Assembly (NCBI GenBank): GCA_902802945.1
Contig: CADCOC010000029.1
Span: 1-61,918, forward strand
Direction of reading: 5' to 3'
Source: an uncultured bacterium
Lineage (GTDB): Bacteria; Verrucomicrobiota; Kiritimatiellia; RFP12; UBA1067
DNA: 61,918 nucleotides
In this document: piece after piece, positions 1 to 61,918 of the stretch
Numbering within the stretch: the stretch's first letter is position 1
How the letters are laid out: the number at the start of each line of letters is the position of its first letter
Program-made: the position numbers and the translations under genes
The notes under the pieces: model-generated
What the model saw: the letters and a program-made list of their open reading frames with translations, nothing else
Databases searched by the model: none
Told to the model about the DNA's origin: nothing

Positions 1-2564
1 GAAAAACCAACCTCAAGCGAACCTCCCTCGATGTCGGTCACGCCGGAATGTCTCAGTTCTCCGTTGGCTACAAGCGTTCCGCCGCCGCGCTTGATGATGC
101 CCCAACCGGAGGTGTCGCTTCTGTTGTCCGTCTGCGTGCCGAGATTGAGCGTGAGCGTCTTCCCGGCGGACACATTCACTTCTGAATCGGAATTGCGAAT
201 CAGCACATAGCCGCCACCGGCGTTTGCAATTGAAGAGTCGTCGGTCACGAAGATGCCTGGGTTGCTCATCAAGTCGAATCGTTTGGCGTAGATCGTGCCG
301 CCGTTCAGGTAGAGCGTCCGCCGCAAAAGCTCCATGTCGTTGAACGTCACGGATCCGCCCTGCTCCACGGTCAGCGAGGTGTTGTTCATTTCAAAGCCGG
401 TTCCGCCGCCCATGTTGAACACCAGCGCTCCGTCCGTACCGACTTCGAGCCGGGTCCTGCCGATCACGCCCGCGCCGCCGTTGATCGTGCCAGTAAAGAC
501 GACCGTGCCTTCGCCGACGCGGAACGTCGATGTGCCGGCGTACCAGCCGACGTTGTTGAGCTTTTCCAAGGTCTGCGTCTTGCCGACGCCCGGCGCGACG
601 GTCAGCGTACCGTAGGGGCCAATGTTGACCATGCCCGTAAATGTTCCGCCAGACGAATCGACTGACTGTCCGAACGGCGCATTGAACGCAAGCGCGCATC
701 CTGTCATGTTCGTAAACGTCGTCGCGGAGAGCTGCACGGGCGCGTTGAACGTCACGTCGCCCGCCGGCGCGAAGTTGGCGTCGGGGATCGTGATCTTTGC
801 CCCGTCGTCGCCGCCATCAAATGTATACGCCGTCTCGCAGGCAGAAAACGCAACCGAACCAGGTGCAACCGCGCCCTTTACCGTCACGGTCGCGCACGCG
901 ATGCCGGCCAGGTCGCCAAACATCACCGCGTCGCCATTGTAGAAATACTCGCCGCTCCACGGACGTACGGAGCTGTCATTTTTGAGCCAAAGGCCGTTGC
1001 CATTCGCGGTTCCAGACCAGGTCAGCCCGGCGACGAAGTGGATTGTCCTGACGGACTGCGCGACGCCGTCGACGACGGCGCATGCAGTGACCGTCTTTGA
1101 TCCGCTCATCGTGAAGCGCGTCCCCGGCGAACAGGATGCGGAAGACGCCGTGGGCATCGAGTCGTCGTATGTGTAGTAGATCGTCGCATTGGGATTGCCG
1201 TTCGTCATCGTCACGTAGTAGTAGGACGGGAAGTACGCACCGTCCGGAATGTCCCTGCCGCTGTCGTCCACAAACCGCACGTCCCAGTCGTATGGCAGGA
1301 CATGCTCGCGCAGCGAGGCGATGTCGGCATGGGTGAGCGTCAGCGTCCGCCTGTTGTCGTTGACGCCCGCCACGCCCAGGGCGCAGCCATACTCCTTTGG
1401 CGAGATGTCCGGGGTGGAAAAGTATGGGGCGGGATTGTAGTAGTTGCTGTCGTCGCCCGTGTACGTGTAGGCCATGACCGTGCCGCGCCTGACATTGTTG
1501 GCGTCGGTGAAATGGTAACCGCAGGAATCGGAGTATCGTCCCGGACCGGAATTGGTGCCCTGCCGGTTGCTGTGTCCGCAGCCCATGTTGTGTCCCGTTT
1601 CGTGGCTCATTGTGTAACGGCTGTGAACCGTCTTGATGTCGCACACGTTGCAGGCGTAGTCCATGCTGTTGAAATACTCAATGGTCTTGCCCGCATTTCC
1701 GGAATACTCGAAGCCGATGCCGGTTGTATTGCCGCTCGTGCGGTTGACAAGGAGCGTAATCGTGTCGGCGCCGCACTTGTCCCTCTGCTGCGAAAGTTTC
1801 GCGAACTTGCCTTCGCGGGCACGCATGCTCAGCAATAGTTCATTGTTGATCTCCGACCACGAGCCGTCTATTTCGGCGATGCCGGCCAGACGATAGCAGA
1901 ACTGATCGTCGAGCTGGGAATTGGCCAGCACCGTGTTCATCTTGTTGACGGCATAGTCGGCGAAATCGTCCATCCCGTCGAATCCAAGCTCTGTGCACTT
2001 CGCCTTCGCGCCCTGGTCGAAGGCGACGAGGATATCGACGATGCTCTTCTGCTCGGCGAGCGGGAAGCTGGCGGCATCGCCCAAACGCGGTTTGGCCGTC
2101 GAGGTTTTGGACGTTGGGATAGTGGTGATCGGCGCGGGCTCGGGATGAGGCAGGCCTTCGTTGCAGGTGGCGCAGGAATCGGCGGGGGTGGAGGATGTGT
2201 CGCACACGGTGAACGAGGCGCGGCCGTCCGTGACGCGCAGATTGACGTTCCGTGCGTTCGCGAAGTCGTCGATGGTGATGCGAATGCCGTTGGCGAGTGG
2301 CTTGAGGACGGCTACGGCATCCGAGAGAGCGTCCTTTGCGATGAAGGATTGCCCCGCAATTCCGGCAGGCGGAGCGGAGACCACCTCAAGGGAGAACGCG
2401 GCGGCGTCTGGGAGCGAGATGTCGAAGATGTCGCCGATGGAGACGCTTGCCGGCGTGGCGATGGAACCACCGTCGCGCGCAAGGTCGTACACGTATGTCT
2501 CGGCACGCGTGTAAGCCGCAAGCGCAAGTGCGGCAAGCGCCGCAAATATCGATTTTCTGCTCAT
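1..2564 (-). CDS. Secreted metzincin-type metalloprotease with autotransporter-like beta-strand repeats (partial)
   Basis: The frame is open from the ATG at 2564 to the left edge, so the C-terminus is missing (854 codons seen). A signal peptide (MSRKSIFAALAALALAAYTRA) is followed by a propeptide-like region. The zinc motif HETGHNMGCGH lies at about residues 321-331 and fits HExxHxxGxxH of reprolysin-like (M12B) metzincins: H321, H325 and H331 would bind zinc and E322 would be catalytic. A Met-turn candidate (VMAYTY) follows. The last 350 or so residues are Gly/Asn/Thr-rich with units such as GGTLV and DIEGGSLEVG, typical of autotransporter-associated beta-strand repeats. It probably acts outside the cell or on its surface. 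The start overlaps the stop of the upstream gene (ATGA), which suggests translational coupling. Fold and zinc site are clear; substrate and any translocator are unknown. Confidence 0.85.
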   Translation of the reverse strand, partial: MSRKSIFAALAALALAAYTRAETYVYDLARDGGSIATPASVSIGDIFDISLPDAAAFSLEVVSAPPAGIAGQSFIAKDALSDAVAVLKPLANGIRITIDDFANARNVNLRVTDGRASFTVCDTSSTPADSCATCNEGLPHPEPAPITTIPTSKTSTAKPRLGDAASFPLAEQKSIVDILVAFDQGAKAKCTELGFDGMDDFADYAVNKMNTVLANSQLDDQFCYRLAGIAEIDGSWSEINNELLLSMRAREGKFAKLSQQRDKCGADTITLLVNRTSGNTTGIGFEYSGNAGKTIEYFNSMDYACNVCDIKTVHSRYTMSHETGHNMGCGHSNRQGTNSGPGRYSDSCGYHFTDANNVRRGTVMAYTYTGDDSNYYNPAPYFSTPDISPKEYGCALGVAGVNDNRRTLTLTHADIASLREHVLPYDWDVRFVDDSGRDIPDGAYFPSYYYVTMTNGNPNATIYYTYDDSMPTASSASCSPGTRFTMSGSKTVTACAVVDGVAQSVRTIHFVAGLTWSGTANGNGLWLKNDSSVRPWSGEYFYNGDAVMFGDLAGIACATVTVKGAVAPGSVAFSACETAYTFDGGDDGAKITIPDANFAPAGDVTFNAPVQLSATTFTNMTGCALAFNAPFGQSVDSSGGTFTGMVNIGPYGTLTVAPGVGKTQTLEKLNNVGWYAGTSTFRVGEGTVVFTGTINGGAGVIGRTRLEVGTDGALVFNMGGGTGFEMNNTSLTVEQGGSVTFNDMELLRRTLYLNGGTIYAKRFDLMSNPGIFVTDDSSIANAGGGYVLIRNSDSEVNVSAGKTLTLNLGTQTDNRSDTSGWGIIKRGGGTLVANGELRHSGVTDIEGGSLEVGF

Positions 2565-3313
2565 GGCTGGTTGCGGGCTAGGACCGAGCAGGGGTGGTCG
2601 TAGGCGAGGGGACGGCCGTCGCAGTCGGTAACGATTCCGCCGGCCTCGGTGACGATCAGCGCGCCCGCCGCGAAGTCCCACGGCGAGAGGAACAGCTCGA
2701 AGAACAGCTCCGCGCGTCCGGCGGCGACAGTGCAGAGGTCAAGCGCCGCCGAGCCGCTGCGCCGGATGTCCAACGCCTTTTTGAAATAGTCGTAGGCGAG
2801 CTGGAACGTCTTCTCGTTGAGTTCTTCGTGGTAAGGGGCGGTCCCGAACACCACGATGCCGTTCTCGAGCGGTTCGTTTGAAACGTGCAGGGGCTTCCCG
2901 TTGCAGAAGGCACCCTGTCCGCGCTGCGCGTAGAACATCTCGTCCGCGTAGGGATTGTAGACGACGCCGAGTTCGGCGGCGTTGTCGACGACGAGGGCGA
3001 CGGAGATGCTGCTGAAATTGTAGCCCTTGACGAAGTTCGTCGTGCCGTCAATGGGGTCCACGATGAAGAACTTCCCGACGGGGGAGAACGTCTGCGTCGT
3101 GCCCTCCTCCCCGACGAAATGTGCGTCGGGCATGATCTCCAGGAGACCCTTGCGCAGGCGTTCCTGCACCTGCTTGTCGTATTGCGTTACGAGGTCCGCG
3201 CGGCCGCTCTTGGCGTCGATGTGGAGATGCCCTCTGTCGGCGTCCTTGATGAACAGGCCGCAGGCGCGGACGAGTTCGCGGATTGATTCGAGCTCTGTTT
3301 TCATTTTTGCCAT
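2561..3313 (-). CDS. suhB: Inositol-1-monophosphatase family protein
   Basis: A 250-residue cytoplasmic phosphatase of the Mg2+-dependent inositol monophosphatase family, expected to hydrolyse inositol or similar sugar phosphates. Metal-binding motifs are present in order: GEEGT at about 68-72, DPIDGTTNF at 86-94 and WDFAAG near residue 200. Length matches the family. I chose the ATG at 3313 because an extended -10 box lies exactly six bases upstream, making this start the predicted transcription start; in-frame codons upstream of it have no family similarity. It overlaps the downstream protease gene by four bases. The family is sure. SuhB versus another member (for example a CysQ-like phosphatase) is less so. 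Confidence 0.88.
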   Translation of the reverse strand: MAKMKTELESIRELVRACGLFIKDADRGHLHIDAKSGRADLVTQYDKQVQERLRKGLLEIMPDAHFVGEEGTTQTFSPVGKFFIVDPIDGTTNFVKGYNFSSISVALVVDNAAELGVVYNPYADEMFYAQRGQGAFCNGKPLHVSNEPLENGIVVFGTAPYHEELNEKTFQLAYDYFKKALDIRRSGSAALDLCTVAAGRAELFFELFLSPWDFAAGALIVTEAGGIVTDCDGRPLAYDHPCSVLARNQP

Positions 3314-3319
3314 GGCGAC

Positions 3320-3328
3320 AGTATAGCA
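3320..3328 (-). promoter_or_regulatory. Extended -10 promoter of the inositol-phosphatase gene, leaderless
   Basis: On the minus strand the sequence is TGC-TATACT, then six bases (GTCGCC), then ATG. The A of the start codon falls at the expected +1, so the mRNA should have no 5' leader. No convincing -35 box is visible. Confidence 0.7.
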
Positions 3329-3370
3329 TAATTTCGCCTGTTGCGGCTCAAATTCGGTTTCTTGCCCGTA

Positions 3371-3399
3371 TTGACCTCCCCCGCCGTTTTTGATATACT
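3371..3399 (+). promoter_or_regulatory. Promoter of the rplY-rplI operon
   Basis: TTGACC (3371-3376), a 17-base spacer ending in TGA, then TATACT (3394-3399). This is the most complete sigma-70-type promoter in the window and also carries an extended -10. Predicted start near 3406, giving a leader of about 90 bases before rplY. Confidence 0.8.
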
Positions 3400-3495
3400 T
3401 ACCCGTCAAACCGCCGAGGGTAGCGCCGCGGACGGGCCGCAGTGGCTCGGTTTCGTGGAGGCGCGAGAGCAGGCGGAGTCGCTTAAGGAACGACA

Positions 3496-4161
3496 ATGGA
3501 CAAGATCAAGATCAAGGCGGAGGAGCGCGTGGAACAAGGGTCCGCAGCTGTCCGCCGCCTTCGCCGGGCGGGCAAGATCCCCGCTGCGGTGATGCGAATG
3601 AACAAGGGCGGCACGCTGCTGGTGAAGCTCGACGAACACGAGCTCCTGCTTGGGCTCCGCGGCCATGCGAGCAAGCAGCTTCTCGTCACTCTGGACATGG
3701 ACGGCAAGGAAATGCCGGCGCTCATGCGCGAAATGCAGAACGACGTGGTGAAGGGCACGCCCATCCACGTGGACTTCAGCGAGGTGTCGCTGACGCAGAA
3801 GGTGCGCGTTGTCGTGCCGATCTCCCTTACGGGCGAGGCCGTGGGCGTTAAGCTCGGCGGCGGCGTGCTGGAGCAGGTGCTGCGCTCGGTCGAGGTGGAA
3901 TGCCTGCCTGAGGACATCGCGGAGAAATTCACCGTTGACGTCTCGAGCCTCGGGCTTGACCAGACGCTGTTCGTGAAGGATCTCCAGCTTGGTGACAAGT
4001 TCTCCCTGGTGACGCGCGGCGAGTACGCCGTGGCGGTGGTGAAGGCGCCCGAGGGCGCGGATGCGGCGGCGCCTGGCGCGCCTGCGGCGGAGGCGAACCC
4101 TGAAGTCATCAAGAAGGGCAAGGAAGAAGCCGCTGGTGGCAAGAAGGAAGAGAAGAAGTAA
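3496..4161 (+). CDS. rplY: 50S ribosomal protein bL25 (CTC form)
   Basis: A 221-residue protein of the long bL25/CTC family, which binds 5S rRNA in the large subunit. It has the N-terminal beta-barrel (RRLRRAGKIPAAVM, then the IHVDFSEV strand) and the C-terminal TL5-type domain (VGVKLGGGVLEQVLRSVEVECLPEDI). The final 35 residues form an Ala/Glu/Lys-rich tail ending KKEEKK, probably disordered. It is the first gene of the operon and lies 20 bases before rpsF. The start is supported by AAGGAAC shortly upstream. Confidence 0.95.
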   Translation: MDKIKIKAEERVEQGSAAVRRLRRAGKIPAAVMRMNKGGTLLVKLDEHELLLGLRGHASKQLLVTLDMDGKEMPALMREMQNDVVKGTPIHVDFSEVSLTQKVRVVVPISLTGEAVGVKLGGGVLEQVLRSVEVECLPEDIAEKFTVDVSSLGLDQTLFVKDLQLGDKFSLVTRGEYAVAVVKAPEGADAAAPGAPAAEANPEVIKKGKEEAAGGKKEEKK

Positions 4162-4181
4162 TCTGGGAAGGAACCGACATT

Positions 4182-4571
4182 ATGAAGAAGTACGATGGTC
4201 TCTACATCTTCGCAGGCCAGGCGAAGGACGACGTGCTCGAAGGCCAGATCGCGAAGGCGGTCGCCGAGGTGACGCGTCTGGGCGGCAACATCCTCTCGCA
4301 GGAGGTTTTGGGCAAGCGCGCGTTTGCGCGTCCGATGCGCAAGCGCGAGAGCGGCGTGTACGTGCAGGTGCGCTTCGAGCTCGATCCCTCGAAGGTGAGC
4401 GAGCTCGTGAACCGCTACCGTCTCGTGGAAGAGGTCTTCCGCGTGCAGATCCTCGCCGTCGACGACCGCCGCGAGGCGTTGCTCGCCAAGCAGCGCGAGG
4501 TCGCTGCGCAGCGTGAGGCGGAGAGAGCCCAGAAGGAAGCCGAGGCGGCGGAGACCGCTGCGGCCGAGTAA
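4182..4571 (+). CDS. rpsF: 30S ribosomal protein bS6
   Basis: A 129-residue bS6 that pairs with bS18 on the 30S platform. It opens with the family signature MKKYDGLYIFAGQ and contains the conserved KRAFARPMRKRESG-type strand (in E. coli, KLAYPINK). The C-terminal 25 residues are an Ala/Glu-rich helix beyond the usual core. It sits directly before ssb and rpsR, the classical bacterial order. Confidence 0.95.
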   Translation: MKKYDGLYIFAGQAKDDVLEGQIAKAVAEVTRLGGNILSQEVLGKRAFARPMRKRESGVYVQVRFELDPSKVSELVNRYRLVEEVFRVQILAVDDRREALLAKQREVAAQREAERAQKEAEAAETAAAE

Positions 4572-4589
4572 CGAAGACGAGGTGGAACG

Positions 4590-5039
4590 ATGCCGTCTTT
4601 CAACAAAGTGATCGTGATGGGGAACCTGACGCGTGACCCCGAAGTCCGCCAGGTGGGCGCCAACGCCGTCAAGGTGTGTCGCTTCGCCCTGGCGCTCAAC
4701 GAGCGTCGCAGGGACCGCAACGGGAACATGGTGGACATCCCCACGTTCGTCGAAGTCGACGCGTGGGAGAAGCTTGCCGAGCTGTGCGGCCAGTATCTCC
4801 GCAAGGGCCGTTCGGTCCTAGTGGAGGGGCGTCTCCAGATGGATTCCTGGGAAAGGGACGGGCAGAAGCACCAGAAGCTGAAGATCCGCGCGATGACCGT
4901 GAAGTTCATGCCCCTGCCGGCTCCGAACCAGAGCCGTCTCACGGGCGAGCCGATTGTGCCGAACGTCCAGCAGCCACCGGTCGTCCCGCAGGCGGGCGAC
5001 ATGGACGGCTACGACGACGACGGATCGATGCCCTACTAA
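4590..5039 (+). CDS. ssb: Single-stranded DNA-binding protein
   Basis: A 149-residue SSB with an N-terminal OB-fold (MPSFNKVIVMGNLTRDPEV, then WEKLAELCGQYLRKG, then VEGRL) that coats single-stranded DNA in replication and repair. A Pro/Gln-rich linker leads to the acidic tail DGYDDDGSMPY. The usual partner-binding tip is DDDIPF; here the last residue is Tyr instead of Phe, a conservative change at the residue that normally docks in partner proteins. It lies between rpsF and rpsR as in many bacteria. Confidence 0.95.
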   Translation: MPSFNKVIVMGNLTRDPEVRQVGANAVKVCRFALALNERRRDRNGNMVDIPTFVEVDAWEKLAELCGQYLRKGRSVLVEGRLQMDSWERDGQKHQKLKIRAMTVKFMPLPAPNQSRLTGEPIVPNVQQPPVVPQAGDMDGYDDDGSMPY

Positions 5040-5078
5040 TTCCACCTCGGCAAACAACCAATTGAAGGAACAGAAACA

Positions 5079-5321
5079 ATGGCCTACCAGAAAAAACACG
5101 AGCGCGGCGACCGCGAAGACCGCGGGGAGTTCACTTCCCGCCGCCGTCCCGCCATCCCCGCGAACGACAAGATCGACCTCAACGACATCGAGGTCCTCAA
5201 GCGTTACGTGACCGAATACGGCAAGATCATCCCCGCCCGCGTGACGGGTGTCACCGCGATGCAGCAGCGCCAGATCAAGAAGGGCGTGCGCCGCGCGCGC
5301 AATATGGGCCTGATGGCCTAA
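5079..5321 (+). CDS. rpsR: 30S ribosomal protein bS18
   Basis: An 80-residue bS18, the binding partner of bS6. The core is typical: IDLNDIEVLKRYVTEYGKI, ARVTGVTAMQQRQI, then KKGVRRARNMGLM. The basic N-terminal extension (KKHERGDREDRGEF) is normal for the family. GAAGGAAC shortly upstream is the ribosome-binding site. Confidence 0.95.
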   Translation: MAYQKKHERGDREDRGEFTSRRRPAIPANDKIDLNDIEVLKRYVTEYGKIIPARVTGVTAMQQRQIKKGVRRARNMGLMA

Positions 5322-5336
5322 GAAAGGACGCCTACC

Positions 5337-5798
5337 ATGGTTGAAGTGATGCTGATGTCCGATGTCAAGAAACTCGGCAAGGCTGGCGCGATTGTCAAGG
5401 TCGCTCCGGGTTACGCACGTAACATGCTCATCCCCCAGGGCCTCGCGGCGCCGGTGACCGAAGCCGCGAAGCGCAAGCTCGCCAAGCTCGAGGAGGCGCG
5501 CGCTAAGGCGCGTGCCGAGGCGAAGAAGGCGGCGCAGGCGGTGGCGGACAAGCTTGCCGGCCTGACCGTGACGGTCAACGCCCGCACGGTGGACGGCACG
5601 AAGCTCTATGGCAGCGTGAGCGCCACAGACCTCCTCGCGGCGATCGAAGCAGACCGTGGCGTGAAGCTCGAGCGCTCGCAGCTGGACCTCCCTGACCATC
5701 TCAGGGAAGTGGGCGAATACAAGGCTACGCTGGATCTCGGCGAGGGCGTGAAGGCGCCGTTCTCGGTGAAGATCGTCGAGGAAGCCGCGCAGGCGTGA
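5337..5798 (+). CDS. rplI: 50S ribosomal protein bL9
   Basis: A 153-residue bL9 with the standard two-domain shape. The N-terminal 23S rRNA-binding domain has VEVMLMSDVKKLGKAGAIVKVAPGYARNMLIPQGLA (conserved GYARN-LIP). A long Ala/Lys/Glu connecting helix (about 40-75) and the C-terminal domain follow. Last gene of the operon; an inverted repeat 12 bases downstream would end transcription. Confidence 0.95.
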   Translation: MVEVMLMSDVKKLGKAGAIVKVAPGYARNMLIPQGLAAPVTEAAKRKLAKLEEARAKARAEAKKAAQAVADKLAGLTVTVNARTVDGTKLYGSVSATDLLAAIEADRGVKLERSQLDLPDHLREVGEYKATLDLGEGVKAPFSVKIVEEAAQA

Positions 5799-5809
5799 CC
5801 TTGCGGCAT

Positions 5810-5853
5810 GGAAAATCGGGCGGCGGATTTTTTTTCGCCGTTCCGATTTTTCC
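5810..5853 (+). terminator. Hairpin terminator after rplI
   Basis: The arms GGAAAATCGG and CCGATTTTTCC enclose inner arms CGGCG and CGCCG around a T-rich loop. The A/T stretches suit termination from either side. It separates the ribosomal operon from the exopolysaccharide operon. Confidence 0.7.
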
Positions 5854-5855
5854 AG

Positions 5856-5883
5856 TTGATTTCCGAAAAAAAAAGCGTATGAT
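5856..5883 (+). promoter_or_regulatory. Probable promoter of the exopolysaccharide operon
   Basis: TTGATT (5856-5861), a 16-base spacer, then TATGAT (5878-5883). Unlike most promoters here it has no TG before the -10. The predicted leader is about 38 bases. Confidence 0.5.
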
Positions 5884-5927
5884 AAAGGCGTTCACGGAGA
5901 ACTGGGTCTTCTCCGGGTCATAGCAGA

Positions 5928-6602
5928 ATGAAGACGAAATTGAAAAGATTGTCGTATATCCTTGCCTGTGGGCTTATGTCTGTCGGGCTGGGCGGGTGTA
6001 TTATTGTTGATACCATTGACGGCTTGCTGAATCCCAAGGACGGTAATGTAGATCCAAATGTTTTGGCGACGTATGTTGACGGCCCGAAGGTGCGTCCTGG
6101 TGTAGCTTTGAGCATTTCCGTCACTGCCGTTGGAGCGGAGAATTCATCGCACAAGCAGTATTTCGTGGATGCGGATGGCAACATCTCGATGGCACTTATC
6201 GGTCAGGTCAAGTGCGACAACATGACCTTGGTCGGGTTGCAGAGGAAGCTTGAGTCTGCTTATAAGAAGTATTACCTCAAGCCAAGCGTCACGGTTAACT
6301 TCGTGCCGGGGCAGGGTGTTTCGCCGTACGGGACGGTCACGGTTTTGGGCGAGGTGGGTCGACCGGGACCGGTGGATGTGCCGCCGACGATGGACTTGCG
6401 CCTCACGAAGGCGCTGCAGATGGCCGGTGGCGTGAATGCGATTGCAAACAAGCGGCGCGTGCAGGTGACGCGTTGCGACAAGGATGGCAAGCAGACGAAG
6501 ACAAGGGTCGACTTGATTGAAATCGGCGAAGATGGCCGGCCCGACAAGGACATGCTCCTCAAGGCAGGGGATGTTGTCTGGGTGCCTATATCTTACTGGT
6601 GA
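5928..6602 (+). CDS. Wza-like polysaccharide export lipoprotein
   Basis: A 224-residue outer-membrane or periplasmic export protein of the Wza/Poly_export family, thought to form the exit channel for capsule or exopolysaccharide. A lipoprotein signal ends at the lipobox LGGC (Cys at about residue 24). The Poly_export domain (about 50-125: VRPGVALSISV, then YFVDADGNISMALIGQV) is followed by one SLBB-like ligand-binding domain (about 130-220: TVTVLGEVGRPGPVDV, then LLKAGDVVWVP). It is shorter than E. coli Wza (379) and has a single SLBB unit. First gene of a five-gene operon that also holds a Wzc-like kinase and a polymerase. Confidence 0.88.
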   Translation: MKTKLKRLSYILACGLMSVGLGGCIIVDTIDGLLNPKDGNVDPNVLATYVDGPKVRPGVALSISVTAVGAENSSHKQYFVDADGNISMALIGQVKCDNMTLVGLQRKLESAYKKYYLKPSVTVNFVPGQGVSPYGTVTVLGEVGRPGPVDVPPTMDLRLTKALQMAGGVNAIANKRRVQVTRCDKDGKQTKTRVDLIEIGEDGRPDKDMLLKAGDVVWVPISYW

Positions 6603-6634
6603 TAACTTAACGATCCAATCAAAGGAGAAGCAAA

Positions 6635-7660
6635 ATGAAGTTGAAGAAGATGATAGAGACGTGCATGCTCGCGGTGTGCGTGCTGCCGTTTGTAGCGACG
6701 GCCGAGCTTAGCAAGGCCGAATGGCAGGCCAAGGTTGGCGACTGCGCCAACAACCCGGCAGCGATGAAATCTGTCATCGCGCAGGTGCCGACTGCCGATC
6801 AAGCCGACTTCGTTGCGAAGGTCAACGCGGCCATTGCAAAGAAGCCGGGTTCGTCTGAGGCCAAGGCGGCGGACTTCTATGCGGCCAACAAGGCGGCGGT
6901 GTCTGGCGCAACGGACAAGTCGGCCGTGTTGGCTGAGGTATACGCCACGGTGCCGGTGGAATATCTCACGGACATCAACGAGCGCTTTGCCACTGAGCTG
7001 TTCAGCCGCAAGGCCAATCCCGAGAAGCCCGTCAACGACAAGCAGTTCGTGGAGCTCTCCACCAACGCGCTGGCCGTCGTGAACAAGCGGTGCGAATCGG
7101 CTGAGAATGCCGGCGTGCGCCAGACTTTTGCGGCTCTAATGTTCGTGCGCGCTTCTGAGGGGTCGCCAGAGGGCCTTGTGAACACGTATGTGTCGCAGAT
7201 GACCGATCCGCAGGCGAAGGAGTCCGCCGCTGGCTGGATTTCCGAGGCGACTGGCGCTGGTGGTACGGAGGCTTCTTACGATAACATGCTCGCTGCGGCG
7301 AATGCCGGGGATGAGCCTGACCACGCCATTGTCCTGCAAATGTCCTCTGATCCGAGTGCGCTTATGGAGTCATTGCTTGCCGATCTCCAGGCTCCTGGTG
7401 CCGGATCCGCTTCTGGTTCTGCCGCAGGAATGGGTGGCGGTGCCTTTACAACAATGGGCGTCTCTGGTTCGCCCGTTTCGGTCGATGGTTTTCCTGATAC
7501 TCGCCTTGACCGCGTCCCTCGTGGTGCAATCGGCAGCAGCAGCGCCGTTGGTGGAAACAGCGAAGGCACCAATGAGGGAAAGGAAAATCCCTATTATTCT
7601 CGCCGCCGTGGTTCCGGGGCTGAGCCTTTTGTCCCAGAACCCATTGACTATGTGAAATGA
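6635..7660 (+). CDS. Secreted protein of unknown function in the exopolysaccharide operon
   Basis: A 341-residue protein I do not recognise. The signal peptide (about 1-23, cut after TA) is followed by an Ala/Lys-rich, probably helical region to about residue 260, with repeated alanine-rich segments such as VNAAIAKKPGSSEAKAADFYAANKA kept short here. A Gly/Ser-rich stretch (about 255-320) and a Pro-rich end follow. AAAGGAGAAG upstream is a strong ribosome-binding site. Its place between the export lipoprotein and the barrel suggests a periplasmic role in polymer export. That role rests on position only. Confidence 0.75.
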   Translation: MKLKKMIETCMLAVCVLPFVATAELSKAEWQAKVGDCANNPAAMKSVIAQVPTADQADFVAKVNAAIAKKPGSSEAKAADFYAANKAAVSGATDKSAVLAEVYATVPVEYLTDINERFATELFSRKANPEKPVNDKQFVELSTNALAVVNKRCESAENAGVRQTFAALMFVRASEGSPEGLVNTYVSQMTDPQAKESAAGWISEATGAGGTEASYDNMLAAANAGDEPDHAIVLQMSSDPSALMESLLADLQAPGAGSASGSAAGMGGGAFTTMGVSGSPVSVDGFPDTRLDRVPRGAIGSSSAVGGNSEGTNEGKENPYYSRRRGSGAEPFVPEPIDYVK

Positions 7661-7697
7661 GTGTGGCCTACACTTAAACAAGCAAAGGAAAATCCAC

Positions 7698-8933
7698 ATG
7701 AAAAAGCATTTGACAAGTTTGACGGTTGCAACATTCTCAGTAATTCCCTCGTTGTTTGCAGCGGGAGGAAGCGAGGCTGACAAGCCGCATGGTTTTCGTT
7801 TCTTCAACCAGCACCTCACGATAAAGCCGTATGTTGCGTTGTCGTATTCATACGACTCTAACGTGGACACTACTCGCCATTCGGAAAGCGACAGCATCTT
7901 CTGCATTCAGCCTGGCGCCGACTTCGACTGGAAAGGCGACAATTGGGCTCTCGTGGGCTCTCTTTGGTATCGCCGCAACGCCTACTGCGAGTATAGCAAC
8001 GAGATGGGCGACAACAGTTTCGGCGAGTCGCTGGCCTACAAGTGGACGACATCCAAGCAGAACGAGCGTGGATGGTCATTGGTACTCGCAGAAAGGTACC
8101 GCTACACTGACCAGAACGACGCACTCGGTTCCGGAGACGGACGTGGCGTCTGGCGAGACCGTGAGGCGTTTGACATCTCTGGTGAGCTCCAGCGCCGCTT
8201 CTCCGGGCCTTTGCACGCTGAGGTGAAAGGGCAGTACAACTGGATTGACTACAAGAACGATACTGGCAAGTACGCGCCTCTCTACGGTTGGTCGTCATGG
8301 TCGGTAGGTGCCGAAGCGGGCTTTGCTGCGTCCAAGTGGACTGACTTCCTCGTGTCAGGAGGTTATTCGCACTATACGCAGCCCGGCGGTCACGGCTATC
8401 GCAATTACGACAATGAGAGCAAGTCATGGACCATCCATGCCGGTATTGGCACGCATGCGACAGAGAGGATTTCCTATCGTGCACTCATGGGTGCGTCTTG
8501 GCTTGAATACGGCGGCCGCGACGCTGGTTGCACTTGGACATACCAGCTGAGTGCCAACTGGAAGATTACGCGGCAGTTGCAGGCCTCCTTGCTCGGAAGT
8601 AGCTACTACCAGCCATCTGAGCGCACGCGCGGTCAGGCTATCAAGGTGTATTCGCTGTCGAGTGGACTTTCCTACCTTACGATGGGTGATAAGTTGACCC
8701 TTACGGCGAATCTGGCGTGGCGTTACGAGGATACGTGCTACAATGACCGCTACCTCGCGTACGGCAACGACTTCGACGAAACCATCCTCTCCTTCCGCTT
8801 GGGCGCGAGCTACACCATCAATCGCTGGATTTCGATTTTCGCACATATCACTTGGGAAGAGGAGTGGTGTGACAAGCGTGACTATGACTATGATCGCTTC
8901 CGCGGCACGATTGGCTTGCGCTTCCATTATTGA
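7698..8933 (+). CDS. Outer-membrane beta-barrel protein of the exopolysaccharide operon
   Basis: A 411-residue protein with a signal peptide (about 1-23) and then alternating hydrophobic and aromatic strands throughout: IKPYVALSYSYDSNVDTT near the N-terminus, and repeated strands with Trp and Tyr at the ends. It closes with a strand ending in an aromatic (IGLRFHY), the usual signal for outer-membrane barrel assembly. It resembles the putative beta-barrel porin 2 group often found in PVC-type polysaccharide clusters. Probable role: outer-membrane passage or anchoring of the polymer. The barrel is well supported; the exact role is inferred from the operon. Confidence 0.8.
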   Translation: MKKHLTSLTVATFSVIPSLFAAGGSEADKPHGFRFFNQHLTIKPYVALSYSYDSNVDTTRHSESDSIFCIQPGADFDWKGDNWALVGSLWYRRNAYCEYSNEMGDNSFGESLAYKWTTSKQNERGWSLVLAERYRYTDQNDALGSGDGRGVWRDREAFDISGELQRRFSGPLHAEVKGQYNWIDYKNDTGKYAPLYGWSSWSVGAEAGFAASKWTDFLVSGGYSHYTQPGGHGYRNYDNESKSWTIHAGIGTHATERISYRALMGASWLEYGGRDAGCTWTYQLSANWKITRQLQASLLGSSYYQPSERTRGQAIKVYSLSSGLSYLTMGDKLTLTANLAWRYEDTCYNDRYLAYGNDFDETILSFRLGASYTINRWISIFAHITWEEEWCDKRDYDYDRFRGTIGLRFHY

Positions 8934-8940
8934 TTGATTT

Positions 8941-10590
8941 GTGCTGATGTTTCCAAGACTCATCACCAGGTACGGGCTGGCGACGCATCTAGCGTTGCTG
9001 GCCTCTTTGCCTTTCGCGCTGTTTCCGTTCTTGTCGGCGGGCAGCCTTGCTGAGTTGATCTTTTGGCTTTCAGGACTGGCATTACTGTGGTTGCTCGTCG
9101 AACCGTCAATGCGGTCAGGAGAGCATCTTTCCATTGCCCGCCGACGTGTTATCGGTTCATTGATACGTGATGTTGCATTCTGGTTTTTCTTCTGCGCATT
9201 GGTGGTGTCGTTCATACGTTACCTGAACTCCGATGTGGCACTGGACTACGTTAACGACGAGTGGGTCATACGTGATCCATCTTCTCCGGGGCTTCCTGCA
9301 TCTTTTGGTTCTGCCGGCTTGTTGCCGCTGGCAGTGCTGACGGGGGTTGCGGTGGTCGTGCTTGGCATCCGCCACGGCATAGGGCGGAAAGGGCGCATAT
9401 CCTTTGGCGTGACGGCGTCCTTTTTCATGGGACTCGGTGGCCTGGCTATGGTGAGTTGTGCCTGCTTGAAAGTCCCTGCGTTCATGGGTGCAGCAAAGGT
9501 GGACTTTCTGAGTGGCCCGTTCTGGGGGGCTTTCTACGGCCCTGGCTTCGGAGCCTGGCTGATCTGCGCGCTTGCGTTCGGAACGCAGGCGGAAGCCCGC
9601 AAATGGGGCGCCTCGCGCGTGCCGTTTTGCATTGCTCTGGCGGGAAACGCAAGTGGGTTGCTTTTTTTCACCCCGCCGCCAGTGTCCACGGTGTTTCTGC
9701 TGGCTGCTGCACTTGTTGCGGTCTTCTGCCTGGCGTACGTGGGGCGGGTAGGTTCCATGGGTGCTAGCGCGCGTAGTTTTGTCTTGATGTTGCTTGGATT
9801 TGCCACGCCGTTTTTCTTCCTTTCCGCGCTCCTCCCGCCTGAGGTGGAGCTTGACGGCTGCGTGCGTGCTAATGGTGACGTGACGGAACTTGTAAAGGAG
9901 CCTGTGCAGAACATATATTCCGTGAAGGCTGGAGGATTTCTCGCAATTGACAAAGATCAGTCAGATGCCTACCGAAAACTTTCACCCGCATTGTCGGCCA
10001 TTGCGAAATCGGTGTGGAAGAAGCATCCATGGTACGGTGTCGGCACTGGCGCGTTCCGGCTGCACCTGCCGTTCATCGCTAGCAAGTCGGAACTGCAGTC
10101 TTTTCAGCGACAGAAGGCGGACTGGCGTGCGTTGCTGATTTCCCAGCAGATGAAAGACACGGCGAAGCGTGGCCGTGGCAAGGCAGCCAAATTCGACTGG
10201 AAGCAGCTTCGTCCGTGCAACCGGAATCCCGTCTGTGCGTTCAACAGCTACTGGACCTACCTTGCCGAACATGGTCTACTCGGCCTGTCACTGGTTGCAT
10301 TGGGACTTGGTATACTCCTGTTCACGTATGTCAGCCGACTGGTGCAGGCTGTCATTTTCCTGCGCGAACAGGATGATGCGGACGTTGTGGTTTTCGCATG
10401 TCCGCCTATTGTCTGGATCGTGCCAATCGCGTTCGCCCTGCCTTTTGCCCTTGCTTTCTACGAGCCGATTCTTGAAATCGCCCCAATGATGTTTGTATTT
10501 GCTGTACCGCTCGCAATCGGGGCAGCATCTTTCCCGAAAAGGCCGACGTCGGCGCGTGCCACGCAAACCATTGAAAAAGAAAGTCCTTAA
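8941..10590 (+). CDS. O-antigen polymerase/ligase-like membrane protein (Wzy/WaaL type)
   Basis: A 549-residue inner-membrane protein with about ten to twelve hydrophobic segments and one large loop (about 305-440). In the loop, KHPWYGVGTGAFRLHLP matches the P-x-x-G-x-G-x-G-x-F motif of Wzy_C/O-antigen ligase proteins, and NSYWTYLAEHGLLGL matches the conserved N-x-x-L-x-x-x-x-E-x-G-x-x-G stretch that follows it. Expected job: polymerisation or ligation of lipid-linked glycan repeat units in the periplasm. The longest start is GTG at 8941; ATG at 8947 is an equal alternative. It begins seven bases after the barrel gene and ends just before the kinase gene. Confidence 0.82.
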   Translation: MLMFPRLITRYGLATHLALLASLPFALFPFLSAGSLAELIFWLSGLALLWLLVEPSMRSGEHLSIARRRVIGSLIRDVAFWFFFCALVVSFIRYLNSDVALDYVNDEWVIRDPSSPGLPASFGSAGLLPLAVLTGVAVVVLGIRHGIGRKGRISFGVTASFFMGLGGLAMVSCACLKVPAFMGAAKVDFLSGPFWGAFYGPGFGAWLICALAFGTQAEARKWGASRVPFCIALAGNASGLLFFTPPPVSTVFLLAAALVAVFCLAYVGRVGSMGASARSFVLMLLGFATPFFFLSALLPPEVELDGCVRANGDVTELVKEPVQNIYSVKAGGFLAIDKDQSDAYRKLSPALSAIAKSVWKKHPWYGVGTGAFRLHLPFIASKSELQSFQRQKADWRALLISQQMKDTAKRGRGKAAKFDWKQLRPCNRNPVCAFNSYWTYLAEHGLLGLSLVALGLGILLFTYVSRLVQAVIFLREQDDADVVVFACPPIVWIVPIAFALPFALAFYEPILEIAPMMFVFAVPLAIGAASFPKRPTSARATQTIEKESP

Positions 10591-10593
10591 GCC

Positions 10594-13050
10594 ATGGCAT
10601 CATCTTCGTCATCGTCATCCACATACGGACAGAAGCCTCTGTACTACGGCACGTCCAAAAAGTCGCCCATCTATTACGGGTCGGCTCAGACTCCGATGTA
10701 CTACGGAGGCGGCGGACAGGCACCCTACTATTACGGCGGCGCATACGGCGGACAGGCCCCTGGGCAGGATGCCGAATCGATAGTTGGGACGATTACACTT
10801 GGTCGTGTGCTTCGCGTGATCGCCCAGCGCTGGATCTCCGTACTCGTTTTCCTGCTGATTGGCCTTGTTGCCTCGTTCGCCGTGTACCGTATCTCGCCGA
10901 CCATCTACGAGGCGAAAAGCGAGTTCACGATGGACACGCGGCGTTCCAAGGGCGTCACCGGCGTTGGCGTTGCCGGCAACGACATGGACTACTACGGCGC
11001 AAACTATGCGGAAATTTTCAACACGCGTCAGTCCGATTGGCGTTCTGAGCAGATTTTCACTAAAATACTCCAGCAGTACCGCGCAAACTATCCTAACTCC
11101 GTTGTAACGGACAATGATCTGGTCGCGATGCTGTCTGGTTCTGAATTGGAGCTCGTGCGTCATTCGCGCTTGATAACGATCGCCATCCGTTCCAAATCCC
11201 CGCAGCTTGCGGCAGCGCTTGCAAATGCGTACGCCGAGGCAATTGAGTCATTCACCGATGAAGAGAACAGGAAGCGGTGCGACAAGGCCGTGGCCCAGAT
11301 CCACCAGCAGGTGGAGAAGCAGAAAAGGGTGGACGATGACCTTGCGGCCCGCCTGCTCAAGTTCCGAACGGAGAACAAGATCGACAGCTTGATGGCGGAG
11401 CGAAACATCCTCAACCAGAGCCTTTCGACGACAACCGCCAACGTGCTTGACTACGAAAAGCGCGTTTCGGCGGTGAGCGAATGGGTGAAGATGCTCCAGG
11501 CTGCACAGAAAAACCCCGAGAACTTCGGCGAACTGCCAACTGCGGTGCCGCGGTCCTCTGACATTGGATCTGCCTACACGAAGTTGCAAAGCGTGAAGAT
11601 GGAGCTTGCCACGCTCAAGACGCGGTATACGCCAGAGCATCCGGCCGTGGTGGCGAAGAAGGGCGAGCTCAACGCAATTTCAAAGGAATTCGCAGAGACG
11701 GTCAAACGTGCGCTTGCAACCGCAATAGGCGATTTGACGGCTGCAAAGAGCCAGCTGGAAACTTTTAAGAAGAAGAGCGATGAACTTAACAAGAATATAG
11801 CGAGAATTGGGCAGTTGATTGTTCAGGCCGACGCCGGGTTGAAGCAGCTGGAACAGGAGAAGAAGGTCTCCAGCGAAATATATCAGGACCTCCTCCAGAA
11901 GGAGAACGAACACCGCATCGCCGCCGAGCAGAACAACGAAATCGTCCGCGTAGGGCGCCCCGCCCACGTCCCTTCAAAGCCCGTGCAGCCGAACCCGCTG
12001 ATCATTTTCTCGGCAGGTGCTGTGTTGGCACTCGGTTTGGGTCTGTTGTTCGTGCTCGTGCTCGACCACCTCGAGGACACGATCGTGTCGCTCTCCGATA
12101 TCGAGGGCCGCCTTGCCCTCAAGGTGCTGGCCGTTTTGCCGCACGTCCGCCGCAAGAAGCGCGAGCAGGTGGCTAAGTTCATCTCCGAAAACAAGTACTC
12201 GCAGTTCGCCGAGGCGATGGCGGGCCTCCGTAACCTGTTGGACTCGCCGCGTTACCAGCCAATCTCACAGGCCGTGCTGATCATGTCCACGCAGCCGGGC
12301 GAGGGCAAGACCATTACTTCCTGTTCGCTCGCAATCTCCAGCGCTCAGGCTGGCAAGAAGACGTTGCTAGTGGACTTCGACCTGCGCCGTCCGCGCCTTG
12401 CCCGCGTGTGGGGACTGCAGATCGACAACGAGCACTCCTTCTCGCACTACCTTTCAAAGAAGGATTTGCGCGATTTCGCCTCGCTTGTGATGTCGAGCGG
12501 TGTTGAGCACCTCGACGTGATCGGCTCCCTGCCGCCGGACAACGTCAACCCTGCTTCCATCATGGGTTCGCAGGTAGTCCCCGATTTCTTCAAGTGGGCG
12601 CGTGAAAACTACGACCGCATCGTAATTGACTCGCCGCCGTTCGGCATTGTCGGTGACGTGGTGACGCTTGCCGCGATGGTGGACTCCGTCATGATCATGT
12701 GCTGCCCCGACCGTACGCACTTCAAGCCCATCCAGCACGCCTCCCGTTCGCTAAGCGAATCCGGAGCCACGGTGATTGGCATTATCGTGAACGACGTCGA
12801 GATGGGCGGTGTTGGAAGTGCATTTGCGCCGTCCGGCCATTCCTACGGCTACGGTTATGGCGGCTACGGTGGCTATCGGTCATACGGTAGGGGTTATCGC
12901 CCGTACGCCCCATACGGGCCGATTGAAACTGCGGCCAAGAAGCCCGAAGGCGCATCGTCTCCTGAGGGAACGGATACGCCTCCAGCATCAGATGAAGACG
13001 CGCGTCCATCCCGTGGAGCCGTCGATCCCGATCTGACGGACGAAGAATAA
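10594..13050 (+). CDS. Wzc-like chain-length determinant and BY-type tyrosine kinase
   Basis: An 818-residue inner-membrane protein that should control polymer length and export, with autophosphorylation on tyrosines. A Tyr/Gly-rich cytoplasmic N-terminus (about 10-52) precedes TM1 (about 78-98), a Wzz domain with long coiled coils, and TM2 (about 467-490). The kinase domain has Walker A (PGEGKT, about 568-573), Walker A' (VDFDLRRPRL, from 593) and Walker B (IVIDSPP, from 676). A second Tyr/Gly cluster (about 749-775: SYGYGYGGYGGYRSYGRGY) is the expected phosphorylation tail, and an acidic end follows. The tail fits the family. A tyrosine cluster ahead of TM1 is unusual. Confidence 0.93.
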   Translation: MASSSSSSSTYGQKPLYYGTSKKSPIYYGSAQTPMYYGGGGQAPYYYGGAYGGQAPGQDAESIVGTITLGRVLRVIAQRWISVLVFLLIGLVASFAVYRISPTIYEAKSEFTMDTRRSKGVTGVGVAGNDMDYYGANYAEIFNTRQSDWRSEQIFTKILQQYRANYPNSVVTDNDLVAMLSGSELELVRHSRLITIAIRSKSPQLAAALANAYAEAIESFTDEENRKRCDKAVAQIHQQVEKQKRVDDDLAARLLKFRTENKIDSLMAERNILNQSLSTTTANVLDYEKRVSAVSEWVKMLQAAQKNPENFGELPTAVPRSSDIGSAYTKLQSVKMELATLKTRYTPEHPAVVAKKGELNAISKEFAETVKRALATAIGDLTAAKSQLETFKKKSDELNKNIARIGQLIVQADAGLKQLEQEKKVSSEIYQDLLQKENEHRIAAEQNNEIVRVGRPAHVPSKPVQPNPLIIFSAGAVLALGLGLLFVLVLDHLEDTIVSLSDIEGRLALKVLAVLPHVRRKKREQVAKFISENKYSQFAEAMAGLRNLLDSPRYQPISQAVLIMSTQPGEGKTITSCSLAISSAQAGKKTLLVDFDLRRPRLARVWGLQIDNEHSFSHYLSKKDLRDFASLVMSSGVEHLDVIGSLPPDNVNPASIMGSQVVPDFFKWARENYDRIVIDSPPFGIVGDVVTLAAMVDSVMIMCCPDRTHFKPIQHASRSLSESGATVIGIIVNDVEMGGVGSAFAPSGHSYGYGYGGYGGYRSYGRGYRPYAPYGPIETAAKKPEGASSPEGTDTPPASDEDARPSRGAVDPDLTDEE

Positions 13051-13061
13051 AGGATTGGGAA

Positions 13062-14330
13062 ATGACGCTGTCCCTTGCTCCGGCCTCCCGCCCCCTGCAG
13101 GGGCGCGTGACGCTCCCCGGCGATAAGTCCCTGGCCCACCGTGCGGCGCTCTTCGCCGCTTTGGCCAAAGGCGTTTCCACGGTTCGGAACTATCCCGACA
13201 GCGGCGTGACGCGCGCGATGCGCGGTGCGTTGGAGACGCTCGGTGTGTCAAGCCAGTTGGAGGACGGCGTGTTGACGCTCGCGGGAAACGGGTTCTGCCC
13301 GTTTCCGAATGACGGTGCAGTCGCATGGTGCGGCAATTCCGGAACGACGATTCGCCTGCTCGCGGGCGCGTTGGCAGCCACGCGCTCGTCTGCCGTTCTG
13401 GACGGCAGCGCGGGATTGCGCAAACGTCCGATGGGCCGCATCGCCGACCCGTTGCGTCTCATGGGCGCCGATGTGGCGACTGCAGACGGCCATGCGCCGA
13501 TCACGATCTCGCCCGCGCCTCTGCATGGCATTGAGTACACGTTGCCGGTTGCCTCTGCACAGGTGAAGAGCTGCCTCGAACTCGCCGCACTCGGTGCGGA
13601 TGCACCCGTGACGCTGCACGAATCAGGCCCCTCGCGCGACCATACCGCCCGTATGCTTCGTGCGATGGGCGCAACCGTGGTCTCCAACGGCTTGACAGAA
13701 ACCGTCCATCCTGTCACTTCTCTTAAGCCTCTCGACGGCACGCTTCCCGGCGACATCTCGTCTGCCGCGTTCCTGCTGGCCGCCGCGGCGATCGTCCCCG
13801 GCTCGCGCGTGACCGTGGCCGACGTGGGACTCAACCCCACCCGCACGGGCGTACTGGACGTCCTCTCCGCCATGGGCGCGCACATCACCACGGCGAACGC
13901 GCGTGTCGAATTCGGCGAACCCGTCGGCGACGTGACGCTGGAGTCCACCCCCTTGCACGGCGTGGAAATCTCAGGCGACCTCGTGGTGCGGTCGATCGAC
14001 GAGTTTCCCGCGCTTGCGGCCGTCGCCGCGTTCGCGGAGGGCGAAACGGTCGTGCGCGAGGCAAAGGAGCTGCGCTACAAGGAGACGGACCGCATCGCGG
14101 CGATTGTCGCGCAACTCGGCGCGCTCGGCGTGGATGTTTCGGAACTCCCGGACGGCTTCACGGTGCGCGGCGGCACGCTGAAGGGCGGCACGGCGCACGC
14201 GAACGGCGACCACCGCCTCGCCATGTCCATGGCCGTCTGCGGTCTGCGTGCGCCTGTGTCCGTCGAGGGCGCGGAGATCCTGAACGAGTCATTTCCTGAA
14301 TTTGAGTCGCTCCTTTCGTCGCTGATGTGA
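13062..14330 (+). CDS. aroA: 3-phosphoshikimate 1-carboxyvinyltransferase (EPSP synthase)
   Basis: A 422-residue enzyme that joins shikimate-3-phosphate and phosphoenolpyruvate in the shikimate pathway for aromatic amino acids. Conserved motifs: PGDKSLAHR at about 20-28 (substrate Lys/Ser), GNSGTTIRLLAG near 90, LRYKETDRI near 335 and GDHRLAMSMAV near 383. Length is normal. It starts 12 bases after the kinase gene with AAGGATTGGGAA ahead of it, so it may be the last gene of that transcript. Its stop codon TGA (14328-14330) lies inside the promoter of polA. Confidence 0.95.
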   Translation: MTLSLAPASRPLQGRVTLPGDKSLAHRAALFAALAKGVSTVRNYPDSGVTRAMRGALETLGVSSQLEDGVLTLAGNGFCPFPNDGAVAWCGNSGTTIRLLAGALAATRSSAVLDGSAGLRKRPMGRIADPLRLMGADVATADGHAPITISPAPLHGIEYTLPVASAQVKSCLELAALGADAPVTLHESGPSRDHTARMLRAMGATVVSNGLTETVHPVTSLKPLDGTLPGDISSAAFLLAAAAIVPGSRVTVADVGLNPTRTGVLDVLSAMGAHITTANARVEFGEPVGDVTLESTPLHGVEISGDLVVRSIDEFPALAAVAAFAEGETVVREAKELRYKETDRIAAIVAQLGALGVDVSELPDGFTVRGGTLKGGTAHANGDHRLAMSMAVCGLRAPVSVEGAEILNESFPEFESLLSSLM

Positions 14331-14336
14331 TATACT
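14328..14336 (+). promoter_or_regulatory. Extended -10 promoter of polA, leaderless
   Basis: TGA-TATACT with seven bases to the ATG at 14344. The TGA of the extended -10 is also the aroA stop codon. The predicted transcript starts at the start codon. Confidence 0.68.
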
Positions 14337-14343
14337 CTTCGGC

Positions 14344-17133
14344 ATGAAGAAACTGTTCATCATCGACCTGATGCCGTTCCTCTACCGCGGACACTTCGCG
14401 TTCCTGCGTAATCCGCGCTTGACGTCGACGGGCATCAACACGTCCGCGCTGTTCGGGTTCGCGAACGGCGTGACGTCCATCCTCAAGGATTTCGCCCCCA
14501 CGCATGCGGTGCTCGCGATGGACCCAGACGGTCCCACGTTCCGCCACGAGGCATACCCGCCCTACAAGGCGCAGCGCGAGAAGATGCCAGAAGACCTCGC
14601 GGCCTCCATCCCGTATGCGTTCGAGCTCGCGGAGGCGCTCCGCCTTCCCGTGCTGCGCCAGAAGGGATTCGAGGCGGACGACGTGATGGGTACACTCGCC
14701 GTGCGCGCGGCGGCCGAGGGATTTGACGTGTACCTCGCCACGCCGGACAAAGACGCCGCACAGCTCGTGGCGCCGCACATCCGTCTGTTCCGTCCCGGAC
14801 GCAGCGGCGGAGATCCGGAGATCTACGACGAGGCGAAGGTATGTGAACACTGGCAGCTCTCCTCTCCACGGCAGATGATCGACTGGCTCGCGCTCGCCGG
14901 CGACGCGTCCGACAATATCCCCGGCGTTCGCGGCGTGGGCGAGAAGACCGCCATCACGCTGCTCGCCCAGTACGGATCGGTGGAGAACCTCATCGACCAC
15001 GCTGCCGAGCTGAAAGGCAAGCTCGCCGAGAAGATCGCGTCCGGCGCAGAGGACGCCCGCACTTCCAAGTTCCTTACGACCATCCGCACCGATGTGCCGA
15101 TGGATGTCTCCTTCGACGATTTCCTGCGACAGGAACCCGACGCAGAGAAGCTCCGCGCAGTTTGCACGAAGTTCGAGCTGAACGCCCTTGCGCGTCGTTT
15201 CCTCGGCGACGATGCCATCCAGTCCGAGAAACCCGCCTTCAAGACGCTTGTGGACGTTCCGCACGAATACCGTCTCGTGCAGACGCTTGACGAGGCCGCC
15301 GCGCTCGCGCACGAACTGGAGTCCGCGCCAAAGTTCGCCTTCGATACAGAGACCACGTCCACCGATGCGCGCACCGCCCGGCTCGTGGGGATGTCCTTCG
15401 CTACGGCGCCCGGCAAGGCGTGGTACGTGGCCGTTCCAGACCACCTCCTTCCTACCGAAACACCTCCGCCCGCGCAGGACCTCTTCGAGACCGCGCGGCC
15501 AGCCGGCGAGGGACACGGCGCAGCCCTTACGTTTGTCGCCACGTTCGCCGCCGCGTTCGCCGATCCCGGCAAGACGCTCGTCGCGCAGAACGCGAAGTTC
15601 GACATGGCCGTGCTCTCCCGTTACGGCATCCGCTTCGGTTCCACAGTGCGCGACACGATGCTCGAACACTACGTGCTCGACGCCGCCGCATTCCACAACA
15701 TGGATTTTCTCGCCCGCGAGTACCTCGGCTACGACCCGATTCCGATCACGCGCCTGATCGGTGAGCGCAAGCGCGGCGAACAGCAGAAGAACATGGCGGA
15801 ACTGCCGCCGGCGGACGTGCGCGACTACGCCGCGGAGGACGCCGACGTGACGCTCCGTCTCGATGAGGTGTTGCGTCCGCAAGTCACCTCCGCCGGTGCG
15901 CTGCAGGCGCTCGCCGAGAGCGAAGAGCCCCTTGTGCCGATCCTTGTGGAGATGGAGCGTGAAGGCGTGAAGATCGACACCGCCGCGCTCCACGCCTACG
16001 GCCTTGAGCTGGATAGAGAGATCGCTTCTCTCACGGAGTCCATCCGCACCGTCGCCGGGAACCCCGACCTCAACGTCGATTCCCCGAAGCAGCTCGGCGA
16101 CCTGCTCTTCGGACAACTGAAGATCGACTCCTCCGCCGCCAAGAAGACGACGACCGGGCATTTCTCCACGGACGAGAAGACTCTCTTGAAGGTCATCGAC
16201 GCCCATCCCGTTGTGCGGCAGATTCTTGAGTACCGGGCCTGCGCGAAGCTGAAGAGCACATACGTGGATAAATTGCCGCAGTGCATTGATCCGCTCGACG
16301 GACGCGTCCATACAACGTTCGCACAGGCGCTCACCGAGACTGGGAGACTTTCCTCCTCCGACCCGAACCTGCAGAACATTCCCGTGCGCACGGAGCGCGG
16401 AAAGATGATCCGCGCCGCCATCGTCCCGCGCGACGCGGACCACGTGCTTGTCTCGGCCGACTACTCGCAGATCGAGCTGCGCATCATGGCCGCGATGAGC
16501 GGCGACGAGACGATGCTCGACGCCTTTGCGCACGGGGCCGACATCCACCGCGAGACGGCCGCGCGCGTCTATGACGTGATGCCGCCGCTCGTGACCGACG
16601 ACATGCGCCGCAAGTGCAAGATGGTCAACTTCGGTATCATATACGGCATTTCCGCGTTCGGCCTTTCGCAACGCCTGCAGGTGCCGCGTCGCGAGGCGGC
16701 CGACTTGATCGAGACGTACTTCCGCCTCTACCCGAAGATCCGCGCGTTCATGGACACCGCAATTGGGAAGGCCCGCGAGACGGGCTACGCCGTAACGGCG
16801 CTGGGACGCCGCAGGACGCTGCGCGACATCTCGTCGCGCAACGCGACTGTGCGCCAGGCCGCCGAGCGTGACGCAATCAACACGCCTGTTCAGGGCACTG
16901 CAGCTGATCTCATCAAGGTCGCAATGGTCAAGGTCGATCGCGCGTTCAAGGCGGCTGGCCTGCGCACGAAGATGATCCTCCAGATACACGACGAACTGCT
17001 ATTCGACACGCCTCGCGACGAGGTCGAGCGCGTGAAGGAAATCGTGAAGCGCGAGATGGAGGGTGCGCTGGATCTCGGCGTACCGCTTGATGTCTCAGTC
17101 GGCGTCGGGGACAATTGGCTCGAGGCTCACTGA
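14344..17133 (+). CDS. polA: DNA polymerase I
   Basis: A 929-residue polymerase for Okazaki-fragment maturation and repair. The 5'-3' exonuclease domain (about 1-265) has MDPDGPTFRHEAYPPYKAQR, kept short here, then EADDVMGTLA and GDASDNIPGVRGVGEKTA. The 3'-5' exonuclease (about 315-510) keeps its metal ligands (FDTETT with D334 and E336; NAKFDM; YAAEDAD), so proofreading should be intact. The polymerase domain has motif A DYSQIELR, motif B KMVNFGIIYG and motif C QIHDELLFD. Its last 39 bases overlap the 3' end of the opposite-strand acyltransferase gene. No ribosome-binding site is needed if the mRNA is leaderless as predicted. Confidence 0.97.
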   Translation: MKKLFIIDLMPFLYRGHFAFLRNPRLTSTGINTSALFGFANGVTSILKDFAPTHAVLAMDPDGPTFRHEAYPPYKAQREKMPEDLAASIPYAFELAEALRLPVLRQKGFEADDVMGTLAVRAAAEGFDVYLATPDKDAAQLVAPHIRLFRPGRSGGDPEIYDEAKVCEHWQLSSPRQMIDWLALAGDASDNIPGVRGVGEKTAITLLAQYGSVENLIDHAAELKGKLAEKIASGAEDARTSKFLTTIRTDVPMDVSFDDFLRQEPDAEKLRAVCTKFELNALARRFLGDDAIQSEKPAFKTLVDVPHEYRLVQTLDEAAALAHELESAPKFAFDTETTSTDARTARLVGMSFATAPGKAWYVAVPDHLLPTETPPPAQDLFETARPAGEGHGAALTFVATFAAAFADPGKTLVAQNAKFDMAVLSRYGIRFGSTVRDTMLEHYVLDAAAFHNMDFLAREYLGYDPIPITRLIGERKRGEQQKNMAELPPADVRDYAAEDADVTLRLDEVLRPQVTSAGALQALAESEEPLVPILVEMEREGVKIDTAALHAYGLELDREIASLTESIRTVAGNPDLNVDSPKQLGDLLFGQLKIDSSAAKKTTTGHFSTDEKTLLKVIDAHPVVRQILEYRACAKLKSTYVDKLPQCIDPLDGRVHTTFAQALTETGRLSSSDPNLQNIPVRTERGKMIRAAIVPRDADHVLVSADYSQIELRIMAAMSGDETMLDAFAHGADIHRETAARVYDVMPPLVTDDMRRKCKMVNFGIIYGISAFGLSQRLQVPRREAADLIETYFRLYPKIRAFMDTAIGKARETGYAVTALGRRRTLRDISSRNATVRQAAERDAINTPVQGTAADLIKVAMVKVDRAFKAAGLRTKMILQIHDELLFDTPRDEVERVKEIVKREMEGALDLGVPLDVSVGVGDNWLEAH

Positions 17134-18459
17134 CGGCGTAGACGACTCCGGCGACGCATGCAGTTTGAGTTTCGTCTTAACATGGGCTGCCTGCGAAACA
17201 GGTTCGTTCGCGTTTTTCGGCGCGGCGGCTTGCTTGGTTTCCAATCCGGGAATCTTGAATCGGTCGGCAATCGCACCTGACATCAGCTGGCTCTTGAACG
17301 CGGGAGCGGCATCGGCACCTGACACCTGAGGTACAGACGGCTCGTCATCGGTGTTTGAGGCCTCGGCTACAGGGCGTGTGCCGCGCAGCCGACGGCGGAA
17401 GACAAGGATGACCGTGAGTACAATGGTCGTGACGATCGCTTCGGCGAGGGGCATGTACATTTTGTCGATGTAGCGCGGGAAACCCTGCGTGATGGTTTTT
17501 ACGCAGGCCACGAGCGCAGGCTTGAAGAAGTGCGTGGCCATGTACGCCGTGAGGGCACATTGTCCGTAGAGGGTGATGAGCCACCAGCCGCGCCGGCACG
17601 GAAGGATGTCCGTCAGCACGTAGAGAAGGGCGAGTGCGAGTACGCACCAGCCCATCGCCTGGCAGGTGAAGCTCACGGTGTAGATGTGCTTGATACATGG
17701 AACGGCGAGCGTCAACGCCCATCCCGCACCGAGGAGAACGCCGCCAAGAACGAAGAGGGCCGTCGCCTTTCGTCCGGTCGGCCACTTGCCGCGCAGTATC
17801 TCTGCGCACTGCGCGCCGCAGAGCGCCATTGCGCCGAACATGAGCGTTGTGAGGAACCAGGTGTAGCCGTGCGTCTTGAACGCCGCGCTGCCGTCGGGCA
17901 GGATGGCGTGGAGAACGTTCTGCTCCACGACTTGCGCGATATTGCCGTCTTTCGAGTAGTCGCCGCAGAAGTGCATCAGTGCGCCGTATGCTATGGCAAA
18001 GACGAATGGCATGAGGGCGCGGAGCGCACGCACGGGGATGAGCATCACAAGGGCGGCTATCAGGTAGCCGGCGGCGATGGCCTGAAGCGTGTTGTTGTAG
18101 GGACTGATCTTGAGCGGGTCGAACGTGGCGAGGTCCCCCTGCACGAGCATGCCGCAGAACCAGAGAAGCAGGACGCGTCCGAAGACATGCTTCCAGAACG
18201 CGCCGGTCGCCCAGCCGTCGTCGTCCAGCCGCTTTGACAGCGCGTATGGAACGGCGGCCCCGCAGGAGAAGATGAAGAGCGGCATGATGATGTCCCAGAG
18301 CGTGAAGCCGCCCCAGGCGTGCTTGAACTGCAGCTGGACGGCTTCGGGCATTGTCCAGGCCTTGTTCACGGCCCAGAAAACTGGTCCGATGACCGTGAGA
18401 AGGAGCATGTCGATTCCGCGGAGGATATCGAGCGAGAGAAGGCGTCTATTGTTTTCCAT
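17095..18459 (-). CDS. DUF5009/heparan-glucosaminide N-acetyltransferase-like membrane protein
   Basis: A 454-residue inner-membrane protein. The N-terminus RRLLSLDILRGIDMLLL and WDIIMPLFIFSCGAAVP match the NagX/DUF5009 acyltransferase family, which is thought to move acetyl groups onto amino sugars across the membrane. About ten hydrophobic segments occupy residues 10-365, including a His-containing loop near TM1-2. The last 80 residues are a hydrophilic Pro/Ala/Lys tail that is not part of the family core. The tail's coding sequence overlaps the end of polA in convergent orientation. The start at 18459 fits a leaderless promoter. The substrate is not predictable. Confidence 0.8.
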   Translation of the reverse strand: MENNRRLLSLDILRGIDMLLLTVIGPVFWAVNKAWTMPEAVQLQFKHAWGGFTLWDIIMPLFIFSCGAAVPYALSKRLDDDGWATGAFWKHVFGRVLLLWFCGMLVQGDLATFDPLKISPYNNTLQAIAAGYLIAALVMLIPVRALRALMPFVFAIAYGALMHFCGDYSKDGNIAQVVEQNVLHAILPDGSAAFKTHGYTWFLTTLMFGAMALCGAQCAEILRGKWPTGRKATALFVLGGVLLGAGWALTLAVPCIKHIYTVSFTCQAMGWCVLALALLYVLTDILPCRRGWWLITLYGQCALTAYMATHFFKPALVACVKTITQGFPRYIDKMYMPLAEAIVTTIVLTVILVFRRRLRGTRPVAEASNTDDEPSVPQVSGADAAPAFKSQLMSGAIADRFKIPGLETKQAAAPKNANEPVSQAAHVKTKLKLHASPESSTPSVSLEPIVPDAD

Positions 18460-18465
18460 GGCGAT

Positions 18466-18474
18466 ATTTTACCA
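18466..18474 (-). promoter_or_regulatory. Extended -10 promoter of the DUF5009 gene, leaderless
   Basis: On the minus strand TGG-TAAAAT, six bases (ATCGCC), then ATG. It is back to back with the kinase promoter; the two -10 boxes are 34 bases apart. Confidence 0.62.
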
Positions 18475-18502
18475 CAATGCCGCGGGTCCGTGTAAGGAAA
18501 TG

Positions 18503-18511
18503 TGATATACT
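18503..18511 (+). promoter_or_regulatory. Extended -10 promoter of the kinase-sigma operon, leaderless
   Basis: TGA-TATACT, six bases (ACGCGC), then the ATG at 18518. No clear -35 box. The -35 position would overlap the upstream part of the divergent promoter. Confidence 0.68.
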
Positions 18512-18517
18512 ACGCGC

Positions 18518-19996
18518 ATGGAAAAAGCGGCGACAGACTCTTATGCCATTGGCAACATTGGTGCTTACCGCATTGTGCGTCTGCTGGGATATGGCGGCAT
18601 GGGGACGGTGTACGAGGTGGAGGACGTTGCCGGTGCGCATCTTGCGCTGAAGCTTTTCACGGGCGGCGCGAAAAACCAAGAGTTTCTCGAGAAACGTTTC
18701 CGGGCCGAGGCGAAGATCCTGGCCATGTTGGATCATCCGCATCTTGTGAAGGTACGGGACGTGGGCGTGGACGAGGCAACGGGAAATCCGTGGTTTACGA
18801 TGGACCTGGTGTTGAACGCGGAGGGAGATCCGGAGACACTGGAGGATGCGCGTCGGCGCGGCGGCATCTCGAACGTGCAGGCACTGTGCTGGTTCCGCGA
18901 ACTGGCGGATGAACTTGATTACCTTCATGCGCGCGGCATCGTGCATCGTGACGTAAAGCTCGAGAACGTACTGATTGATGATGGTGGCCATGCCGTGCTC
19001 TCCGACTTCGGCATCTCCCGCATCTTCGACGACAGACTGCGCATTCGGCTGGACGTAACGACGACGTTCATTGACGGGCAGACAACCGGTACGCGTCCGG
19101 TGATGGGCACTTACTTTTATCTTGCGCCCGAAGTACGAGCCGGACAACCCGTGACGCCGGCATCAGACTGGTATGCGCTTGGCGTTCTCTTTTTCCGCCT
19201 TTTGACGGGCATGTGGTACGAGTCGCCGAAGACTCCAACGGAGGCGAATGTCAGAAAGGCTACATCTCCATTCGACATGTTGCTGGCATTTGATCCGTTC
19301 TGGCAGACGAATCTTCCAAGGCTCCTTTCTGATGATCCGAAGATGCGCACGATTGTGGGGGTGAAGCATGGAACAAGTCGCAGACGGTGGATGTTTTTGC
19401 TCGGACTAGGCACCCTTGCGGCAGGTGTGCTGATTGCGGTGCGCACTGGTAGCGAGAACGCCCATCCACCGCAGGGCGTGCTGTGGGTTTCGAACCTGCA
19501 GGACATGCAAAACATCGCCCCTGGCGGCGTGACCTCAGTTGTCGTGAAGGCCGCCATGAAGCGTGTTTTGGTCGATCAGTTCAAACGGTGGCCGGATCTT
19601 CGACATGTCACGGTGGAGGAAGGCGTGGAATTGGTCGATGCGGCGGCATTCTTCGGTTGTCCGCAACTGGAGACGGTTACGCTTCCCGACTCGCTGAAAC
19701 ATGTGGACAGCTATGCGTTTGGCGATTGTTTCGCCTTGCGTGAGGTAAGGTTTGGAAAAGGTCTCATCGACGTGGGGCAGGCGGCGTTCGGGGGATGCTC
19801 AAACCTTATGCACGTTTACTTCGCAGGCGATGCGCCCGTTGCGCGAGGCACACGCATCTACGTGCGTACGCCTACCAACCTCGTCAACCATGTCCAGCCC
19901 ACCGCCAAGGGCTGGAGAACGACTTGGCCGCCCAACGACGCATTCGCCCGAAAAGTGGAGGTTGGTCATTCGACAACCGACAACCCTAACGACTAG
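18518..19996 (+). CDS. Membrane serine/threonine protein kinase with C-terminal leucine-rich repeats
   Basis: A 492-residue Hanks-type kinase. Gly loop GYGGMGTVYEV (about 24-34), ATP-binding K45 (LALKLF), catalytic loop HRDVKLEN (H143-R144-D145), DFG at 163-165 and APE near 203-205 are all present, so it should be active. The C-lobe is short (ends about 275). A basic stop-transfer and one TM segment (about 291-309) lead to an outside domain with three to four BspA-type (LRR_5) repeats (about 350-440), for example FFGCPQLETVTLPDSLKHV and AFGGCSNLMHV. Predicted arrangement: cytoplasmic kinase, extracytoplasmic LRR sensor. An ECF sigma gene starts 12 bases after its stop. Confidence 0.9.
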   Translation: MEKAATDSYAIGNIGAYRIVRLLGYGGMGTVYEVEDVAGAHLALKLFTGGAKNQEFLEKRFRAEAKILAMLDHPHLVKVRDVGVDEATGNPWFTMDLVLNAEGDPETLEDARRRGGISNVQALCWFRELADELDYLHARGIVHRDVKLENVLIDDGGHAVLSDFGISRIFDDRLRIRLDVTTTFIDGQTTGTRPVMGTYFYLAPEVRAGQPVTPASDWYALGVLFFRLLTGMWYESPKTPTEANVRKATSPFDMLLAFDPFWQTNLPRLLSDDPKMRTIVGVKHGTSRRRWMFLLGLGTLAAGVLIAVRTGSENAHPPQGVLWVSNLQDMQNIAPGGVTSVVVKAAMKRVLVDQFKRWPDLRHVTVEEGVELVDAAAFFGCPQLETVTLPDSLKHVDSYAFGDCFALREVRFGKGLIDVGQAAFGGCSNLMHVYFAGDAPVARGTRIYVRTPTNLVNHVQPTAKGWRTTWPPNDAFARKVEVGHSTTDNPND

Positions 19997-20008
19997 CCAC
20001 TAACCACT

Positions 20009-20605
20009 ATGTTTCCCGACACTCCACAAACCTTGCTCCGCAAGATTGCCGAATACGCGAACGGCGACGATGCCGCCGAATGGGCGCGGTTTGTCGAGCT
20101 GTATACGCCGGTGATCCGTGCGTTCATAGGCGCGCGTGGTGACGAGGCGCCTTCAGACGTGGACGACGTCGTCCAAGAGATCTTCGTTCGGCTGGTGAAC
20201 GTCTTACGCGCCGGAACATATCGCCCTGAGAAAGGCCGTTTCCGTGCCTATTTAGGAACAATGGTGCGCCGTCTGTTGATTGACCGGCATCGCCGTAGCC
20301 TTGCACGCGGTGCAGGGGAAACTGTCTCTGCCGAAGAAGTGGAGATACTTGATGAGACGCCCGACGCGGCGGCCTACGTGGACATGCATCTCTTGATGGC
20401 GCGCCATGCAGCAGCAGTTGAGCATGTCCTTTCGAGAACCATGCTTGACACCCGCACCGTTGCGGCATACCGCGCTTACGCGCTTGACGGCGAACCTGCT
20501 GCCGATGTCGCCACGCGCCTGGGAATTACACACAATGCGCTTCGCCAGATCAAATATCGCGTTGACCGCATGATCGCCGCCGTCGAGGCGGCGTACGGGG
20601 AGTAG
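20009..20605 (+). CDS. ECF-type RNA polymerase sigma factor
   Basis: A 198-residue sigma factor with only regions 2 and 4. Region 2 (about 20-95) includes FVELYTPVIRAFIG, SDVDDVVQEIFVRL and RAYLGTMVRRLLIDRHRR. Region 4 (about 130-195) includes the helix-turn-helix GEPAADVATRLGITHNALRQIKYRV. No anti-sigma gene is adjacent. Its partner is more likely the upstream membrane kinase, as in PVC-group ECF families linked to Ser/Thr kinases. No Shine-Dalgarno sequence is seen, and the 12-base gap implies cotranscription. Confidence 0.92.
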   Translation: MFPDTPQTLLRKIAEYANGDDAAEWARFVELYTPVIRAFIGARGDEAPSDVDDVVQEIFVRLVNVLRAGTYRPEKGRFRAYLGTMVRRLLIDRHRRSLARGAGETVSAEEVEILDETPDAAAYVDMHLLMARHAAAVEHVLSRTMLDTRTVAAYRAYALDGEPAADVATRLGITHNALRQIKYRVDRMIAAVEAAYGE

Positions 20606-20736
20606 GAGCGAGGCATGAAAGATTTTTTATTTTCCCCATAACACTTCGCATTCTGTTGCGTATTACTTGTTTGATGGCTGGGTGTCTGGCCAGTTTTATA
20701 TTCTTCTAATACAATCGATTAATAGTAGAAAAAGCG

Positions 20737-20973
20737 ATGAAGAAAGCGATAAAATCAGTTTTCAACGGAAAACTGCACATGAACAGGTGGAAAGCCATCG
20801 TGTTTGCGGTACTTGCGCCCGTTGTCGTTGGATGTGGAAACGATAAAGAATCTCTTGAGGCAGTGAAGGCCGCAAATGGGGAGCATAGCCGCTTTGCTAA
20901 CGTAAGTTTTTACCCAACGATAAGGGGCGCGATTATCTATCCGCTTTGGCAGGCGGTGGTCTTCTGGGTGTGA
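20737..20973 (+). CDS. Small lipoprotein, apparent deletion derivative of the downstream gene
   Basis: A 78-residue predicted lipoprotein; a second possible start is M15 (MNRWKAIVFAVLAPVV). The lipobox is VVGC. The last 15 residues (GAIIYPLWQAVVFWV) almost repeat the end of the next protein (GAMIYPLWQAVAFWA), and the two are close to 90% identical at the DNA level over about 50 bases. The middle 180 residues of the longer protein are absent. It is therefore either a truncated duplicate or a minimal family member. Function unknown. Confidence 0.55.
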   Translation: MKKAIKSVFNGKLHMNRWKAIVFAVLAPVVVGCGNDKESLEAVKAANGEHSRFANVSFYPTIRGAIIYPLWQAVVFWV

Positions 20974-21006
20974 TTTGATGAACTCAAAAAAAGAAGGAGA
21001 AAGAAA

Positions 21007-21795
21007 ATGAAAAAGACGATAACAACTGTTCAATCAAATGATGAGAGAGCGATTAGGGGTACTGATCACGACAGTCCTCCCATTGATCGCTCTGGAAAAC
21101 ATTGGATGCGGATAATTCTTTGCATATTATTGCCACTCTTTGGGATTATAGGGTGTGGCAAAAGCGAATGGAAAGACGGGGACAGATTTACAGGAGGTGT
21201 TATTGGTGCTGATATTGATCTAAGTTATAACGAGGCTGATTTTTTGTATATGCAAAGTTATAAAGAAAGCTTTGGATTATATACCGGGGGCGGATATTTT
21301 GGAGGAGAGGGCACATATATTCCATCCGATTGGGCGTGTAGCAAGCGCGGTGCGGCTGTTTCAATGGCAAGGGAGGTTTTTACTTATAGTTTTAAGAATT
21401 ATTTTATGCTAGATGGTGTTTCTGGTTTTATATATAATGTAGGATATATTTTTTCAGTTCCACATAAGATCATTAGAGGTTTAAGATGTATGGATGGCGT
21501 GGTTGGCTATTTGGGGGCTCTTTTCAAATTGGCATGGGGTACGGCTGCTGCAGCTGTAGGCGTGGTTGCTTCGCCGATTATCAATACGGTCGTTCATCCT
21601 TTTGAGACATTGGCAAATCTTACCGTGGGAATCATACATGTTGACGGCATTGAGTTCCTCGGTATTCATCCGAGCGGGTCAAATTGCGGATGGTTTGGTT
21701 ATGTGGTGCGGACCAACATTATTGCTTCGCTTTGGGACCTCGTGTGGGGCGCGATGATATATCCGCTTTGGCAGGCGGTAGCGTTCTGGGCGTGA
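21007..21795 (+). CDS. Lipoprotein of unknown function
   Basis: A 262-residue protein that I do not recognise. A hydrophilic N-terminus precedes a lipoprotein signal (RIILCILLPLFGIIGC), so the true start may be M34. The mature part has a Gly/Tyr-rich stretch, then hydrophobic segments (GYLGALFKLAWGTAAAAVGVV and the C-terminal NIIASLWDLVWGAMIYPLW, each given in part). Base composition is clearly lower in GC than the flanking core genes, which suggests recent acquisition. GAAGGAGAAAG upstream is a strong ribosome-binding site. Its C-terminus is shared with the 78-residue neighbour. Confidence 0.65.
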   Translation: MKKTITTVQSNDERAIRGTDHDSPPIDRSGKHWMRIILCILLPLFGIIGCGKSEWKDGDRFTGGVIGADIDLSYNEADFLYMQSYKESFGLYTGGGYFGGEGTYIPSDWACSKRGAAVSMAREVFTYSFKNYFMLDGVSGFIYNVGYIFSVPHKIIRGLRCMDGVVGYLGALFKLAWGTAAAAVGVVASPIINTVVHPFETLANLTVGIIHVDGIEFLGIHPSGSNCGWFGYVVRTNIIASLWDLVWGAMIYPLWQAVAFWA

Positions 21796-22060
21796 CATTT
21801 CGTCCTTTGTTTGGGCGCATTACAATCATACGTATTGGGATTGGAAACAACCAAAACAACTTTCAAGAACAACATTATCCTGCGGACGCACCTTGAACAT
21901 TCAGGATCGTGATAGTTTGAGGATTGGCAAATGGGCGCGGGCGAGTTAGCCCGCGCGCCAAAGGTAAGTTGTTTTTAAACAGTTGTTTCCATTTAACGGA
22001 AGGCGTTGCCGTGAATTACGGAGATGCGCCCCCTGGTTGATTTCATGAAAATCTCCTTGG
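21796..22060. other. Intergenic region with one GC-rich palindrome
   Basis: No gene is seen between the lipoprotein and the promoter of the hydrolase gene. The only clear structure is the palindrome listed separately at 21935-21956. The rest is AT-rich and without obvious coding potential. Confidence 0.5.
21935..21956. repeat. REP-like GC palindrome
   Basis: GCGCGGGC, loop GAGTTA, GCCCGCGC: a perfect 8-bp stem. It resembles the palindromes found inside the next gene. It has no T run, so it fits a REP element better than a terminator. Confidence 0.6.
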
Positions 22061-22088
22061 TTGCGGGAGGCCGAATATATGATATAAT
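22061..22088 (+). promoter_or_regulatory. Promoter of the BioH-like hydrolase gene
   Basis: TTGCGG (22061-22066), a 16-base spacer ending TGA, then TATAAT (22083-22088), the consensus -10. The predicted leader is about 100 bases to the ATG at 22195. Confidence 0.7.
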
Positions 22089-22194
22089 ACGCGGCGACAA
22101 GGAAAATTAGTCGAACGGTAATGGTAACGGCAACAACTAGATTGGCGAGGTCGCGGGACGCATCGCGGCTCGCGCGGTGAAGGAACGTCATAAA

Positions 22195-23115
22195 ATGGCT
22201 GACGGAGATTACGAGCGCGGCCGTAGCCGCGAAATCGGTGCCATTGCCGCCGAACTGAAGCGGCTTGCCGCTGCCCGGGAGGGCCTCAACGGGCGAGACA
22301 CCCGTTGTCCCAGTGCGGAAGGGCCGCGCTTGTCGCGGCCGCAAGTTTTCGTGCTGAACGGCTGGGCGGCGAGCCCGCATGCGTGGGACTTGTGCAAATT
22401 TATGTGCCACCCGACTGGGACCACGGGCGTCTCGCCCGTTGCAAGCGCGAACCCTCCTCGTCTCTTCGGCTATGTGGAGCAATTGGATGGCGAGCCGGAA
22501 AAGGCGATAGAGAGCGTGGAGCGCTGCGTCCTTGTGGGCTGGTCGATGGGCGGAAGCTCGGCGCTGCGTCTTGCCGCACGTTGGCCCGAGAAGATTGCCG
22601 GACTTGTGCTGGTCGCGGCCACGCCGCGCATGATGGAGGACAAGGCGACTGGCTGGAAGGGAATGTCCCCGCGTCGGCTTGAGGCTTTGCGCTACGGTCT
22701 CGTGATGACGCAGGGAGTGGGAATGTTCGGCGTTCCAGAGGGGAAACCGAATCCTTATCTCCTCGACGCCCCCGCGAATCTCGAGCGTGGGCTCAAGTAC
22801 CTGCTGGAGACCGATCTGCGGGCCGATCTGGAACGAGTTTTTCAGAGAGAGTGCTTCGAGCAGCAGTCGGGACAGCAAGCGTACAACAACAAGATGTACG
22901 CGCGCCGTTCATTGGCCGTACACATCTTCCAGAGCGAACACGACGGCGTTGTGCGTGCCGCGAATGCCGACTATCTTCAGAAAGTGTTCCCGCAGGCGTC
23001 CGTGACGATTGTTCCCGGCACGGAACATGCCTTGCCCATTTTCATTCCGGAGTTGATTGATGAAGCCGTTGATTCTTGCATCCGGCTCGCCGCGGCGGGC
23101 CAAGATATTGCGTGA
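22195..23115 (+). CDS. BioH-like alpha/beta hydrolase
   Basis: An alpha/beta-hydrolase of about 306 residues, similar to pimeloyl-ACP methyl ester carboxylesterase. The nucleophile elbow GWSMGG is typical of BioH. The catalytic Asp is probably in FQSEHDGVV, and the His in GTEHALPIF. The recognisable fold starts only at QVFVLNGWAASPHAWDL, about 50 residues in. The preceding codons contain several GC-rich palindromes, and a further palindrome encodes TGTTGVSPV inside the fold. AAGGA 11 bases upstream supports the ATG at 22195; GTG at 22177 is an alternative. The 3' end overlaps maf by 56 bases. Substrate uncertain. Confidence 0.8.
   Translation: MADGDYERGRSREIGAIAAELKRLAAAREGLNGRDTRCPSAEGPRLSRPQVFVLNGWAASPHAWDLCKFMCHPTGTTGVSPVASANPPRLFGYVEQLDGEPEKAIESVERCVLVGWSMGGSSALRLAARWPEKIAGLVLVAATPRMMEDKATGWKGMSPRRLEALRYGLVMTQGVGMFGVPEGKPNPYLLDAPANLERGLKYLLETDLRADLERVFQRECFEQQSGQQAYNNKMYARRSLAVHIFQSEHDGVVRAANADYLQKVFPQASVTIVPGTEHALPIFIPELIDEAVDSCIRLAAAGQDIA
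22216..22439. repeat. Four REP-like palindromes inside the hydrolase gene
   Basis: Perfect stems at 22216-22231 (CGCGGC/GCCGCG), 22287-22307 (CAACGGG/CCCGTTG), 22322-22340 (GGCCGCG/CGCGGCC) and 22423-22439 (ACGGGCG/CGCCCGT). All stay in frame and add codons that normal BioH proteins lack. Confidence 0.7.
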
Positions 23116-23608
23116 CCTAGGCGTAGAGTTCGAGATCGTGAAGACCGAGGCCCCGGAGGTCTCTATTCCGCACGATCCTGTGCGCACGGTCACGGAAAAC
23201 GCTCGTGAGAAGTTGCATGCGGCCCAACAAGAGGGGCGAGCCATTCTCGCCGCCGATACTATCGTGTGGTTCAACAACCGCATCTACGGCAAGCCTCGCG
23301 ACTTCGACGAGGCAAAGGAGTTCCTGCGCGAACTTTCCGGCCAGACGCATGTGGTTTTTACGGGCGTCGCGTTCCGCGCAGAGGACGGGGCGGAGCGGAC
23401 TGCCTGTGTTGAGTCGCGAGTCACGTTCCGTGCGCTGTCCGAGGAGATGATTGACGAATATGTTGCCCGCGTCCATCCCACCGACCGTGCGGGCGCATAC
23501 GACATCGACGAATCAGGCGACCTCATAGTGGCCTCATACGATGGATCCTACGAAAACATCATGGGGCTTCCTGTGGAACCGCTGCGCGATTTCGGCATTT
23601 TGAGGTAG
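23060..23608 (+). CDS. maf: Maf-family nucleotide pyrophosphatase
   Basis: A 182-residue Maf/HAM1-like protein that hydrolyses non-canonical nucleoside triphosphates and is linked to septum control. The signature LILASGSPRRAKIL is at the N-terminus, with AADTIVWF and YDIDESGDL (in other Maf proteins, YxIqgxga) downstream. The start ATG at 23060 lies within the end of the hydrolase gene, in a different frame, implying coupled expression. Length is normal. Confidence 0.92.
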   Translation: MKPLILASGSPRRAKILRDLGVEFEIVKTEAPEVSIPHDPVRTVTENAREKLHAAQQEGRAILAADTIVWFNNRIYGKPRDFDEAKEFLRELSGQTHVVFTGVAFRAEDGAERTACVESRVTFRALSEEMIDEYVARVHPTDRAGAYDIDESGDLIVASYDGSYENIMGLPVEPLRDFGILR

Positions 23609-23641
23609 TGTCGGAATTTTCAAAAAAGTTAATTTGCCGTC

Positions 23642-23670
23642 TTGACGGCGCACGGTTTTTTTGATTAACT
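23642..23670 (+). promoter_or_regulatory. Promoter of rplM-rpsI
   Basis: TTGACG (23642-23647), a 17-base spacer ending TGA, then TTAACT (23665-23670). Predicted start near 23677, giving a leader of about 115 bases. Confidence 0.62.
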
Positions 23671-23711
23671 ATACCACTCACACGCGGAATCGGCTGACGA
23701 AGTCGGTTCCC

Positions 23712-23734
23712 CGCAGACGGGAGTTCCGTCTGCG
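23712..23734 (+). promoter_or_regulatory. Hairpin in the rplM leader
   Basis: CGCAGACGG, loop GAGTT, CCGTCTGCG: a perfect 9-bp stem inside the predicted 5' leader of rplM, preceded by a weaker GGAA/TTCC stem. It could be a ribosomal-protein autoregulatory site or simply another REP-like palindrome. Confidence 0.45.
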
Positions 23735-23791
23735 CAAACGGACAAAACCTCGCCGCGGCGGGGCACAAAGCCACATGAAAAGGAAAGAAAC

Positions 23792-24223
23792 ATGCAGAAA
23801 AGCACTCGTCCAGCGAACCCCGGCGACAGCCGGAAGTGGTTGCTGGTGGACGCGAAGGATCAGGTTCTTGGTCGCCTCGCCGTCGTGATCGCGAACAAGC
23901 TTCGCGCGAAAGACTCCCCCTCGTTCGACCCCTCCGTGGACGCCGGCGCGTTCGTGATCGTGGTCAACGCCGCCCAGGTGAAGCTCACCGGCAAGAAGGA
24001 AACGCAGAAGGACTACCAGCGCTATTCCGGTTACCGGGACGGCCTGAAGCACTTCTCGGCCGCAACGATGCGCGCGAAGCATCCCGACCGTATGATCAAG
24101 GAAGCCGTCTGGGGCATGCTCCCCAAGAACACCATCGCGCGCAAGATGATGACGCGCCTGAAAGTGTTTGCGGGCCCTGAACACACCCACGCGGCTCAGA
24201 AGCCGGAAGTGATCACGCTCTAA
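23792..24223 (+). CDS. rplM: 50S ribosomal protein uL13
   Basis: A 143-residue uL13. Conserved features are RKWLLVDAKDQVLGRLAVVIANKL, given in part, then DAGAFVIVVNA, KLTGKKETQKDYQRYSGY and AVWGMLPKNTIARKMM. It is needed early in 50S assembly. The ribosome-binding site is AAAGGAAAG. It is 13 bases from rpsI, the normal pairing in bacteria. Confidence 0.96.
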   Translation: MQKSTRPANPGDSRKWLLVDAKDQVLGRLAVVIANKLRAKDSPSFDPSVDAGAFVIVVNAAQVKLTGKKETQKDYQRYSGYRDGLKHFSAATMRAKHPDRMIKEAVWGMLPKNTIARKMMTRLKVFAGPEHTHAAQKPEVITL

Positions 24224-24236
24224 GGAGATTTTAGGA

Positions 24237-24638
24237 ATGGCTACCAAGAAAGTGATTTCCGCCGGAACCGGTCGTCGTAAGACCGCCTGCGCGCGCGTGA
24301 CGCTCGCTCAGGGCGACGGCAAGTGGACCGTCAACAACGTGGCACTCGAGGAGTACATCACCTCAGAGGCGCTGCGCGACTACCTCAAGCAGCCGATCGC
24401 GATCTCCGGATTCGACGCGTCCTCAGTGGACGTGATCGTGTTCGCGAAGGGAGGCGGCTGCAGCGGCCAGGCGGGTGCGATCCGCCACGGCCTCGCCCGC
24501 GCCCTCGTGGCGGCGGACGGCAACCTGCGCGCCGCGCTCAAGAAGGCCGGCTGCATGACGCGCGACAGCCGCATGAAGGAGCGCAAGAAGCCCGGTCAGC
24601 CCGGCGCCCGCAAGCGCTTCCAGTTCTCGAAGCGTTAA
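24237..24638 (+). CDS. rpsI: 30S ribosomal protein uS9
   Basis: A 133-residue uS9 with GTGRRKTACARVTL at the N-terminus, then GGGCSGQAGAIRHGLARAL and the C-terminal KERKKPGQPGARKRFQFSKR, whose tip reaches the P-site tRNA. Typical length and order after rplM. A strong hairpin terminator follows. Confidence 0.96.
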   Translation: MATKKVISAGTGRRKTACARVTLAQGDGKWTVNNVALEEYITSEALRDYLKQPIAISGFDASSVDVIVFAKGGGCSGQAGAIRHGLARALVAADGNLRAALKKAGCMTRDSRMKERKKPGQPGARKRFQFSKR

Positions 24639-24692
24639 TTCGGGATCCTCCGTCCTGCCGCGCGTCCGCGCGCGCAGGGCGAAGCTTGCATT

Positions 24693-24728
24693 GGGCCGCC
24701 GTGGAAGTTCTGCTTCCAGCGGCCCTTT
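24693..24728 (+). terminator. Terminator after rpsI
   Basis: GGGCCGC-cg-TGGAAG, loop TTCTG, CTTCCA-GCGGCCC, then TTT. A long, almost unbroken stem between rpsI and the helicase gene. Confidence 0.75.
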
Positions 24729-24754
24729 GCGTTCACAGATTTGAAGAAGGCACT

Positions 24755-26791
24755 ATGGCATTTGGATTTCTCAAGAAGCTGGTCCAGAAATTGATCGGCA
24801 AATCCCCTTCGGCGCCCAAGGGCGGGAAGGGCGCGCCTACTGGCGCCGGGAAGAAGGAAGGAACCGGCAACGGGCGCGGTCGGCGGGGCAAGCATGGCCG
24901 CCACGGAAACGGTGGCGGACAGCCCCAGCAGCAGCAGCGTCCCGCAGGGCAGCGTCCTGCTGGTCAGCAACCTCAGCGTCCGTCAGGACAGCAACAGCAG
25001 CAGCGCCCGCCTCGCAAGGACGGTGCGTCTGGCGAACGACGCGGCGAACGTGGCTCGCGCGGCCGTGAAGGTGCGCGTCGTGGCGGACGCAGCGAACGTG
25101 GCGGCGACCGTCGTCCTCGGTCCGTCAACACCGCCGCGAACGAGATGCGTCCGGGCGGCGTCGTCTCTCCCGAGGAGATGGCCGCGCGCAAGGCGGCCCA
25201 TGCGGCATGGGACCCCGCGTCGTTCGCCGTCGAGCCCATGGAAGGCAAGATGCGCTTCCAGGATTTCGACCTTCCTTCGGAGGTGCTGCACGGCATCGCT
25301 GATCTCGGTTTCCAGTACTGCACCGAGATCCAGGCGCTGTCGCTCCAGAACGCTCTTGATGGCAAGAACATCGCCGGCAAGGCGCAGACCGGGAGCGGCA
25401 AGACGGCCGCGTTCCTCGTGGCGATCCTCACCCGCTATCTCCGCACGCCCGAGTCGCGCGCGAAGACCGGCGGCACGCCGCGCGCTCTCGTAATCGCGCC
25501 CACGCGCGAACTCGTCATCCAAATTTGCAAGGACGCCGACGCGATCGGCAAGTACTGCGGCCTACGTTCGCTCGCCGTGTACGGCGGCATGGACATGGAC
25601 CGCCAGCGCGAGGAACTTCAGGAAGCGCCCGTCGACCTGCTTGTCGCGACGCCGGGGCGTCTGCTGGACTTCTGCCAGCGCCACGTCGTGGACCTCAAGA
25701 GCGTGGATACGCTCGTCATCGACGAGGCGGACCGCATGCTCGACATGGGCTTCATCCCCGACGTGCGCCGCATCATGTCGCACCTGCCGCAGAAGGACAA
25801 GCGCGCCACGATGCTCTACTCCGCCACGCTCACCGACGACGTGATGCGTCTCGCCGCGCAGTGGATGGAGGAGCCCGTCAAGGCCGAGGTGGAGAGCGAG
25901 CACAACGCCACGGACACCGTCCGCCAGGTCGTGTACGTGATCCGTTCCGAGGACAAGTTCAAGGTTCTGTTCAACCACATCTCCCTCCATCCGGACGCCC
26001 GTGCGATCGTGTTCTGCAACCGCAAGTCCACGACGGAGGACGTCTACGAGTCGCTCAAGCGCCGCGGCGTGAAGTGCGAGATGCTCTCCGGCGACGTGAG
26101 CCAGAACAAGCGCCTCCAGGTGCTCGAGGGCTTCCGCGCCGGCAAGATCAAGATCGTCGTCGCCACGGACGTCGCGGGACGCGGCATCCACGTGGACGAC
26201 ATCGAGTACGTGATCAACTTCGACTTCCCCTACGAGGCCGAAGACTACGTACACCGCATCGGCCGCACGGGTCGTGCCGGCAACACCGGCATCGCGATCT
26301 CCTTCGCGGACGAGGACGAGTCCTTCGCGATCCCCGAGATCGAGGAGTACATCAACGAACCCCTCAAGTGCACGATCATTCAGGACGACGATCCGCTCCT
26401 CAAGCCGCTCGAGAAGCTTGCGCGCGGCGAGACGGCCACGCTCAAGCCCGTGGACGAGGCCGCGAAGGCCGCAGTGGACGCGCGCGAGGCCGTCACCGAA
26501 GAGCAGAAGGCCGCCGCCGCCGCGATGGTGGGCGGACTCGCCGTCAAGACGGCCGCTGGCAGGACCGGCTTCGTCCGTGACGACGCAATCACGCGCAAGG
26601 AGCCGAACCTCGAAAACGCCCTCGACCCCAAGCCGGTCGCCGACGAGTCCGACGCATACGTCAAGCCCATCGAACAGACGGCTCGTCTCGAGGAATGGGT
26701 GCCGCAAAAACCTATTGAAGGATCGGGTGGTCCGGTCCAGCAAAACGGCGAACAAGCCAACCAAGAACAAACAACCCAAAAGGATGAATGA
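24755..26791 (+). CDS. DEAD-box ATP-dependent RNA helicase (RhlB/RhlE type)
   Basis: A 678-residue helicase for RNA unwinding in decay or ribosome assembly. An unusual N-terminal extension (about 1-135) is rich in Gly, Arg and Gln with RGG-like repeats, likely an RNA-binding disordered region. The core follows: TEIQALSLQ (Q motif), AQTGSGKT (I), PTRELVIQI (Ia), VIDEADRML (II), YSATL (III), FCNRKST (IV), ATDVAGRGIHVDDI (V) and HRIGRTGRAG (VI). A 140-residue acidic/Ala tail ends it. The ATG at 24755 (MAFGFLKKL) is preceded by GAAGAAGG. A longer in-frame opening upstream crosses rpsI and the terminator and is not credible. Confidence 0.94.
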   Translation: MAFGFLKKLVQKLIGKSPSAPKGGKGAPTGAGKKEGTGNGRGRRGKHGRHGNGGGQPQQQQRPAGQRPAGQQPQRPSGQQQQQRPPRKDGASGERRGERGSRGREGARRGGRSERGGDRRPRSVNTAANEMRPGGVVSPEEMAARKAAHAAWDPASFAVEPMEGKMRFQDFDLPSEVLHGIADLGFQYCTEIQALSLQNALDGKNIAGKAQTGSGKTAAFLVAILTRYLRTPESRAKTGGTPRALVIAPTRELVIQICKDADAIGKYCGLRSLAVYGGMDMDRQREELQEAPVDLLVATPGRLLDFCQRHVVDLKSVDTLVIDEADRMLDMGFIPDVRRIMSHLPQKDKRATMLYSATLTDDVMRLAAQWMEEPVKAEVESEHNATDTVRQVVYVIRSEDKFKVLFNHISLHPDARAIVFCNRKSTTEDVYESLKRRGVKCEMLSGDVSQNKRLQVLEGFRAGKIKIVVATDVAGRGIHVDDIEYVINFDFPYEAEDYVHRIGRTGRAGNTGIAISFADEDESFAIPEIEEYINEPLKCTIIQDDDPLLKPLEKLARGETATLKPVDEAAKAAVDAREAVTEEQKAAAAAMVGGLAVKTAAGRTGFVRDDAITRKEPNLENALDPKPVADESDAYVKPIEQTARLEEWVPQKPIEGSGGPVQQNGEQANQEQTTQKDE

Positions 26792-26792
26792 A

Positions 26793-27827
26793 ATGAAAAT
26801 GATTAAACAGATGGCGTGCGCCGCGCTGGCCGCCGCCGTTGCTGTAGGTATCACCGGTTGCGGTGATGGTGGTTCCAAGGACTACTCTCAGCCGAAGGTG
26901 GCCGAGGGCGCGATAGCGGCGCTCGTGGCGCGTCCGATGGAGAACACCTCCCTCGCCACGCTGTGCAAGCAGTACGGACTTGACGTCCCCGCGCTGATTC
27001 AGAAGGTGTCCGACAAGGACTTCCAGGGTGCCGTGAAGGAACTGGCCCTCGACAAGGCGCAGACCAAGTGGATCGCCGTGACGTTCGACGCGCTCACTGC
27101 AGATAAGGTGAAGAAGGGCGAACCGGACTTTGCCGTGGTGGCCGCCACATCGGTTGATCTCGACAAGGTTATCACCTATGCCGAACAGAAGGCGAAATCC
27201 AAGTTCAAGAAGGCTACGATTGCCGACGTGCCGGCCTACATCGCCCTTAATGGCGAGAAGGAAGATGGATACATGGCGAATCTTGACAAGCAACTCATCC
27301 TGGTCTCTAACACCTCGGCCGGTCTTGAGAAGTTGATTGCCCTCTACCGCGACGGCAAGGGTGCGAGCAAGGATTTTGGCGCGTTCACGCTCGGCGCGAA
27401 CGACATCCTCCGTGCCAAGGCCACTAAGGTCGGCGAGAACGTCAAGAAGAACCTGCCCGATCCCGAAATGCTCAAGATGGTCAATCAGATGGTTCCCGAT
27501 GGCGACAAGATCGTCCAGGGCCTTGGCTCGCTGGACATCTCCCTCGGTGCTTCGAGTGACGGTAAGGACGTCAAGTTGGACTTGTCCTTGGAGACGGCAT
27601 CCGACGCCGACGCCGACAAACTCGCATCATTCGTGAAAACCGGCGTCATGGCCCTCACCGCGCAGATGAAGGAGGGCGCTGCGAAGGACGCCGACTCCAA
27701 GATGGCGTATGAGGCGCTGCAGGCCGTTAAGGTCGAGAACAAGGGCAAGGTGGCCACCCTTTCGGCCACCACCGCTGCCGATCCGGCCTTGAAGGCCCTT
27801 GCCGACAAGGCGAAAGACCTCAAGTAA
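26793..27827 (+). CDS. Lipoprotein of unknown function
   Basis: A protein of 344 residues with a lipoprotein signal ending in TGC (MKMIKQMACAALAAAVAVGI, then TGC). I do not recognise the mature part. It is Lys/Asp/Ala-rich, with beta-strand-like stretches alternating with helices (for example WIAVTFDALTADKV and ADVPAYIALNGEKEDG), and has a regular, well-expressed codon choice like the ribosomal genes. AAAAGGA is about 9 bases upstream of this ATG; ATG at 26784 is also in frame. It starts two bases after the helicase stop and is followed six bases later by asd. Confidence 0.78.
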   Translation: MKMIKQMACAALAAAVAVGITGCGDGGSKDYSQPKVAEGAIAALVARPMENTSLATLCKQYGLDVPALIQKVSDKDFQGAVKELALDKAQTKWIAVTFDALTADKVKKGEPDFAVVAATSVDLDKVITYAEQKAKSKFKKATIADVPAYIALNGEKEDGYMANLDKQLILVSNTSAGLEKLIALYRDGKGASKDFGAFTLGANDILRAKATKVGENVKKNLPDPEMLKMVNQMVPDGDKIVQGLGSLDISLGASSDGKDVKLDLSLETASDADADKLASFVKTGVMALTAQMKEGAAKDADSKMAYEALQAVKVENKGKVATLSATTAADPALKALADKAKDLK

Positions 27828-27833
27828 GAAGCC

Positions 27834-28847
27834 ATGAGCAAGCAGTACAACGTGGGTCTCGTCGGCGTTGGCGCCGTCGGGGCCGAGATGATCAAGGTCC
27901 TGAAGGACCGCCAGTTCCCCTGCGGAAAGGTGCAGGTGTTCGCCAGCCGCGAGCGCGACGAGGTGATCAACGGCGAGACTTACCACGTTCTCAAGGCCGG
28001 AGAAGACAGCTTCAACGGCCTTGACATAGTGCTCTTCGCCGGCAAGACGGACGTGGCGATCCAGCTGAAGGACGCCGTGGTGAAGGCCGGCGCGAAGATG
28101 ATCGACAACTCGCGCGCGTTCCGCCAGGACCCCGAGGTGCCGCTCGTTGTCCCGCAGGTGAACGCGGAGGACCTCGACTGGAACAAGGGCGTGATCGCCA
28201 ACCCGAACTGCACGACGGCGATCATGCTCGAGGCGGTGGCTCCGCTCCACAAGGCGAAGAAGCTGAAGCGCCTCATCGCATCCACCTATCAGGCGGCGTC
28301 GGGCGCGGGTGCGCCCGGCCTCGCCGAGCTGGAGCTGCAGATGAAGGAGATGGTGGAGGGCAAGCCCCTCACCGTCAAGGCGTTCCAGCACCAGCTCACC
28401 TACAACCTCATTCCACACATCGACAAGTTCGACGAGACCAACTGGTATACGCTCGAAGAGCTGAAGATGCGCAACGAGGCGCGCAAGATGCTGCACGCGC
28501 CGGACCTCATGCTGAGCTGCACGAGCGTGCGCGTGCCGATTCCGCGCGCGCACTCCGAGTCGCTCAACCTCGAGTTCGAAGAGGACATCACGCCCGAAGA
28601 GGCGCGCGAGATCCTCGCGAAGGCCGAGGGCGTGAAGGTTGTGGACGATCCGCTCAACGGCGGGTATCCGATGCCGCTGGACGCGACGGCGAAGTACGAC
28701 GTTCTCGCGGGGCGCATCCGACAGGACATCTCGCGCAACGACAAGAAGGGCCTCGACATGTTCGTGAGCGGCGACCAGCTGCTGCGCGGCGCGGCCCTCA
28801 ACGCCGTCGAAATAGCCGAACACCTCATCAAACGCGGCCTCGTCTGA
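27834..28847 (+). CDS. asd: Aspartate-semialdehyde dehydrogenase
   Basis: A 337-residue enzyme that reduces aspartyl-4-phosphate to the semialdehyde, the branch point for lysine, diaminopimelate, threonine and methionine. It has the NADP-binding loop GVGAVGAEM (about 11-19), the active-site Cys126 in NPNCTT, the substrate motif QAASGAGA and the catalytic His in VPIPRAHSE. Length and order of motifs are normal. Confidence 0.96.
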   Translation: MSKQYNVGLVGVGAVGAEMIKVLKDRQFPCGKVQVFASRERDEVINGETYHVLKAGEDSFNGLDIVLFAGKTDVAIQLKDAVVKAGAKMIDNSRAFRQDPEVPLVVPQVNAEDLDWNKGVIANPNCTTAIMLEAVAPLHKAKKLKRLIASTYQAASGAGAPGLAELELQMKEMVEGKPLTVKAFQHQLTYNLIPHIDKFDETNWYTLEELKMRNEARKMLHAPDLMLSCTSVRVPIPRAHSESLNLEFEEDITPEEAREILAKAEGVKVVDDPLNGGYPMPLDATAKYDVLAGRIRQDISRNDKKGLDMFVSGDQLLRGAALNAVEIAEHLIKRGLV

Positions 28848-28940
28848 GCCGTGAGCGAGCGAAGTAACATTCGGCGTTTCTGTCCGTAGCCGCTTGAGGA
28901 AAGTCACTCGGAAATCCGCCACGAAGGCGAATTGAATCAT

Positions 28941-28975
28941 GGGCGAAAGATTGTGTTTTTTGCAATCTTTCGCCC
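28941..28975. terminator. Perfect 13-bp inverted repeat, probable terminator of asd
   Basis: GGGCGAAAGATTG (28941-28953) and its exact complement CAATCTTTCGCCC (28963-28975) flank a T-rich 9-base loop. There is no T run after the stem, so it may work as a factor-assisted terminator or a protein site. Confidence 0.5.
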
Positions 28976-29004
28976 AGATTATCATTGCCTCGAAAACGGT
29001 TTCA

Positions 29005-29013
29005 TGGTAAAAT
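29005..29013 (+). promoter_or_regulatory. Extended -10 promoter of the DUF234 ATPase gene
   Basis: TGG-TAAAAT, with the ATG 34 bases after the -10 and AAGAGGA in the short leader. Confidence 0.55.
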
Positions 29014-29047
29014 TCCCCGCGTCTTCAGTTAAGAGGATTTCATTTGC

Positions 29048-30475
29048 ATGTTCATTGGACGCAAAGAGGAATTGGAAACGCTGGCGGGGCTGTGGCGCAG
29101 ACCCGCAGCCTCTCTTGTAACGTGCAGGGGGCGCCGTCGCATCGGCAAGAGTTCTCTTGTGGCCGAGTTTGCGCGTGTGAGCGGCGCGCGCTTCATTGCC
29201 ATAGAGGGCAAGGCGCCAGAACCCGGAATGACCAACCGCGACCAGCTTGGATCATTCCGGGAGCAGATCGCCGAGCAGACGGGGACAGAAGTCCCTGCGC
29301 TAGGGTCGTGGTTCGAGGCATTCGTTCAACTCGACAAGCGAATAAACGGACGCAAGACCGTCGTGCTGCTGGACGAAATCTCATGGATGGGCAAGTTCGA
29401 CCGAGGTTTTCCCGGAGACCTCAAGATCGTCTGGGACAGGGCGTTCAAAAAACACGACCGCCTCGTGTTGTTTCTCTGTGGATCCTTTTCGACGTGGATC
29501 GCCGAAAACATCCTCAAGAATACCGGTTTCGTCGGGCGACGTGCCTTGGACATGGTCGTCCGTGAGCTTCCGCTTGCGGACTGTACCAAGTTTTGGGGAA
29601 AGTCGGGAGGGCGCGTGGCGGCGCGCGAAATCCTCGATGTGTTGTCCGTCACGGGCGGCGTCCCGAAATATCTTGAAGAGATCGACCCCGCCCTTTCCGC
29701 AGACGAGAACCTTCGCCGGGCGTGTTTCCTTCCAGGTGGCGTTCTCGCCGAGGACTTCGACGAAATCTTCTCAGACGTGTTCGGAGACGAGGCTGTTGAG
29801 AAGCGTCGGTTGCTTGCTGCGCTTGTGGGTGGTGCCAAGACTGCCTCTGAACTCGCATCTGAAACGGGACTGCTCAACAATGGCCATCTCACCGGCAGTC
29901 TTGAAGAACTCAAAACGGCCGGCTTCATATCTTCGGAACGCGGATTGAATCCCGCGACCGGACGCTCTGCGCAAGCCATCCAGTACCGACTTTCCGACAA
30001 TTACGCCCGTTTTTTCCTGCGTTACATCGAGCCTAACCGTGAGACGATTGAGAAGGGGCGTTTTTCCATCGCGACGATGGAACAGCTTGACGGATGGGAC
30101 GCGATTCTCGGCCTCCAGATGGAGAACCTTGTTCTCAACCATCTAACAGAATTTCTTCCAAAGCTCGGACTTGGGCGTTCGCTCGTTCTTTCTGCGGCGC
30201 CGTTCTGCAAAAAGAGCGACGCAAAAGGGCCGGGATGCCAGATTGACCTCTTGATCCAGACAAAGAAATCGGCGATGGTCGTAGAAATCAAGCGACGCAG
30301 GGAGATTGGACGGGAGATCATACGTGAAGTTGAGGAAAAGGTCGCGAGACTTCCCGTGCGTCGTGGTCTTTCGGTGCGTACGGCGCTCATCTACGATGGA
30401 CACCTTGCCCCGGCGGTAGAGGGTGATGGATACTTTGATGCCGTTGTGCCCCTCGAATCAGTGCTTAAGTCGTAG
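29048..30475 (+). CDS. AAA-type ATPase of the ATP_bind/DUF234 family
   Basis: A 475-residue protein with an N-terminal P-loop (GRRRIGKSSL, about 27-36) and Walker B VVLLDEISWM. A winged-helix region follows (about 255-300: ALVGGAKTASELASETG, then GHLTGSLEELKTAGFI). The C-terminal DUF234 part has QIDLLIQTKKSAMVVEIKRR, a D-x(n)-E-x-K pattern of PD-(D/E)XK nucleases. Such proteins are common in gut bacteria and archaea, and their role is not established; a DNA-linked or stress function is possible. Its own promoter is visible. The next gene starts only 7 bases later, so the two may share a transcript. Confidence 0.88.
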   Translation: MFIGRKEELETLAGLWRRPAASLVTCRGRRRIGKSSLVAEFARVSGARFIAIEGKAPEPGMTNRDQLGSFREQIAEQTGTEVPALGSWFEAFVQLDKRINGRKTVVLLDEISWMGKFDRGFPGDLKIVWDRAFKKHDRLVLFLCGSFSTWIAENILKNTGFVGRRALDMVVRELPLADCTKFWGKSGGRVAAREILDVLSVTGGVPKYLEEIDPALSADENLRRACFLPGGVLAEDFDEIFSDVFGDEAVEKRRLLAALVGGAKTASELASETGLLNNGHLTGSLEELKTAGFISSERGLNPATGRSAQAIQYRLSDNYARFFLRYIEPNRETIEKGRFSIATMEQLDGWDAILGLQMENLVLNHLTEFLPKLGLGRSLVLSAAPFCKKSDAKGPGCQIDLLIQTKKSAMVVEIKRRREIGREIIREVEEKVARLPVRRGLSVRTALIYDGHLAPAVEGDGYFDAVVPLESVLKS

Positions 30476-30482
30476 TTTTAAA

Positions 30483-32930
30483 ATGAGAAAAACGTGGACA
30501 ACCGCATTTATGGCCGCCGCGGCATACGCCGCGTGTGCGACGGACGTGACGTTTCTCATGTGCTACCGCCCGGACCACCCGGAAGATCCGGCGACGAAGC
30601 AGATTCTCCAGTTCACGGCGGTGCGCCCCGAGATACGCCCCTTCCAGTGGGGCGGGCTCACTCTTCCCGGCGGCGGTGGACGCGCCGCGTTCATGCTCGC
30701 GCTTGCAGGCGGCACGGCGCCGGATGTCTACAAGGCTTGGTTCCACATCCTGCGCCACGACATCGACGAAGGCTTTTGCCATCCGCTCAACGAATGGCTC
30801 GGCGACGATACGGACGGCGACGGGAAGCTCTCCGACGCCGAGGCGAAGTGGCCGGGCTGGAAAGACGTGCCGCAGCTCTGGCGCGACGTGGCGACGAAGG
30901 ACGGCAAGGTCTACGCAGTTCCCACGCCTGGCTTCGCCTACTACGGCATCGTCTACCGCAAGGACCTCGTGAAGGCGGCCGGACTCGACCCCGAGAAGCC
31001 GCCGCACACATGGAATGCATTCGCCGACTGGTGTCGTAAGCTCACGTTCGCCGACAAGACCATCCCCGGCGCAACTGTGCAACGCGGTCAGCGCGCATTC
31101 GCGATTGAGAACCGTCCGTGGGGTTTCCTGCCGTGGGTCGGTGCCGCCGGCGGCGATGTGATTAGAATGGGGAACGGGGAACGGGGAACGGGGAATGGGG
31201 AAGAAACCTGGGAGGCGTGCTTTGATTCGCCGGAGTGTCTGCGTGCGGCGAAGTTCCTACAGGGATTGATCGCAGATGGCGTGGTGCGTGCGCTGCCGCA
31301 GCTCTCGATGTCGAACGAAGTGGCGGACATGTTCGTGAACGGCGAGATCGTGAGCGTGTTCGGCGGCGAGGACCTCGTGGTGTATCTCACCGAGCGTCTG
31401 AACTTTCCCTCCGACCAGATCGGCCTCATGCCGTTCCCGGCGGCGGACGTGAACTGCCGTCCGGTGCTTCAGGCGCACAAGCACTTCTACGCGATGACGG
31501 AGGGCGTGGGGCGGCGTCCGAAGGAAGAGCGCGACGCGGTGTGGGCGTGTGTGGAGCAGCTCGCGTCCGGCGAGGTGTACGACGAGACGGTGCGCAAGAA
31601 CGTGGCGGAAGGGCGCGCGCGGTGGTGTCTGCCCGCCGACCTCAAGCGCCTCGGCTTCGACGAACATCTTGCCGAGGTTCCGCCGGGTATCCGCAAGATG
31701 TACGACGACCTCGCGGCGGGCAAAATACGCGCGGTGACGGAGCCGTACATGGGATTCTGGCAGGCGGCGAGCGACCTCGTGAGCCGTCGGTTCCTCGGCA
31801 TTCTCCTCAGCGACGCGGGGAAGGACCTCGACTGCGCGTCCGCGCTGAAGTCGATTTCGGACGACGCGAACCGAGGGCTCATGTTCGACGCGGACAAGGA
31901 GCGCATCGAGAAGGCGCGTCCCGTGGCGCGCGTGGTGCTGGGCGTGCTGGTGATTTGCGTGCTGGTGTGCGTGTGGCTGGTGATGAGGGCGAAAGGACAG
32001 AGGACTGAGGACAACGGACAAAGGGTTGAGGACGGAGGACGAAAGACGAAGGGTGGCCGGCGGTGCTTGCCGTGGTTCTTCCTCTTACCCGCAATCGTTT
32101 CCATTGCGCTGTGGAGCTACTGGCCGCTCATCCGCGGTGCGCTGATGGCGTTTCAGGACTACCGCATCGTGGGTACGGGCACATGGGAGGGGCTGGATAA
32201 TTTCATTCGCGTGGCGTCCGACCCCGGCTTCTGGAAGGCGTGGGGTCGTACGCTCCAGTACGTGGCGATCACGCTTGCACTCGGATTCGTCTCGCCTGTC
32301 GTTCTGGCGCTCCTTCTGAGCGAGATACCGCGTGGCAAGGTGTTTTTCCGTACGGTGTACTTCCTGCCACATCTCACGAGCGCACTCGTGGTCACGCTTA
32401 TGTGGAAGATGATGTTCGATCCCACGGAGAACGGCATGCTCAACCAGATGCTCGCGTGGTTCGGCGTGGGGCGTCATGCGTGGCTGCAGGATCCGGCGTG
32501 GGCGATGACGTGCTGCATCCTGCCGGGCGTGTGGGCGGGGATGGGTACGGCCTCGCTCATCTACATTGCGGCGCTCGGGGCGTTGCCGCCGGACTACTAT
32601 GAGGCGGCGGCGATTGATGGCGCTGGCATCTTCGCGCGGTTCCGCCACGTTACGCTGCCGCAGCTCCTGCCGCTCATGGTGATCAACTTCGTGGGGGCGT
32701 TCATCGCGGCGTTCCAGGGCATGGGGTCGATTTTCCTCCTCACCTTCGGTGGCCCGGGTGACGCGACGAACGTACTCTCGCTCGTGATCTGGAAGGAAGC
32801 CTACAACAACCTGCGTTTCTCCACTGCTACTACGATGGCGTGGTTCCTCGGCACCGCGCTCATCGCATTTACCTACCTCCAGATCCGCTTCCTTCGCCGT
32901 GTCGAGTTCCGCCAGGCCGCCGCGAACTGA
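30483..32930 (+). CDS. Fused ABC sugar-binding protein and MalF-type permease
   Basis: An 815-residue fusion. A signal peptide (about 1-20) leads to a family-1 extracellular solute-binding domain (about 22-470: DVTFLMCYRPDHPEDP, VYAVPTPGFAYYGIVYRKDL and similar). One TM segment (about 480-500) and a charged linker (about 503-525) follow. The rest (about 528-805) is a binding-protein-dependent permease with six TM segments and the EAA loop EAAAIDGAGIFARFRHVTLP, which docks the ATPase. The usual layout has separate binding protein and permease. No second permease (MalG type) or ATPase gene is in the window. Likely substrate: a glycan or sugar phosphate. The domains are clear; activity depends on partners elsewhere. 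Confidence 0.88.
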   Translation: MRKTWTTAFMAAAAYAACATDVTFLMCYRPDHPEDPATKQILQFTAVRPEIRPFQWGGLTLPGGGGRAAFMLALAGGTAPDVYKAWFHILRHDIDEGFCHPLNEWLGDDTDGDGKLSDAEAKWPGWKDVPQLWRDVATKDGKVYAVPTPGFAYYGIVYRKDLVKAAGLDPEKPPHTWNAFADWCRKLTFADKTIPGATVQRGQRAFAIENRPWGFLPWVGAAGGDVIRMGNGERGTGNGEETWEACFDSPECLRAAKFLQGLIADGVVRALPQLSMSNEVADMFVNGEIVSVFGGEDLVVYLTERLNFPSDQIGLMPFPAADVNCRPVLQAHKHFYAMTEGVGRRPKEERDAVWACVEQLASGEVYDETVRKNVAEGRARWCLPADLKRLGFDEHLAEVPPGIRKMYDDLAAGKIRAVTEPYMGFWQAASDLVSRRFLGILLSDAGKDLDCASALKSISDDANRGLMFDADKERIEKARPVARVVLGVLVICVLVCVWLVMRAKGQRTEDNGQRVEDGGRKTKGGRRCLPWFFLLPAIVSIALWSYWPLIRGALMAFQDYRIVGTGTWEGLDNFIRVASDPGFWKAWGRTLQYVAITLALGFVSPVVLALLLSEIPRGKVFFRTVYFLPHLTSALVVTLMWKMMFDPTENGMLNQMLAWFGVGRHAWLQDPAWAMTCCILPGVWAGMGTASLIYIAALGALPPDYYEAAAIDGAGIFARFRHVTLPQLLPLMVINFVGAFIAAFQGMGSIFLLTFGGPGDATNVLSLVIWKEAYNNLRFSTATTMAWFLGTALIAFTYLQIRFLRRVEFRQAAAN
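31169..31203 (+). repeat. Heptanucleotide repeat inside the ABC fusion gene
   Basis: Five tandem 7-bp units (GGGGAAC three times, GGGGAAT, GGGGAAG) encode NGERGTGNGE within the binding-protein domain. Gain or loss of one unit would shift the reading frame. Confidence 0.8.
31991..32055 (+). repeat. Purine-rich linker sequence in the ABC fusion gene
   Basis: About 65 bases, nearly all A and G on this strand, with imperfect units around AGGACNGAGGAC. They encode the hydrophilic linker between the single TM segment and the permease. Confidence 0.6.
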
Positions 32931-32964
32931 GTACAAGAGAGATGTGCATTGACAATATGCCGCA

Positions 32965-33756
32965 ATGGAAAGAAAAAACATGATTACCATTCAAATGTTG
33001 ACTGACCTTTACAACGCCTACGTGGACACGTTCCGCGGGGCGGACGGCAATTTGCCGCCGATGATGGAGCTAAAGCGCATCCACACGGCGCATGTGGTGG
33101 CGAACGCGCGGCTCATTGCCGAGGGCGAGGGCTTCGACGCCGTGACGGCGCGCGCGTGCGACGCGGCGGCGCTTCTGCACGATACGGGCCGCTACGAGCA
33201 GCTGAAGCGCTACAACACCTTCCGCGACTCCGACAGCGTGGACCACGCCGTGTTCTCGCACGACATAGTGAAGGAGAAGGGGTGGCTGGACGGCGATCCG
33301 CAGTGCGAGGCGATTCTCACTGCCGTGCTCGTCCACAACCGCCGCGACGTGCCGGACGGACTCGACCCGCTCACCGAGGCAGCAGTCCACACGGTTCGCG
33401 ACGCAGACAAGCTCGACATCTTCCGCGTGCTGGAGCACCAGATTGCCACGACCGACTGGCGGCACAATTGCAAGGCGTTCTGGAACCTTCCCACTACGGC
33501 GCGTCCCAGTCCCGCCGTGGTCGCAGCCATACGCGAGGAGCGTCCCGTGGACTATCAGGACATCAAGACCCTCGCCGACTTCGTGCTCATCCAGGTGGGG
33601 TGGATGCGGAGCGGTCTACACTACGCCACAAGCCGCCGTATCAGCGCGGAACGGGGGCATCTCGCCTTCCGTCGGAACTTCCTCCATGAGCTGACTGACG
33701 ACCCCGTTGTGGACGAATTGTGCGATTTTCAAATATCCGCTTGCGCTGGCGTCTAA
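32965..33756 (+). CDS. HD-domain phosphohydrolase
   Basis: A metal-dependent hydrolase of 263 residues from this start, or 258 from ATG at 32980, which has GGAAAG ahead of it. Counting from 32980, the HD signature is present: H38 in RIHTAHVV, H67-D68 in ALLHDTGRY, a second pair near H89/H94 (VDHAVFSHD), and a later Asp in VRDADKLDIF. The HD family cleaves phosphate esters of nucleotides or (p)ppGpp-like molecules. The substrate cannot be told. It stands between the ABC fusion and rpsL without an obvious link. Confidence 0.85.
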   Translation: MERKNMITIQMLTDLYNAYVDTFRGADGNLPPMMELKRIHTAHVVANARLIAEGEGFDAVTARACDAAALLHDTGRYEQLKRYNTFRDSDSVDHAVFSHDIVKEKGWLDGDPQCEAILTAVLVHNRRDVPDGLDPLTEAAVHTVRDADKLDIFRVLEHQIATTDWRHNCKAFWNLPTTARPSPAVVAAIREERPVDYQDIKTLADFVLIQVGWMRSGLHYATSRRISAERGHLAFRRNFLHELTDDPVVDELCDFQISACAGV

Positions 33757-33769
33757 TTTTTGGTATATT
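33741..33769 (+). promoter_or_regulatory. Promoter of rpsL-rpsG
   Basis: TTGCGC (33741-33746), a 17-base spacer ending TGG, then TATATT (33764-33769). It lies at the very end of the HD-hydrolase gene. Predicted leader about 32 bases. Confidence 0.7.
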
Positions 33770-33807
33770 ATTCGCTCCGTTTTGGAAAAGTAAGGAAAAA
33801 AACATTC

Positions 33808-34191
<384 letters not shown>

Positions 34192-34201
34192 GGGATAAGC
34201 C

Positions 34202-34723
34202 ATGTCCAGACGCGCAAAGAAGATTGAGAAGCGGGTCACAGTTGACCCCAAGTACAATTCCGAGCTGATCGCCCACATCATCCGTATCATCATGAAGGAT
34301 GGCAAGAAGACGACGGCCGAGAAGATCGTGTACGGTGCCATTGAGAAGATCAAGGCAGAGGTTGAGAAGAGCCCGGACAAGTTCATGGCGGGCGAGGGCG
34401 ACCAGAAGGCCCCTGTCACCGAGCCGCTGGAGATCATTTCGGCCGCGATCGAGAACATGAAGCCGAAGGTCGAGGTGAAGACCCGTCGCGTGGGCGGCAC
34501 CACGTATCCGGTTCCTGTGCCGATCAACGAAGTGCGCCAGCTTTCGCTCGCGCTCCGCTGGATGACCACGTTCGCCGCCGGCCGTCACGGCATGGGCATG
34601 CCCGCCGCCGTCGCCGCCGAGATCGTGGATGCCTTCCAGGGCCAGGGTAACGTCATCAAGAAGCGCGACGACGTCCACAAGATGGCGGCCGCCAACAAGG
34701 CTTTCGCGCATTACGCGTGGTAA
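34202..34723 (+). CDS. rpsG: 30S ribosomal protein uS7
   Basis: A 173-residue uS7, the head assembly protein. The start MSRRAKKIEKRVTVDPKYNS, then KIVYGAIEKI, ENMKPKVEVKTRRVGGTTYPVPV (in part) and RKFAHYAW-like end KAFAHYAW identify it. It is about 17 residues longer than usual because of an insertion near residues 52-69 (KSPDKFMAGEGDQKAPVTE). A terminator follows directly, so fusA and tuf are not in this transcript. Confidence 0.95.
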   Translation: MSRRAKKIEKRVTVDPKYNSELIAHIIRIIMKDGKKTTAEKIVYGAIEKIKAEVEKSPDKFMAGEGDQKAPVTEPLEIISAAIENMKPKVEVKTRRVGGTTYPVPVPINEVRQLSLALRWMTTFAAGRHGMGMPAAVAAEIVDAFQGQGNVIKKRDDVHKMAAANKAFAHYAW

Positions 34724-34750
34724 GCCAAAAGGCACTTTTCCAAAACAGCG

Positions 34751-34782
34751 AAGAAGCCGGGGCCAAAGCCTCGGCTTCTTTT
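34751..34782 (+). terminator. Terminator after rpsG
   Basis: AAGAAGCCGGGG, loop CCAAAG, CCTCGGCTTCTT (one G-T pair), then TTTT: a 12-bp stem with a T run, a classical intrinsic terminator. Confidence 0.85.
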
Positions 34783-34788
34783 GCAATT

Positions 34789-34862
34789 TTTAGCCGCAAA
34801 GAACGCATAGAACACAAAGGTAATGGACGTCTTTGCGATCTTTGCGTCCTTTGTGGCTAAAT
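34789..34862. repeat. Imperfect inverted repeat of the GCCGCAAAGAACGC family
   Basis: The left arm TTAGCCGCAAAGAACGC and the right arm GCGTCCTTTGTGGCTAA are near complements around a 30-base centre with internal CAAAG/CTTTG units. The same family occurs at 59781-59959. Its right end provides the stop codon of the broken rsmA gene. Confidence 0.7.
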
Positions 34863-35547
34863 TCCCGCGTGTTCCAAGTCGCTTACGAAGGCTAACCAGT
34901 CGGCGTTGGAGAGCTGTTCGGCGCGGGCGGTAGACTGGACTTGGCCCTTGAAGATCGCGCCGAGTTGCTTGCGGCGGTGCTCGAAAGCCTGTTTCGTAAT
35001 CTGGCGGAAGCGCGCGCGCCAGTCGGGGGAGAGCGCGTCGTTGCGGTGGTGTCGCGTGAGGCGCACCACAGTGGAGCCCACCTCCGGACGCGGCCAGAAG
35101 CAGGATGCCTTGATGGCGCGCACGAGCTGTACGTCGTAGTCGAGCTGCACCCAAACGCCTGCGAGGCCGCGCGTCTTCGAACCGGGACCGGCCGCGAGGC
35201 GCTCCGCGACTTCCGTCGCAGGAACCGTCTTTGATGAGGTCAAGCGCGTCGCCGGCGCGGACGGTGAGGTTGGACGGGTTGCCGAGCGCCTCGGCGAGGC
35301 GTTCGGCGAGAACGGGATCTTTTTCGATGGCCGTCACGACGAGACCGCGGCGGAGCATTTCCTCGGTGAGTACGCCGAGTCCGGGGCCGATTTCCAGCAC
35401 GCTCGTACCGGCGGGAAGGGCTGCGGCGTCCACAATCGCCTCCAGGGCGTTACGGTCGACGAGGAAATTCTGCCCCAGCACCTTGTTAGGGTGGAAGCCG
35501 TGTTCAATGCACCACGACTTGACCTGGCTGGGGCTTGTCAGGTTCAT
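34857..35547 (-). pseudogene. rsmA: 16S rRNA dimethyladenosine transferase, internally deleted and frameshifted
   Basis: From the ATG at 35547 the N-terminal half reads normally (HGFHPNKVLGQNFLVDRNAL, then SVLEIGPGLGVLTEEMLRRG, AIEKDPVLAERL, AGDALDL). The C-terminal half continues only in another frame (ATEVAERLAAGPGSKTRGLAGVW in part, then FWPRPEVGSTVVRLTRH) to a stop at 34857. About 40-50 residues between them are absent, including the catalytic N-L-P-Y motif, so no active KsgA can be made. The start overlaps the stop of the upstream isomerase gene (TGATG), the order seen in surA-ksgA operons. It could be a real deletion or an assembly error. Confidence 0.82.
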
Positions 35548-36500
35548 CACTTGTCTTCGGGGAAGGGATAGACCTTGATGAACGCGGCGGCGCGCAGACG
35601 CTGGATCCATTGCCGGTAGGCTTCCTGTCCGAGCCGCTTCTTCACGTTGCGCTCGACTTCGTCGTATGCTTCGGCGAACGAACGTTCCTTGACGCCAGTC
35701 TCGAAGTCCTTGCGCACGATGAAGCCCCAGCCGTCGAGGTTGACGAGCTTGGAGACCTCGCCGACCTTGAGCGCGGCGATAGTCTTGGCGATTTCCGGGC
35801 GGAACGCCTCCTGCGGATTGACATTCTTCCACTTGCCGCCGTCCTTCGCATGGGAGTCTGACGAGTACTTACGTGCGAGGTCGGCGAAATTCTCGCCCTT
35901 GTCGAGGCGCGCGAGGATCTCCTCGCCGCGGGTGGAGACGGGCGGTGTCTTCTTGTCGCCGGCTGGCTTGAGCAGGATCACGCTCACCGTCGTCTTGGCC
36001 TCCTGGCGGTACAGGGACCTGTTCTCGCGGTACTCGCGCTGCATGTCCGCAGGCGTGGCCACGACGTATTTATCAACGAACTGCTGGCGCATGGAGGTGA
36101 CGATCATGTCGTCGCGGATCATGTTGCGCCATTCGGAGAGTGGCGTCTTGATCTGGGTTAGCATGGCGTTGAGCTTGTTCATGTCGCCATCGAACTTCTC
36201 CCTAACGATGTCGCGGATTCGGTTGTCGACCACCCATTCAGGGAAGGTCACCTTCTTCTCGGCGGCGAGCTGGAGGATGAGGCGGCGTTCGATGAGGAAC
36301 TCCACGGTGTTGCTGTAGACGACCTTGAAATCGTCGCTCTTCACGATGGACGCGCCGCTGCGCCGCATGTCGCCAATGGCCGTGCCCACATCGTCCACGG
36401 TGATCACCGCGTCATTGACTTTGGCGGCCAGGCCGTCGAGGACCACGCCGTGCGCGCAAGCGCCGGCGAGGAGTGCAATAGATAGAATCGCTGGTTTCAT
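35547..36500 (-). CDS. surA: SurA-like periplasmic peptidyl-prolyl isomerase
   Basis: A 317-residue chaperone with a signal peptide (about 1-18), a SurA N-terminal helical domain (about 20-165: LAAKVNDAVITVDDV, then FLIERRLILQLAAEK) and one parvulin (PPIC) domain (about 168-280: VSVILLKPA, ILARLDKGENFADLARKYS, FRPEIAKTIAALKVGEVSKLV in part). It should help outer-membrane proteins fold, which suits the barrel and surface proteins encoded here. E. coli SurA has two parvulin domains; this one has a single domain. Its neighbour rsmA supports the SurA call. Confidence 0.85.
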   Translation of the reverse strand: MKPAILSIALLAGACAHGVVLDGLAAKVNDAVITVDDVGTAIGDMRRSGASIVKSDDFKVVYSNTVEFLIERRLILQLAAEKKVTFPEWVVDNRIRDIVREKFDGDMNKLNAMLTQIKTPLSEWRNMIRDDMIVTSMRQQFVDKYVVATPADMQREYRENRSLYRQEAKTTVSVILLKPAGDKKTPPVSTRGEEILARLDKGENFADLARKYSSDSHAKDGGKWKNVNPQEAFRPEIAKTIAALKVGEVSKLVNLDGWGFIVRKDFETGVKERSFAEAYDEVERNVKKRLGQEAYRQWIQRLRAAAFIKVYPFPEDK

Positions 36501-36507
36501 GGCGTCC

Positions 36508-36516
36508 AGTATACCA
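36508..36516 (-). promoter_or_regulatory. Extended -10 promoter of surA-rsmA, leaderless
   Basis: On the minus strand TGG-TATACT, seven bases (GGACGCC), then ATG at 36500. Confidence 0.68.
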
Positions 36517-36577
36517 TTTTCCTCATCACCTGCGCAAGCCGTTCAGAATATAATTTTTTACGAGGCCTTCTTTCTCA

Positions 36578-36606
36578 TTGCGGGGAGGGGCGTGTTATGG
36601 TATCAT
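36578..36606 (+). promoter_or_regulatory. Promoter of the caspase-3D gene
   Basis: TTGCGG (36578-36583), a 17-base spacer ending TGG, then TATCAT (36601-36606). The predicted start near 36613 is 2-3 bases before an ATG (36616) and about 50 before the ATG at 36664. Confidence 0.6.
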
Positions 36607-36663
36607 ATTTGCGTTATGAGAATAAAGGATGGAATGGAAGCCGTCAACAAAGGTGGAGAACGA

Positions 36664-39096
36664 ATGAAAAGACACGCATTGTTCGTTGGCGTGAACAACT
36701 ATGAAGACGCTGACATACGCCCGCTTCGGTACTCCGTTCCCGATGCATCTGTCCTTGCAGACCGCTTTAAACGACTTGGGTACAAGACATGGCTATTGTC
36801 CGACCCCACGGGAGCCGAACTTAAAAAAGCCGTTATCAAGTCAGTCAAAGGACTTGGCTTCGGGGACATATTCCTTTTCTTTTTTGCTGGACATGGTTTC
36901 ACGGCTCAGGATGGAGCACACCTGCTTTTTTGCCGTGACGACATGCAGCGGCTTCTTCGTGTAAACGCAGCCGGCGTTAAAGTTGACGCGCTGGAAGCGT
37001 TGACTGACGGCGGAGGGTTTCACCGAGCATTCTTGCTCGATTCGTGTAGGACGGACTGGTTCGTAGGCATGGAGGGGCGTGGCAACGGTATTACGCGCGA
37101 TCTTGATGTCGTGTCTATGCCGAAGTATACGTCGAAATCTGGTAGTTTCTTCCTTTTGCGTTCCTGCGACAAATTTCGGCCCTCACTGGAGTTCGAGGCA
37201 CTTGGACATGGACTCTTTACACAAGGGCTGTTAGATGCGATGGATAACCATGACGTCCGTCTCGCCAATTGCGACACATTATTTGCGACCGCTATCAGAG
37301 TCAAGATGGAGAATCTCCAGCACGCTAACAATAGCGGCGTTCAACAGCGACCTTCCGTAGGTGAATGCAGTGGCCCTGTTTTTTCGCTTTTCGACAATTC
37401 TTTTTTCGCAGATGTAGCGCGAATGGAACGAGAGATTACGAGCGGTGGGGGAGAAAAGAGGGACATAGCATCGGCAGTAGTTGCTCCCATACCTCCACAG
37501 GAATATGATGGGGTAGCCAAGCGACCTGTTGTCACCGTAAGGGATGCTGATTTAGGTTGCAATCTTATTGAAGGAAAAGACTTCCAAATTGAATACGGCA
37601 ACGAGAGTCATGTAGGGATTGGCAACATCCTCATAGTCGGTAAGGGAAAATATAGTGGATTCAAGCCAGTCGTGTTCCAGATTACGCCCCGGAGCATGTC
37701 GAATGTGAAAATTTCCAAGATTTCTCCCGTTAGATACGAGGGGTATCCGATTAAGAATATTGATGTCGTCGTTCGGGACTCTGGGCTTGGGCGTACGCTG
37801 CAACGCGGCAGGGATTACGAGGTGCGTTGCGAGAATGCGGAGAAGCCTGGAGAGGCAACCGTGATTATAGTGGGACGAGGAGTTTATTTTGGGGAAAAAA
37901 CGGCAATGTTTAAAATCCGACCGGGAAAGCAGAAGGTAGATACTCCGGCAAGAGATAGTACCATGTCGCAAATGCGCAGACCATGCCTCTGGAAATGGTT
38001 TGGTACGCACCTTTCCCTAAAGACAATCCTCGTGGTGCTTTTTGTGTCTATGATCGTTGGTGGAGGTTATTACGGGTGGTTTATTTACCAGTCTAAGCGT
38101 ATGTTGGCATATGAAAGCCGTCGTAGAGCGGAAGAATCCCAAGAGCGGGCAGTAGCTGCTGTGGCAGAAATATTTGCACCGGCAGGCTGGACTTCGGCAA
38201 CCAATGAGATGACGATGGCGAACAAAAAGTTTTATTTAGGGAAGTTTGCGCAAGCAGAGCGGCTTTTCTCACGGGCAGCTGTCAAATTTGAGAAAAGCGC
38301 TAAGGATGCGTCTGAAGAGGCGAAGCGCAAGGCGGAAGAGAAACGCATTGCGGACGATAAGGCCAAAGCCAAGGCGGTAGAAGATGTGAGGCGCAAGGCG
38401 GCCAAAGCCAAGGCGGTAGAAGATGCGAGGCGCAAGGCGGCCAAAGCCAAGGCGGTAGAAGATGCGAGGTGCAAGGCGGCCAAAGCCAAGGCGGACGAAG
38501 ATACGAAGCGCAAGGCGGAAGAGAAACATATTGCGGACGAGAAGGAAAAAGTAGTGGAAGCGAAGCCTGCCAAGACGAAATCTGTTGAGATTGTAAAGCC
38601 GTCGGCGAACGCCAAGAATGTCACGTCCGTCCCTTCTGTCCCAAATGTCACGTTGGTAGATTCCCCAATGTCCGATACCGCTTCTGCTCCTAGCAATGCG
38701 CCTCTAATAATCGGCGATACGATTGCGAAGGGTGTGAGTCGGGCTTACATGGCGAAGGATACATGCGAGGCGTACGTGTGGACGCCTCCCACGCGCGTTG
38801 TTGTGACGGGCTACTGCAGTTGTCGGGAATGTCGTGGGGAAAATGCCTCTGATACCACGGTCACAGGATCTGAGGCTCGGCACGGTACGATTGCTGCCGA
38901 CCCCACTATTTTTTCGTATGGCACGCAGTTGAACGTGCCCGGCTACGGAGTTGGCCTAGTTGAGGATACAATACCTAGCGTGAAGGGTGGAAGTATCGCA
39001 ATATGGTTCTCGTCACATGACGAAGCCAAGGCATGGGGTACGCGCGAGATGTCCGTCGCAATGCCACCGAAGACTAAAAGACCCATTTTTCGTTAA
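36664..39096 (+). CDS. Caspase-like protease fused to Ig-like, transmembrane, coiled-coil and 3D domains
   Basis: An 810-residue chimera. Residues 1-250 are a caspase-like (C14) domain: MKRHALFVGVNNYEDADIRP, catalytic His77 in FFAGHGF and catalytic Cys128 in LLDSCRTD. Two Ig/MBG-like units follow (about 285-340 and 355-418: DFQIEYGNESHVGIGNILIVG in part). One TM segment (about 453-475) precedes a charged coiled coil (480-640) with tandem 13-residue repeats. Residues 712-800 are a 3D domain like those of MltA/YabE-type cell-wall lytic proteins (VTGYCSC, GTIAADP, GLVEDT). D746 and D768 are kept; the third Asp position is Ala779. Probable topology: protease inside, 3D domain in the periplasm. 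GGAG supports this start; ATG at 36616 adds 16 residues. Role unknown. Confidence 0.85.
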   Translation: MKRHALFVGVNNYEDADIRPLRYSVPDASVLADRFKRLGYKTWLLSDPTGAELKKAVIKSVKGLGFGDIFLFFFAGHGFTAQDGAHLLFCRDDMQRLLRVNAAGVKVDALEALTDGGGFHRAFLLDSCRTDWFVGMEGRGNGITRDLDVVSMPKYTSKSGSFFLLRSCDKFRPSLEFEALGHGLFTQGLLDAMDNHDVRLANCDTLFATAIRVKMENLQHANNSGVQQRPSVGECSGPVFSLFDNSFFADVARMEREITSGGGEKRDIASAVVAPIPPQEYDGVAKRPVVTVRDADLGCNLIEGKDFQIEYGNESHVGIGNILIVGKGKYSGFKPVVFQITPRSMSNVKISKISPVRYEGYPIKNIDVVVRDSGLGRTLQRGRDYEVRCENAEKPGEATVIIVGRGVYFGEKTAMFKIRPGKQKVDTPARDSTMSQMRRPCLWKWFGTHLSLKTILVVLFVSMIVGGGYYGWFIYQSKRMLAYESRRRAEESQERAVAAVAEIFAPAGWTSATNEMTMANKKFYLGKFAQAERLFSRAAVKFEKSAKDASEEAKRKAEEKRIADDKAKAKAVEDVRRKAAKAKAVEDARRKAAKAKAVEDARCKAAKAKADEDTKRKAEEKHIADEKEKVVEAKPAKTKSVEIVKPSANAKNVTSVPSVPNVTLVDSPMSDTASAPSNAPLIIGDTIAKGVSRAYMAKDTCEAYVWTPPTRVVVTGYCSCRECRGENASDTTVTGSEARHGTIAADPTIFSYGTQLNVPGYGVGLVEDTIPSVKGGSIAIWFSSHDEAKAWGTREMSVAMPPKTKRPIFR
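38362..38517 (+). repeat. Four tandem 39-bp repeats in the caspase-3D gene
   Basis: Units at 38362-38400, 38401-38439, 38440-38478 and 38479-38517 each encode AKAKAVEDARRKA or a close variant. The first three differ by only one or two bases, which implies recent expansion. Confidence 0.88.
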
Positions 39097-39122
39097 CTTA
39101 CTCAAAAACGGAGAAATCAGAA

Positions 39123-39929
39123 ATGAAAACAAAACTGAATGCGATGAAAAACATTGCCATATCTGTTCTATTGCTATGTGGAACACATGCGTATTGTGAG
39201 CCTGTACAAAGTAAGACTCGCGCTTATTACGAGAAGTTGCATGAGGAGGGGTGTGAATTGTGTGATAACGAAAATAGATCTACTGCAAGAGTAATGTGGC
39301 AGGAGGTTGCGCGATGGGCGAATAGTAGGACAAACGATGTTTTACGATATAAAAGCGCAGGTAATCTCTTGAACTTAGATATGGACATGCTTGGTCAGCA
39401 TCGCCAGATAAGTCGGGAAACTTACGACCTCATAATTCAGAGGGTGGAAATACTTGAACAACTTAATAATGTGAGTATCCCTGAATCGGAATGGGGAGCA
39501 ACTAATCCAGAAGCACTGTCACAGTTGGCCAAAGAAGCGAGAGGGGTTTTGGCTAAAGGCCAATCAATAATGGTTTCTGGTTCTGGATCGAGTCCTAAAG
39601 AGAGTGGGAATATGACATATGATTATAATCCATATGTGATGCCAATCCCTCTTGGAATGATCAGAGGGCTGGGAACTGCGGTAATGTCGCCTTGTAATAT
39701 ATTTATGTCATGGCCAGCATCGTTTGAACTGGAAAATGATATATGGTTCGGGCCATTTCCACTTTTTGGGATGGGTGTCGCTAGTTATTACATCGGCAAA
39801 GACGCAGTTGTCGGGATTGTAGACTTCTGTACGTTAGGTTGGGTTGGGAATCGCATTTATAACGAAGACTCTTCGCCTTGGTGGTGGCAGCGGTTTGGTG
39901 GCAAAACTAAAGCGGCGATATTTCGTTAA
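39123..39929 (+). CDS. Secreted protein of unknown function
   Basis: A 268-residue protein with a signal peptide (about 1-25, cut near HAYC-EP). A helical part with Cys residues (GCELCDNE) and many Asn/Arg follows, then from about 165 a Gly/Pro/aromatic-rich hydrophobic part (PIPLGMIRGLGTAVMSP) and a Trp-rich end. The final KTKAAIFR resembles the final KTKRPIFR of the caspase-3D protein just upstream. The gene begins 26 bases after it and has the same low-GC composition, so they are probably cotranscribed. Not recognised. Confidence 0.7.
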   Translation: MKTKLNAMKNIAISVLLLCGTHAYCEPVQSKTRAYYEKLHEEGCELCDNENRSTARVMWQEVARWANSRTNDVLRYKSAGNLLNLDMDMLGQHRQISRETYDLIIQRVEILEQLNNVSIPESEWGATNPEALSQLAKEARGVLAKGQSIMVSGSGSSPKESGNMTYDYNPYVMPIPLGMIRGLGTAVMSPCNIFMSWPASFELENDIWFGPFPLFGMGVASYYIGKDAVVGIVDFCTLGWVGNRIYNEDSSPWWWQRFGGKTKAAIFR

Positions 39930-40227
39930 CGCAGTCGGAATGCTCTTTAGGTGAGAACGAAATGGATATTTCCAGTGAATACCTCTGCGGGGTGCTACCG
40001 TGTGATGTAGCAACGTGGTTAGGGACTTACCACTTGAATCTGATTGACGGTGAGAAAAGGAGGAAAGTTCCAAGACAAGTTTTTTGAAGAGCGTAAATTC
40101 CACCAAAGCTGTGATGGGGTAACATTGGCAATTAGGACGTATGAAAATTGTTGTTAGAAAAAATGACATTCATCGTCTTCATAGGTGTAGATTGAAACAA
40201 ACTAACCTTTAGAAAGGATGATTGGTA
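39930..40227. other. AT-rich intergenic region
   Basis: No supported gene. A 41-codon frame (39962-40087, MDISSEYLCGVLPCDVATW) exists but has no convincing ribosome-binding site or similarity. AGAAAGGA just before 40228 is the ribosome-binding site of the next gene. Confidence 0.4.
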
Positions 40228-40845
40228 ATGAAAGCAAAAGAACAGAAGACAGGTTGGATACGGACAATACTGAATCAGATATTGTTTGTTTGGGCATATT
40301 GGTTTGGCATGTTCCTCGTCTTTATTTTTTGGAACAAGAATGTATTCCAATTTGATTTTGAGAGGGTTAAAGGAGTGGAACCTTGGATCGGGGAAACATT
40401 GTCTATCACCATTCCATTTTCTTGGGTCTCCTTTGCCATTGGGCTTACGCCATTTCTTGTGGGGGCTGTTTGGTGCAGGCGTAATCGTTTCTACCAGAAG
40501 ATGACCCGAGATTCTGCATTGGTCAAGATAATGTGGGGGATTGTCTTGATCCAATCGGTATTGGTGGTCGTTAATGGGTTGTTTGCGCTTTTTTCACATG
40601 ATGGCATAGTGTTACATAAATGTCCGAAGATATTTGCTATGCTTATCCCATTCCTTTTATGGTTTTTTTTCTATTTCCAACATTTTCGTGCCGTAAGAGA
40701 TGTTGCCCGGCAGAAGCGAGAAAGTTATGCAGACTGGCGTGACCGTGTTGGGGCTGAGACGGTGGTGGAAGTCGAATGTGCGCAAATGCCCATGGTCTCG
40801 TTTTCAGTCGCCGGTCTGATTGCCCTTTTTGCACTGGCTGTGTAA
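40228..40845 (+). CDS. Four-helix membrane protein of unknown function
   Basis: A 205-residue inner-membrane protein with hydrophobic segments at about 13-35, 58-82, 101-122 and 132-150, and possibly a fifth at the extreme C-terminus (SFSVAGLIALFALAV). The loop between segments four and five is charged (RAVRDVARQKRESYADWRDR). No family was recognised. AGAAAGGA 9 bases upstream supports this start. It lies between an unknown secreted protein and a Sel1-repeat protein in the low-GC block. Confidence 0.7.
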   Translation: MKAKEQKTGWIRTILNQILFVWAYWFGMFLVFIFWNKNVFQFDFERVKGVEPWIGETLSITIPFSWVSFAIGLTPFLVGAVWCRRNRFYQKMTRDSALVKIMWGIVLIQSVLVVVNGLFALFSHDGIVLHKCPKIFAMLIPFLLWFFFYFQHFRAVRDVARQKRESYADWRDRVGAETVVEVECAQMPMVSFSVAGLIALFALAV

Positions 40846-40866
40846 TGATTTAAAAAGGAGAAGAAA

Positions 40867-41595
40867 ATGATAGAAGACTTTGTGAAGATCGCGAAAACGT
40901 TTGTATGTTTTGCGCTGATGATGACGGCAATCAGGATATGGGTGCTGCCGCATATTGCGAAAACACCTGAACACAAGGCAGAAGTGCCTAAACAGCGTGT
41001 GCTGGACGCCGTGGAGGAGCATTCCGATAGTAATGTAGTTGCCAAAGTGCGCGCAAAAGACGATGGCCTGGACGCCAACAATGGCGCTGAGACATCGGCC
41101 AGAAAATTGGCAGAGGCGATAGAGAGGATACGGAAAAAAGCCGAAGGAGGCGATGCGGAGGAGCAATACACTCTGTCTCTATCCTTTTTACACGGCTATG
41201 GCAACGAGAAATCATGGGATAAGGCATTGGAGTGGCTGCAAAAGTCGGCGCAGGGCGGATATACACGTGCGCAGTGTGACCTTGGGCTGAGATATCTTAT
41301 GGGCAATGAAATACAGGGCAATAGGCTGCCAAAGGACTTAAAACAGGCGCGCTTCTGGCTAGAAAAAGCCGCGAAAGCCAAGGACCCAGAGGTAAAGAAG
41401 GCGGCAGAAAGTGGAATAGGGCGCATAAACCTCATAGAGATTATGGGGGGAGAAAAAGCAATTGAGCAAACTCATAGAGCTATAAAAGCGGCTGAGGCGA
41501 GGGAAAAAATTGAGAAAGCATCTCAATACCGTAGGAACTTTCTTGAAGCTGTTGGCGGTGAGGAGAAATTGAAAGTCTTGAAGGATTCTTTGTGA
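40867..41595 (+). CDS. Membrane-anchored Sel1-repeat protein
   Basis: A 242-residue protein with one N-terminal TM segment (about 9-28) and a charged linker, then Sel1/TPR-like repeats (about 95-185): AEGGDAEEQYTLSLSFLHGYG, in part, and AQGGYTRAQCDLGLRYLMG, each followed by a helix such as WDKALEWLQKSA. Sel1 repeats bind partner proteins, so it may be a periplasmic adaptor. The C-terminal 50 residues are a charged helix. AAAAGGAGAAG is a strong ribosome-binding site, 21 bases after the preceding membrane-protein gene. Confidence 0.8.
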   Translation: MIEDFVKIAKTFVCFALMMTAIRIWVLPHIAKTPEHKAEVPKQRVLDAVEEHSDSNVVAKVRAKDDGLDANNGAETSARKLAEAIERIRKKAEGGDAEEQYTLSLSFLHGYGNEKSWDKALEWLQKSAQGGYTRAQCDLGLRYLMGNEIQGNRLPKDLKQARFWLEKAAKAKDPEVKKAAESGIGRINLIEIMGGEKAIEQTHRAIKAAEAREKIEKASQYRRNFLEAVGGEEKLKVLKDSL

Positions 41596-41710
41596 TTAGA
41601 CCGATATTGCTTTGTTATCGTTTGTCTTAGATGGTGTTTCTTATGCCCAATCTGTCAAAGCTGATAAATGTTTGATGTTTACGGCTAATGTGAGGATGGG
41701 GTGAGACCTT

Positions 41711-41851
41711 ATGGAAATGCAAGAACTGGAAAAGCTAGGTATTCGTAACCTGCACACCGTCTTTGGACGGGGTGTGCGAGGGGAAACGCTCGCGCGCCGG
41801 GGGTTCATAGGGCAGGTGCTTGGATGCGTGAAGGATGCGGGCATCGCCTAG
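41711..41851 (+). CDS. Possible small protein of 46 residues
   Basis: An open frame starting MEMQELEKLGIRNLHTVFGR and ending KDAGIA. It is basic, and more GC-rich than the surrounding DNA. No clear ribosome-binding site; GATGGGG lies farther upstream than usual. It could instead be a remnant of a longer gene. No family recognised. The rest of 41596-41918 shows no gene. Confidence 0.25.
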   Translation: MEMQELEKLGIRNLHTVFGRGVRGETLARRGFIGQVLGCVKDAGIA

Positions 41852-41918
41852 GCAAGATGATACAGGCATGCTGTGAGCAGTTATTGGGAGGTGATAAAAT
41901 GTGGGTCGCAAAATTATA

Positions 41919-41978
41919 CGTGTAAGATTTCGGTAAGGGATAAGAGTATGTGGTTGATCAGGGCATGGCACCCTGATG
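41919..41978 (+). promoter_or_regulatory. Conserved 60-bp leader, copy 1
   Basis: Begins CGTGTAAGATTTCGGTA and ends with a hairpin TCAGGG-catggca-CCCTGA followed by TG. It aligns without gaps to 52247-52306, about 47 of 60 positions by eye. It ends 21 bases before the ankyrin lipoprotein gene. Probably a shared promoter or mRNA leader. Confidence 0.65.
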
Positions 41979-41999
41979 CAAATGTCAAACAGGTCAAGA

Positions 42000-43451
42000 A
42001 TGGACAAGGAAATGGAAATGAATCTGCATAATAAGGCGGCAAGTAGTATTTGGATGCTCTTGTTTGCCATTACGGTGACCTCTGGTTGCAGGTTTACGGA
42101 GGAATGCGATGACGGGCCGTTCGACCTGGAAGAAGCGGTGGGGTTTTGTTGTACTGGTGTTGAGGTTCCTGCTACGCCGCGTACGCAAGAGACGGAACTT
42201 GGGGATGGGTTGCTGGTATCTATTGCGAGCAACGACATTAAGATGGTTCAGTTTTTCCTATTGATAGGCGCTGACGCGAATTACAAGGACGATTTCGGAG
42301 TCACTCCTCTGGGCAAGGCAATTTGCGATACCGACAATGGGCCTAATCCCCAAATTGTCGAGATCCTGTTGAAAAGAGGTGCCGATCCCAGGGCACTGTG
42401 GGGCAACTGCGGCACTACTCCGTTCTTTTATCTTGTCCAGAACAGCACCTCTTTCAAGTCTGGAAGTGCGGTTTTGTCCAACCAAGTGGCAGCGGTGAGG
42501 CTTATGCTGAAGCATGGGGCGGACCCGAACAGGAAGCAGGGATTGTTCCGGCGCTCTTCCTTGGAATATGCCGCCATGCGCAATGGCGACATCGAGCTGA
42601 TCAAGGCACTAGTCGATGGTGGTGCCATCATTACCGACAAAGCGATAGAGGATGCAGAGGATGCCGATATCAGGCAGTATCTGGTGAAAGCCAAAGAAAC
42701 GCAGCAGCGGCAGGTAGCGGGCGGAATCGGCAAGGAGCGCGACGGAGCGGCGAGAGCGTCAAATGAAATACGGACTGCGGTGCATACGCCGCTTTTGACG
42801 AAGATGCTAAATGCTTACGACGCATGGGAGGCTGTTCGCTGGGATTTGTCTAATACGAATTCGTTGGAAACTGCCACCCGGCAACGAATTGCCGCCATTA
42901 AATACATGCGGTATTGCGATGAAGGCATGGACGGCGAAGTGCAGCGTAAGTCGTGGCCGTTCGACGTGGATGCGTTCGAGAGCGGCTTGGCGCAAAAGAT
43001 GGTTTGCGACAAGTACGGGCTTTACTGCGTCAAAGGCGAATACAACGATTATGATGAGGGAATACTGGAAGACGGTAATGTCGCCGTAAAACCATCGATT
43101 CGCTGGATGAATCGCAAGACGGAAGAGTGGGCGACGAATGCGCTTGATGGCGTGTACAGACGACTTGCCAAGGATGAATTGGATCGGATGCTTGATGCGA
43201 AAAGCGTCAATGCCGGCACGTTCTGCTGGGCCATCGGCACGAACGAGTATTTCATAATCCAGAGCGTCGATGATGATCATGATTTTGAGTCCCGTAACTA
43301 CATCTACATGTGTTGGGACGGCAAGTCAGAGCCGGGGGAATGGGATATACTTGTTTCCGTCTTGCCCCCACAAGGGCGAGATGACAGATTTCCCACGCGG
43401 GGACGGGCGCGAGTGCCGCATCCGATCCGCGTTTGGGATTGTGTTGAGTGA
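42000..43451 (+). CDS. Ankyrin-repeat lipoprotein
   Basis: A protein of about 483 residues with a lipoprotein signal (SIWMLLFAITVTSGC). Four ankyrin repeats follow (about 70-230): LLVSIASNDIKMVQFFLLIG, TPLGKAI then IVEILLKRGADPRALWG, AAVRLMLKHGADPNRKQG and LEYAAMRNGDIELIKALVDGG. The C-terminal 230 residues are a globular domain I do not recognise, with many Trp, Asp and Glu. Ankyrin repeats mediate protein binding, so an envelope-anchored binding role is likely. Start by analogy with the lipoprotein at 52332, which has the same 60-bp leader; ATG at 42018 is another choice. Confidence 0.8.
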   Translation: MDKEMEMNLHNKAASSIWMLLFAITVTSGCRFTEECDDGPFDLEEAVGFCCTGVEVPATPRTQETELGDGLLVSIASNDIKMVQFFLLIGADANYKDDFGVTPLGKAICDTDNGPNPQIVEILLKRGADPRALWGNCGTTPFFYLVQNSTSFKSGSAVLSNQVAAVRLMLKHGADPNRKQGLFRRSSLEYAAMRNGDIELIKALVDGGAIITDKAIEDAEDADIRQYLVKAKETQQRQVAGGIGKERDGAARASNEIRTAVHTPLLTKMLNAYDAWEAVRWDLSNTNSLETATRQRIAAIKYMRYCDEGMDGEVQRKSWPFDVDAFESGLAQKMVCDKYGLYCVKGEYNDYDEGILEDGNVAVKPSIRWMNRKTEEWATNALDGVYRRLAKDELDRMLDAKSVNAGTFCWAIGTNEYFIIQSVDDDHDFESRNYIYMCWDGKSEPGEWDILVSVLPPQGRDDRFPTRGRARVPHPIRVWDCVE

Positions 43452-43479
43452 AAGACCGGGAAACGCAAAGGAACGAGCC

Positions 43480-46400
43480 ATGTTGAAGAAGTTGATGATG
43501 ACGGCAGTGATCATTGTCGCCACAATGACGCTCATGTCCGATGAGTGGAATTACGATTCATATACGCATACTGGGTGGTGGTACGATTCTAGTACAGGCA
43601 ATAAATTGTATTACAAAACATATTATGATACAGATTACTATGGATTCTACGGGCAGGGGTACAACATCGAACCTATTTGCATCACTCGTATTGAACTAGG
43701 GCCTTCGGGAGTGCTGACGATTCCGTCATCGTTTGGTGATACGCCAATTTTGAGAATGGAGTCGGGTGCGTTTGATTCGTGTAGTAACCTTATAAAGTTG
43801 ACCATTCCAGATTGTCTTGAAGGCGTGGCTTCTCTTTCTAGTTGTACTAGGTTAACGGAGATAAATGTAAGTTCAAGTAAGTACAACCGTCCAAAACGTA
43901 TCAGTTCGATAAATGGAATTTTATATACGCACTATATGACAATGGAGGGGGATGTTGAAGGTAAATTTCTCTATAAAGTACCACCAGGGTTATCAAACGT
44001 GACGATACCAGACGGTACTGTAGAAATCGCAAATAATGCATTTTCTGGCTGTAACAAGCTTACGAGCGTGACAATACCGAACAGCGTGACGAAAATCAAC
44101 GGAGCCGGTGGTTTTGATACTTGTAGCAGCCTCAGAAAGGTAACGGTGAATCAGTGTGTGTTGGATTCGAACCCATACCAATTCTTCGGAGCGGCTTACA
44201 AAAGTATTACAGAGGTGTCTTTTTCTTCAAATGTTACTAACATTAGTGATCATGCGTTTTCCTATTGCAGCGGGCTCACGAGTGTGACAATTCCGAACAG
44301 TGTGACGAGGATCGGGAGGGATGCGTTTTACAATTGCACTAATCTTACGAGCGTGACGATACCCAATAGCGTAACGGGTATCGGTTATGAGGCATTTAGC
44401 GGTTGCAGCGGTCTTACGAGCGTGACGATACCCAATAGTGTAACGGGTATCGGGGATGGGGCATTTAGCGGTTGCAGCGGTCTTACGAGTATGACGATAC
44501 CCGACAGAGTGAGGCGTATCGGGAATTATGTGTTTTACAAGTGCAGCGGTCTTACGAGCGTGACGATACCCAACGGCGTGACGCTTATTGGGTCCAATGC
44601 TTTTGCTGGTTGTGCCAACCTTACTAGCGTTACGATTCCAGAGGGCGTGACTGAGATTGACTATGGTGCGTTTCAGGGTTGCCATAATTTGAACGTGACA
44701 ATTCCGTCCAGCGTCAAGAGCATTGGTATGTATGCGGTTGCAGGTTGTAACAGCGTGACCATTCCAGATAGCATAATGTACATTCACCCTTATGCGCTGG
44801 AAGGAGTGCATGATGTAACGGTGCCACAATGGGTTCTTGACAAGGGGATTGGCAATGTGTTTGTGGATACCAAAACTGATCAGGATTCCATAACGAACGT
44901 ATCATTTTCCGCGCCCATAACTAGAATAGGTGATAATGCATTTTACAAGCGTAGGGGGCTTAAGAACATGACGATACCCGAAGATGTCATGAGTATTGGC
45001 GAAAATGCATTCTATGACTGTCGCGGACTTGAGGCCGTGACTATTCCTGACAGCGTGACGAGTATTGGGGATTATGCGTTTTACTGGTGTCTCGGATTGA
45101 CAAACGTGACTATTCCCGATGGTGTGATGGCTATCGGTGATTCTGCATTTTGCAGGTGTCTCGGAGTGACAAACGTAACGATGTCCCCTAGTGTGACTAG
45201 CATCGGGGAATCAGCATTTATGCTTTGTCTGCAACTCACGGATGTGGTAATTCCCGATGGAGTGAAGAATATCGGGTACTCTGCATTTTATAAATGCCCC
45301 CTGGGAGGGGATTTGTCGATTCCAAACAGCGTGGTTAACATCGGAGCTTATGCCTTTTTAGGAAGTACAAATCTTACAAGCGTAAAGATTGGCAATCGTG
45401 TGAAATACATTGGTCACAATGCGTTCGGTTCAAGTAACGAAAGGATATACGATAAAATATCCATACCCGGCGTTACGCTCGTGGATGGGTGGATTGTCGA
45501 TACGGAAACCAGCCTTCCGCCAGACATTGACCTGTCTGGTGTACGCGGTTGTGTTGACGGTGGGTTTTGTGCTGCGGATAGCAACGGATTTGCAATATTT
45601 AGGGGGAATCTTTGCAAATATTCGGGCAGTGCAACGGAAGTGACCATACCGTCTGGCGTAACACGCATCTCTGATTGCGCTTTTATCAATTGCACCAACC
45701 TGACTAGCGTAACAATTCCCGACAGTGTGACGAGCATTGGACGTTCAGCGTTTAGCGGTTGCAAGGGTTTGACAAGTGTAATAGGCGGTAATGGAGTGAC
45801 AAGCATCGGAGCTCGGGCATTTTATGACTGTAGCGGACTTTTAAGCGTGAGGATTCCCAGCAGCGTGAAGAGTATCGGGGCGTATGCGTTGAGTTGCTGT
45901 AACGGTCTTATGAGCGTGACGATTCCGGATAGTGTGACGAGCATTGGAAATTCAGCATTTGAGTATTGCAGGGGGCTTGTGAGCGTGGCGATAGGCAATG
46001 GAGTGAAGCGTATTGGGAATAATGCATTCTTATCCTGTACCAATTTGACGAGCGTGACGATACCGAACAGTGTTGTGGAAATTGGGAATTGTGCATTTGA
46101 TGGTTGTTGCAGTCTTAGGAGCGTAGTGATTGGCGATGGAGTCGTTAGCATCGGGAATAACGCCTTTTCCGATTGTCGTGCCCTTTCGAGCGTAATGATT
46201 CCAGATAACGTGAAAGGCATAGGGGATTACGCTTTTTCCGGTTGCAGCAGCCTTACAAGCGCAGTGATAGGTGATGGTGTTAAAATCATAGGATGTTATG
46301 CATTTTCTGAGTGTGGTAACCTTGCGAGTGTGGTGATAGGCGACGGTGTCACAAGTATAGGAAGTTATGCATTTTCTGGGTGTAGCCATCTGACGAGCAT

Positions 46401-49400
46401 GACGATGGGTAACAGTGTTGAAACAATCTGGGATCATGCATTCAGTGGATGCAGAGGATTGGCGGGTCAGTTGACTATACCCGACAGTGTGACGCATATA
46501 CTTGATAGTGCTTTTGCCAGTTGCACCAATCTTTCGGGTGTGACGTTTGGTAATGGTGTGAGACATATTGGTTACGAAGCGTTCTACGGCTGTTGTGGAT
46601 TGACGGGGACGGTGACAATACCTGATAGTGTAACGAGTATAGGGAGTGATGCATTTTCTATCTATCTCGACCAACAGAGTGAACTACAAGCCATATATCT
46701 TCCAAGTTATCTTACGTACTACGGATCCTTACCTCTTACGTACTACGGATCCTTACCTCGTACCCCTTGTTCGGTAATGCACTATCCTGCTACACCACGT
46801 GCACCTTCTGTCGAAAGCGAAAAGCGGACAGTCAAGGTGTCCAATGTTTGGGCAATACAGCAACCTGGGACGAAATGTGTTGGCATCCACTACGCCTTGG
46901 AGGGTACTGGCGGAGGCACATGGGATGTTTCGGTGAAGTTTGCTTGCGAAGGAAAGACCATCAATGCAAGTTCTCTGGACGGTAGCGTGGGTGCTGGAGT
47001 TACTTTGGGCAAGGGATGTTATATTAAGTGGGACGCGGGTGTGGATTGGCCGGGAAAAACAGGCGTGTTTACGGTCACGGTCAAGGCGGGGAATTCGTCT
47101 GCTAAAAGCATGGAGTTCCCTGTTGACACAAGGAGCGGCGGATTCCGTATCGAGGACGTGTCAAGTGCATATTGCAATGGGGCTTATGACGGCGTGGGTG
47201 GCAAGAAGGCGACGTTCCTGAAGGGTGTTCACTGTTCAGTCGATTTCAGCGTGATTGCCGGTTCGGAGGAATATCCAGTTGACTATCTTCTTGTGAATGG
47301 CGTGAGACAGGAGCGGAAGGACGGCTTCACGTACCCCGTCAACATTATCGAGCCTGGGAAGGGGCTTGAGGTTGTAGCCGTGGATAAGACAGGAGTTGAG
47401 ACTCCGCCGTTCCGGGTCAACCTCGACGTCGCTGAACTGCCAATTAAGTGGCGTGTATTGACGGGAGCGCAGGTGCAGATAGAAGAGGACAAGGAAGCTG
47501 GTAAGGTGCTGTATTTTGCCTCAGACTACAATACGCTGTGGCTATTCGAGGCCTGTAAGGATGTATTTGAAATCGCGGGGAAAGAGTATAGCCTGGATCT
47601 TCTGCCACAACTTCGTTTCCCTGAGAGCTTTGATTCGGTTACAGCGCAGTACAGGATAGGCACGACATTTGGTGTTAAGGGCGATGCTATCCATGCCTAT
47701 GGTGGGCAGTCTACAGTTGATGCCTTGAAAAAGCAGAAGCTCGGCAAGTTCATCGGCGTCGATTTATCGTTCGATCTCGGTGGCGCATCCGTTTACGAGT
47801 GGAATCCGTACCGCCTCGATTATGACAGGACAGGTAGCGACATTACCGCGAAGATGTCATACGAGGCATCACTGAAATACCGTTTCCCTGCATTCCCGGT
47901 CGCATACGTGGCGGTGAGTGCCTTGGGAAGCTTGGAGGACAAGATTCAGAATGTCGGTGGCGGCAATGGTTGGCGTTTCGATTTGGACTGTAATCCGATC
48001 ATAGCCTTGAGGGGTACGGTAGGCGCAGGGGTTGAAGGCGTGTGCGTGGAGGGATATGTTCAAGGTGGCATACGATTGAAGGCTATGGTCGATGATGCCA
48101 TTGGTGCTAGTGAATTTAGTGGGGCTTTGCAATATCTATGGGGGATACGAGGTGTCTTTTTGGGGTTTGAGCGTAAATTCGAGGCTGGGGACGAGAAGTG
48201 GTTTCTCGGTGGTCCTACGAAGCGCAAGACGGCAAGGTTGATGTTCGCGGCGGCGCCGGATGGCGGGACTGCGGGCGAGTACGCTCTTATTTCCCGCGAT
48301 TACGGCGGACGCGCTGGAGCGCGTCCCATCCGTCTGATGGCGGCGCCGTTGAAGGGAACCGGCGGTACATCGCTGGGTGACGGCTATCCGAATCCGGCGC
48401 CGTCGATTGCCGCGAACGGAAAGTCGGATCACCTCGTCTATCTGCGTGACAACTCTGGGCGTTCTGCCGCCAACCGCACGGAAGTGGTATATCGTTCCGG
48501 TGAAAGTAACGTGTGGGATGCTGCAACTGCTGTGTGGGACGACGGCACTGCTGACTTCATGCCGAAGGTCGCCGCCGCGTCCGACGGCACGGTGTTCGCG
48601 GCGTGGGCGAACGCGAAGCGGGTACTTGCCGATTCCGACCCGTTTGAGACGATGTGCAAGAGCCTTGAAATCGCCGTGGGCGTCCGCGACGCGGGGACTG
48701 GTGCGTGGGTTTGCACAAACCTGACGGACGACGCCGCGCTCGACATGGCGCCGGTGGTGCGGACTGCGGCTGACGGCTCGGCTGCGGTCGCGTGGGTGCG
48801 CAATGCGTCTGGTGAGTTCTTCGCGTCCGCCGACAAGCCCGCCGAGATCATGCTCTCGACGTACGGCTGCGGCACATGGTCTGCGCCGGTAAAGGTGGCC
48901 GATGCAGGTGCGCTCGTTTCGCTCGACATGGCGTGGAACGGGACGAACGCCGAAGTGGTTTGGGCGAAGGATGGCGACGGCGATTTCGTGACGGGTGGCG
49001 ACCGCGAGGCGTGGAGCGTAACCGTGGCAAGCGGCACGGTCGGCGCGGCGTCGCGACTTTCCGCTGATGGCGTTGACGCGACGAGTCCGCGCGTATGGTT
49101 CGACGATGGCGGCACGGCGCACAGGGTGTGGCTTGCGGGCAACGTGGTGACGGCGGACGGCGGCGTGGCGATTGCCGGCGCGGACGCGCTTTCACTGCCT
49201 GAGGACTTCAAGTTGATTTCGCGTCCCGATGGCGGGGCGACGCTCGCGTGGTGGCGCATGGGGAAGGGTGTCCTTGGCGGCGAACTTGTGAGCGCGGCGT
49301 ATGATGCGGCGAAGGGAACTGTCGGCGATGTGCTTGTGCTTGCGGCTTCCGCTGACACGCAGGAACGCGCCATAGCGGGCGTAGTGGGAAGCGACGGTGC

Positions 49401-52224
49401 GTTGCGGCTTGCGTACGAGTCGGTGTCCGTGTCAACCAACGCGCAGGGCATGGTGGAGTTTGGCGCGGTGGAGCTGAAGACGCTCCGCCGCGAGCCGGGC
49501 ATCGACCTCGGAGTCTCGGCGGTCGCGTTCGCGGATGAGCCGGAAGTGGGCGAACTGGCGGAGGTGTGCGTGACCGTGGCGAACCGTGGAGGAGCGGAGG
49601 CGAAGGACGTCGAGGTGTGGCTGTGGTTCGGGGAAGGGGATGACAAGTCGCTCGTGTCTGTGGCAGCGACGAACGTTCTGCCGCTGTCCTCCGCGACGGT
49701 GGCGATACCGTGGTACGTCGGCAGCGGCCTGACGAACATAGCGTTTACGGTGGAGGTCGATCCGCAGGGGCGCGTGGCGGACGTTGAGAGGTCGGACAAC
49801 GTCATGGTGTGGCGTCCAAACCTCAGAGCGCCGGTGCTGTCGTTCCGCGACGTGCAGTGTGTCAATGTTTCGGAGACGAAGCGGCTGATTCGCGCAACGG
49901 TCCACAACGACAGCATCGCGCCGCTGGAGGCGGGCGCGACCGTAAAGTTCTGGCGCGGCGAGGTGGGCGGCACTCTGCTCGGCACCGACACCATCGGCAT
50001 CGTCACGGCCGGCAACAAGGGAGAATGGGGCACGGCGCTCGAGCTGGACATTGCGGAGATTCCCGGTTTCACCGACGGCGAGCGCGTGGTGATTGAACTT
50101 GTGGCTGGGGCGTCGCATCCCCTTGCCTCGGTGAGAGTGGCGCTTGAACTTGCGCCTGTTGTGTGGGTGGTGGCGTTTGACGCTAACGGCGGCGCGGGGA
50201 CGATGGCAAATCAGTTCTTTACGAATGGCGTGGAACGGGCGTTGTCTACCAATGTGTTCATCTGTGCGGGTTGCACGTTCGCGGGCTGGGCGACGACCGC
50301 GACGGGCGAGGTCGTCTACACGGACGGCCAAGTCATTTCGGTGTCAACTGACATGACGCTTTATGCGAAATGGAATGAGATACCAGGCATTACGCCAGGC
50401 CCGGAACCTACGCCGGAACCGGAGCCTACGCCCGGCCCAGAACCTACGCCCGGCCCGGAGCCCGGCCCGGAACCTACGCCGGAACCAGATCCGGAACCAA
50501 TCTGGACAATCGAGAACGGCGTTTTGAAGTGGGTTGACTTGAACGGCTGTACGGAGGTGACGATACCTGATGGTGTGACGAGTATAGGAGATTTTGCATT
50601 TTGTAATTGCAGCAGTCTCATGAATGTTATGATACCTAGTAGCGTGACAAATATTGGCAATTATGCATTCTGCAATTGCAGCATGCTTATGGATATTACG
50701 ATACCTAACAGCGTGACGAGTATAGGGGATTCCGCATTTGACAAATGCAGTAGACTGGCGAACGTTACAATACCTAACAGCGTAACTAGTATAGGAGATT
50801 CTGTGTTCTGGAATTGCAGTAGTCTCACGAAAGTTACGCTATCTGACGGAGTTACGGGCATTGGGAATTATGTATTCTACAACTGTACCAGCCTTATGAC
50901 CGTTACTATGTCTGACAGTGTAGCGAGTATAGGTAATTATGCGTTCTACTGTTGCAGTAGTCTTGTGAGTGTTACGATACCTCACGACGTAGCGAGCATA
51001 GGTGATTCTGCGTTCTGCGATTGTAACAGTCTCACGAACATAACGTTTGCCGGAAATGCACCGGAAATGGGTGCCGCCGTATTTGAAGGTATCGGCTCAA
51101 ACTGTCGGATATACGTTCAGAGCGGTTCGACTGGCTGGGGCGTCGATATCCCGGGCGTATGGCATGGGATGCAAATTGGGTATATTAACCTGCAGCCAGA
51201 ACCTCAACCGGAACCGCAACCGGATCCGGTGGTGACGCAGCAGGTGTGGACGGTGTCGTTCAACGCGAATGGTGGCGTGGGGAACATGGCGGTACAGACG
51301 TTCACGAACGGCGTGGAGGAAGTGCTGAGCGCGAATGCATTCACGCGGCTCGGATGGGACTTCGCCGGATGGGCAACGAGCGCCGACGGCGAGGTGGTGT
51401 ACGCCGACGGACAGCGGATTGCGGTCACGTCTGGGCAGACGCTGTACGCGCAGTGGACGGAAGTCGTTGCTGGACACCTTGATACAGGTTTCGCCAAGGC
51501 GCAGACTGTACATGGTGCGTTGTACGGCAGGGACGGCGTGCCGGTGGGGACCGTAAAGGTGAAGGTGGGCAAGATCAACAAGAAGAAGGGTACGGTCAAG
51601 ATTTCGGCTACGGCTACGCTGCTGGTCAACGGCAAGGCGAAGAAGGTCACGGCGAAGGCGGTAAACGTTGTGTTGGACGCGACGGGGCGCGTCCCTCCCG
51701 TGAAGGTTGCGTTCAAGGATCCAATTGGGGAGATGGAGTTTGAGATGGTGACGGACGGAACGTTCACGCTGAAGAACGGCAGTTATGTGATGGTGGCGGC
51801 GAGCGTGGGTGGGAACTGGACCCGCGCAGGAGCGCGGGTGTATGTGGACGTGGGCGGCGGTCGCGGGGCGACCGCCCTACCAGAGGGGACGATTGAGGAA
51901 TTGCTCCCCGATGGGGAGCTGGTGATTCCGAAGGCCGGGAAGTGGTCGTTCGCGAAGGCGACGGGCGTGAAGTACGCGAAGGACAAGAAGACGAAGGCGC
52001 TCAGTCTCGTCATCGACACAAAGAAGGGGACGAACCGCTCCGCGATGAAGCTCACGTACACGCCGAAGACGGGTGTCTTCAAAGGATCGTTCAAGATTTA
52101 CGCGATTCAGGGGGGGAAGCTGAAGAAGATCACGGTCAAGGTGATTGGCGTGGTCGTTGACGGTAAGGGGGCGGGTAGCGCCGCAGGGCCGAATGGATTA
52201 CGCTTTGCCGTGACGGTGGAGTAG
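43480..52224 (+). CDS. Giant BspA-type leucine-rich-repeat surface protein
   Basis: A 2914-residue secreted protein (signal peptide about 1-20). Residues about 70-1065 hold more than 30 BspA/LRR_5 repeats of about 23 residues (LTSVTIPNSVTSIGDSAF-x-x-C pattern). Then come Ig-like and beta-rich parts (about 1110-2000), including a propeller-like region (SDHLVYLRDNSG), a CARDB-like domain (about 2010-2105), an InlB/Flg_new repeat (VAFDANGGAGTM, about 2228-2300) and a Glu/Pro linker. Seven more LRRs (about 2350-2530), a second InlB repeat (VSFNANGGVGNM) and a Lys-rich C-terminal beta domain end it. BspA-like proteins mediate adhesion and are frequent in host-associated bacteria. AAGGA supports this start. 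Confidence 0.93.
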   Translation: MLKKLMMTAVIIVATMTLMSDEWNYDSYTHTGWWYDSSTGNKLYYKTYYDTDYYGFYGQGYNIEPICITRIELGPSGVLTIPSSFGDTPILRMESGAFDSCSNLIKLTIPDCLEGVASLSSCTRLTEINVSSSKYNRPKRISSINGILYTHYMTMEGDVEGKFLYKVPPGLSNVTIPDGTVEIANNAFSGCNKLTSVTIPNSVTKINGAGGFDTCSSLRKVTVNQCVLDSNPYQFFGAAYKSITEVSFSSNVTNISDHAFSYCSGLTSVTIPNSVTRIGRDAFYNCTNLTSVTIPNSVTGIGYEAFSGCSGLTSVTIPNSVTGIGDGAFSGCSGLTSMTIPDRVRRIGNYVFYKCSGLTSVTIPNGVTLIGSNAFAGCANLTSVTIPEGVTEIDYGAFQGCHNLNVTIPSSVKSIGMYAVAGCNSVTIPDSIMYIHPYALEGVHDVTVPQWVLDKGIGNVFVDTKTDQDSITNVSFSAPITRIGDNAFYKRRGLKNMTIPEDVMSIGENAFYDCRGLEAVTIPDSVTSIGDYAFYWCLGLTNVTIPDGVMAIGDSAFCRCLGVTNVTMSPSVTSIGESAFMLCLQLTDVVIPDGVKNIGYSAFYKCPLGGDLSIPNSVVNIGAYAFLGSTNLTSVKIGNRVKYIGHNAFGSSNERIYDKISIPGVTLVDGWIVDTETSLPPDIDLSGVRGCVDGGFCAADSNGFAIFRGNLCKYSGSATEVTIPSGVTRISDCAFINCTNLTSVTIPDSVTSIGRSAFSGCKGLTSVIGGNGVTSIGARAFYDCSGLLSVRIPSSVKSIGAYALSCCNGLMSVTIPDSVTSIGNSAFEYCRGLVSVAIGNGVKRIGNNAFLSCTNLTSVTIPNSVVEIGNCAFDGCCSLRSVVIGDGVVSIGNNAFSDCRALSSVMIPDNVKGIGDYAFSGCSSLTSAVIGDGVKIIGCYAFSECGNLASVVIGDGVTSIGSYAFSGCSHLTSMTMGNSVETIWDHAFSGCRGLAGQLTIPDSVTHILDSAFASCTNLSGVTFGNGVRHIGYEAFYGCCGLTGTVTIPDSVTSIGSDAFSIYLDQQSELQAIYLPSYLTYYGSLPLTYYGSLPRTPCSVMHYPATPRAPSVESEKRTVKVSNVWAIQQPGTKCVGIHYALEGTGGGTWDVSVKFACEGKTINASSLDGSVGAGVTLGKGCYIKWDAGVDWPGKTGVFTVTVKAGNSSAKSMEFPVDTRSGGFRIEDVSSAYCNGAYDGVGGKKATFLKGVHCSVDFSVIAGSEEYPVDYLLVNGVRQERKDGFTYPVNIIEPGKGLEVVAVDKTGVETPPFRVNLDVAELPIKWRVLTGAQVQIEEDKEAGKVLYFASDYNTLWLFEACKDVFEIAGKEYSLDLLPQLRFPESFDSVTAQYRIGTTFGVKGDAIHAYGGQSTVDALKKQKLGKFIGVDLSFDLGGASVYEWNPYRLDYDRTGSDITAKMSYEASLKYRFPAFPVAYVAVSALGSLEDKIQNVGGGNGWRFDLDCNPIIALRGTVGAGVEGVCVEGYVQGGIRLKAMVDDAIGASEFSGALQYLWGIRGVFLGFERKFEAGDEKWFLGGPTKRKTARLMFAAAPDGGTAGEYALISRDYGGRAGARPIRLMAAPLKGTGGTSLGDGYPNPAPSIAANGKSDHLVYLRDNSGRSAANRTEVVYRSGESNVWDAATAVWDDGTADFMPKVAAASDGTVFAAWANAKRVLADSDPFETMCKSLEIAVGVRDAGTGAWVCTNLTDDAALDMAPVVRTAADGSAAVAWVRNASGEFFASADKPAEIMLSTYGCGTWSAPVKVADAGALVSLDMAWNGTNAEVVWAKDGDGDFVTGGDREAWSVTVASGTVGAASRLSADGVDATSPRVWFDDGGTAHRVWLAGNVVTADGGVAIAGADALSLPEDFKLISRPDGGATLAWWRMGKGVLGGELVSAAYDAAKGTVGDVLVLAASADTQERAIAGVVGSDGALRLAYESVSVSTNAQGMVEFGAVELKTLRREPGIDLGVSAVAFADEPEVGELAEVCVTVANRGGAEAKDVEVWLWFGEGDDKSLVSVAATNVLPLSSATVAIPWYVGSGLTNIAFTVEVDPQGRVADVERSDNVMVWRPNLRAPVLSFRDVQCVNVSETKRLIRATVHNDSIAPLEAGATVKFWRGEVGGTLLGTDTIGIVTAGNKGEWGTALELDIAEIPGFTDGERVVIELVAGASHPLASVRVALELAPVVWVVAFDANGGAGTMANQFFTNGVERALSTNVFICAGCTFAGWATTATGEVVYTDGQVISVSTDMTLYAKWNEIPGITPGPEPTPEPEPTPGPEPTPGPEPGPEPTPEPDPEPIWTIENGVLKWVDLNGCTEVTIPDGVTSIGDFAFCNCSSLMNVMIPSSVTNIGNYAFCNCSMLMDITIPNSVTSIGDSAFDKCSRLANVTIPNSVTSIGDSVFWNCSSLTKVTLSDGVTGIGNYVFYNCTSLMTVTMSDSVASIGNYAFYCCSSLVSVTIPHDVASIGDSAFCDCNSLTNITFAGNAPEMGAAVFEGIGSNCRIYVQSGSTGWGVDIPGVWHGMQIGYINLQPEPQPEPQPDPVVTQQVWTVSFNANGGVGNMAVQTFTNGVEEVLSANAFTRLGWDFAGWATSADGEVVYADGQRIAVTSGQTLYAQWTEVVAGHLDTGFAKAQTVHGALYGRDGVPVGTVKVKVGKINKKKGTVKISATATLLVNGKAKKVTAKAVNVVLDATGRVPPVKVAFKDPIGEMEFEMVTDGTFTLKNGSYVMVAASVGGNWTRAGARVYVDVGGGRGATALPEGTIEELLPDGELVIPKAGKWSFAKATGVKYAKDKKTKALSLVIDTKKGTNRSAMKLTYTPKTGVFKGSFKIYAIQGGKLKKITVKVIGVVVDGKGAGSAAGPNGLRFAVTVE
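46711..46758 (+). repeat. Perfect 24-bp tandem duplication in the giant LRR gene
   Basis: 46711-46734 and 46735-46758 are identical and encode LTYYGSLP twice. The duplication keeps the frame and lies just after the last repeat of the first LRR block. Confidence 0.9.
48307..48326. repeat. REP-like palindrome in the giant LRR gene
   Basis: GGACGCGC, loop TGGA, GCGCGTCC: a perfect 8-bp stem in coding sequence. Confidence 0.65.
51830..51849. repeat. REP-like palindrome in the giant LRR gene
   Basis: ACCCGCGC, loop AGGA, GCGCGGGT: the same stem length and NGGA loop as 48307-48326. Confidence 0.65.
51866..51886. repeat. REP-like palindrome in the giant LRR gene
   Basis: GGCGGTCG, loop of five bases, CGACCGCC, followed by CTACCAG. 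It encodes GGRGATALP and lies only 16 bases after the preceding palindrome. Confidence 0.65.
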
Positions 52225-52246
52225 GGGCCGGATTTCTTCATTTCTG

Positions 52247-52306
52247 CGTGTAAGATTTCGGTACGAGGCTAGAATATGTGTTTGAACGGGGCGTGTTGCC
52301 CTGATG
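52247..52306 (+). promoter_or_regulatory. Conserved 60-bp leader, copy 2
   Basis: Begins CGTGTAAGATTTCGGTA and ends in GGGGC-gtgtt-GCCCTGATG. The hairpin position is kept although the stem bases differ from copy 1 at 41919. It ends 25 bases before the lipoprotein gene at 52332. Confidence 0.65.
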
Positions 52307-52331
52307 TTCGTGAAAGAAGGAGAAATGGAGA

Positions 52332-54317
52332 ATGGACATCAACGAGAAAATGGTACGGTTGGCGATTGCTGTTGTCGGCGTGGTTGCCGTAATCTGCGGA
52401 TGCGGAAGAGAGGGCGGGCAGGGTGAAAAGCCCGTGCCTAAGGTACCGGCGCAGCCGGCGGAAGAACGGCAAGCGGCTGCGCCGTCGAATGATCTGGACG
52501 CCATAACGAACATTTCCGCCATGACCGACATGGAGTACGCTTCGCTGGACGGCGGGAAGGCGCCCCAGCGGATGGTAGAGATCGAAAAGCCGTCTGGCGA
52601 GGCCGCGAAGTGGTTTGAGTGCGAGAACGACCCGACTTGGTTCACCAACTCGGTCGGAGAGCGCATTTCCGTGGAGCGCTACTGCGCGATCGCCAATGTA
52701 GAAGGCGGTCGGGCGGCTGAATGTTCATTTGACGGCCGCTATCAACGCTGTGGCGCGGACATGACGCTCCGCCTTGCCGAGTTTTATGTTCATGGAGAAT
52801 GCAGAGTCGGCGATTCGGGCAATGGCGAGGTCGTGGATGGTTCGGACGAGAGGATCATTTACCATGCGTGGAAGATCCGTGATGATTTGTACTTGCTGTT
52901 CGAGGAGAACAATGTGGGCACGATGAGAATGCGTGACTACATCATGGTCATGTTCGACGGCTCGGCGTTTTGCCGTCTCGTGCAGTTCGAGTCGCAACCG
53001 TCGGACGAGCAGATGAATAACGTGCTGCTGGCGCGGACGAACGCGGCGGCCCTCAACAACGTTGCCGTGATGATTGACAGGGACGAGGCGGATCGCCGCG
53101 CGGCAGACGAGAGGTACGTCGTGCAATTGCTTGAAATGGCGGCACTTGGCGGCGAACCCGTGGCATGCCGCAACCTCGCATACTACTACAAGAGGAAGGA
53201 AAACGCCGCCCGGAGCGCCACCTGGTCTAAGTTGGCCGCAACCGTCGCAAGGCGAAGAGGGCGGAACGCCGTAGGGAAATTGCCGCTCCGACCGCTGAAT
53301 GAATGGCCGGTTATGTCCAACGCGGACGCCTTGTTCCGGCAGGCCGAGACGATCGCAACGTGGCTGCGGGGGCATTTGAAGGACACGAAGTGGGTAGTTG
53401 CCGCGAACGGGTTCGGAAAGATGAGCGTCACGGGGTTGGTACGCGGGCATCGTTCGGATGTCGGAGACTGTTCTTTCGGTTTTGATCTGAACGATACAGG
53501 AACCCTCATTTGCCGGGGTGAACTGCCAACTGCCGTGCCGGAGGCAAGGCTGGCAGAAGTGCAGAAACTGCTTTTTTGCTTCGAATCTGACCGTAACGTT
53601 TCCCTCGAGGCGGTGGCGCTTGACAAGGACAGGAAGGTACAATGCTTTGCGACAGTTCCCCTGCTCGCCCTACGAGACGATCCGACCGGTACGATACGCA
53701 GGCTTTCGACGCGTGTTTTGCCTTTTCTGTTGGAACTGTCAGACGCCGTCGGACGCGTCTGCAGGGCCGGCCAGAAGCCGGAGGAGGCGTTCGAGGCCGC
53801 AGAGTACCCACATGTGGTGGCTCGAGCGCTGGATCCTGAAGACCATCTGGAGGACGCCTGGGATGCTACCAGCGAAGCGGAGGAGGTGATCGAGTCGTGG
53901 TTCAAGGCTTGGGGAATCAAGTATAAACGTGGAATCGAAACCGAACTGGCGGTCTACTACCGTGACAAGGGTGACGTTGAACAGGGTCTGCAGGAGTGTT
54001 TTGTCATGTGCGGGAAAACGGTTTTGGCCCAATGTCGGCTGAATCTGGTAGTTCCCAAGGACCGGCGCCAGGCCCTCATGGATTACATTTTGTCGTATAA
54101 CGCGACACGTCCTGGCGTAACCCTTCATCTGGCGTATGCAGCGGAGCCGGGCGATACGGTTTTCTTCCAGTACTTGATGCCGATTTCGATTCTTGAGGCT
54201 CGGACGCGTAATTCCGTCGCAAAGGTACACTTCGATCGCATGCTCGACATTGCGCATCGTTTCGCGTTGGAGAAAACCCCGCAGATACATGGAATTCTGC
54301 ACGCCAAGGACAAATAG
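52332..54317 (+). CDS. Lipoprotein with a Sel1-like segment, unknown function
   Basis: A 661-residue predicted lipoprotein (MVRLAIAVVGVVAVICGC lipobox). A Pro/Ala/Glu linker follows. Around residues 255-300, VVQLLEMAALGGEPVACRNLAYYYKR (in part) resembles a Sel1 repeat. The rest is a large mixed alpha/beta protein that I do not recognise. AGAAGGAGAAA upstream supports the start. It shares its 60-bp leader with the ankyrin lipoprotein upstream of the giant LRR gene, so the two lipoproteins probably respond to the same signal. Confidence 0.75.
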   Translation: MDINEKMVRLAIAVVGVVAVICGCGREGGQGEKPVPKVPAQPAEERQAAAPSNDLDAITNISAMTDMEYASLDGGKAPQRMVEIEKPSGEAAKWFECENDPTWFTNSVGERISVERYCAIANVEGGRAAECSFDGRYQRCGADMTLRLAEFYVHGECRVGDSGNGEVVDGSDERIIYHAWKIRDDLYLLFEENNVGTMRMRDYIMVMFDGSAFCRLVQFESQPSDEQMNNVLLARTNAAALNNVAVMIDRDEADRRAADERYVVQLLEMAALGGEPVACRNLAYYYKRKENAARSATWSKLAATVARRRGRNAVGKLPLRPLNEWPVMSNADALFRQAETIATWLRGHLKDTKWVVAANGFGKMSVTGLVRGHRSDVGDCSFGFDLNDTGTLICRGELPTAVPEARLAEVQKLLFCFESDRNVSLEAVALDKDRKVQCFATVPLLALRDDPTGTIRRLSTRVLPFLLELSDAVGRVCRAGQKPEEAFEAAEYPHVVARALDPEDHLEDAWDATSEAEEVIESWFKAWGIKYKRGIETELAVYYRDKGDVEQGLQECFVMCGKTVLAQCRLNLVVPKDRRQALMDYILSYNATRPGVTLHLAYAAEPGDTVFFQYLMPISILEARTRNSVAKVHFDRMLDIAHRFALEKTPQIHGILHAKDK

Positions 54318-54380
54318 GCGTATATTCGGGTGATGTTCCGAGAATTGCGAATTTTAGTGTTTCCAACAGGGGGGAGGATT

Positions 54381-54389
54381 TGATACACT
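54381..54389 (+). promoter_or_regulatory. Extended -10 promoter of argB
   Basis: TGA-TACACT, nine bases to the ATG at 54399. The predicted leader is only about 3 bases. Confidence 0.6.
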
Positions 54390-54398
54390 ATCTTCTCC

Positions 54399-55256
54399 AT
54401 GGAAAAAATTGACTTGGCAATGCAGAAAGCCGCCGTCCTGACGGAAGCGTTGCCTTATATTCAGGACTTTAGCGGCTCGACCGTGCTCGTGAAGGTGGGC
54501 GGGAGCGTGATGGAGAACGAGGAAAACCTCGTCTCCCTCCTCTCCGACATCTCCTTCATGGACGCGGTGGGCATGCGCGTCGTGCTCGTGCACGGCGGCG
54601 GAAAGGCCATTTCAAAGGCCCTCAAGGAAAGCGGCCTCGTGCCGCAGTTCGTGGAGGGCCTCCGCGTGACGGACGAGCCGACGATGGAGATCGTGCGCCA
54701 TACGCTCAACAACGTCGTCAACGCAGACCTCGTCAAGAAGCTCCAGGCGTTCAAGACGAACGCGCGCCCGCTCCACGGCAACTGGATGTTCACGGCCGAG
54801 AAGATCACGTCGCCGGACCGCGGCTACGTGGGCGAGCCCGTGGCCGTCGATACGCGCGCCGTGCGCGAGATGCTCGACGCGGGGATCGTCCCCGTCGTGA
54901 CGCCCCTCGGCACGGGCCGGGATGGACACCTTTACAACGTCAACGCCGACAGCGCCGCCGCGGCGCTCGCCAAGGCGCTGAAAGTGCGCAAGTTCGCCGT
55001 CGTGTCGGACGTGCCCGGCCTGCTCCGGGATCCGTCCGACCCCTCGACGCTCCTGCCGACGCTCCACCTCTCCAGCGTCGCGAAACTCAAGGCGGAGGGA
55101 GTGATCGCGGGCGGCATGCTGCCCAAGATCGAAGGTTGCGAGGACGCGATCCGCGCCGGTGTGCGCAAGGTCCACCTTGTGGACGGCCGGATGCCGCACT
55201 CGCTGTTGTTGGAAATATTCACCCGGGAAGGGGTGGGAACGGAGATCACAGAATGA
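54399..55256 (+). CDS. argB: Acetylglutamate kinase
   Basis: A 285-residue amino-acid kinase that phosphorylates N-acetylglutamate, step 2 of arginine synthesis. Key motifs: VLVKVGGSVM (about 27-36, phosphate-binding Lys and Gly), VLVHGGGKAIS (about 63-73), NVNADSAAAALAKAL and SDVPGLLRDPSD. Near KVHLVDGRMPHSLLLEIFT the C-terminus has the family's conserved HIIDGR..HALLLE pattern. ATGA overlap with argD indicates coupling. Confidence 0.96.
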   Translation: MEKIDLAMQKAAVLTEALPYIQDFSGSTVLVKVGGSVMENEENLVSLLSDISFMDAVGMRVVLVHGGGKAISKALKESGLVPQFVEGLRVTDEPTMEIVRHTLNNVVNADLVKKLQAFKTNARPLHGNWMFTAEKITSPDRGYVGEPVAVDTRAVREMLDAGIVPVVTPLGTGRDGHLYNVNADSAAAALAKALKVRKFAVVSDVPGLLRDPSDPSTLLPTLHLSSVAKLKAEGVIAGGMLPKIEGCEDAIRAGVRKVHLVDGRMPHSLLLEIFTREGVGTEITE

Positions 55257-56455
55257 GCAAGAGCGAAGAAATCGCCGAAATCTACAAGCAGTACATGATG
55301 CCCACGTACGCGCCGAGCGTCGTGCTGGACAAAGCCAAGGGATCGCGCGTGTTCGGCGTTGACGGCACGCAGTACTACGACCTCACGAGCGGCATCGGCG
55401 TACACAACATCGGCCACTGCCACCCGGAGGTGGTGAAGGCAATCCAGTCGCAGGTGGAAGTGCTCGGACACTGCTCGAACCTCTTCATGCACGAGGGGCA
55501 GGCGCTGCTCGCGAAGAAGCTTGTGGAGCTTTCCGGACTCGGCGGCAAGGTGTTCTTCTGCAACTCGGGCGCGGAGGCGAACGAGGCCGCGATCAAGCTC
55601 GCGCGCAAGTGGGGCTCCGCGAACGGCGGTCGCTACGAGATCGTCACGATGCGCAACAGCTTCCACGGCCGCACGCTCGCCACGATCACGGCGACCGGAC
55701 AGGACTGGTGCCAGCAGGGCTACGAGCCGTTGCCCGTCGGCTTCGCGTACGCGGACTTCAACGACATCGAGTCCGTGAAGGCGGCCGTGACGGACAAGAC
55801 CGTGGCCGTCATGCTTGAGGCCGTGCAGGGCGAGGGCGGCGTGAATCCCGCCACCGAGGAGTTCATGGCCGGCGTGCGCGCGCTCTGCGACGAGAAGAAC
55901 CTCATCATGATCTGCGACGAGGTGCAGTGCGGCATGGGCCGCACCGGCAAGTGGTGGGGCTGGCAGAACTACTCCGTGCAGCCGGACCTCTTCACAGTCG
56001 CGAAGTCCATCGCGGACGGCATCCCGATGGGCGCACTCGTCTCGAACGAGAAGTTTGCGGATGTGTTCACGGTCGGTAGCCACGCCTCGACGTTCGGCGG
56101 AAACCCGGTGGCATGCGCCGCCGCGCTCGCGACGATCGGCGTGATCGAGAAGTACGACCTCCTCGGCGCAGCCGCGAAGAAGGGCGAGATGCTGAAGGCC
56201 GCGCTTGAGTCCTTTGCGGAGAAGTACGACCAGATTCTCGACGTTCGCGGCCTCGGCCTCATGCTCGGCATGGTCACTGAGGGTCCCGCGAAGGACGTCG
56301 TGCAGGCGTTCGCGGATGGCGGCGTGCTCACATGCACGGCCGGCGAGCACGTTGTGCGCTTCCTGCCCACGCTCTCAATGAAGGATAGCCACCTCGAGGA
56401 GGCCGTCGAGATGATGGGCGAGACGCTCGACGAGCTCTTCGGCGTCGCTGAGTGA
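55253..56455 (+). CDS. argD: Acetylornithine aminotransferase
   Basis: A 400-residue class-III PLP aminotransferase for step 4 of arginine synthesis. It has YDLTSGIGVHNIGHCHPEVV in part, FCNSGAEANEAAIKLAR, MRNSFHGRTLATI, the PLP-pocket Asp in IMICDEVQCGMGRTGKWW in part, and the PLP-binding Lys in DLFTVAKSIADG. A related activity (succinyl-diaminopimelate transaminase) is common for this enzyme. It overlaps argB by four bases. Confidence 0.94.
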   Translation: MSKSEEIAEIYKQYMMPTYAPSVVLDKAKGSRVFGVDGTQYYDLTSGIGVHNIGHCHPEVVKAIQSQVEVLGHCSNLFMHEGQALLAKKLVELSGLGGKVFFCNSGAEANEAAIKLARKWGSANGGRYEIVTMRNSFHGRTLATITATGQDWCQQGYEPLPVGFAYADFNDIESVKAAVTDKTVAVMLEAVQGEGGVNPATEEFMAGVRALCDEKNLIMICDEVQCGMGRTGKWWGWQNYSVQPDLFTVAKSIADGIPMGALVSNEKFADVFTVGSHASTFGGNPVACAAALATIGVIEKYDLLGAAAKKGEMLKAALESFAEKYDQILDVRGLGLMLGMVTEGPAKDVVQAFADGGVLTCTAGEHVVRFLPTLSMKDSHLEEAVEMMGETLDELFGVAE

Positions 56456-56548
56456 CGATTCTTTGGTGTACCTGCGTTCGCAAGGATGAGCCATGCGGAA
56501 TGCGGTGTAGTGTGTAGCGTCGATTTAGAAAAACAGGAGAAACGAAAG

Positions 56549-58549
56549 ATGAAAGTGACGAACGAGCAGTTGAAACTCGCCGCCAACACGATCCGCTGTC
56601 TCGCAGCCGACGAAGTTGAGCAGGCGAAGAGCGGACATCCCGGCGTTGCGCTTGGCATCGCGGACCTCGTGTCCACGCTGTGGCTGAAGTTCATCAAGTA
56701 CGACCCCGCCGACCCGAAGTGGCCAGATCGCGACCGGCTCGTGTTCTCCGGCGGGCACGGTTCGTCCCTCGTCTACGCGCTTCTCCACCTCGCGGGCGTG
56801 GGCAAGCTTTCGCTCGACGAGCTCAAGACGTTCCGTCAGCTCGGCTCGCGCTGCGCCGGACATCCCGAGCGCGGCCTCACGCCCGGCGTTGAGGTCACGA
56901 CGGGTCCGCTCGGACAGGGTATCGCCATGGGCGTGGGCCTCGCGATCGCGGAGCGCATGCAGGCAGCGCGCGACGGCGAGCAGGACGGTGTTCCCGTGAA
57001 CGACCACCGCACGTGGGTGTTCTGCGGCGACGGCGACCTCGAAGAGGGCATCTCCCACGAAGCGTGCTCGCTCGCGGGCAAGCTGAAGCTCGACAAGCTC
57101 ACGCTCGTCTACGACTCCAACAACATCACGATCGAGGGTACGGCCGACATCGCGCTCGCGGACGACACGCAGAAGCGCTTCGAGAGCTACGGCTGGAAGG
57201 TGTTCTCCTGCGACGGACACGACTTCGACGCCATCGACCGCACATACCGCAAGGCGATGAAGGTCGTAGGCCAGCCCACGCTCATCATCGCGAAGACGCA
57301 CATCGGCTTCGGTGCCCCCACGAAACACGATACCAGCGCCGTTCACGGTGCGCCGCTCGGCGCGGAGGAGCTCGCCGGACTCAAGACCGCTCTCGGTTTC
57401 GACCCCGCGCAGTTCTTCGAGGTGCCCGGCGAGGTGCTGGATATCTTCGAGGACCGTGGTGCAGCATGCCATCGCATGAACCTTCGCTGGAAGAAGTTGT
57501 ACAAGACATGGCAGGCGGCTAATCCCGAAAAGGCTGCTGCCCGTGAGGCCGCCGCTCGCGGTTCGATCCCGCAGGACATTGCCACGAATCTTCCTGTGTT
57601 CGACCCCGCGAAGCCTATTGCCACGCGCGTGGCGTGCGGCATGGTGATGAACGCGCTCGCGTCCGAAGTGCCGTTCCTCGTAGGCGGCAGCGCGGACCTC
57701 GAGCCGTCGAACAAGACTGCGCTCAAGGAGTACGGCTGGATTGCGCCCGGTGATTTCTCGGGACGCAACTTCCACTTTGGCATCCGCGAACTCGGCATGA
57801 GCGCGATCGTGAACGGCATCACCGCGCACGGCGGTTTCCGCGCATTCGGCGCGACATTCGCGGTGTTCAGCGACTACTGCAAGCCCGCGATGCGCCTTGC
57901 CGCACTGATGAACCTGCCGTCGATCTGGGTGTTCTCGCACGATTCCTTCTACGTCGGGGAAGACGGTCCTACGCACGAGCCCGTGGAGCAGATCGCCTCC
58001 CTGCGCGCCACGCCGAACCTGCTCGTGTTCCGTCCCGCCGATCCGAACGAGACCGGCGCGTGCTGGGTTGAGATGCTCAAGCGCAAGGACGGTCCGAGCT
58101 GCATTCTAACGACGCGCCAGAACGTGCCCGTGCTTGAGGGCGTCACGCAGGAGAAGGTGTCGAAGGGTGCATACGTGATCTACGAGTCGGGTCCGTTCCC
58201 TGAACTCATGTTCATCGCGACGGGCAGCGAGGTGTCGCTCTGCATCGAGGCCGCGAAGCGCCTCGCCGAGGCGGAGCATGCCGTGCGCGTAGTGTCCATG
58301 CCGTGCCGCAAGCTGTTTGAGCAGCAGCCGCTTGGCTACCGCGAGAGCGTAATCCCCGGCACCTGCCCGAAGCGCGTGATCGTAGAGGCGGGAGTGCGTC
58401 TTGGATGGGATCGCTACGTGACCAACTACGGCAACGTCCGTTTCATCACGCTCGATACCTTCGGCGCGTCCGGCCCCTACAAGGTGCTGGCCGAGCACTT
58501 CGGCTTCACCGCTGAGAACGTCCTCGCCAAGGCGCGCGAGCTCCTGTGA
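56549..58549 (+). CDS. tkt: Transketolase
   Basis: A 666-residue thiamine-diphosphate enzyme of the pentose phosphate pathway. N-terminal SGHPGVALGIADL, the TPP motif from CGDGDLEEGISHEA to YDSNNITIEG, FGAPTKHDTSAVHG, the catalytic Glu in FHFGIRELGMSAI and the C-terminal domain with GSEVSLCIEAAKRL are all present. Length is normal. Start chosen at MKVTNEQLKLAANTIR with AGGAG upstream; in-frame codons before it are non-homologous. Confidence 0.96.
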   Translation: MKVTNEQLKLAANTIRCLAADEVEQAKSGHPGVALGIADLVSTLWLKFIKYDPADPKWPDRDRLVFSGGHGSSLVYALLHLAGVGKLSLDELKTFRQLGSRCAGHPERGLTPGVEVTTGPLGQGIAMGVGLAIAERMQAARDGEQDGVPVNDHRTWVFCGDGDLEEGISHEACSLAGKLKLDKLTLVYDSNNITIEGTADIALADDTQKRFESYGWKVFSCDGHDFDAIDRTYRKAMKVVGQPTLIIAKTHIGFGAPTKHDTSAVHGAPLGAEELAGLKTALGFDPAQFFEVPGEVLDIFEDRGAACHRMNLRWKKLYKTWQAANPEKAAAREAAARGSIPQDIATNLPVFDPAKPIATRVACGMVMNALASEVPFLVGGSADLEPSNKTALKEYGWIAPGDFSGRNFHFGIRELGMSAIVNGITAHGGFRAFGATFAVFSDYCKPAMRLAALMNLPSIWVFSHDSFYVGEDGPTHEPVEQIASLRATPNLLVFRPADPNETGACWVEMLKRKDGPSCILTTRQNVPVLEGVTQEKVSKGAYVIYESGPFPELMFIATGSEVSLCIEAAKRLAEAEHAVRVVSMPCRKLFEQQPLGYRESVIPGTCPKRVIVEAGVRLGWDRYVTNYGNVRFITLDTFGASGPYKVLAEHFGFTAENVLAKARELL

Positions 58550-59166
58550 GGTTCGTCGTCACAGCGGGACCCACGCGCGAGTACATAGACGCGGTGCGGT
58601 TCCTCTCGAATCCGTCTACGGGACGGATGGGCTTCGCCGTAGCGCGCGCTGCACGCGCGGCGGGCCATGACGTGACGCTCATCGCCGGCCCCGTTTCCCT
58701 CAAAACTCCGCCCGGAGTCACGCGCATTGACGTCGTCTCCGCCCGCGACATGCTCAACGCGGTCCGCACCGTAATCGCACGCGCCGACGTGCTGGTGATG
58801 ACCGCCGCCGTGGCCGACTGGCGCCCCGCGTGTTGTGCCACCAGAAAGCTCAAGAAATCCGAGATGTCGGATACCTTGCACCTCGTCCGCAACCCCGATA
58901 TCCTGAAGTCCGTTCGGGGACCGCGCGTGCGTGTGGGTTTTGCCGCCGAAACGGGCGCACCCGCCGCCGAGGCCGCGCGCAAATGCCGTGAGAAGGGTCT
59001 TGACCTCGTGGTGGGCAACGACGTGACCGAACCCGGCAGCGGTTTCGGCACGGACACGAACCGCGTGACGTTTGTCACGCCCGACGGAAAAGTGCAGCGT
59101 CTCCCGCTCATGAGCAAGCTCGCGGTCGCCCGCCGCATCGTGTCCTTCGTGGCGAGGCGACGCTGA
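58546..59166 (+). CDS. coaB: Phosphopantothenoylcysteine synthetase (CoaB domain only)
   Basis: A 206-residue protein matching the CoaB half of the CoaBC enzyme: VVTAGPTREYIDAVRFLSNPSTGRMG (in part), ADVLVMTAAVADW, then VGFAAET and VGNDVTEPGSGFGTDTN. It links phosphopantothenate and cysteine in coenzyme A synthesis. The flavin-dependent decarboxylase (CoaC) half is absent, so CoaC must be encoded elsewhere. It starts at GTG 58546, which overlaps the transketolase stop (GTGA). Confidence 0.9.
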   Translation: MRFVVTAGPTREYIDAVRFLSNPSTGRMGFAVARAARAAGHDVTLIAGPVSLKTPPGVTRIDVVSARDMLNAVRTVIARADVLVMTAAVADWRPACCATRKLKKSEMSDTLHLVRNPDILKSVRGPRVRVGFAAETGAPAAEAARKCREKGLDLVVGNDVTEPGSGFGTDTNRVTFVTPDGKVQRLPLMSKLAVARRIVSFVARRR

Positions 59167-59341
59167 ACGCCCCTGCTGATCGCGTATTCGCCTCAATGGT
59201 CGCCGCCTTTGGAGCAATCCGCTCCGCCGCCCGCCGCGAAACAGTTTATTTCAAACCCAGTGACTTCACACAATACCAGTGACGCCCTCTAGTGACCTCA
59301 CACCACATGTAAATTGTAAGCCTGTCCACTCATCCAACCTA

Positions 59342-59399
59342 CAGTCCGCACCGTGATATCACCACCCCGAATCGCCCACGTTCCGCTCCGTAATCGCAC
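59342..59399 (-). repeat. Two array units in inverted orientation (left boundary repeat)
   Basis: Read on the minus strand: GTGCGATTACGG-AGCGGAACG (59399 to 59379), a 16-base spacer, then GTGATATCACGG-TGCGG (59362 to 59344). They match the first two units of the right array (61382-61440) in the same order. Confidence 0.75.
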
Positions 59400-59457
59400 G
59401 CCTAGGTGCCGTTTCTGGCTGTGGTTGTGAAGGCTGAAGGAATGGCTTCGGAGAAAG

Positions 59458-60050
59458 TCTCACGCAGAGGCGCAGAGATGCGGAGAACGCAGAGTTTTAA
59501 GGGATTGTCCCTCTTTATTTGTCTTGTTTGTTTCTCGATCAAACCTGTCGCAAAGTCTTTCTTGCTTTCGCTATTGAGAGTTCAGGAGATTGGGAGACTT
59601 GGAGAAAAATTTAAAAAGTCTCGACAACTCCAAGACTCAGAAACTCCCATTGGCGAAAGCAACGAACGTGCGGACTTAGCGTGAGGCAAAAAGTAGGCTT
59701 TGCAATTGGCTCAGAATATCTTATCCAAAAAATTGCAGTTGAGCAATCCCCTTATTTCTATTGGCTTCTTCTCATTTCTGTTGGCCGCAAAGAACGTAAA
59801 GAGCGCAAAGAAGGGACGTGCTTCTTGATTATGCACGCCGTTCTTTCCACACGGCAAATTACCCAATTGGTGAAAGCAAAAAGTAGGAGACGAGCCTGGG
59901 TAATTCGCAATACTCCCCGATGATAATGCTCTTTGCGATTTTTGCGTTCTTTGCGGCTAGAATCCAACTGCGACATTTGGGCTTGTCGCACTAGTGAGCA
60001 CTTGAAACCTCCTCTGCACCCTCTGCCTCTCTGCGCCTCTGCGTGAGATA
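59458..60050. repeat. Nested inverted repeats of the CGCAGAGGCGCAGAG and GCCGCAAAGAACGC families
   Basis: Outer arms: 59458-59494 (TCTCACGCAGAGGCGCAGAG) and 60008-60050 (its near complement). Middle arms: TTGCTTTCGC near 59562 and GCGAAAGCAA near 59653. Inner arms: 59781-59815 (GGCCGCAAAGAACG) and 59929-59959 (CGTTCTTTGCGGC). The motif CAAAAAGTAGG occurs twice between them (59687, 59876). Confidence 0.75.
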
Positions 60051-60110
60051 TTACAGGGCGCGGGACAATTTGAAGGCTAGGATTCATTGGGGAATACGGC
60101 ATCGTCGGTA

Positions 60111-61211
60111 TCAGGCGACCTGGTGTCGGATGAGCCAGCTGATGACCTTATGTGGGATGCGCGGGCAGCCGGTTTTGCGCACGTATTCCTCTCCAGTCGC
60201 GGGGATGCAGTCGGGGTCCAGCCGTAGCGCAAGCGCGGCCTCGAGCGAGACCAGCGTTCCCTCGCATTCCTCCAGTATCGTTCTCGCAACTTCGCGTGAG
60301 GCAGTCAACTTGGCCCGCATCTCGTCCGTGAGGCCGTCGGGGGCAGAGGCCGTGGCGGGACCAGTGACTTCTGGCGCTGCTTCAGGTGGGCCGACGGGTG
60401 TGGGCGCAGGCGCACTGCGAGAACCGGTTGTCTCAGGTACGGACGTTGGCGTGGATTCGGAACCGGCGGCCTCTGGCGCGGGGAGGAGCGTCGCCGGAGG
60501 CACGGGCTCGGCCGAGCCGCACGCCTGGCGGAAGCGCTTCGCCGTTGCCTTGTAGCGCATGATTGTGGAGTATTTCGCGAAGAGGTCCGGCGCCTCGCGC
60601 TGGAGCAGGCGCTTGATGCCGCCCTTGCGGCCCACGATCTGTCCCTGCGAGTCGTGGATGAGGGTGTTGTCGACGAAGCACTCAAGGTCTTCGAGGAGCG
60701 ATCCAAGCTGGATTGCGGACTCGGGCGAGCTGCGCGCGGTACGGAGCGCAGAGCGGATCGCGTCGAAGGTCGGCTGCGGGTTCAGCGTGTGGTGTCTGCG
60801 GACCTCGCGCCGCGCGATGGCGAGCTTCTGGCGCCGTTCGCGCTCGCGCTCGTAGTACGTCGGGCGCCGGAGGCGTTTGACGATGAGCGAGAGCCGCCGG
60901 TAGAGGAGCGTCGCAACCGTGTAGACGCCAAAGAGCGCGGCCACGGCCAGGAGGAGCGACACCTTCTCCTCGAACGTGCGCGCGTTGCGCCTGAAGAACG
61001 ACTCGAACGTGCGCGGGACGTGTCCGATGGTGTGCCCGTTACGGTACGCCTCGCGCCAGAACGCGCGCCGGTAGCTCTCGCTGTCGAGGCGCAGCACGTG
61101 CACTAGGAACCCGTCTACCAGGGTCTCGAACGTGCATGGTGCGGGCTCAGCCGGCTGCCGCACGACGCGGCATCCACGGTCTTCCAGGTACTCTTCGACG
61201 GCTTTTCTCAT
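60111..61211 (-). CDS. Single-pass membrane protein of unknown function
   Basis: A 366-residue protein I do not recognise. Residues 1-80 are soluble and charged (MRKAVEEYLEDRGCRVV). One TM segment (about 84-104, VSLLLAVAALFGVYTVATLLY) is followed by a very basic stretch. An alpha-helical domain (about 145-240) contains YSTIMRYKATAKRFRQACG. A long Pro/Ala/Thr linker (about 240-290) leads to a C-terminal helical domain ending with CPRIPHKVISWLIRHQ. AAGGA 8 bases upstream of the ATG and an extended -10 support the start. It is the only gene between the inverted array copies. Confidence 0.75.
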   Translation of the reverse strand: MRKAVEEYLEDRGCRVVRQPAEPAPCTFETLVDGFLVHVLRLDSESYRRAFWREAYRNGHTIGHVPRTFESFFRRNARTFEEKVSLLLAVAALFGVYTVATLLYRRLSLIVKRLRRPTYYERERERRQKLAIARREVRRHHTLNPQPTFDAIRSALRTARSSPESAIQLGSLLEDLECFVDNTLIHDSQGQIVGRKGGIKRLLQREAPDLFAKYSTIMRYKATAKRFRQACGSAEPVPPATLLPAPEAAGSESTPTSVPETTGSRSAPAPTPVGPPEAAPEVTGPATASAPDGLTDEMRAKLTASREVARTILEECEGTLVSLEAALALRLDPDCIPATGEEYVRKTGCPRIPHKVISWLIRHQVA

Positions 61212-61241
61212 GTTCGTTTCCTTGTTTGGTCCGACACCATA

Positions 61242-61250
61242 ATTCTACCA
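61242..61250 (-). promoter_or_regulatory. Extended -10 promoter of the unknown membrane-protein gene
   Basis: On the minus strand TGG-TAGAAT, followed by a leader of about 24 bases with AAGGAAACGAAC before the ATG. Confidence 0.55.
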
Positions 61251-61296
61251 TGTCCGACGTCCCGAAGATAGGGGGTAAACTGTCAAAAGAATGCAC

Positions 61297-61340
61297 GGGA
61301 AATGTATGGAAATTGTATGAGAAATGTATTGGGAATGTAT
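61297..61340 (+). repeat. Four tandem 11-bp repeats
   Basis: GGGAAATGTAT, GGAAATTGTAT, GAGAAATGTAT and TGGGAATGTAT follow without gaps. Confidence 0.8.
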
Positions 61341-61381
61341 AGGAATCGGGGCATCTCGGATTGTCTCCAGAGGCGCCTTGT

Positions 61382-61717
61382 GTGCGATTACGGAGTGGAA
61401 CGAAGTGCGGTTCTGGGTAGTAATATCACGGTGCGGAACGATGTGCGATAGAGACACAGTGCGATTATGGCGCGGAACGCGTGCAGTGGTAGGATCGTGC
61501 GATTATGATGTGGAACGGAGCGGGGATGGGTGTGGTGGTGTGACGCACGATTACGGTGCGGAATAGAGTGGCGGAGGAACCGTGTGATTATGGCGCGGAA
61601 CGGAGGGCGATGGTGGGGTGTGCGATTACGGTGCGGAACGAGAAGGTGTGGAGGGACACGCTATTACGGTGCGGAACGGCGTGGGGAGGAGGAACTGTAC
61701 GATTATGGTGCGGAACG
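61382..61717 (+). repeat. Nine-unit array with a 38-bp period
   Basis: A 21-bp core (GTGCGATTAYGG then YGCGGAACG) starts at 61382, 61420, 61459, 61497, 61545, 61582, 61620, 61658 and 61697. Spacers are about 17 bases and not conserved. Cores differ at one to five positions. Confidence 0.82.
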
Positions 61718-61755
61718 GTAGTGTTGCTGGATACTCTCGCGTGACTAGGTGGGGG

Positions 61756-61817
61756 CTAGAGGGTGGCTAGGGAAAACTAGAGGGTGGTTGGGGAAACTGG
61801 AGGGGGGCCGTGGGAAA
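61756..61817 (+). repeat. Three tandem 20-21-bp repeats
   Basis: CTAGAGGGTGGCTAGGGAAA-like units at 61756, 61777 and 61797. The remaining 61818-61918 shows no gene. Confidence 0.7.
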
Positions 61818-61918
61818 CTAGTGAACCCTTCCCCAAAAGTGAGACACGATGTATGCTCCTTTTGTCATAGGCAAGGGTATTTTACAAAAGTGGATTGGTG
61901 GTGTCAAGTGGGTACAAC

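Follow-up and report, generated by a model that had tools for sequence, protein, structure and literature searches.

A single gene in the window, by which is meant the whole stretch of 61,918 nucleotides analysed here (contig CADCOC010000029.1 of an uncultured Kiritimatiellia bacterium of the rumen), joins a caspase-like protease to a domain of the type found in peptidoglycan-lytic proteins, and the question it raises is what role such a protein would play in the cell. The initial annotation proposed that a cytoplasmic protease could be coupled across the membrane to wall cleavage or wall sensing, possibly as a self-lysis device. The answer preferred here, at a probability of about 0.5, is a modular type II (N-inside, C-outside) transmembrane caspase with a catalytically dead, putatively wall-binding 3D ectodomain, whose proteolytic activity would be triggered by clustering.

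Gene organisation and genomic context

The gene occupies positions 36664..39096 of the + strand as a single ORF encoding 810 amino acids, running from an ATG at 36664 to a stop codon ending at 39096 with an unbroken frame. A ribosome-site-like GGTGGAG lies directly upstream of the ATG, and the MKR start of the protein lines up with the starts of its paralogues when these are aligned. Taken together, the ORF, Pfam matches and structure model give the order caspase domain, two Ig-like units, transmembrane (TM) helix, TPR-like stretch, coiled coil and 3D domain. PADLOC returned only its generic caspase model for this gene, and no close relatives were found when the full-length protein was used as a single query against the genome contigs. 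A first structure prediction from the single sequence was poor (mean pLDDT 38) and was replaced by an alignment-based model (49 rows, mean pLDDT 64.6), in which the caspase core and the 3D region of the full chain are confident but confidence is poor in the linkers and in the Ig-like part.

The source genome amounts to 5.8 Mb in 300 contigs. The upstream neighbour of the gene is a surA-like PPIase on the opposite strand. The GC3 of the caspase-3D gene is ~0.47-0.64 as against 0.83-0.86 in neighbouring core genes, with a base composition that is roughly even along its length. It lies in a block of genes (36600-43500) with a GC3 of ~0.4-0.6, flanked by core genes at 0.83-0.86; this block also takes in the next few downstream genes and was possibly acquired. 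The adjacent downstream gene (39123-39929) encodes an apparently exported protein of 268 residues that is nearly unique to the source genome, and it was rejected as a conserved partner, there being, its own copy aside, one weak match in 98 genomes. Further downstream, 43270-52224 encodes a BspA-LRR surface protein of 2984 residues that contains List_Bact repeats and also matches CARDB.

The caspase domain

The N-terminal caspase (C14) domain comprises residues 1-250 (36664..37413, + strand), with Pfam C14 covering residues 2-232 (E-value 3e-18; 66.7 bits against a curated cut-off of 21.4). The proposed dyad of His77 and Cys128 is intact, these residues lying in GHG (76-78) and DSC (126-128) motifs, and G76, H77, G78, D126 and C128 are invariant in all 16 aligned family members, which were chosen by homology; a wider alignment was left out of this figure because its rows had been picked by a motif filter. 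The caspase core has a pLDDT of ~80-96 over most of its length in the alignment-based model, and a fold search with it gave the MALT1 paracaspase as a match (Z 22.3, rmsd 2.9, 204 residues aligned), so that the caspase-like nature of residues 1-250 is borne out by both sequence and fold. Viral relatives of this domain, and of the 3D domain, were used for alignment only.

The nearest paralogue, C164:2088, is 74% identical in the caspase domain. Pairwise Nei-Gojobori estimates between the two (dN 0.19, dS 1.7) show constraint only roughly, as dS values are near saturation both here and in the 3D comparisons given below. The first strand of the caspase begins at residue 3 and no N-terminal signal peptide is present.

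The Ig-like units, membrane helix and coiled coil

Two tandem units at residues ~273-417 (37480..37914, + strand) align to each other with 33% identity over 76 residues (E-value 3e-14) and have predicted strands. Searches of these units against Pfam and the PDB gave no match. The earlier claim of two such units is upheld as regards the repeat; the label Ig-like, which reflects the repeat pattern and predicted strands, is to be read as provisional. The pattern is presumably of the YDG/MBG type.

A single TM helix is predicted at residues ~450-474 (38011..38085, + strand). The best hydrophobic window, residues 450-468 with a mean of 2.0, is that of a moderate single TM segment, with basic residues on either side, and the model places a helix at 452-503. 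It is followed by a stretch at residues ~499-542 (38158..38289, + strand) that reads as half-TPR-like, a similar segment being present after the TM helix of a LysM-bearing caspase of a sister genus. Residues 518-630 (38215..38553, + strand) are modelled as a long helix or coiled coil. The suggestion that this coil is expandable proved apt, as Tandem Repeats Finder (TRF) detected within it an in-frame 39-bp unit present 4.1 times with 94% match (38361-38518), the sole repeat tract between 38100 and 38800; it should be mentioned that KAE-rich repeats such as these readily yield coiled-coil predictions.

A repeat tract within a coiled-coil stretch, in a genome assembly fragmented into 300 contigs, is a place where two genes could have been misjoined, and the fusion would then be an artefact of assembly. 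Against this, the frame stays open through the join and composition is alike along the gene. The nearest identities in the same genome are only 62% for the 3D part and 74% for the caspase, and neither part can therefore be a duplicate of sequence on another contig. A misjoin is accordingly very improbable.

The 3D domain and its lost catalytic aspartate

The C-terminal domain at residues ~711-802 (38794..39069, + strand) is of the 3D (MltA/YuiC-like) type, as had been claimed. Pfam 3D covers residues 742-798 (E-value 3e-6), scoring 27.8 bits in the full protein and 32.7 bits in the isolated fragment against a curated cut-off of 23.8, and the sequences of the YuiC crystal structures match residues 698-800 (E-value 2.5e-12). 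Among NCBIfam models, the one nearest to the C-terminus is that of the stationary-phase survival protein SpsC, with a score under its cut-off. Residues 711-803 have a pLDDT of ~90 over most of their length in the alignment-based model; the fold-search lists were filled by caspase chains, and the double-psi barrel of this part is thus predicted from similarity to YuiC together with the confident model.

In YuiC, D129, D151 and D162 correspond to D261, D297 and D308 of MltA, of which D162/D308 is the catalytic acid (PMC4499186). The protein described here retains D746 and D768 but has an alanine, Ala779 (GCA, 38998..39000, + strand), at the catalytic position, confirming the reading of the third Asp as Ala; of the three Asp residues conserved in MltA-like lytic transglycosylases, it thus lacks the catalytic one. 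That Asp is present in YuiC and in all 25 of the other same-class 3D domains that were aligned, while 13 phage relatives have Asp (12) or Glu (1) there. GCA is two base changes from either Asp codon, and this speaks against a one-base sequencing error at Ala779. Other positions of the domain have also changed: in place of DTG it has DTI with Pro as the next residue, and CR replaces the CC motif. This Pro aligns with YuiC S154, a contact of the -1 sugar, so glycan binding may be weakened too.

Whether this domain could still cut the wall bears directly on the self-lysis proposal, according to which an activated caspase would free or switch on a lytic 3D domain against the cell's own wall. YuiC/MltA-type 3D domains are lytic transglycosylases (PMC4499186), two of the three Asp residues and the Thr and Tyr of the 3D motif are kept here, and metacaspase-amidase fusions have been tied to autolysis in a survey cited more fully below (PMC3501461). 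The lost residue is, however, the catalytic acid itself, the DTG and CC positions are altered as well, and the predicted topology puts the 3D domain and the caspase on opposite sides of the membrane. For the first two of these reasons the domain probably does not act as a lytic transglycosylase of known kind, and a self-lysis device, weakened as a proposal despite the retention of D746 and D768, is quite unlikely. The same sequence grounds make it more probable that the domain senses or binds the wall than that it cuts it. In this regard, the D308A mutant of MltA was crystallised with bound chitohexaose (PMC4499186).

A domain that has lost its activity could also be a remnant without function, left by a domain swap, with the caspase acting alone. 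The loss of several motif residues, the occurrence of the fusion in a single genome and the atypical GC3 (~0.5 as against 0.83-0.86 in core genes) are what such decay would leave behind. Yet the 810 codons contain neither a stop nor a frameshift, the 3D region is confidently modelled, and dN is low relative to dS in comparisons of the 3D domain with lipoproteins of the genus (dN ~0.26, dS 1.3-2.7, pairwise Nei-Gojobori). The domain thus looks constrained, with part of that signal stemming from the lipoprotein branch, and decay is an unlikely account, if somewhat less so than self-lysis.

The same genome has two further 3D genes, one lipoprotein-like (C26), which is 62% identical over 90 residues to the caspase-linked domain, and one membrane-anchored (C79). 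Most matching relatives also carry standalone 3D proteins at one or two places. All three Asp residues are at the aligned positions in the standalone proteins that were read, and the 3D domain of the caspase fusion therefore differs from apparently functional copies in the same cell.

Caspase paralogues and relatives

Of the 16 C14 matches in the source genome, 15 fall on contigs C35, C128 and C164, and some are cut by contig ends. These contigs (loci L051, L052 and L054) contain clusters of caspase paralogues whose C-termini vary, with FGE/lectin, Sel1, double kinase with HTH, and zinc ribbon domains. The paralogues of the same genome share the N-terminal His/Cys caspase and diverge after residue ~250, with C-termini comprising a zinc ribbon with FGE-sulfatase/lectin, Sel1, two kinase domains with HTH, and others. 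C164:2088, for example, carries FGE in place of the Ig-TM-3D region, its similarity stopping near residue 250. Several of the paralogues have neither a TM helix nor an ectodomain.

The FGE regions of two caspase paralogues (L051:3618-3820 and L054:3638-3840) differ mostly at codons ending in C, and this variable stretch is followed by more than 60 near-identical bases that continue past the stop, resembling a retroelement-diversified region. A likely diversity-generating retroelement is present on contig C54 (L204:4048-7706), with a variable protein, a small gene resembling an accessory gene, and a frame for reverse transcriptase, the start of which reads like an Asn-rich template repeat. Diversification of the FGE regions by a retroelement is a tentative reading at most, as third-position C is common there and the template of the C54 element, the one such element found, is mismatched.

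Beyond the source genome, two of the searched relatives have the caspase at the search threshold, and the nearest named relatives bearing it are rumen Kiritimatiellae MAGs. In a sister genus, one gene (L089:12531-15209, contig C89 of genome G053) encodes a caspase, zinc ribbon, TM helix, TPR-like stretch, LysM and FGE, and this is the nearest parallel to the caspase-3D plan. Further caspase arrays turned up when 388 genomes across the phylum were searched. Several of the loci read have the order caspase, TM helix and BspA-LRR or Sel1, and in L249 a KAE-rich coiled coil like that of the caspase-3D protein lies between the TM helix and the LRR. Others combine the caspase with several TM helices or with TIR, an example of the latter being the C-terminal TIR of L252 (G468:C214), from a distant relative.

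The phylum thus has a modular caspase family with a constant N-terminal caspase and exchanged C-terminal domains, to which the paralogues on C164, C35 and C128, the LysM-FGE protein of G053 and an LRR protein of G270 all belong. Several same-genome, sister-genus and phylum members share with the caspase-3D protein the plan of one TM helix followed by an ectodomain. They differ from it in that their C-termini are FGE/lectin, Sel1, kinase, LysM, BspA-LRR or TIR. No 3D domain was found next to a caspase in the 50 caspase loci scanned, and among the loci and literature covered the pairing of C14 with 3D appears to occur only in this one genome.

A proposed wall-facing caspase receptor

A cytoplasmic caspase with a wall-facing C-terminal domain is the best reading of the topology because the protein lacks a signal peptide and relatives follow the same plan. 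Of the coupling across the membrane that was suggested at the outset, the link to the wall is thus retained, with sensing or binding in place of cutting. In the model proposed, the caspase, predicted to be active, would be the constant output and the C-terminal half an exchangeable ectodomain. The helix of ~113 residues (~17 nm if straight) would bring the 3D domain to the peptidoglycan layer, where, its catalytic Asp having been lost, it would most likely act as a non-cutting binder of glycan strands or of fragments of the wall. Damage to the wall, a shift in its occupancy or clustering of the protein on it could then gather the caspase domains, and the gathered caspases would cleave targets in the cytoplasm in response to stress or in defence.

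The loss of catalysis is also compatible with a plain anchor, in which the coil and the inactive 3D domain would do no more than tether the caspase to a fixed place on the wall and the trigger would be cytoplasmic, from the Ig-like region or a partner protein; the paralogues that lack both TM helix and ectodomain are in keeping with a trigger of this sort. However, the exchange of LysM, LRR, Sel1 and 3D at the same place suits the sensing of different ligands better and favours sensing over anchoring, leaving an anchor alone rather doubtful, though the least improbable of the alternatives considered. A more specific form of the preferred receptor reading, which we advance tentatively, is that a domain which formerly cut peptidoglycan now serves a transmembrane caspase as its ligand-binding ectodomain, and that this protein belongs to a group of caspase receptors with differing ligands. 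If so, an autolysin domain has been recruited as the wall sensor of a protease switch, the Kiritimatiellae caspases form a receptor-like, mix-and-match family (LysM, LRR, Sel1, FGE, 3D), and the trigger of bacterial caspases becomes testable with defined ligands.

Comparison with known systems

MALT1 paracaspase, the best fold match, also has a caspase domain followed by Ig-like units. It differs in being eukaryotic and without a wall domain, and its Ig-like units have no detectable sequence relation to those described here, so the shared order is probably convergent. With YuiC/Sps and MltA, the likeness is confined to the 3D sequence region, including two of the three Asp residues and the motif Thr and Tyr, the differences being the alanine at the third, catalytic Asp and the fusion to a caspase and TM helix.

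In the two-gene EACC1-caspase systems (System 4 of Kaur et al., 2020, PMC7159879), a constant N-terminal caspase is combined with as many as 50 different C-termini; TM helices are found in at least a third of the caspases, and some have an extracellular PBP domain. The protein described here resembles these in its constant caspase, the variety of C-terminal domains in its family and the frequency of TM helices. Unlike them, it has no adjoining EACC1 gene, the 5′ adjacent position being taken by the surA-like PPIase, and its caspase scores 45.1 bits against the EACC1-type caspase model, below the cut-off of 140. A search of the source genome for EACC1 gave no match, as did the control genomes. 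On account of the missing adjoining gene and the low model score, it fits the general kind and is not an EACC1 member.

Fusions to putative peptidoglycan-binding (11) or Amidase_2 (4) domains are recorded among the prokaryotic metacaspases surveyed by Asplund-Samuelsson et al. (2012, PMC3501461), where caspase/wall-domain fusions were already tied to autolysis. One metacaspase in that survey has an extracellular CHASE2 domain and was read with N-in/C-out topology. What these have in common with the caspase-3D protein is a caspase fused to a domain that is wall-related or of extracellular receptor type, along with a possible link to cell death; their domains are of other families, and no C14 and 3D pairing was met in the part of the survey covered here. 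The initial annotation, which knew of no such pairing, thus agrees with the loci and literature covered as to C14 with 3D and was too broad as to caspases with wall domains, fusions with peptidoglycan-binding and Amidase_2 domains having been known since 2012. What is new is the pairing of a C14 caspase with a 3D domain that is itself catalytically dead.
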